Source: a virus. Taken from it: a stretch of 23,625 bases of DNA. The position numbers were made by a program, and so were the translations under genes. Each line of letters starts with the position of its first letter. The stretch's first letter is position 1. Under the pieces are notes generated by a model. That model ran no database searches. It saw only the letters and a list, made by a program, of their open reading frames with translations, and had not been told where the DNA came from. The DNA lies in the IMG/VR virus record IMGVR_UViG_3300031857_001417, positions 1-23,625 of that record. One strand, written 5' to 3'. This document shows positions 1-23,625 of this stretch, in pieces.

Positions 1-737
1 TCTACAAGGCAACCGGCAACGGCGTCATCCAATCAGTGACAATCACGAACGGCGGCGACTACTACAAGGCGACCGGCGAAATCTCGCGCGTGGTAGTGAC
101 GAACCCTGGTCAGTACTACTACTACACCGGCGTCCCCACTGGCGTGACGATCACCAATGGCGGCGAATACTACCGCGAGGACGCGAGCCTGCCGCCGTAT
201 GTGGCCGATGTGACGGTGACGATCAACCAACTGATGCCGAGCGAGGGCACGGGAGCCGCCATCTCTGCCGTCGTGCAGGATGACACCAGCAGCGCGGCGT
301 TCGGCCAGGTCATCGGGTTCACTATCGACAACGGCGGCGACGGCTACTTAGCCGGCCGCACGCCGCATCCCGATGTGCTACGCCTCATGTGTTATGACGC
401 CAACGGCTCGCAGGACGAGGATCTGCCGCCAAACTTCCCGGCAACCGGCGAGCAACGCGAATGGCTGATGCCGGCGGGTGGCAGTGAGCCTCAGATTACG
501 CTGGGGTTTCCGTTGACGTTGTTCAGTAGTCCATGCTGCTATCGGTCGTTCGTCGCCTTTCCCGATGCCGGCTTCACGCTGGCGGATGACCCGTACACGG
601 CGATCACCATCCGCAACGGCAACTACTTCGAGCTTCTGGATGTAAACGACGTGGTCGTGATTCGCGGCACCGTCACGGAGACCGTCGATCCGATCTGGTT
701 TGCCGAGGACTGCGACTGCGCCAACCCGCTGCCATGA
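1..737 (+). CDS. Repeat-rich phage virion protein, 3' part
   Basis: The frame is open from the left edge (first full codon at base 3), so the true start lies outside the window. The visible N-terminal part holds imperfect repeats of about 18-20 residues with the core (V/F)T(I/V)(T/D)N(G/P)G(D/E/Q)YY, seen four times, the last diverged to FTIDNGGDGY. Such Gly/Asn/Tyr-rich beta repeats are typical of phage tail or receptor-contacting proteins. The last 120 or so residues are non-repetitive, with Cys pairs (SPCCYRS, EDCDC). The stop overlaps the next ATG in ATGA. A virion role is inferred from repeat type and context. I do not recognise a named family. Confidence 0.7.
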   Translation, partial: YKATGNGVIQSVTITNGGDYYKATGEISRVVVTNPGQYYYYTGVPTGVTITNGGEYYREDASLPPYVADVTVTINQLMPSEGTGAAISAVVQDDTSSAAFGQVIGFTIDNGGDGYLAGRTPHPDVLRLMCYDANGSQDEDLPPNFPATGEQREWLMPAGGSEPQITLGFPLTLFSSPCCYRSFVAFPDAGFTLADDPYTAITIRNGNYFELLDVNDVVVIRGTVTETVDPIWFAEDCDCANPLP

Positions 738-1045
738 TCCGCTGCCGCCGCCGACACCTCGAAGCCCGCTGTCGGGAGCGCGGCTACACGCTGGCCGACG
801 TGGCCCCGTGCATCGTCGCGGAGGACGGCGACCGGCTCACGGTGGACGAGACGCACCCGGCGTATCCTCGGGCGAAGCCGGGCCTGGGCGACATGGTCGC
901 CGATGGGCTGGCTGCGGTCGGCATCACGAAAGAGCGGGTGCAAGCGGTGACAGGGCGGCCCTGCCACTGCCCGGAGCGACAGGCGGCACTGAACCGGCTC
1001 GGGCAGATGGTCGGCCTGCCTCCCGGCCGTGGCGCGAGCGGTTGA
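734..1045 (+). CDS. Small Cys/Arg-rich phage protein, unknown function
   Basis: This 103-residue protein starts at the ATG of an ATGA overlap with the preceding gene, which argues for translational coupling. The N-terminal 45 residues are basic and contain RCRRRHLEARC and a TVDETHPAYP segment. The C-terminal part is a helical region ending in a short Cys/His cluster, CHCPERQAALNRLGQ, which could bind metal. No signal peptide or membrane segment is visible. It sits directly after a virion gene, so a late, structure-associated role is possible. I do not recognise a function. Confidence 0.65.
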   Translation: MIRCRRRHLEARCRERGYTLADVAPCIVAEDGDRLTVDETHPAYPRAKPGLGDMVADGLAAVGITKERVQAVTGRPCHCPERQAALNRLGQMVGLPPGRGASG

Positions 1046-1081
1046 CAGACCAGCCACCATAACGGGCGAAGGGAGCCGCCC

Positions 1082-1363
1082 GTGCCGGAAGACCACCACA
1101 TCACCATCGACGGCAAGCGGTGGCTGCTGCGGTTCACCAAGCTGACAGGTGAAGCCGCTGGGTGGACATTCTTTGACGGGGCCGCCAAGCCTCGCATCTT
1201 GATTGACTCCCGTGAGCGTGGATGGAGCCGCGTTGAGACGATCCTGCACGAACTGCTGCACGCCAGCCTGGGGCCGAACATCTCCGAGGAAGCCGTAACA
1301 GAGGCGGCCCGAGTACAGCGGCGGGTTCTGGCGATGCTCTACACGATGACGCCGAAGGAGTGA
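1082..1363 (+). CDS. Mini zinc-metallopeptidase-like protein (HExxH)
   Basis: The GTG start at 1082 is preceded by a purine-rich GAAGGGAG ribosome-binding site, giving 93 residues. The centre carries ETILHELLHASLG, which contains the HExxH zinc motif (HELLH), followed by a helix with SEEAVTEAARVQ in which a glutamate could be a third ligand. This layout resembles minimal gluzincin-like domains such as SprT and ImmA/IrrE relatives, found as tiny proteins in many phages. The N-terminal half reads as beta strands with Trp residues. Peptidase activity is not proven. It could be an inactive scaffold. Confidence 0.65.
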   Translation: MPEDHHITIDGKRWLLRFTKLTGEAAGWTFFDGAAKPRILIDSRERGWSRVETILHELLHASLGPNISEEAVTEAARVQRRVLAMLYTMTPKE

Positions 1364-1366
1364 CGC

Positions 1367-1624
1367 ATGGCGAAGTCTGCACTGTCCGCAATCGACGCAG
1401 CGGTGGCCGAGGTTGCCAGCCAGCACCGTCTGACGTGGATCGACCGGCTTCCTGACGAAGCTCGCAATCTCATGCTCGCCGCCCGCGAGAAGTTCCAGGC
1501 TGGCGGATACGGCGAACTCAAGCGGCTTACGCTCGCACGCATACTGCACGAGCACGCGGAGAAGCAGGGGTGGAAGGTTGCAGACCCAACGAGGTTAGCG
1601 CAATGGCTCGCAAAGCAAGACTGA
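1367..1624 (+). CDS. Small helical phage protein, unknown function
   Basis: This 85-residue protein starts 3 nt after the previous stop, behind a GAAGGAG site located in that gene's last codons. It is mostly helical and ends in WLAKQD. Its first residues (LSAIDAAVA) resemble the start of the next protein (LTEIDAAVA), which may reflect a shared N-terminal helix. The pattern of a conserved Trp followed by short helices is reminiscent of small helix-turn-helix packaging proteins, but the match is too weak for a call. The 3' end overlaps the next gene by 22 nt. Confidence 0.6.
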   Translation: MAKSALSAIDAAVAEVASQHRLTWIDRLPDEARNLMLAAREKFQAGGYGELKRLTLARILHEHAEKQGWKVADPTRLAQWLAKQD

Positions 1625-2679
1625 CCGAGATCGACGCTGCCGTGGCATCGGCGGATCAACTCGCAACTGATGCCGAACTGGCACGGCTGCGGGCCGAGTT
1701 GGCGTCATACCGAAAAAGGTATACCGCTGCCCTGGCCCAGATCGACCGCGAGCGGGAGCGGGCGGATTCGCTCACGTCCATTCAAGGCATCAAGCCGGTG
1801 CGGCAGAAAGCCGTATCAAAGAAGCCTGCCAAGAAGCACGCAGCCTCGGTCGTGCTGATGCTGTCCGATGTTCACTCCGAAGAGCGAGTAACGCCCGAGA
1901 CGGTGAATGGCGAGAACGACTACTCGCTTGAGGTGTGCGAAGCTCGCCTCGCCGAACTAGAGCGGCGGTTCTTCCTCATGCTGGATCACGAGCGCCAGCT
2001 TGCCGACGTTCGCCGCGTCGTGATCTGGCTGGGCGGCGACTTCATCACTGGGCATATCCATCCTGACTGCGTAGAGGTGGCGCAACTCACGCCGCCGAAC
2101 GCGACCCGCTGGATTGGCGAGCGGCTGCGCGGGCTAATCGACTCCATCGCGGAGCGCGTCGATAGCGTCGTGATCGCCACGAACGCCGGCAACCACGGAC
2201 GCAGCACGGAGAAGAACCGGATCGCCACAGAACTCGATCATTCGTGGGAGCAGTTGATGTACCACACGCTCCACCGCGAAGAGCGGAACGCTAACGTCGA
2301 GTGGCGGATTGCGACCGGGCACCTGGGCTACGTTGACCTCGACGGGTTCACGCTCCGCACTACGCATGGTCACAGCATTCGCTACTCGGGTGGCGTCTAC
2401 GGGCTTGCCCTGCCAGCGAGCAAGGCGATTGCAGCGTGGGACGCACACCGCCGTGCTGACCTCACGATCTTCGGCCACTACCACACCTGGGGCTGGCTGC
2501 GCGGTGGGCGATACGTGAGCAACGGCAGCGTGATTGGACACAGTGCCTACGCTGTCCACATCAAGGCCAGCCCGGAGCGGCCGTGCCAGGGGCTTGTGGT
2601 GATCGACCACGGCCGCAATGAAGTCACGAAAGCGTATCCACTGTTCTGCGACGAAGACTTGAAGAAAGGAAACCCATGA
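1603..2679 (+). CDS. Calcineurin-like metallophosphoesterase
   Basis: This 358-residue protein has all the metal-binding blocks of the calcineurin-like phosphoesterase family in order: SDVH (D89, H91), GGD (D146), GNHGR (N197, H198), THGH (H255, H257) and FGHYH (H292, H294). Residues 1-80 form a charged coiled coil (ELARLRAELASYRKRY) and a Lys-rich linker. I chose ATG 1603, behind GAGG at 1591, over the in-frame GTG at 1570, because the upstream 11 residues have no usable site. The family cleaves phosphodiesters or phosphomonoesters with two metal ions. The substrate cannot be read from sequence; phage members are proposed to act on nucleic acids or nucleotides. It overlaps both neighbours. 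Confidence 0.88.
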   Translation: MARKARLTEIDAAVASADQLATDAELARLRAELASYRKRYTAALAQIDRERERADSLTSIQGIKPVRQKAVSKKPAKKHAASVVLMLSDVHSEERVTPETVNGENDYSLEVCEARLAELERRFFLMLDHERQLADVRRVVIWLGGDFITGHIHPDCVEVAQLTPPNATRWIGERLRGLIDSIAERVDSVVIATNAGNHGRSTEKNRIATELDHSWEQLMYHTLHREERNANVEWRIATGHLGYVDLDGFTLRTTHGHSIRYSGGVYGLALPASKAIAAWDAHRRADLTIFGHYHTWGWLRGGRYVSNGSVIGHSAYAVHIKASPERPCQGLVVIDHGRNEVTKAYPLFCDEDLKKGNP

Positions 2680-3221
2680 GCCCCGCCACACTGGAAGCCA
2701 CGAACGAAGCCCTCCGCAACGCCGTCCGCGAGCGGATGCTGAACACCGATCCCAGCGACCCGAAGTGTGTCGGGTACCGCATTGACGAAGGCGATCCCGA
2801 GCCGTGTGGCGACTGCGAGATCTGCGAGCCGAGGCTGACCGGCGACGGCGTGATGAATGCGGGGGATGACAACTACGCGGAGTGGGTGCCGCCAGCGTAT
2901 GCACGGGAGCAGGTGCACCCGACATCGCAGGCGTTCTTCGATCTGTGCGATGCGATGAAGGAGATGCACCGACGCAAATCGAGCGACTACGGCTGCCCCA
3001 GCGGCACCGACCCGCTGGCGAACATTCGCAACGGTGCGAAGTTCGTGGGCATCCCGTCGTGGAAGGGGGCGATGGTGCGGCTGTCAGACAAAGTCACGCG
3101 GCTCGCCAGCTACAACGCCACGGGCAGGCTGGAGAACGAGTCGCTTGAAGACAACCTGTTCGACCTGGCGAGCTATAGCCTGCTGGCTTTGCTGCTGCAC
3201 CGCGAGGAGCAGGCGAAGTGA
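2676..3221 (+). CDS. All-alpha NTP-pyrophosphatase-like protein (DUF1599 type)
   Basis: This 181-residue protein begins in an ATGA overlap. The C-terminal 110 residues match the DUF1599 pattern: RKSSDYG, then DPLANIRNGAKFVGIPSWKG, then MVRLSDKVTRL, and finally ESLEDNLFDLASYSLLAL. The family belongs to the MazG-like all-alpha NTP pyrophosphatase superfamily and is linked to nucleotide modification in phages. The acidic positions in SLEDNLFD are the expected metal ligands. The N-terminal 60 residues carry a Cys cluster (C-x15-C-x2-C-x2-C) that may bind zinc. A likely role is clearing or shaping a nucleotide pool. The substrate is unknown. Confidence 0.75.
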   Translation: MSPATLEATNEALRNAVRERMLNTDPSDPKCVGYRIDEGDPEPCGDCEICEPRLTGDGVMNAGDDNYAEWVPPAYAREQVHPTSQAFFDLCDAMKEMHRRKSSDYGCPSGTDPLANIRNGAKFVGIPSWKGAMVRLSDKVTRLASYNATGRLENESLEDNLFDLASYSLLALLLHREEQAK

Positions 3222-3463
3222 GCGTCTCCAGTCGCGGCTTCACGCTGATTGAGTTCATTGTCATCGGCGCCATCATCGGCACTCTTATCGGACTGTTCAC
3301 GCGGCCTGCATGGAACATGGCAGGGAACGAGCCGATGCGGTCGTGGACGCTTTACACGGTGCAGCACGATGGGCACTGGTGGGTTCTCGGGACTACAGGA
3401 AACGGCTGCATCCATCACCCTGACTGTCCGTGCCGCAAGGGAAAGATTGAGGCCGAGCAATGA
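3218..3463 (+). CDS. Prepilin-like small membrane protein with Cys/His tail
   Basis: The start is the GTG of a GTGA overlap with the upstream stop, and the 3' end overlaps the next gene in ATGA, so the frame is well supported although only 81 residues long. The N-terminus is a short leader ending in SSRG, then FTLIE and about 18 hydrophobic residues (FIVIGAIIGTLIGLF). This is the class III (type IV prepilin) signature: Gly at -1, Phe at +1 and Glu at +5. The C-terminal part contains HDGHWWVLGTTGNG and the cluster CIHHPDCPC, a plausible metal site. It may be a true pilin-like protein or a membrane protein that happens to match. Confidence 0.7.
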   Translation: MSVSSRGFTLIEFIVIGAIIGTLIGLFTRPAWNMAGNEPMRSWTLYTVQHDGHWWVLGTTGNGCIHHPDCPCRKGKIEAEQ

Positions 3464-3603
3464 GTGCCCCGCTGATCCTAGGCGTTGGTGCCGTCTACCT
3501 GTTCGTGGCCCTTGACCAATACCGTCAAGGGTCGCCGGGTATGGCAATCGCGTGGTTCGGCTATGCCCTGGCGAACGTCGGCCTATCGATGGTGGCAAAA
3601 TGA
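3460..3603 (+). CDS. 47-residue two-helix membrane protein
   Basis: The ATG at 3460 overlaps the previous stop in ATGA, and the TGA at 3601-3603 overlaps the next start in the same way. The product has two hydrophobic segments (PLILGVGAVYLFVAL and MAIAWFGYALANVGLSMV) joined by a short polar turn, DQYRQGSPG, with a single C-terminal Lys. This is a hairpin membrane protein of a kind common in phage late clusters, where some members act as holins. No holin-specific motif is visible, so lysis function is only a possibility. Confidence 0.65.
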   Translation: MSAPLILGVGAVYLFVALDQYRQGSPGMAIAWFGYALANVGLSMVAK

Positions 3604-3818
3604 CTGAGCCGCGCGTGCCGTACACCGAGGCCGAGGCCAACGAGGCATGGCAGTGGGTCAACGCCCGCGGCCCAGCGAACGCCTGGACCGCCACGGCTGG
3701 CACTGCCGCGAGGATGATCGGGCGGCTGCTTGAGGAACGTGAGCGGCTGACTGCGATGCTCGCCGTGGCGAGGGCGCGGCTTGACGAGATCGGTAGCGTC
3801 CGCATCACCGATCAGTGA
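3600..3818 (+). CDS. Small helical protein, unknown function
   Basis: This 72-residue protein starts at ATG 3600 in an ATGA overlap. An in-frame GTG at 3552 would extend it backwards across the preceding gene and is less likely. The first half (YTEAEANEAWQWVNARGPANAWTA) is followed by a charged helix, GRLLEERERLTAMLAVARARLDEI, that could form a short coiled coil. It is the last plus-strand gene before the convergent integrase. I do not recognise a family. Confidence 0.55.
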   Translation: MTEPRVPYTEAEANEAWQWVNARGPANAWTATAGTAARMIGRLLEERERLTAMLAVARARLDEIGSVRITDQ

Positions 3819-3819
3819 T

Positions 3820-3895
3820 CCGGGCCGGCAGGCGAGTCGCCGCCAGACTCAGGGTGCTCCTTTCCACCCCGAGCAGGCGACCCTGCCGTGCCCGG
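3820..3895. other. Structured three-way-junction element between convergent genes
   Basis: The 78-nt gap between two convergent stop codons is almost entirely self-complementary. CCGGGCCGGCAGG (3820-3832) pairs with CCTGCCG-T-GCCCGG (3882-3895), 13 pairs with one bulged T. Inside are two smaller hairpins: GAGTC-7 nt-GACTC (3834-3850) and GGGTG-8 nt-CACCC (3852-3869). The octamer GCAGGCGA occurs twice (3828-3835 and 3873-3880), so the 3882-3886 CCTGC arm could pair with either copy. It may be a bidirectional terminator, a structured RNA or part of the attachment region. It lacks the conserved loops of a tRNA. Confidence 0.5.
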
Positions 3896-3896
3896 T

Positions 3897-4784
3897 TCAG
3901 TCGATCTGGAGCGGCGGGAGGAAGTCGAGAGCCGACGCCTCTCCCGCGATCCGCCTGTCGATGTAGTGATCGAGGGTTGTCTTTGAATCCTTGTGCGTCA
4001 GAAATTCCGTGGCATCCCCTCCCCCGGCTTTGACGTAGCTGCCGGCCGCCTTACGGATTGCATGAAAGCCCCTCGGCTCCACGCCCGCCTGACGGCAGAT
4101 GTATTGAACACGCTGGAAGATCGACCCAGCCTTGCGGTAGTCCAGCCACGGCCACACACGCTCGCCTGGAGCCCGCCTGCCCTTCTCCAGCCACTCGGCT
4201 AGCTGGGGCGTGATCTGGCGTGTAATCGTCCGCCCGAGCCCCTTGCGGTGCTCTGATAGGAACGTGATGGTGCGGCGGCGGGAATCGACCTGACTCCATC
4301 GCACTTCGAGGTGGCTGCCGATACGTTCCCCGGTGTAGTAGTTCGCCATGAACAGCGTGGGCCAGAACCACGCCGCCTGCACGGGGCCGATCATGCCGCT
4401 ACGCCTGCGGGCCTCACGAACCATGCGGCTAATCTCCTCCACGGTGTAGGCCGATGGGGCGTGGTGCGGCACCTTCACGATTCCACGCGGGAGATCGGGG
4501 AAGTTCTCGACCATCCGCTTGCGGGCGGCTGCGTTCCACAAGCTGACGAGGTGGGCCATGTCCTTCCTGACGGTCGCGGCGGTGACGATCATGCCGCGAT
4601 GCGGCGTGACGGCTCGCCAGCGGAGGTATTTCGCTACCTGGAGATCGTCAAAATCGGACAGTTCCGGCTCGCGTCCAAGAAAGTCGCGGAAGCGGTCGAT
4701 GGTCTGGGAAAACAGCGTGACGCTGCGGGGCTTCAGGTTGTGCAATACTGCGTATCGGTCGTTCAAAAACTCTCGAATAGTCAT
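3897..4784 (-). CDS. int: Tyrosine recombinase, phage integrase
   Basis: This 295-residue protein carries the full catalytic set of the tyrosine recombinase family: R154 (TGERIG), K181 (EHRKG), H241 and R244 (FHAIRK), H264 (LTHKD) and nucleophile Y274 (LDHYID). The N-terminal 100 residues are the SAM-like core-binding domain. The start at 4784 is set by AGGAGG ten bases upstream on the minus strand. The open frame continues upstream to 5249, but that part reads through the control region and the divergent gene. It would catalyse site-specific integration and excision. It is convergent with the late genes and divergent from a small DNA-binding protein, the usual int/xis layout. Confidence 0.93.
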   Translation of the reverse strand: MTIREFLNDRYAVLHNLKPRSVTLFSQTIDRFRDFLGREPELSDFDDLQVAKYLRWRAVTPHRGMIVTAATVRKDMAHLVSLWNAAARKRMVENFPDLPRGIVKVPHHAPSAYTVEEISRMVREARRRSGMIGPVQAAWFWPTLFMANYYTGERIGSHLEVRWSQVDSRRRTITFLSEHRKGLGRTITRQITPQLAEWLEKGRRAPGERVWPWLDYRKAGSIFQRVQYICRQAGVEPRGFHAIRKAAGSYVKAGGGDATEFLTHKDSKTTLDHYIDRRIAGEASALDFLPPLQID

Positions 4785-4819
4785 CGCGATGATCCCTCCT
4801 TCATGCGGCTGGCATGCGT

Positions 4820-4850
4820 GTAGTATACAAAACTTCACGCCCCATGCCCT
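4820..4850 (-). promoter_or_regulatory. Weak candidate integrase promoter
   Basis: On the minus strand a TATACT hexamer (complement of 4822-4827) lies about 38 bases upstream of the integrase ATG, at a suitable distance for a -10 box and a short leader. No good -35 is seen at 16-18 bases, only AGGGCA-like sequence. It may need an activator. Confidence 0.25.
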
Positions 4851-4893
4851 CCGCTGCTTGTTCTGTTCAGTAGATGCTATGGCGAGGCCGGAA

Positions 4894-4924
4894 GCGGAGG
4901 CAAAGGTCTTTGTTTTGCCGCCGC
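4894..4924. repeat. Imperfect inverted repeat in the int control region
   Basis: GCGGAGGCAAA (4894-4904) and TTTGCCGCCGC (4914-4924) are inverted repeats with one mismatch in 11. Between them is a nested CAAAG-GT-CTTTG dyad (4901-4912). The spacer is locally T-rich in an otherwise GC-rich area. Its place between the integrase and the divergent regulator makes it a candidate attP core or protein-binding site. It could also be a regulatory hairpin. Confidence 0.35.
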
Positions 4925-4987
4925 CATGCCCCGCCTGGAACGTGCGTCTACTGGCGGAAATGCTGTTTTTCCCGCGTCTGGCTCGAT

Positions 4988-5015
4988 TTGATTCGCACAG
5001 ATGTGACGATACGAT
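4988..5015 (+). promoter_or_regulatory. Promoter A with shared operator-like element
   Basis: TTGATT (4988-4993), 16 bases, then TACGAT (5010-5015) form a sigma70-like promoter 17 bases before the ATG of the divergent regulator gene. The spacer contains GCACAGATGTGACGATA. Aligned without gaps from 4991, 19 of 25 bases match promoter B (from 5421). This suggests control by the same repressor, possibly autoregulation. Confidence 0.6.
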
Positions 5016-5031
5016 TGAGGGGATGATCGCA

Positions 5032-5361
5032 ATGGCAGACATACGCTCGCTGACGAAGGACTTCATGACCGTCCGTGAGGTCATGGGCCGCATTGCCGCC
5101 CGCGCCCACAGCACGGTGCTGCGGCTGATCCGCATCGAGGGCGACCCGAAAACGTCTGGCAGGCCGCTCCAGGGCATCAACGTGCCTGGGCACGGCTGGT
5201 TCATCCTGCGGAAGAGCGTGGATGACTTCTGTGCCGTCCAGGCAGCCAAAGCCCCCGGCGTCGGGTTCCCCAGGGGGCGGCCCAGGAAGGCAGAGTCGGG
5301 CCAGCCTGTGGTGAAAAAGGCGGCGAAAAAGACCGCCGCCAGGAAGAAAAAGCCCCACTAA
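5032..5361 (+). CDS. Xis/regulator-like DNA-binding protein with AT-hook
   Basis: This 109-residue protein starts at ATG 5032, nine bases after GAGGGG. An in-frame ATG at 5023 abuts that site and is less likely. Residues 8-66 have the look of a winged-helix excisionase fold (MTVREVMGRIAAR, then a GHGWFILRKSVDDF wing). Residues 80-86 are PRGRPRK, a canonical AT-hook. The tail (95-107) is a Lys/Ala-rich stretch like histone H1 tails. It is divergent from the integrase and has its own promoter and terminator. The most likely roles are recombination directionality factor or early regulator. The two cannot be told apart from sequence. Confidence 0.7.
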   Translation: MADIRSLTKDFMTVREVMGRIAARAHSTVLRLIRIEGDPKTSGRPLQGINVPGHGWFILRKSVDDFCAVQAAKAPGVGFPRGRPRKAESGQPVVKKAAKKTAARKKKPH

Positions 5362-5383
5362 CTCCCGTGATTTGTGGGGTTTT
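5353..5383 (+). terminator. Intrinsic terminator after the regulator gene
   Basis: CCCCAC (5353-5358) pairs with GTGGGG (5374-5379) across a 15-nt loop and is followed by TTTT. The stem overlaps the last two codons of the regulator gene, and an A-run upstream of the stem could pair with the T-run. It would insulate this gene from the next promoter. Confidence 0.65.
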
Positions 5384-5416
5384 CCAGAAAAATCGGATTT
5401 CTGTCTGGATTCCCTC

Positions 5417-5453
5417 TTGCATATGCACAGACCTGTCGATATGATCTGTGCAT
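5417..5453 (+). promoter_or_regulatory. Promoter B overlapped by a palindromic operator
   Basis: TTGCAT (5417-5422), 17 bases, then TATGAT (5440-5445) make a strong sigma70-like promoter. A perfect 9-bp inverted repeat, ATGCACAGA (5423-5431) and TCTGTGCAT (5445-5453) with a 13-bp spacer, covers the spacer and the end of the -10 box, so a bound dimer would block RNA polymerase. The ATATGCACA word recurs in promoter C. Confidence 0.7.
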
Positions 5454-5500
5454 GACGTGGACGAGTGAGCCACGGCAAACGCCAGACGGGAGACGAAACG

Positions 5501-5722
5501 ATGGGATGGATGACAAACCAATACGGGCAGGTGGTCGAGGCGATCATCAAGGGTCGAAAGTACCGGGTCGAGAAGGTGTCCGAGACTTATGAGCACCCGA
5601 AGCTGGCGGCCGACTTGATTGCTCGCGGTTTTGATGGCTGCTGCTACCTGCTCCACGGTGTTCGCGGTGCCGCGATGATGGCATACCGCTCAGAGGCCAC
5701 CGGACGTTTTGTCACGGTCTGA
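5501..5722 (+). CDS. Small early protein, unknown function
   Basis: This 73-residue protein starts at ATG 5501 behind GGGAGA, about 50 bases downstream of promoter B, so it is probably the first gene under that repressible promoter. A GTG at 5465 in frame would add 12 residues without a clear ribosome-binding site. The protein is compact, with GRKYRVEKVSETYEHPKLAADLIARGFDGCCYLL in the centre described here only as alternating strand and helix. It could be an anti-repressor or host-takeover factor by position, but nothing in the sequence proves that. A strong hairpin follows. Confidence 0.6.
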   Translation: MGWMTNQYGQVVEAIIKGRKYRVEKVSETYEHPKLAADLIARGFDGCCYLLHGVRGAAMMAYRSEATGRFVTV

Positions 5723-5734
5723 CCGCCATCCCCC

Positions 5735-5760
5735 GCCCGCCGGCAACAGGGCCGGCGGGC
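5735..5760 (+). terminator. Strong GC hairpin without a U-tract
   Basis: GCCCGCCGGC (5735-5744) and GCCGGCGGGC (5751-5760) are perfect 10-bp inverted repeats around the loop AACAGG, 12 bases after a stop codon. No T-run follows, so it is either a hairpin-only terminator or an RNA-stabilising structure. Confidence 0.5.
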
Positions 5761-5770
5761 AACAGCACGA

Positions 5771-5800
5771 CGGAACAAATGGGAACAAACGGGAACAAAA
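5771..5800 (+). repeat. Three tandem 10-bp repeats (NGGAACAAAN)
   Basis: CGGAACAAAT, GGGAACAAAC and GGGAACAAAA follow each other without gaps and end three bases before the ATG at 5803. They occupy the place of a ribosome-binding site and could be a translational or regulatory binding site. Confidence 0.5.
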
Positions 5801-5802
5801 CG

Positions 5803-5994
5803 ATGAACGCCACCACTCAGCAGACCGTGACCTACAGAATCGTGACGATCCGTGACCCTCGCACTCCCGGCTTTTGCTGGTACGAGATCGAGGGCCGCAA
5901 CGCCGCCACGGGCGAGGCGTGGACTGCCGCCGTCTGCGACACGAAGGACGAGGCCCGCGACACGCTGCGAGCGATGGAAGGAGCCAGCCGATGA
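5803..5994 (+). CDS. Small protein, unknown function
   Basis: The ATG at 5803 gives 63 residues. An in-frame ATG at 5779 would add eight residues encoded by the tandem repeats and is less likely. The protein reads as a short beta-rich domain (TYRIVTIRDP, FCWYEIEGRNAATGEAWTAAV) followed by a helix, DTKDEARDTLRAMEGA. It resembles small soluble domains that modulate other proteins, but I recognise no family. Its stop overlaps the next start in ATGA, so the two are coupled. Confidence 0.5.
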   Translation: MNATTQQTVTYRIVTIRDPRTPGFCWYEIEGRNAATGEAWTAAVCDTKDEARDTLRAMEGASR

Positions 5995-6239
5995 TCCACG
6001 ACACGCTCCGCGCCGCCTTGCTCATCGCCGTGTTTGCCGCCGCAGCTTCGATTGCGGTGGAGACTCGGCAGCGTCTGGCAGTGATCGACATCGCCAGCCG
6101 CATGGCAACGCCAGTGCAGCCCCAGGCGATGCCGCAGCCCGTCTACCACGCAATCCCGCAGCCAGAGCCGGGGCGGTTGCAGCGTTTCGGGCGGGCCACA
6201 ATCGACCTCGCGGACGCTGCGCTAGGTGTGATTCGCTGA
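5991..6239 (+). CDS. Small membrane-anchored protein, Pro/Gln-rich
   Basis: This 82-residue protein starts at ATG 5991 behind GGAAGGAG. Residues 5-22 (TLRAALLIAVFAAAASIA) form one membrane anchor or uncleaved signal. Downstream lies a Pro/Gln-rich stretch (PVQPQAMPQPVYHAIPQPEP) and a helical end. It probably sits in the inner membrane with the tail outside or in the periplasm. In phages such early membrane proteins often act in superinfection exclusion, which here is only a possibility. Confidence 0.55.
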   Translation: MIHDTLRAALLIAVFAAAASIAVETRQRLAVIDIASRMATPVQPQAMPQPVYHAIPQPEPGRLQRFGRATIDLADAALGVIR

Positions 6240-6244
6240 TCTAG

Positions 6245-6281
6245 TTGACGATATGCACACATGCGTCTATACATATGCACA
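6245..6281 (+). promoter_or_regulatory. Promoter C with two direct ATATGCACA boxes
   Basis: TTGACG (6245-6250), 17 bases, then TATACA (6268-6273) match the sigma70 consensus well. ATATGCACA occurs at 6251-6259, inside the spacer, and again at 6273-6281, exactly 22 bp later, overlapping the -10 box. The same word starts the operator of promoter B. It would control the main early operon. Confidence 0.7.
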
Positions 6282-6349
6282 AATCCGACCAAGCGAACAC
6301 ACCAAAACCACCGCTTTTCCCGTCCGAAACTCATCTTTCCTTGGAAGGA

Positions 6350-6377
6350 TTGACCCCCTGCCCGCTAGCGGTAGATT
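6350..6377 (+). promoter_or_regulatory. Promoter D, unregulated-looking
   Basis: TTGACC (6350-6355), 16 bases, then TAGATT (6372-6377) form a moderate sigma70-like promoter about 60 bases before the first early-operon ATG. It has no GCACA box, so it may give basal expression when promoter C is repressed. Confidence 0.4.
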
Positions 6378-6439
6378 ACGCCACCCCGACAGTTGAACGT
6401 CCGTCCACCTGAACCCCCGTCACGCAAAGGAGACTACCG

Positions 6440-6682
6440 ATGATCGCTCAGTCCGACAACCGCCACCCCGGTGATGCCGAGTACCTCGCTGCTGCCGCCG
6501 CTCTGTGCGAGCAGACGCCCCGCACTGCCCAGGATCACGCCTTCGCTATCGGCGATTGGGTCAACGGAACCAGTGGCGGCAAGGCATGGAGCGGCCGGAT
6601 CGTCGCCATCTGCGGCAACCGCATCGACGTTGAGGCCCACATGGCGTGGCTCACAGTGGATGCCCGCGACATCACGCACTGA
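6440..6682 (+). CDS. Small SH3-like protein, first gene of early operon
   Basis: This 80-residue protein starts at ATG 6440 behind AAAGGAGA. Residues 33-80 (FAIGDWVNGTSGG, WSGRIVAICGNRIDVEAH, WLTVDARDITH) have the strand-turn pattern of small SH3-like or KOW-like barrels. The N-terminal part is an acidic helix. It is the first gene after promoters C and D. A nucleic-acid or protein-binding accessory role in early expression is possible. I recognise no named family. Confidence 0.6.
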   Translation: MIAQSDNRHPGDAEYLAAAAALCEQTPRTAQDHAFAIGDWVNGTSGGKAWSGRIVAICGNRIDVEAHMAWLTVDARDITH

Positions 6683-6836
6683 ACGAACGAAAGGACCGCC
6701 GGCAGGCAGGACGCCAGCTAGCGAAAGGATGCCGGTGGAACCGGCAACGCACGGAAGCGAACGACAAGCCCGCCAGCACGACGCGAAACGGGCCACTTTT
6801 CACGAACGAAAACGAAGAAACGAAAGGAAATCGACA

Positions 6837-7760
6837 ATGGTTCAGATTCGCAAGGCTCGCCGGTCGGCGACCAAACTCAGGCTGCTCGTGAGCGGCCCGA
6901 GCGGCTCAGGCAAGACGTGGGGGGCGATCCAGATCGCTCGCGGGCTGGGCGGTCGGTGCGTGGTCATCGACACGGAGGAAGGCAGCAGCGACCTCTACGA
7001 CCACCTGCACGACTTCGATGTGATCGACGTGCGGCAGCCGTTCACGCCCGAGGCGTACATCGAAGCCATCGACGCTGCCGAGAAGGCTGGCTACGACGTG
7101 ATCATCATCGACTCGGCTACGCATTGCTGGAGCGGGCCGGGCGGGTGCCTCGACCTCTTGGAGGACATCGCGAAGGCACAGTTTCGCGGCAACACCTGGA
7201 GTGCCTGGAGCGTCATCACGCCACGCTGGCGGCGGTTCGTGGATCGGATCATTCACTCGCCCATGCACATGATCTGCACGGGCCGGTCGAAGACCGAAAC
7301 GACGCAGTCGGAAGGCCCGAACGGGAAGAAGCGTGTCGAGAAACTCGGCATGAAGCTCGAAGCCCGCGACGGCCTGGAGTACGAGTTCACCGTCTGCCTC
7401 GACCTGATCCACAACGGGCACTACGCCACCGTGTCGAAGGATCGCACGGGCTTGTTCTCTGGCGATCCCAAGCCCATCACGCCCGAGACAGGCAAGCGGA
7501 TTGCCGAGTGGCTTGCCGGCGGTCACGCGGTGGAGGCACCGCAGCCCAGCGATGACCCGGAGGTGGTGGAGAAGGCAACCGCCGCCATCAGTACGGCGAC
7601 CAGCCTCGACCGCCTGGACACGATCACCGCCACGCTCGCCGAGCGGCTTGCCGGTGGGCGTATCACGCAGGCCACAGCCGAGCGGCTTAGCCGGCTGGCA
7701 TCAGAGCGACGAACGACGATTGCGATTGAGATGGAAAAGACCCCGGCCTTCACGGCCTAA
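6837..7760 (+). CDS. Sak4-like RecA-fold ATPase
   Basis: This 307-residue protein has Walker A GPSGSGKT (residues 20-27), a VVIDTEEGSSDLY strand with the acidic sensor-like block, and Walker B VIIIDSATH (D92). This order and spacing fits the phage AAA_24/Sak4 group of RecA-like ATPases, which assist single-strand annealing and recombination. The last 70 residues are a helical domain after a Pro-rich linker. ATG 6837 follows AAAGGAAA. An in-frame ATG at 6728 would add 36 basic residues but has its purine box too close. It is followed at once by an SSB-like gene, the usual partner. Confidence 0.8.
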   Translation: MVQIRKARRSATKLRLLVSGPSGSGKTWGAIQIARGLGGRCVVIDTEEGSSDLYDHLHDFDVIDVRQPFTPEAYIEAIDAAEKAGYDVIIIDSATHCWSGPGGCLDLLEDIAKAQFRGNTWSAWSVITPRWRRFVDRIIHSPMHMICTGRSKTETTQSEGPNGKKRVEKLGMKLEARDGLEYEFTVCLDLIHNGHYATVSKDRTGLFSGDPKPITPETGKRIAEWLAGGHAVEAPQPSDDPEVVEKATAAISTATSLDRLDTITATLAERLAGGRITQATAERLSRLASERRTTIAIEMEKTPAFTA

Positions 7761-7783
7761 CCCAAGAGAAAGGACAGACAGAG

Positions 7784-8272
7784 ATGGATTTCACGATCCC
7801 CCAAGAAGACCCCATGACCACGACCACTGCCGAGCGCGACATCGTGCCGGTGGGTGTTCACCAGATGGAGATCAAGGCAGCCGAAGAGGGCGTATCCGAG
7901 TGGAAGGTGTGCGACGAGAACCCGAACGGTGCCGTGCTCAAGCTGCGGCTCTCAACTGTCGGCGGCAATCACCAATTCGTGTTTGACGATCTTCCGCAGC
8001 ACCTCGGCTGGCGTGCTCGCCAACTCGCCGAGGCGTGTGGTGGTGGCGTCGCTGGCGGCGTGGTCAGCCTGAACCCGGATGACCTCGTCGGCCGCGTGAT
8101 CGAGGTGGAGATCAGCCACTACACGGCGAAGACGAGCGGCAAGGTGCGGGCCGTCGTGAAGAAGTACCTGCCGGCGAAGCCGTCAGCGGCGAGCAAGCCG
8201 AAGGCGGCTGCCCCTCGCACCCAGGCGGCGAAGGTCACGGCTGATCTCGATCCTGATCACATCCCGTTCTGA
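7784..8272 (+). CDS. SSB-like protein with acidic IPF tail
   Basis: This 162-residue protein has a beta-rich core (residues 20-120: GVHQMEIKAAEEG, AVLKLRLSTVGGNHQFVFDDL, RVIEVEISHYTAK), then a flexible Ala/Lys/Pro linker, and ends DLDPDHIPF. The end mirrors the acidic C-terminal peptide of bacterial SSB (DDDIPF type), which recruits replication and repair proteins. The core recalls the DUF669-type phage proteins found next to Sak4 ATPases. ATG 7784 has AGAAAGGA ten bases upstream. It probably coats single-stranded DNA and docks host proteins. The fold assignment is inference. Confidence 0.7.
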   Translation: MDFTIPQEDPMTTTTAERDIVPVGVHQMEIKAAEEGVSEWKVCDENPNGAVLKLRLSTVGGNHQFVFDDLPQHLGWRARQLAEACGGGVAGGVVSLNPDDLVGRVIEVEISHYTAKTSGKVRAVVKKYLPAKPSAASKPKAAAPRTQAAKVTADLDPDHIPF

Positions 8273-8280
8273 GGTGCAGC

Positions 8281-8622
8281 ATGATCCCCACTGAACTCGA
8301 CTCGATCATCCGCGTCGCCACGAAGGCTGTTGCTCAAGACGAGCACACGCCCGAGAGCGAGCGGATGTGCTGCCGGCACCTGCTGAAACTGGCGATCCCA
8401 CTCCTAGAGCAGGCTCGCCTTGAAGCCGACCTGAACGCTATTCGCAATGCACCCGACAGGGACACGGCGAAGCGGGTTCGTGAGCGGCTCATGCTGGATG
8501 CCGCTGCGAAGCGGCGTTCGGCGGCAGATGCCGAAGCGGCTGGCTACTTGCTGTTTGAGGTGTGGGGGCCAAAGCAGGCTCTCGGCAACTACCCGTCAGG
8601 GATGTGCCGAACCGGCGACTAG
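8281..8622 (+). CDS. Helical early protein, unknown function
   Basis: This 113-residue protein begins 8 bases after the SSB-like stop, with GAGG six bases upstream of the ATG. It is almost wholly helical and charged, with CCRHLLKLAIPLLEQARLEADLNAI at its centre as two amphipathic helices and an Ala/Arg-rich stretch after it. The end, LLFEVWGPKQALGNYPSGMC, is different in character. I recognise no family. Its position between single-strand-binding and recombinase genes suggests an accessory role in DNA metabolism. Confidence 0.55.
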   Translation: MIPTELDSIIRVATKAVAQDEHTPESERMCCRHLLKLAIPLLEQARLEADLNAIRNAPDRDTAKRVRERLMLDAAAKRRSAADAEAAGYLLFEVWGPKQALGNYPSGMCRTGD

Positions 8623-8790
8623 GAGACAGACCGGCACGCGGTTGTCGCAGCGGCTGCATCGGGCCGCATCCGCAGGTGAGCACAGAGAGCCTTGAAAGTC
8701 CTGTGCAGTCGAGGCCGGTTCATACCTCCCTGGCTGGTGACTCGACCGGGTGCCGCACGTTACGCGGCCGAAACACAAGGACGTGAAGAG

Positions 8791-9612
8791 ATGACCAAAG
8801 CAAAAACCTTCGCCGACATTGCCCCGCACTACCTCGCCGAGCGAGTGGTGTCTGCCGTCTACGCCGCGAACGTCAAGCGAGTCGCCGGCAAGATCGGCAC
8901 CGTGTCGGTGGAGCGGCTGAACAAGTACATCATGCAGCGAGCCGAGCAGGTGAGCGGCATCACTGCCCGGTCAGAGCGGACGATTGCTCTGTGCATGTGG
9001 CGGTGGGCCTATGACCGTGGGTTGCTCGACATCGCCCCGCGTGGCGTGCTCAAGATGAAGGCGAGGAAGCGGCCTACGAAGGCATGGACGATCCCGCAGC
9101 TACAGGCACTGGTCAAGGCTACGCGCCAGTACGACGGCAAGTGGATGCGGTCGCAGGCTGACTTGGGCCAGTTCCTTCGGGCGTGGGTCTTGCTCGCCTA
9201 CGAAACCGGCGCGAGGTTCGGCGACGTGATGGCGTTCCGGGCCGAGCACCTGGACGGCGACACGATTTCGTGGACGCAGAGCAAAACCGGCGACCCGATG
9301 GTGCGGTCGCTCACGCCGGCCTGCCTTGACGCCTGTGACGCCATGCTCAAGCGGTCGCCCGACACGACCATCGTCGGATGGGCATGCGGCAAACGCGAAG
9401 CCATGCGACTCATGCGGAAGCTCCTCGACTCGCAAGGTCTGGGCGGCTCTAGCAAGTGGCTGAGGCGCAGCGGAGCGACTCACTGCGAGATGGCCCAGCC
9501 CGGAGCCGGCCGTCTTCACCTTGGGCATCGGTCGCCTGCTTTGTTCGAGTCTGCCTACGCAGATTTTTCGCAGCTAAGAACGAAGACGCCGAAGACGCCG
9601 CCGCTTGTCTGA
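8791..9612 (+). CDS. Second tyrosine recombinase, His-to-Lys variant
   Basis: This 273-residue protein has the box I pattern ETGARFGDV (R142), QSKTG (K165), KWLRRSGAT (R225), LGH (H246) and SAYADF (Y256). The H246-Y256 spacing of ten equals that in the integrase, so Y256 is the likely nucleophile. The usual His of the H-x-x-R box is Lys (K222). ATG 8791 with GAAGAG upstream is preferred to the in-frame start at 8692. It lies in the replication module, away from the integrase, so resolution of dimers or replication intermediates, or a second integration system, are all possible. The 168 bases before it hold no convincing gene. Confidence 0.8.
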   Translation: MTKAKTFADIAPHYLAERVVSAVYAANVKRVAGKIGTVSVERLNKYIMQRAEQVSGITARSERTIALCMWRWAYDRGLLDIAPRGVLKMKARKRPTKAWTIPQLQALVKATRQYDGKWMRSQADLGQFLRAWVLLAYETGARFGDVMAFRAEHLDGDTISWTQSKTGDPMVRSLTPACLDACDAMLKRSPDTTIVGWACGKREAMRLMRKLLDSQGLGGSSKWLRRSGATHCEMAQPGAGRLHLGHRSPALFESAYADFSQLRTKTPKTPPLV

Positions 9613-9630
9613 CACGAAGGAGAGTCACGG

Positions 9631-10026
9631 ATGACTAGGACAACTGCACCCATAGCCGACAGCGTGGGGGAATATCCCCTCTTTGCTCAAGCCGAAGGCC
9701 GCCGTGCCCGTGACGCGGGCATGGTCCAGGTGCTCGGCAACGCTGGCGAGTCGTGGCGGCACGACGCCATGAGACTGATCCGCGAGCGGCTCGCGGGGCA
9801 GGAAGTTCTGGCAGAGAAGTTCCGCGTGCTGTGCGAAGCGAACGGCATTCGCCCGCACCACTGCAACGCATGGGGCGGACTGACTGCGGCACTCGTTCGG
9901 GCGGGCGTGATCGAGGACACGGGGCGAGTTGGGAAGTCGCGTGATCCACGGAGTCATGCACGACGGCAGCCGGTGTGGAGGGTGGTGGAAGACAAGCTCA
10001 GGAGAAACAGCGATGGCGACTACTGA
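9631..10026 (+). CDS. Winged-helix-like phage protein
   Basis: This 131-residue protein starts at ATG 9631 after GAAGGAGAG. The segment GIRPHHCNAWGGLTAALVRAGVIEDTG followed by KSRDPRSHARRQPVWRVV matches a pattern I know from many phage early proteins. In these a helical bundle leads into a winged-helix-like C-terminus, in which the basic SHARRQPVW wing may touch DNA. No enzymatic residues are apparent. The N-terminal 30 residues are poorly conserved in character. Function in replication or modification is suggested by its neighbours only. Confidence 0.6.
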   Translation: MTRTTAPIADSVGEYPLFAQAEGRRARDAGMVQVLGNAGESWRHDAMRLIRERLAGQEVLAEKFRVLCEANGIRPHHCNAWGGLTAALVRAGVIEDTGRVGKSRDPRSHARRQPVWRVVEDKLRRNSDGDY

Positions 10027-10291
10027 TAACGAACAACTGTTTTCTGACGAAGACATGCGTCGTCGGTACGAGACGGCGTATGAGTTTCTTGCGAACGACG
10101 GCGCGCAGTGCGGGCTTTCAAAGGATTACATGCTCAGCGCTCTGCATCACATTGGCGAAGCCCTACATACGAACACGCAGAGCGAAAGCCTGTGGAAGGC
10201 ATATGTGCTAATCGACGTGCTTGTTGATCGGTGGGATGAGTGCGTGTCCGTGTTCACCGAAGAGGAGATCGTCCGTGACTGCGACTGCTAG
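10013..10291 (+). CDS. Small acidic helical protein, unknown function
   Basis: This 92-residue protein starts at ATG 10013 with AGGAGA upstream. It overlaps the preceding stop and shares its last 17 bases with the next gene. It is acidic and helical (DEDMRRRYETAYEFLAND, DYMLSALHHIGEALH, EEEIVRDCDC). The high acid content could point to a DNA mimic or a protein-binding adaptor, but nothing specific is visible. I recognise no family. Confidence 0.55.
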   Translation: MATTDNEQLFSDEDMRRRYETAYEFLANDGAQCGLSKDYMLSALHHIGEALHTNTQSESLWKAYVLIDVLVDRWDECVSVFTEEEIVRDCDC

Positions 10292-11696
10292 CCTTTTGAA
10301 GTCCCACCCGGCCGCCGATGCGTGGCCGATGATGGATGACGAGCGGTTCAGAGAACTGCTTGCCGATATCCAAGCCAACGGGCAACGCGAGCCGATCACG
10401 CTATGCGACGGCATGATCCTTGATGGTCGCAACCGCTACCGCGTATGCGTCGAGCTGGGCGTCGATCCGGTGACGCGGCAGTACGATGGCGACCCGTGGG
10501 CGTTTGCGTGGTCTCTGAACGGTGCGCGGCGCGACTTGGAGGCGACGGTTCGCGCGTTGATCTTCAAGAGGTGCGAGGACGGATCTGCGAAGTGGGCGAA
10601 GAGGCTGGCGAAGATTGCGGAGGATGGGAACCGCAAGAAGTCAGAGGCGATGTCAGGGCTTCCTCGCGCCGAGAAAGGCGGAAAAAGGAAGCCAGATGTC
10701 GCTGATCACGATGACCAGCAACATCGAAAGTCTGGCGGGCGTGCCGTTGCCCGCGAATACCGCGCCGCTGAGGCGAAGGTTTCGCCTTCCACGATGGCCC
10801 GAGCCGACCAGATCGCCAAGCGGCCGGACCTCGAACAGAAGGTCGTGGCTGGCGAGATGAAGCCAGCCGAGGCTCTCCGCGAAATTCGCTCAGAGAAACG
10901 CCGCAAGCAGTTGGCGGAGGCGGCCGAACTGGCTGCGTGCCAGCACGAAGCCGACAGGCCGGAGCCGGTGATCCTGAACAAAGACGTGATCGACGGCCTG
11001 GAGACCATCCGCGACGAGCACGGCCCGGCCCGGCTGATCTTCACAGACCCGCCCTACAACATTGGCATCGACTACGGTGACGGCGAAGAGGCCGATCTGC
11101 TCTCGCCGCAGGCGTATATGAAGTGGGTGCGGAATTGGCTCGCTCTCTGCTGGGACTGCCTGACAGACGATGGCTCGCTCTGGGTGATGATCGGAGACGA
11201 GTACGCGGCAGAATACTGCACTGAACTCAAGGCCACCGGGTTCACGATCCGCTCTTGGGTCAAGTGGTACGAGACCTTCGGGGTGAACTGCTCGAACAAG
11301 TTCAATCGCACCAGCCGCCACATCTTCTATGCGGTCAAGAATGAGAAGTCGTTCGTATTCAATCCTGAGCCGGTGACGAGGCCCAGCGACCGGCAGACGA
11401 AGTACGGCGACAGCCGCGCGTCTGCCGGTGGAAAACTCTGGGATGACGTTTGGCAGATTCCGCGACTGACAGGCACGTGCGCCGAGCGGATTCCTGACTT
11501 CCCGACGCAACTTCCGCTGGCGTTGGTTGAGCCAATCGTCCTGTGCTCGTCGATGCCTGGCGATCTGGTTGTTGACCCGTTCAACGGCAGCGGCACGACC
11601 GGAGTCGCTTCCGTCCGAAACGGAAGGAAGTACGTCGGCATTGAGAAGAGCGAGAAATTTGCTGGCATGGCTGAAATGCGACTGAGGGGAACATGA
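10275..11696 (+). CDS. ParB-like nuclease domain fused to DNA methyltransferase
   Basis: The GTG at 10275 with GAGGAG seven bases upstream gives 473 residues. Residues 10-80 are a ParB/Srx-type N-terminal domain (ELLADIQANGQREPITLCDGMILDGRNRYRV, read as two parts). A long basic helical linker follows. The C-terminal half is an amino-methyltransferase with the catalytic TDPPYN motif (D258) before the SAM-binding DPFNGSGTT motif (D434), the beta-class order. It would methylate exocyclic amines of adenine or cytosine in DNA. Similar fusions are known in phages, usually as orphan modification enzymes that protect phage DNA. The target sequence is not predictable. The next gene overlaps by four bases. 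Confidence 0.9.
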   Translation: MTATASLLKSHPAADAWPMMDDERFRELLADIQANGQREPITLCDGMILDGRNRYRVCVELGVDPVTRQYDGDPWAFAWSLNGARRDLEATVRALIFKRCEDGSAKWAKRLAKIAEDGNRKKSEAMSGLPRAEKGGKRKPDVADHDDQQHRKSGGRAVAREYRAAEAKVSPSTMARADQIAKRPDLEQKVVAGEMKPAEALREIRSEKRRKQLAEAAELAACQHEADRPEPVILNKDVIDGLETIRDEHGPARLIFTDPPYNIGIDYGDGEEADLLSPQAYMKWVRNWLALCWDCLTDDGSLWVMIGDEYAAEYCTELKATGFTIRSWVKWYETFGVNCSNKFNRTSRHIFYAVKNEKSFVFNPEPVTRPSDRQTKYGDSRASAGGKLWDDVWQIPRLTGTCAERIPDFPTQLPLALVEPIVLCSSMPGDLVVDPFNGSGTTGVASVRNGRKYVGIEKSEKFAGMAEMRLRGT

Positions 11697-12145
11697 CAGA
11701 AAACGAACTGCATCTGTGCTGCGCGATTCGCCTTGCCGACCTCGGAGGCGGCGACAGGCCAACGTCCGACCAGAGGCGACGCGCGGCGCTGTCCGTGATG
11801 GCTGAGTGGCTGACGCTGACCGGTGACTCGCTTTTTCCGTTCACCATCGACGACATCGAGCGGTGGAGCATTGCGTTGCGAAAGAGCAGCGACGCCAAGA
11901 TCAAGGTGGACATCGCCCTAGCCCACGGAACTGAGTGCTACTTCAAGGGGCGAGGCAAAGGCCCATGCTGTGATGAAGTAGAGGCCGGGCACGTTGTGCA
12001 GCGATGCAAAGGCGGGCCACTGACTGTCGAAAACGGACAGATTGAGTGCCGAGCCCATAACAACCAGCGGCGAGAAATGTCCATTGAGGACTACATGAAA
12101 AGCAACCTGACAACGCACGACAACTTTGCGTCGCAAATGTCTTGA
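11693..12145 (+). CDS. HNH endonuclease-like protein
   Basis: This 150-residue protein is coupled by ATGA to the methyltransferase gene. Residues 80-135 hold a compact HNH/ββα-metal site: EAGHVVQRCKGGPLTVENGQ with H100 and the central Asn, then CRAHNNQRREMSIEDYM with the final His. Cys residues before (CYF, CC) and within the motif may bind a structural zinc. The N-terminal 70 residues form a helical extension of unknown role. It may be a homing-type or replication nuclease, or a partner of the adjacent methyltransferase. Cleavage specificity cannot be inferred. Confidence 0.78.
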   Translation: MTENELHLCCAIRLADLGGGDRPTSDQRRRAALSVMAEWLTLTGDSLFPFTIDDIERWSIALRKSSDAKIKVDIALAHGTECYFKGRGKGPCCDEVEAGHVVQRCKGGPLTVENGQIECRAHNNQRREMSIEDYMKSNLTTHDNFASQMS

Positions 12146-12173
12146 GCCTTATGGGCTGGAAGGAACAACTAGC

Positions 12174-13922
<1,749 letters not shown>

Positions 13923-13925
13923 CCA

Positions 13926-14549
13926 ATGAACGACAAGGACAAAAGGCAGCACCGGAAGGCCGAACTGCGTGGCCGCTGGCGGGCTCTTTTCGAGGACGGG
14001 TCGATAGCCCAGCTTCGGAGCGAGGGGCGGCTAGTCGCCATGTACGTCTTTCTAGTTGCCAACTGGGAAACCTGCCAACTCCGCATCCCGCTGCGACGGG
14101 CGGCGAGGTTCATGCGTGTGTACCCAAATACAGTTCGGCGTGGGATTCAGCAGCTTGTCGAAGCCAAGGTGATCGAGTGCCTGGGCAAGCAGGGCGAGTC
14201 GGGAAGGCTGGCCTACCGAGTGCTGGGGGGGTCACCACTCGTGACCACCCCGGTCACCACTCGTGACCCCCAGCGCACACCACTCGTGACCGCCCCGGTC
14301 ACGGCTCGTGTACAGAGCGCACACCACTCGTGTGCGCAGGGGTCACCACTCGTGACCGGCGCGCACACAGGCGGTGACCACATTTCAGTTTCTTTCAGTG
14401 GTTCTTCAGTCAGTACCAGTGAAAGAAACAGTACGGCTGACGCCGGGGCCGGTGTGGGACCGGCCCGGCGTCGCCGTAAGCGGTGGGAACACGGACTCGC
14501 CACTGCTGAGGCACCTACTGAGCCGCAGGAGGCAAAGGCAGATGCTTGA
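13926..14549 (+). CDS. Winged-helix replication initiator (O-like), carries iterons
   Basis: This 207-residue protein begins 3 bases after the primase-helicase stop. Residues 30-95 form a winged-helix domain (RLVAMYVFLVANWETCQLRI, ARFMRVYPNTVRRGIQQLVEAKVIE, then a wing at SGRLAYRVL). Residues 100-160 are low-complexity (PLVTTPVTTRD and similar) because seven DNA repeats run through this part of the gene. The end is basic (PARRRRKRWEHGL) then acidic. The arrangement mirrors lambda gene O, in which the initiator gene contains its own origin. The assignment as initiator is inference from fold, repeats and the adjoining helicase gene. Confidence 0.75.
   Translation: MNDKDKRQHRKAELRGRWRALFEDGSIAQLRSEGRLVAMYVFLVANWETCQLRIPLRRAARFMRVYPNTVRRGIQQLVEAKVIECLGKQGESGRLAYRVLGGSPLVTTPVTTRDPQRTPLVTAPVTARVQSAHHSCAQGSPLVTGAHTGGDHISVSFSGSSVSTSERNSTADAGAGVGPARRRRKRWEHGLATAEAPTEPQEAKADA
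14230..14379 (+). repeat. Seven-iteron array, candidate replication origin
   Basis: Seven 17-bp units begin at 14230, 14252, 14275, 14297, 14319, 14341 and 14363, a spacing of 22 bp (once 23). The type unit is GGTCACCACTCGTGACC, a palindrome with 6-bp arms. Units 1, 2 and 6 are identical. Units 3, 5 and 7 replace one or both arms with GCACAC or GTGTGC, and unit 4 is diverged (GGTCACGGCTCGTGTAC). A 22-bp period places all sites on one face of the helix. Since 22 is not a multiple of three, the repeats run in changing codon frames, so selection is on DNA rather than protein. Confidence 0.85.
14388..14429 (+). other. A/T-richer stem-loop beside the iterons, candidate unwinding element
   Basis: GTTTCTTTCAGTGG (14388-14401) and CCAGTGAAAGAAAC (14416-14429) are inverted repeats with a single mismatch and a 14-nt loop. 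The surrounding 14380-14432 is less GC-rich than its surroundings and contains repeated TTCAGT words. Its place directly after the iterons fits a DNA-unwinding element or a primase-loading hairpin. Confidence 0.55.
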
Positions 14550-14634
14550 CCACTCTCGGATGCTCGATTGCGTGATCGACCGTTACGGACGAAGCCAGAC
14601 CCCTAGAAGCGAATGTGCCAAGGAGGGCATTTCA

Positions 14635-14898
14635 ATGACCGCGACCGAAACCGAATCCCCACCTCCGACTGCCCGCCAACTGGAAATCCTCCGGTGGGTC
14701 GCCGGCTTCATCTCCGACAAGGGCTTCCCGCCGACTCGCCGCGACATCTGCCGTGGTTTTGAGTTCGCCTCGCCGAACGCGGCCCAGATTTACATGACGC
14801 AACTCAAGCGGCGCGGGCTCGTCACCTACACGGAGCGGGCGAGCCGCACGCTGCGACTGACGCCTGCCGGCATGGAACTGATCGGAGGTGGTGCATGA
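14635..14898 (+). CDS. LexA-type DNA-binding domain without peptidase
   Basis: The 87-residue product matches the LexA N-terminal winged helix: PTARQLEILRWVAGFISDKG, PPTRRDICRGF, SPNAAQIYMTQLKRRGLVTY and ASRTLRLTP. The S24 self-cleavage domain is absent, so it cannot be inactivated by RecA in the usual way. ATG 14635 has AGGAGG eight bases upstream. A second in-frame ATG at 14542, also with AGGAGG nine bases upstream and overlapping the previous stop, would add 31 residues. Either or both may be used. It probably represses phage or host promoters or competes with host LexA. Confidence 0.75.
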   Translation: MTATETESPPPTARQLEILRWVAGFISDKGFPPTRRDICRGFEFASPNAAQIYMTQLKRRGLVTYTERASRTLRLTPAGMELIGGGA

Positions 14899-15128
14899 GC
14901 GTGCTGGAACCCTTGAGCGTCCGCGACATCGCGGAGCAGTGCCGCACGGCTGCCCGTGACGAGCACACGGTGAACATGACGGCCATCGTGCTTTTGCTGG
15001 CGGCGAAGGTGATCGACCGGCTTGCCGACCGTTCCGTGCACATGGCGAGCGTTGCCGAGGTGGCGGAAGCGGAGCGCGACCTACTTCGCCGGGTGTGCTA
15101 CGGCAGCCAGAAAGGCGGTGCGGCATGA
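14895..15128 (+). CDS. Small helical protein, unknown function
   Basis: This 77-residue protein is coupled by ATGA on both sides. It is helical, with a hydrophobic middle (NMTAIVLLLAAKVIDRLAD) that is probably an amphipathic helix rather than a membrane segment because charged residues interrupt it. The C-terminal part holds EVAEAERDLLRRVCYG. No motif is recognised. It belongs to the operon leading to the sliding clamp. Confidence 0.55.
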   Translation: MSVLEPLSVRDIAEQCRTAARDEHTVNMTAIVLLLAAKVIDRLADRSVHMASVAEVAEAERDLLRRVCYGSQKGGAA

Positions 15129-15403
15129 CGCTCAGTGACTTCGTGCTGATCGCAATCGGTGAACTTCTCCTGGCGGCGACGTTCGCCCTCGGGATTTGTG
15201 TCGGTGTTTCCCTGTCGAAGAGAAAGGAATCTCACAATGACGACGGCAACAGCTACGAGGCGGCGCAAGGCAAGTGGCATCACGCTGGACCGGGCAACCC
15301 TGTTCAGTGCACTGGAGGCGGTCGGTGCGGCCGTTCCGGCACGATCACCAAAGCCGATCCTGTCGAGCGTTTTGCTCAAGGACGGGATGATCTGCGGAAG
15401 TGA
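15125..15403 (+). CDS. Small membrane protein overlapping the clamp gene
   Basis: The ATG at 15125 overlaps the previous stop. The first 40 residues form one clear membrane segment (DFVLIAIGELLLAATFALGI and CVGVSL) ending in Lys/Arg. The frame then runs 167 bases into the clamp gene in another frame and codes for a Gly/Cys-rich tail. The N-terminal part looks like a normal phage membrane protein. The long tail looks like out-of-frame clamp sequence, so the gene may have lost its original stop. Expression is plausible, tail function doubtful. Confidence 0.5.
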   Translation: MTLSDFVLIAIGELLLAATFALGICVGVSLSKRKESHNDDGNSYEAAQGKWHHAGPGNPVQCTGGGRCGRSGTITKADPVERFAQGRDDLRK

Positions 15404-16373
15404 CCTCGAAATCCAAGTGCAGACCGAGTGCGAGTGGACCGACGATCCGGTCGTGCTGCCCTACGCTCGGCTGCGGTCGATCCTCAAGGAGTCAGCCGGC
15501 GACGAAGTGACGCTGTCAGTGGACGGGGCCGCATGTACGGTGAAGGTCGGGCGTGGCGAGTGGCGTCTGCCGGTGGAGGATGCTGCCGAGTTCCCGACGT
15601 GGGAGCCTGCGGACTTGAAGCCGGTCTGTCGCATCCCCTGCGACCAGTTCGCTCGGGCGATTCGCAGCGTGGTCTATGCCCACGATGACGAGAGCAGCCG
15701 CTATGCCCTCGGGGCGGTGCTGATCGAGGTGCGTGGCAGCGTGTGCAGCGTGGTAGCTACGGACGGCCGGCGGCTGGCGTGTGCCACCATCGAGCACGAT
15801 CAGGCGGTTGATGACATCGACGTGCTGCTGCCGGCTCGGGCGGCTGCCTACATCGGCCGCTTCGCTGGCGAGAAGGGCAATGCCGAGAGTGCGGTGCAGT
15901 TGGAGGCGACGCGGAATGAGTGCGTTGCCACCATCGGCGGCACGACCGTCACGGCTCGGCTGCTTGACGGTCGGTTCCCCAGGTGGCGCGACGTGTTCCC
16001 TGAGCGGCCGGATGCCCAGGTGCACACGATTGCCATCGACGCACTCTGGCACGCGACCAGGGCAGCGGCGATTGTCACGACTGAGCAGTCGAAGGGCGTT
16101 GACTACGCCTTCACTGAGTCGGGCCTGACGCTGTCGGGTCGGTCTGCGGAGAGCGGCGAGAGCACGGTTGTCTGCGAGGTGGCTGAGTCTGGTTCGCCTT
16201 GCGTGGTCAAGCTCGACCCGTGGTTCGTAGATCAGATGTGCAAGGCGTTGCTCACGCTGGAAGGCGAGCCGCATGTGCGGGTTTCGGTCGCCGGCAAGGG
16301 CGATGCCGTGATCTTCACCTACGGCGAGGATGACGAGTACCGCAGCGTCATCATGCCGCTGGCCCACGACTGA
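15237..16373 (+). CDS. dnaN: DNA polymerase III sliding clamp (beta subunit)
   Basis: This 378-residue protein matches the bacterial beta clamp through all three domains, close to the usual length of about 370. Visible blocks are PKPILSSVLLKDG and ICGSDLEIQVQ in domain 1, AEFPTWEP, RYALGAVLIE and VVATDGRRLACA in domain 2, LLDGRFPRWRDVFPE in domain 3, and the terminal YRSVIMPL strand. ATG 15237 has AGAAAGGA eight bases upstream. An in-frame start at 15159 would only add translated upstream sequence. It forms a ring that tethers polymerase. No phage polymerase is in this window, so it may recruit the host enzyme. A strong terminator follows. Confidence 0.92.
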   Translation: MTTATATRRRKASGITLDRATLFSALEAVGAAVPARSPKPILSSVLLKDGMICGSDLEIQVQTECEWTDDPVVLPYARLRSILKESAGDEVTLSVDGAACTVKVGRGEWRLPVEDAAEFPTWEPADLKPVCRIPCDQFARAIRSVVYAHDDESSRYALGAVLIEVRGSVCSVVATDGRRLACATIEHDQAVDDIDVLLPARAAAYIGRFAGEKGNAESAVQLEATRNECVATIGGTTVTARLLDGRFPRWRDVFPERPDAQVHTIAIDALWHATRAAAIVTTEQSKGVDYAFTESGLTLSGRSAESGESTVVCEVAESGSPCVVKLDPWFVDQMCKALLTLEGEPHVRVSVAGKGDAVIFTYGEDDEYRSVIMPLAHD

Positions 16374-16381
16374 GGCTGATT

Positions 16382-16419
16382 CCGCCGCGCCGGCACAGGG
16401 TCGGCGCGGCGGTTCTTTT
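16382..16419 (+). terminator. Intrinsic terminator after dnaN
   Basis: CCGCCGCGCCG (16382-16392) and CGGCGCGGCGG (16402-16412) form a perfect 11-bp stem with a nine-base loop, followed by TTCTTTT. It lies 9 bases after the clamp stop codon and probably ends the early operon. Confidence 0.85.
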
Positions 16420-16447
16420 CACACACCCACGGAAGGACACAAGGAAC

Positions 16448-16786
16448 ATGGCACGACGCTGGTATCACGTTGACGTTGACGAACTGGAAGCTGGCTACAA
16501 GGGCGGCGATTTTGTCTCTGACCTGTGCGAGCGGTTCGACATCACAGCCGGCCAGCTTGATGCGATTCGCTTGAAGTTTGGGATTCCGAATCGGCCACGA
16601 CCGACGCGGTTCAGTGATGCCCCGAGTGAAGACGAGGAACGGCACTCGGCCGCGTCGCTGGCGTTGTCGCCGTGGGTGGAATCCCGCATCGCGGAACTCC
16701 GCGAGGCGAAGGTGCTGGCAGAGCAGAAGGCCGAGTACGAGATTGCCCAGGTGCGGATGTTCCGGCATCACTGCTCGCGGATTTGA
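16448..16786 (+). CDS. Helix-turn-helix-like protein, unknown function
   Basis: This 112-residue protein begins at ATG 16448 behind GGAAGGA and AAGGAA purine boxes. Residues 8-48 (VDELEAGYKGGDFVSDLCER, FDITAGQLDAIRLKFGIP) form a plausible helix-turn-helix in which the second helix reads DNA. Acidic, then helical segments (WVESRIAELREAKVLAEQKAEYE, partly coiled coil) follow. It is the first gene after the early terminator and could regulate late genes. There is no firm family match. Confidence 0.6.
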   Translation: MARRWYHVDVDELEAGYKGGDFVSDLCERFDITAGQLDAIRLKFGIPNRPRPTRFSDAPSEDEERHSAASLALSPWVESRIAELREAKVLAEQKAEYEIAQVRMFRHHCSRI

Positions 16787-16848
16787 CGAGGCTGGCAGGA
16801 TCGCATCGACACCCACGGACGGGTGACTTCCTCAAGGAGACGAGAGCT

Positions 16849-17157
16849 ATGCGTTTTGCTTTGCTGCTTCTGGCGTTCCTGACTGCTTCTGTGGCTGCTG
16901 CCGACACGAACGTGTACGCACGCCGTGTGGTGGTGAACACTTCGGCCCAGGCGGATGCCGAACTGATGGCGAGGACCGGCGTGCTCAAGCACTGTGGCCG
17001 TTCCGGTGGACGCAGGGAGGGAATCGGGTTCAGCACGGCTAGCCCAAGCGCCGCGCTGAAGTCCTGTTGTTTCTTTGGCCGCTATCGGATCGCCGAGTCG
17101 GCTGTCGTGTGGTCGCCGATTCGCCGTGGCTGGTTCGCCGTGATTCGCTACGAGTGA
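16849..17157 (+). CDS. Secreted small protein of planctomycete type
   Basis: This 102-residue protein starts at ATG 16849 with AAGGAGA upstream. Residues 1-18 (MRFALLLLAFLTASVAAA) are a classic cleavable signal peptide with an AXA-like site before DTN. The mature part has GVLKHCGRSG, EGIGFSTASPSAALKSCCFFG and a final GWFAVIRYE. I know this GIGFS/GVGFS - CC(Y/F)(W/F)G - aromatic-RY pattern from small exported proteins of planctomycetes. The three Cys may form disulfides. It is probably host-derived cargo. Function is unknown. Strong hairpins lie on both sides of its two-gene unit. Confidence 0.7.
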   Translation: MRFALLLLAFLTASVAAADTNVYARRVVVNTSAQADAELMARTGVLKHCGRSGGRREGIGFSTASPSAALKSCCFFGRYRIAESAVVWSPIRRGWFAVIRYE

Positions 17158-17169
17158 GTGTGGGTGTCG

Positions 17170-17204
17170 CGCGGGGCGGTGGTGCGCTCCACCGCCCCGC
17201 GTTT
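17170..17204 (+). terminator. Strong intrinsic terminator-like hairpin
   Basis: CGCGGGGCGGTGG (17170-17182) and CCACCGCCCCGCG (17189-17201) form a perfect 13-bp stem around the loop TGCGCT, followed by TTT. It begins 12 bases after the stop of the secreted-protein gene and ends 15 bases before the RusA start, separating the two units. Confidence 0.8.
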
Positions 17205-17219
17205 GACACGCTAGCCACC

Positions 17220-17636
17220 ATGCCAGCCATGAAAGCGATTTCATTCGAGGTGTCGGGCGACCCCGTGCCGCAGCCCAGGCCACGGATCACAACGCGAGGC
17301 CGGCACGGTCACGCCTACACGCCGAGCGATCACCCGATCCATGCGTACCGGGCGGCGATTGCGGAGGCTGCGAGAGAAGCCGGCGCGGTGCCAACCGACA
17401 CGGCACCGATCACGCTGATTGTCGATCTCGTCTGGACGCGGCCGAAGTCGCACTACCGCAAGAGCGGGCTACGCGAGGATGCCCCGAGGCTCCCGCGTGC
17501 CGACTGCTCGAACTGCCTCAAGGGAATCGAGGATGCCTTGAACGGCGTGGCCTGGGTGGATGACACCCAGGTAGGAAAGGTGATCGTGGAAAAGAGCTAC
17601 GGCACGGAGGCACGGACTACCGTGCGGATTTCATGA
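17220..17636 (+). CDS. rusA: RusA-type Holliday junction resolvase
   Basis: This 138-residue protein has the RusA hallmarks: GDPVPQPRPR near the N-terminus and ADCSNCLKGIEDALNG followed by VAWVDDTQV. By alignment to E. coli RusA, D95 corresponds to D70, N98 to N73, K101 to K76 and D115 to D91, but the position of D72 is Ser (S97). RusA dimers cut four-way junctions and help finish recombination and packaging. The DxSN form is, to my memory, seen in other phage members, so activity is likely. ATG 17220 lacks a clear ribosome-binding site. ATG 17229 is an alternative. It opens a long coupled late operon. Confidence 0.85.
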   Translation: MPAMKAISFEVSGDPVPQPRPRITTRGRHGHAYTPSDHPIHAYRAAIAEAAREAGAVPTDTAPITLIVDLVWTRPKSHYRKSGLREDAPRLPRADCSNCLKGIEDALNGVAWVDDTQVGKVIVEKSYGTEARTTVRIS

Positions 17637-18160
17637 CATACCAAGAATACCTTGCCAGCGTTGACGATTCGCACCAGATGACCACGTCGCGAGATCACAT
17701 CGCACTGCTGTGCGAGATCGTCGCTGGCAGGGAGGATGCCCGACTGCTTGAGCTAGGAAGCCACGCTGGCCTCTCGACTGCGGCCCTGGCGATTGCCGCT
17801 CCTGAGTCAACGGTCGTGAGCGTCGATCTGTGCGACACGATCTGCGAGGCGGATCGCGTCGCGTACTGGTCGCTGCTTGGCATCGACAACATTCAGCCGG
17901 TCGAGGATGACGCGGGCCGGTTCCTGCGGCAGTGTCAGTTGGGGCTGGAGCCGTGGGATTTCATCTTCCATGACGCGGCCCACGGAGATGCCGTGCTGCC
18001 TGAGTACCTGACGGCGGCCGGCATGTGCGATGTGCTGGCGATCCACGATTGGGAGCAGCTCTCGGAATCGTCGCAGATCGCTGTGCGGTCGCGGTTCAAG
18101 GTCGTGATCGAGTCGCACCGTGATTCGCGTGGCCGGCAGATGTTCGTGGGGATGAAGTGA
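17633..18160 (+). CDS. Class I SAM-dependent methyltransferase
   Basis: This 175-residue protein is coupled by ATGA to rusA. It has the SAM-binding LLELGSHAGLSTAALA (motif I, residues 38-53), VVSVDL (acidic end of strand 2) and DFIFHDAAHGD (strand 4). The layout fits the Methyltransf_24 type, which often methylates sugars or small O-groups. No DNA-methyltransferase catalytic motif (DPPY or PCQ) is present. Together with two glycosyltransferases downstream it suggests glycan modification. The substrate is not known. Confidence 0.8.
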   Translation: MTYQEYLASVDDSHQMTTSRDHIALLCEIVAGREDARLLELGSHAGLSTAALAIAAPESTVVSVDLCDTICEADRVAYWSLLGIDNIQPVEDDAGRFLRQCQLGLEPWDFIFHDAAHGDAVLPEYLTAAGMCDVLAIHDWEQLSESSQIAVRSRFKVVIESHRDSRGRQMFVGMK

Positions 18161-18792
18161 AGACGCTCGTTCTCACCGGCTTCGACGGCGACGAGTACGC
18201 ACGCATGGCGTCGTACACGATGCCGCTCATGCAGGCGTACGCCGAGCGGCACGGGCATGGCTTCCGCGTGATGAGGCTGGCAGGCGAGCGACCGCCGTCG
18301 TGGATGAAGCTGCCAGCCCTGGTCGATGCGTTGTGCGAGTACGACCGCGTCGTGTGGATCGACATCGACGTTGTGATCGTGTCGCCGTGGCAGGACATCG
18401 TCGCCGCGATGGAGCCGGATTCGTGGCAGGCCGTGGTGGAACATCGCACCGAGTGCGGGCACGTCCCGAACTGCGGCGTGTGGGTGGTGACGAAGGAGAT
18501 GCGATACGAGCTTTCATTAGCGTGGGGCGAAGGCACCGACTACCTGCATCACCCGTGGTGGGAGCAGGCGGCGATCATGCGACTGATGGGCTACGCGGTG
18601 GATGACGGGCCACGCGGCCGGCTTGACACACCTACCACGCTTTATGAGCGGACCACGTTTCTCGGGCCGGAATGGAACCACCATCCGGCAGACCGAAACA
18701 AAACGAACGCCCCGAACTTTGTGCATGTGACGCAATATGCCGACCGACTTGGCACGATCCGCGATCTTGCCGCCCGCGCCGCCCGCTCCTGA
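18157..18792 (+). CDS. GT-A glycosyltransferase, GT34-like
   Basis: The GTG at 18157 overlaps the methyltransferase stop (GTGA), giving 211 residues. WIDIDVVI (D69, D71) is the DXD metal and nucleotide-sugar site, PNCGVWVVTKE is the acceptor-side NxG block, and HHPWWEQAAI with the later WNHHPADRN and FVHVTQ blocks agree with galactosyl/mannosyltransferase families of the GMA12/MNN10 (GT34) kind. The start MKTLVLTGFDGDEY fits a Rossmann-like N-terminal strand. It transfers a sugar from a nucleotide donor. The acceptor could be the virion, a host glycan or DNA. Confidence 0.75.
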   Translation: MKTLVLTGFDGDEYARMASYTMPLMQAYAERHGHGFRVMRLAGERPPSWMKLPALVDALCEYDRVVWIDIDVVIVSPWQDIVAAMEPDSWQAVVEHRTECGHVPNCGVWVVTKEMRYELSLAWGEGTDYLHHPWWEQAAIMRLMGYAVDDGPRGRLDTPTTLYERTTFLGPEWNHHPADRNKTNAPNFVHVTQYADRLGTIRDLAARAARS

Positions 18793-19669
18793 GCGGCTGG
18801 TGCTGCCGCCGCCAGAGTTCGCCGCCGACTACGCCGCGATGGTGCAGCTAGGGGGTAACCGCCTGCGGCACTCCAAGGTCGCGTTCGTCGGGCTGGCTCG
18901 CAGTTGTGCGGCGGCTTTGTTCGGCAACCTTGTGCGGCTTGAAAAGCTCGCCGCCTGCTGCCGCGAGTGGTGCCTGCACGTCGAAGAGAACGACTCCGAC
19001 GATGACACGGTGCAGGTACTCACGGACTTCGCGGCTACGCATCGGCAAGCGACGTTTGCCAGCCGCCGCCTGGGGCGAGAGAGCTACTCCGCAGAGTTCG
19101 GCGGTCGCCGCACGATTGCCTTGGCCGAGTACCGCACCGACTGCCAGCGGTGGGTGAAGGAGAACGCAGCCGACGCCGACTACGTGGTGGTCGTGGATTG
19201 GGATGCGTGGGGCGGGTGGTGGCATGACGGGGTGCTTGCCGGGTTCGGGTCGCTGGTTGACCGGCAAGGTGCGTACGGCATGGCGAGCGTGTCGCTCTTA
19301 GAGACACCGATGCTGACGCACGATTCCGGCGAGCCGAAGGTTGAGCAGCGATGGGCACACTATGACGCATGGGCGATGCGTGGCCTGGGCCAGCCCGAGG
19401 TGACGTGGTGCGACTACACGCGGGGCGAGGGCGGGTGGAAACACGGCTGGCTGCCGCCGGTCGGCTCGCAGCCTGCGATTGTGGCGAGTGCCTTCGGCGG
19501 CATGGCGATCTACCGCACTCACCCGTATCTCATCGGGCGATACGACGGCACCACGGACTGCGAGCACGTCAGCTACCACGCCAGCATCCGAGAGGCAGGC
19601 GAAGGGTATCTCTACGTCTGCCCTTCCATGCGAACCTTCATGCGGTGGATGGGCGATGCCACGCGGTAA
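18737..19669 (+). CDS. Second GT-A glycosyltransferase
   Basis: This frame gives 310 residues from ATG 18737, overlapping the previous gene by 56 bases with no good ribosome-binding site. GTG 18800 or ATG 18839 in the same frame are alternatives and would avoid the overlap. VVVVDWDAWGG (D154, D156) is a DXD-type motif, AFGGMAIYR is a block typical for fungal and bacterial alpha-mannosyltransferase-like enzymes, and DCEHVSYHASI provides conserved His and Glu. The first 30 residues are Pro-rich and may not be translated. Likely works with the neighbouring transferase on one glycan. Confidence 0.7.
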   Translation: MPTDLARSAILPPAPPAPERLVLPPPEFAADYAAMVQLGGNRLRHSKVAFVGLARSCAAALFGNLVRLEKLAACCREWCLHVEENDSDDDTVQVLTDFAATHRQATFASRRLGRESYSAEFGGRRTIALAEYRTDCQRWVKENAADADYVVVVDWDAWGGWWHDGVLAGFGSLVDRQGAYGMASVSLLETPMLTHDSGEPKVEQRWAHYDAWAMRGLGQPEVTWCDYTRGEGGWKHGWLPPVGSQPAIVASAFGGMAIYRTHPYLIGRYDGTTDCEHVSYHASIREAGEGYLYVCPSMRTFMRWMGDATR

Positions 19670-20048
19670 CACGGCCACGATCTGCATCACGGCGTTTCGT
19701 GCCGATTGGCACGCACACATCACCATGCGTGACCTGTGCGACCGGCACAGTGTCAGCCGCGATCAAGTCGTGAGGCTGCGTGACTTCTGGGAACTGCCGA
19801 AGAGGCACGACCGCAAGCTGCGAAAGAAGCCCGAGCGACTGCCGCCGCCCACGCCAGACGAGATCGCGGCGAGCGAGTCGAGCCTGCGTCTCGCGCCGAT
19901 GATCGCTGCAAGAGTGACGTGCGTGCAAATATCGTGGAGCGAGGCGATGCGGCACGACCGGCAAGTGACGAAGCCGATTATGTTCTCGCTCACCAAGATC
20001 GAACTCACCGACGAGGCCCGCGACGAGATGGAGTCGTGGGATGACTGA
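19656..20048 (+). CDS. Helix-turn-helix phage protein
   Basis: This 130-residue protein starts at ATG 19656 inside the end of the previous gene. Residues 15-48 (ADWHAHITMRDLCDRHSVSRD, QVVRLRDFWELP) form a helix-turn-helix. A basic Pro-rich linker and a second helical segment (MIAARVTCVQISWSEAMRHDRQV) follow. The mixture resembles small DNA-binding phage proteins that act in packaging or late regulation. No specific family is recognised. Confidence 0.6.
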   Translation: MPRGNTATICITAFRADWHAHITMRDLCDRHSVSRDQVVRLRDFWELPKRHDRKLRKKPERLPPPTPDEIAASESSLRLAPMIAARVTCVQISWSEAMRHDRQVTKPIMFSLTKIELTDEARDEMESWDD

Positions 20049-20314
20049 TGCCAGCCGAACGCGACTACATCGAGCGGCGGATCGTGGTCGAGTTCGGCCG
20101 CCGGTACGTCTACGCCCGGATGGAGACGGAAGACGGCAAGATCGTCGGTGAGGCTGAAGAGCAGTGGAAACAGCCCTACACGCTGACCCGCACCGAGGCT
20201 TTCGAGGACGCGAAAGCGACCTGGGATTACCTCTGGGATTGGGTGAACGACACTGTCGTTTTCCCTCTGCCAGACACCGGGGATGACGAGGCAGACTCGG
20301 GGGAGGAGGACTGA
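20048..20314 (+). CDS. Small acidic protein, unknown function
   Basis: The ATG at 20048 shares one base with the preceding stop (TGATG). The 88-residue product reads as a beta-rich N-terminal half (RRIVVEFGRRYVYARMETEDGK) and an aromatic helix (ATWDYLWDWVNDTV) and ends in a strongly acidic tail. No signal or membrane segment is seen. It is part of the coupled late operon. I recognise no family. Confidence 0.55.
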   Translation: MPAERDYIERRIVVEFGRRYVYARMETEDGKIVGEAEEQWKQPYTLTRTEAFEDAKATWDYLWDWVNDTVVFPLPDTGDDEADSGEED

Positions 20315-20318
20315 CGCT

Positions 20319-20621
20319 ATGGGCAGCTACGGCGCGACGCCAGAAGAACTGAACGAATACGGTGCGAGCCTCTCAATCTGGGAGTCGCTGCGGCTGCTCC
20401 AGAAGTGGTCGCCGCTCATCAACTACGCTCGCGAGTTCGTGGGTACGGCCGACCCGTACAAGCAGTCGCTTGTCGTTGCCGACGCTGCCGAATGGCTGGC
20501 GTCCCAGACGAACGCCCAGGCCGACGATCAGTTGGTTCGGATGATTGCGGACATCCTCAAGACCAAGGAAGGCGAGGCACTGTTGCGGTGGTGCCTGCTC
20601 CAAGTGGAGGCCGCGCGGTGA
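20319..20621 (+). CDS. Small helical protein, unknown function
   Basis: ATG 20319 is preceded by GGGAGGAGGA, the strongest ribosome-binding site in this operon, so the 100-residue product may be abundant. It is helical throughout (LSIWESLRLLQKWSPLINYA, ADAAEWLASQTNAQAD, LVRMIADILKTKEG). No motif is recognised. High predicted translation and the adjacent membrane-protein genes are compatible with a structural or lysis-accessory role. Confidence 0.55.
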   Translation: MGSYGATPEELNEYGASLSIWESLRLLQKWSPLINYAREFVGTADPYKQSLVVADAAEWLASQTNAQADDQLVRMIADILKTKEGEALLRWCLLQVEAAR

Positions 20622-20890
20622 GCCTTGATGTTGCAATTCGCATCTGTGCCGCGATTGCTGCGGTTGCTCTTGTCGCTGCTCCCTTCGCAGTCAAGGCGTT
20701 CGCCTGGGCCAAAAGTCACTTGGAAGCCGGGGTACAAGAGGTCGCCACCGAAGGCGTGAAGACTTCCGACCTGCACCTTGTGCTCGATCTGGCGTCGCGG
20801 CTCAAGGCGGCTGGCCTGACCGAAGGCGTGTCGCTCTGTCAGCAGCTTCTCGACGTGATGCTCGGCAATAGCCCGAAGGCAAAGCGATGA
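20618..20890 (+). CDS. Single-pass membrane protein, unknown function
   Basis: GTG 20618 forms a GTGA overlap with the previous stop and gives 90 residues. Residues 6-27 (AIRICAAIAAVALVAAPFAV) are one membrane segment. The rest is a soluble helical domain (LHLVLDLASRLKAAGLTEG, CQQLLDVML). The layout, one N-terminal helix plus a helical cytoplasmic or periplasmic domain, is common in phage lysis and membrane-stress genes. No certain family. Confidence 0.55.
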   Translation: MSLDVAIRICAAIAAVALVAAPFAVKAFAWAKSHLEAGVQEVATEGVKTSDLHLVLDLASRLKAAGLTEGVSLCQQLLDVMLGNSPKAKR

Positions 20891-21372
20891 ACGCCTACGT
20901 GCGGCTCGGTCTGGCGGCGGTGCTGATTGCCGTGGCAAGCGGCGGCGTGCCGAAGGTTCGCCTGCCGCAGGTCGTGCTGCCTTCGTCCGTTGATTCCCCG
21001 AGCGACACCATGAAGACGAACGTGCTGCCCGTGGCGGATGCGTTCCGCTCTGCCCCAATGTCCGACCGGATGCTGTGGGCACAGTTGTGGAACAAGGCCG
21101 CTGTCGTGGTGGCAGGTGATGCCGTGATGACCGAGGTGGTGTTCACGGACACGAGGAGCCTGCGAGCGTTCGTCGTGCTGGCTCTCGACATCGGCTGGCG
21201 TCGGATCGGCGGCAACCAAGCCGGCAAGTATTCCGGGCTGCGGGAGGCGACCGAACTGGCCTTCTCCAACGTGATCGGCAAGGACGTTGTGCCGGTGACG
21301 CCGGAACTGCGGAAGCAGTTCGCCGAACTCTGCCGTGCCCTGGCATGGGCATCACTACCGCCGAAGGGGTGA
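20887..21372 (+). CDS. Exported protein, unknown function
   Basis: This 161-residue protein is coupled by ATGA. The first 20 residues (MNAYVRLGLAAVLIAVASGG) form a signal peptide or anchor. The mature part has a mixed alpha/beta character with TEVVFTDTRSLRAFVVLAL, GWRRIGGNQAGKYSGL and a helical C-terminus. It immediately precedes the papain-like peptidase, with which it may act in the periplasm. It could be an inhibitor, adaptor or lysis factor. No family is recognised. Confidence 0.55.
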   Translation: MNAYVRLGLAAVLIAVASGGVPKVRLPQVVLPSSVDSPSDTMKTNVLPVADAFRSAPMSDRMLWAQLWNKAAVVVAGDAVMTEVVFTDTRSLRAFVVLALDIGWRRIGGNQAGKYSGLREATELAFSNVIGKDVVPVTPELRKQFAELCRALAWASLPPKG

Positions 21373-21376
21373 TGCG

Positions 21377-22375
21377 ATGCCGTGGAATCCGCAAGAGGAG
21401 TACCTGCGTGGCCTTACCGGCGTGTACGCCGATCCGGCGGCGTCGGAGCGGCTCACGCAATACCTCTTGCTCCAGGGACAAGCCCCGGACGGCGGCACGA
21501 CATGCCGGCGGTACGGGCTGGTCGGCTCCGGGGCTGGCAAGCTCTCGGCACCGTGGGCCGTGATTGAGCAGGTGTTCCCCGGCTCGCTGCCGGCTTCTGC
21601 CCAGACTCGGGGCGACTGTGTTTCGCACTCGACCCGCAATGCCTGCCTGGGCACGCTCGCCTGCGAGATTGCAGCAGGCCAGCCCGACGAGGTGACGGGC
21701 CTGCGTGAGGGTGCCCCAGAGATCAGCGACGAAGCCCGCAAGGACGGCGTGCTATCCACCGAGGCGATCTACTGGTTTCGCGGTCACGGCGGCGACGGGT
21801 GGAGCTGTGACCATGCTGCCGAGGTGGTGCTGAAGGAGTCTGGCCTGTGGCTCCGCAAGCGGTACGAATCGCTCGGCATCGACCTGACACGCTACGACGG
21901 CAAGCTCGCTGGCAAGTGGGGATCGAGCAGGCCGGGGGCCGAGGTGCGGAAGATCGGGTCTGAGCATCTTGTTCGCACTGCGACCCGCGCCCGCACGTTC
22001 GAGGAAGTCCGCGACCTACTCGCCAACGGATACTGCATTTCGTCATGTGGTGGCGAGTCGTGGTCAGAGGTGCGTGACTCCAACGGCGTGAGCCGCCGCA
22101 CTCCAGGCGGGTGGGCTCATGCCCTCGCCTACTTGGGAGTCGATGACCGGGAAGAGACGAAGCGGGCCTACGGCGAGCCGCTGGTCATGGTCCAAAATAG
22201 TTGGAACCGATGGAACTCGGGCGGCCGGTCGGTGCTCGGCACGCAGCTTGAGATTCCGCATGGGGCGTTCTGGTCGAAGTGGTCCGATTGCAAGAACCGC
22301 TACGCAATCGCCTTCTCTGGCGTGGCCGGCTGGCCTGCCAAGCAACTGCCTGATTGGACGGGGGGCATCCTGTGA
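21377..22375 (+). CDS. Papain-like cysteine peptidase (C1 fold)
   Basis: This 332-residue protein carries the papain catalytic set in order. QTRGDCVSHS supplies Q76 (oxyanion) and C81 at a helix start, GGWAHALAYLGV supplies H248, and VMVQNSWNRWNSG supplies N274 in the typical NSW block. ATG 21377 is 4 bases after the previous stop, with GAAGGGGTGATGCG upstream. No signal peptide is seen, so export would need a holin or another route. Typical phage lysins are not present nearby. It may act as a virion or lysis protease, or serve in head maturation. The family call is firm, the role is not. Confidence 0.82.
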   Translation: MPWNPQEEYLRGLTGVYADPAASERLTQYLLLQGQAPDGGTTCRRYGLVGSGAGKLSAPWAVIEQVFPGSLPASAQTRGDCVSHSTRNACLGTLACEIAAGQPDEVTGLREGAPEISDEARKDGVLSTEAIYWFRGHGGDGWSCDHAAEVVLKESGLWLRKRYESLGIDLTRYDGKLAGKWGSSRPGAEVRKIGSEHLVRTATRARTFEEVRDLLANGYCISSCGGESWSEVRDSNGVSRRTPGGWAHALAYLGVDDREETKRAYGEPLVMVQNSWNRWNSGGRSVLGTQLEIPHGAFWSKWSDCKNRYAIAFSGVAGWPAKQLPDWTGGIL

Positions 22376-22668
22376 ATCGCTGGCTCATTGTGTTCGGCGT
22401 TGTGTTCGCGGGCTGCGTGGCGTCGCTGCCCGCCGACGATTCGTTGACGGCCGATCTAGCCTGCGAGGCGGCACGGGAGGTGTTGCGGTTGCGGCAGTTG
22501 CCGCCCGCCCCGGAGCCGAAGCCAGACGAGTGCTGCAACGCATGCAAAGGCACGGGATTCATCACGCATGGCGACGGCCATCGCACGCCGTGCCCATGCC
22601 CGCCGACCTGTCCATGCAAGAAGCCGAAGGCGGGGCAGCCGTGCCCAGACGGGAAGTGCAAGCCATGA
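22372..22668 (+). CDS. Cys/Pro-rich probable lipoprotein with DnaJ-like zinc knuckle
   Basis: GTG 22372 overlaps the peptidase stop (GTGA). The 98-residue product begins NRWLIVFGVVFAGC, a signal ending in an FAGC lipobox-like site. The Phe at -3 is unusual, so lipidation is probable but not certain. The tail has a Pro-rich stretch (PPAPEPKPDE) and CCNACKGTGF, a DnaJ-type CxxCxGxG knuckle, then a further Cys/Pro/Lys-rich run. Small Pro-rich lipoproteins next to lysis genes recall Rz1-type outer spanins, but the zinc knuckle is not typical of those. Confidence 0.65.
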   Translation: MNRWLIVFGVVFAGCVASLPADDSLTADLACEAAREVLRLRQLPPAPEPKPDECCNACKGTGFITHGDGHRTPCPCPPTCPCKKPKAGQPCPDGKCKP

Positions 22669-23027
22669 CCTTCGCCGACCTCCAGGCCGAATGCTGGGCC
22701 GCACTGCCCCCGATCCGCAAGCGGCTTGTGGGCCGGCAGACCGTCGATGATCTAGTGCAGGCTGCCGTGGAGAACTGGGCCGGCGAATACCTCACAGCCT
22801 GCCAAGACAACGCACAGCGAGGCGTCTACGTGCACGCCCTGCTCGGGCAGGTGAAGCGGGCACACCAAGTAGTGAGCGGCAAGGACGCCAACGAGTACGG
22901 TTTCATCTGGGTTTTCCTGCTGCAAGCGGTGGCGGTGGCGGCGATAGAGTGGCTGGTGAAGTGGTGGCTCGACCGGCGGGCGAACCGGGCACTGCTCACG
23001 GTCTGGCAACATGAGTTGACGCGATGA
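22665..23027 (+). CDS. Membrane protein with helical N-terminal domain
   Basis: This 120-residue protein is coupled by ATGA to the lipoprotein gene. The first 85 residues are a soluble helical domain (IRKRLVGRQTVDDLVQAAVENWAG split by turns, VYVHALLGQVKRAHQVV). Residues 84-104 (FIWVFLLQAVAVAAIEWLV) form one membrane segment followed by KWWLDRR. C-terminal anchoring and its place between a lipoprotein and a coiled-coil membrane protein fit a lysis or spanin partner. No family is recognised. Confidence 0.6.
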   Translation: MTFADLQAECWAALPPIRKRLVGRQTVDDLVQAAVENWAGEYLTACQDNAQRGVYVHALLGQVKRAHQVVSGKDANEYGFIWVFLLQAVAVAAIEWLVKWWLDRRANRALLTVWQHELTR

Positions 23028-23287
23028 CGAAGGAAGAGATCGGCGTGACTGTCTCGACCATCCTTGAGCGGTGGGGCTTCCCTGTGCTGGTGGCCCTGGC
23101 GGCCGGCTGGATGCTGCGAAACGACGTGCTCATTCCTCTGACCGAGGAACACCGGGCTTTGATTCGCACCGTGAGCGAGACGCAGCGCGAGATTGCCAAG
23201 AGCGTCGAAGAGCAGACCCGCTTGCTCTATGCCCTACAACCAAGAGAAGCCCGAGTCGGTGCCCCCGCTACCAGCGGCACGAACTGA
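23024..23287 (+). CDS. Holin-like small membrane protein with coiled coil
   Basis: This 87-residue protein starts in an ATGA overlap. A membrane segment (GFPVLVALAAGWML, residues 18-31) is followed by a charged helix with coiled-coil potential (EEHRALIRTVSETQREIAKSV). One membrane helix followed by a charged coiled coil is the layout of BhlA/UviB-type holin-like proteins. It is the last gene before the next virion gene. The holin label is tentative and rests on layout and context. Confidence 0.6.
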   Translation: MTKEEIGVTVSTILERWGFPVLVALAAGWMLRNDVLIPLTEEHRALIRTVSETQREIAKSVEEQTRLLYALQPREARVGAPATSGTN

Positions 23288-23330
23288 CGGCCATACATCC
23301 CTACTGTAGAGTCGAAGAGAGTAGCGCACT

Positions 23331-23625
23331 ATGCCCATGTCGCCCCGACTTCTCCGACCCAGGGCATCCGGCCTAGTGCTGCCGTCCGACGCTGACGCAC
23401 GGGCCTACGTTCTCGCGGTCAACACCGCAGACGGCCAGCCGCTAGAGGCTCCGGTGGTGCAGGCCATCGACGCCTTTGTGATCGGCTGCAAGGCAGATGG
23501 CATCTGGTCGGCCATCAAGGACTGCTGCCTACTGGCTGGCGCTCGCACGCTCACCGGCGCTCTGGTGCCAATGAAGGGTGCGTCACCGACCAGCAACGCA
23601 TTTCTTGCCGCCGACTACGCTCGCG
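23331..23625 (+). CDS. Phage tail-type structural protein, 5' part
   Basis: The frame begins at ATG 23331 behind GAAGAGAG and stays open to the right edge (98 codons visible). The segment ARAYVLAVNTADGQPLEAPV followed by FVIGCKADGIWSAIKDCCLLAG and ARTLTGALVPMKG matches a pattern I know from the start of phage tail or receptor-binding proteins, where it precedes a lectin-like domain. The 43 bases before it show no good promoter, so it is probably read from the upstream operon. The remainder is outside the window. Confidence 0.7.
   Translation, partial: MPMSPRLLRPRASGLVLPSDADARAYVLAVNTADGQPLEAPVVQAIDAFVIGCKADGIWSAIKDCCLLAGARTLTGALVPMKGASPTSNAFLAADYAR

What the first reader, a model, noticed from the sequence alone, without database searches (positions are those of the whole stretch)
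14230..14379. Seven face-phased iterons inside an initiator-like gene: probable phage origin
Seven copies of a 17-bp palindromic unit recur every 22 bp (one step is 23). The period is two helical turns and is not a multiple of three, so the codon frame shifts from repeat to repeat and the encoded peptide is low-complexity. This indicates selection at the DNA level. The host gene encodes a winged-helix protein next to a primase-helicase. The plan is that of lambda gene O and its ori, but the repeat sequence and the protein appear unrelated to lambda. Arms alternate between GGTCAC and GCACAC types, so two half-site flavours are mixed in one array.
Basis: partly seen in the sequence, partly recalled or inferred. 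Interest (0 to 1): 0.88.

Follow-up and report, generated by a model that had tools for sequence, protein, structure and literature searches.

The report
Phage replication origin inside initiator gene
An uncultured bacterial virus carries, inside the gene for a DNA-binding protein, a ladder of seven binding sites followed by two DNA palindromes, which is very probably where it starts copying its genome; the layout is that of phage lambda but is built from an unrelated protein, and relatives show protein and sites changing together.

Summary
Observation confirmed: seven 17-bp units at 14230-14379, steps 22,23,22,22,22,22. Every sufficiently complete relative examined keeps an array at this gene (about 38 distinct loci; one irregular, one cut to two units). 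Each unit is a pair of half-sites GNNCAC-N5-GTGNNC, so half-sites recur every 11 bp in alternating orientation. The CAC/GTG core is 99.7% conserved at third codon positions, against 54.5% in the winged-helix region. The arms do not covary within a phage, so these are protein-binding sites rather than hairpins. Recognition-helix residue 71 tracks half-site base 2: G occurs in 18 of 19 R71 phages and 0 of 8 others, and later loci agree. The 'mixed flavours' follow partly from avoiding in-frame TGA. Beyond the finding lie two palindromes, 14388-14429 and 14439-14472, with compensatory changes at 20 of 24 pairs. In two remote relatives the initiator stops before the array, yet array and palindrome persist. 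Best reading: a lambda-like, in-gene iteron origin with an unrelated winged-helix initiator and a primase-helicase. No function was tested; GC skew shows no turn here.

The parts
12174..13922 (+). Primase-helicase: RepB_primase/AEP-like N-terminal domain fused to a DnaB-like helicase domain
   Evidence: Pfam DnaB_C 1.7e-21, RepB_primase 5.2e-8; PHROG DnaB-like helicase 1.2e-26; PDB matches to DnaB and to a PrimPol AEP domain
13926..14549 (+). Initiator-like gene (207 aa); the array and both palindromes lie inside it
   Evidence: ORF; conserved directly after the helicase in relatives
13926..14240 (+). Encodes the N-terminal winged-helix domain; recognition helix residues 67-79; R71 is codon 14136-14138
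   Evidence: AlphaFold2 on a 28-row alignment, pLDDT 84, H67-79 then two strands; R71/base-2 association
14230..14246 (.). Iteron 1, GGTCAC-CACTC-GTGACC
14252..14268 (.). Iteron 2, GGTCAC-CACTC-GTGACC
14275..14291 (.). Iteron 3, GCACAC-CACTC-GTGACC (after the 23-bp step)
14297..14313 (.). Iteron 4, GGTCAC-GGCTC-GTGTAC
14319..14335 (.). Iteron 5, GCACAC-CACTC-GTGTGC; the only unit in the codon phase where GTGACC would create an in-frame TGA
14341..14357 (.). Iteron 6, GGTCAC-CACTC-GTGACC
14363..14379 (.). Iteron 7, GCACAC-AGGCG-GTGACC
14388..14429 (.). Palindrome 1: long A+T-richer inverted repeat, candidate unwinding/structured element
   Evidence: 18-nt arms 89% complementary; compensatory changes across relatives; DNA fold -13.1 kcal/mol, z -7.6; the stretch after the array is 49% AT against 31% in the array
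14439..14472 (.). Palindrome 2: G+C-rich inverted repeat
   Evidence: helix 3, 86% of cells paired, 6 of 8 pairs with two-sided changes; DNA fold -19.1 kcal/mol, z -4.6

Best explanation
This is the phage's replication origin, laid inside the initiator gene as in lambda. Dimers of the 13926-14549 product bind the seven GNNCAC-N5-GTGNNC iterons through the winged helix. Half-sites lie 11 bp (about one turn) apart, so protein would stack on one face of the DNA. The resulting complex strains the A+T-richer segment with palindrome 1, and the neighbouring primase-helicase is loaded there and primes synthesis. Shown by computation: array geometry and conservation, DNA-level selection, association of helix residue 71 with half-site base 2, and compensatory evolution of both palindromes. 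Inferred: dimer binding, unwinding, helicase loading, priming, and origin activity itself.
For: Array next to the same two genes in relatives. 22-bp steps 120 of 142; core CAC and GTG both exact in 156 of 167 units. Core conserved 99.7% at codon position 3, against 54.5% in the winged-helix region. Iteron type follows the recognition helix beyond the rest of the domain (partial Mantel r 0.50, p 0.0005); R71 with G at base 2 in 18/19, non-R71 in 0/8, with 3-4 changes on the helicase tree, 2 forced by well-supported branches. Later loci fit: 9 R71 arrays all with G, two K71 arrays with GTTCC, no G. In L100 and L109 the initiator ORF ends before three iterons at exact 22-bp steps, followed by a perfect 18- or 14-bp inverted repeat. 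Two palindromes with 20 of 24 pairs compensated. Same order as the annotated lambda ori: iterons, A+T-rich stretch, inverted repeat, all in O. The array is the only long chain of such sites in each of four longer CAC-type contigs.
Against: No binding or replication assay. Cumulative GC skew has no turn at the array in the window or in five longer contigs, though co-oriented genes may mask it. Residue 71 was chosen after seeing the data, and the phages are related. The A+T-richer stretch is only about 49% AT. The fold match to solved initiators is weak (Z at most 8).
Confidence: 0.85

Rival explanations
1. The array is an operator: the winged-helix protein binds it to repress or time transcription of its own operon, and the origin lies elsewhere.
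For: The fold is shared with many transcription regulators; binding fits the R71/base-2 association equally well. GC skew gives no origin signal.
Against: No promoter-like or terminator-like site near the array (sigma-70 consensus only). Seven tandem sites plus two compensated palindromes next to a primase-helicase exceed what an operator needs. The array sits mid-gene or just after the gene, not upstream.
Confidence: 0.09
2. The repeats act as folded RNA or single-stranded DNA hairpins (mRNA control, or the units themselves as priming hairpins).
For: Several units are perfect palindromes; the two downstream palindromes do covary.
Against: Arm positions within a unit match less often than under within-phage shuffling (0.46 against 0.53). 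G-T mismatches on the coding strand are rarer than A-C (18 against 51); for the downstream palindromes G-T and A-C are about equal, so there is no sign of RNA. Single units fold weakly (z -1.4 to -1.7). No Rfam family near its gathering score.
Confidence: 0.03
3. The repeats are conserved for the peptide they encode.
For: All arrays of the main group end in the same codon phase, so the peptides look alike.
Against: Core bases are as conserved at third codon positions as at first and second. Units are read in three frames, and in L100/L109 the array lies outside the ORF.
Confidence: 0.02

Closest known systems
Phage lambda O gene and ori (Phage_rep_O, PF04492)
   Same: Iterons inside the initiator gene at about 20-24 bp, then an A+T-rich stretch, then an inverted repeat, same polarity; PMC7466680 describes the origin in the middle of O with iterons and an AT-rich tract.
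   Different: No sequence relation found; seven iterons against four; CAC-N5-GTG core; the partner is a primase-helicase upstream rather than protein P downstream; the inverted repeats differ.
RepA_N plasmid initiators (pSK41)
   Same: N-terminal winged helix binds Rep boxes lying centrally in rep; the ori-encoded protein part is a linker (PMC5703833). Entries 4pql, 4pt7 and 5kbj, which I take from memory to be RepA_N initiator domains, rank among the best structural matches (Z 7.0-8.0).
   Different: No RepA_N profile match for the window protein; Z is within the range of chance for winged helices; phage with its own primase-helicase.
IncQ plasmid RSF1010 (RepB' primase, ssiA/ssiB)
   Same: RepB_primase-type primase beside iterons and hairpin-forming DNA; RepB' binds single-strand hairpin sites (PMC4434180).
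   Different: Primase is fused to a DnaB-type helicase; initiator not matched to any IncQ initiator; palindromes not shown to be priming sites; origin lies in the initiator gene.

Membership tests
Lambda O family (Phage_rep_O, PF04492) | Sequence match to the O N-terminal domain | tested here: not met
   Window protein: no PF04492 at E up to 0.1 or 1; hhalign to lambda O probability 0.3%; lambda O itself matches at 5.7e-36
Lambda-type origin (plan, not homology) | Iterons inside the initiator gene followed by A+T-rich DNA and an inverted repeat | tested here: met
Lambda-type origin (plan, not homology) | Initiator binds the iterons and replication starts there | not testable with these tools
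   Only indirect support: residue 71/base 2 association
RepA_N initiators | RepA_N (PF06970) domain | tested here: inconclusive
   Not found for the window protein, but only 25 of 50 families matched by alignment members were listed; structural Z 7.0-8.0 is not decisive
IncQ (RSF1010) replication system | RepB'-type primase | tested here: met
   RepB_primase 5.2e-8, 33.4 bits against a cut-off of 24.3
IncQ (RSF1010) replication system | Single-strand initiation hairpins used by the primase, one per strand | not testable with these tools
   Two covarying palindromes exist but use as priming sites is unknown
HTH_36 (PF13730) domains | Profile match above cut-off | tested here: inconclusive
   14 of 28 relatives match, best 5.2e-6; window member only HTH_29 at 0.003, below its cut-off

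The most novel reading that the evidence does not exclude
A hybrid origin: lambda's plan (iterons inside the initiator gene) served by an IncQ-like RepB'-type primase fused to a DnaB helicase, which recognises the two conserved palindromes as strand-specific priming hairpins, so that initiation needs no host helicase or primase.
Probability: 0.25. Interest if true: 0.65.

Novelty: new variant of a known kind. Interest (0 to 1): 0.5.

Why it matters
It appears to be a lambda-like origin reached with an unrelated initiator, in a phage group with no close relative among the 50,697 named phage records searched. The family gives a natural set of matched initiators and iterons, and a one-residue, one-base specificity rule that can be tested directly. 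It also shows how a DNA element survives inside a reading frame: half-site choice is limited where TGA would fall in frame, and two remote relatives carry the array just outside the gene.

Tried and rejected
Hairpin reading of the iterons: no arm covariation. RNA reading: no G-U excess; the only Rfam match is MIR8622 at 29 bits against a cut-off of 197. GC-skew turn at the array: none. Host: one distant match to the primase part in a Planctomycetota MAG (L060), in which no winged-helix relative was found; 392 genomes of that phylum gave only weak winged-helix matches (best E 1.2e-6, L075, whose locus has no CAC-N5-GTG site). Host therefore unknown. No DNA match in named phages, only distant helicase matches, none for the initiator. 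Alignment A1 was too diverse for a collection scan. The exact-palindrome scan of viral contigs gave four contigs only, at least three of them members of this family. The VIA-align list shows generic winged helices, so no family was assigned from it. Homology with lambda O: none found. Literature searches found no description of this family, within an open-licence library only.

Full report
WHAT IS THERE. The window is a 23,625-bp IMG/VR virus record. Positions 14230-14379 hold seven 17-bp units with steps 22,23,22,22,22,22. The longest chain of CAC-N5-GTG at 21-24 bp in 300 mononucleotide shuffles of the window was two; here it is seven. Four units are perfect 6-bp palindromes and three are mixed. 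Each is better described as GNNCAC-N5-GTGNNC. Because the spacers between units are also about 5 bp, half-sites recur every 11 bp in alternating orientation.

SETTING. The array lies in a 207-aa ORF (13926-14549) whose first 105 residues are predicted as a winged helix (pLDDT 84). The preceding gene is a RepB_primase/AEP plus DnaB_C fusion. A LexA-type DNA-binding domain protein (14635-14898) and a DnaN-like clamp (15237-16373) follow.

RELATIVES. A scan with the helicase gave 53 viral loci. In the relatives whose locus is complete enough, a homologous winged-helix ORF follows and holds an array at the same place. In 25 phages and 167 units, the bases AC and GT of the core were invariant, CAC and GTG were both exact in 156, and 120 of 142 steps were 22 bp. 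Unit centres were curated by hand on the 22-bp lattice, so a small part of this conservation is by construction. The 23-bp step falls between units 2 and 3 in most seven-unit arrays. A clade (L008, L010, L014) has GTTCCC-type instead of CAC-type half-sites; L008 and L010 keep the geometry and L014 is irregular. A second scan from a divergent member added nine further arrays of five to seven units.

DNA-LEVEL SELECTION. Core bases are conserved 97.5, 98.8 and 99.7% at codon positions 1, 2 and 3, while third positions in the winged-helix region average 54.5% majority identity. In two remote homologues, L100 (hhalign probability 98.9% to the family) and L109, the initiator ORF stops just before three iterons at exact 22-bp steps, followed by a perfect inverted repeat. 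The array thus persists without being coding.

WHY TWO FLAVOURS. GTGACC contains TGA. When a unit's right half starts in codon phase 2, that TGA would be in frame. GTGACC occurs in 24 of 131 right halves in phases 0 and 1 and in 0 of 36 in phase 2, while its mirror GGTCAC, which has no such problem, occurs in all phases. The zero is what an open frame requires; the point is that it dictates which half-site can be used. In the window the only phase-2 unit is iteron 5, which uses GTGTGC. This explains part of the mixture; the GCACAC left halves of units 3 and 7 are not explained by it. In L100 the three non-coding repeats are identical; in L109 the spacers vary.

NOT HAIRPINS. Arms of a unit do not covary: inner matches 0.46 against 0.53 in within-phage shuffles; outer 0.48 against 0.51. 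The units are therefore better read as protein sites.

PROTEIN AND SITES CHANGE TOGETHER. Distances between iteron profiles follow distances in the recognition helix after allowing for the rest of the domain (partial Mantel r 0.50, p 0.0005). Residue 71 stands out: with R71, G occurs at half-site base 2 in 18 of 19 phages; with Q, M, I, H or S it occurs in 0 of 8. The helicase tree needs 3-4 changes of this label, at least two of them forced by strong branches. The residue was chosen after the fact. Loci fetched later agree: nine R71 arrays all contain G at base 2, and the two K71 arrays have GTTCC with T there. These later R71 loci form one related group, so they are few independent tests.

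PALINDROMES. Beyond the finding's coordinates, 14388-14429 and 14439-14472 are inverted repeats. Across 28 phages, 85% of cells pair and 20 of 24 pairs have two-sided changes (shuffled mean 12.8, none of 500 as high; slid controls 9-14). G-T and A-C mismatches are about equal, so nothing points to RNA rather than DNA. The 70 nt after the array are 49% AT in the window and 40-61% in relatives, against 23-41% in the arrays.

MECHANISM. Most likely the initiator binds the iterons, strains the A+T-richer palindromic stretch, and the primase-helicase is loaded and primes there. Binding is supported by co-variation; unwinding, loading and priming are inferred from the gene neighbours and from lambda.

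COMPARISON. The annotated lambda O gene has iterons starting at 39034, 39054, 39078 and 39101, then A+T-rich DNA, then a 12-bp-arm inverted repeat. The plan is the same, but sequence comparison finds no relation. RepA_N plasmids also carry their origin centrally in rep (PMC5703833). RSF1010's RepB' primase acts at hairpin sites (PMC4434180), which makes a priming role for the palindromes worth testing. This is filed as a new variant of in-gene iteron origins, not as a member of any of these families.

LIMITS. No experiment; host unknown; contigs probably incomplete; GC skew gives no origin signal; relatives are not independent. Library searches cover open-licence papers only.

Noticed in passing
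L092:3700-3900: Close relative of L091 whose array is cut to about two units; the downstream reading frame differs. Natural deletion or assembly collapse of repeats.
   Followed up: partly
L100:2858-3354 and L109:2001-2487: Remote homologues whose initiator stops just before three iterons and an inverted repeat rich in CCATGG.
   Followed up: yes
window 14383-14440 and the same place in relatives: Besides the palindrome, CAGT/CAAT-like words recur roughly every 10-13 bp in the stretch after the array.
   Followed up: no
window 3897-5249 (-) and 8692-9612 (+): Two tyrosine-recombinase-like genes on opposite strands (Phage_integrase 3.6e-7; PHROG integrase 3.1e-22).
   Followed up: no
window 15237-16373: Phage-encoded DnaN-like sliding clamp next to a lone LexA-type DNA-binding domain (14635-14898).
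   Followed up: no
window 10221-11696: Adenine methyltransferase with CcrM similarity and a weak ParB-like N-terminal match.
   Followed up: no
window 17067-18792: RusA-like resolvase followed by a methyltransferase-like and a glycosyltransferase-like gene (the last two weak).
   Followed up: no
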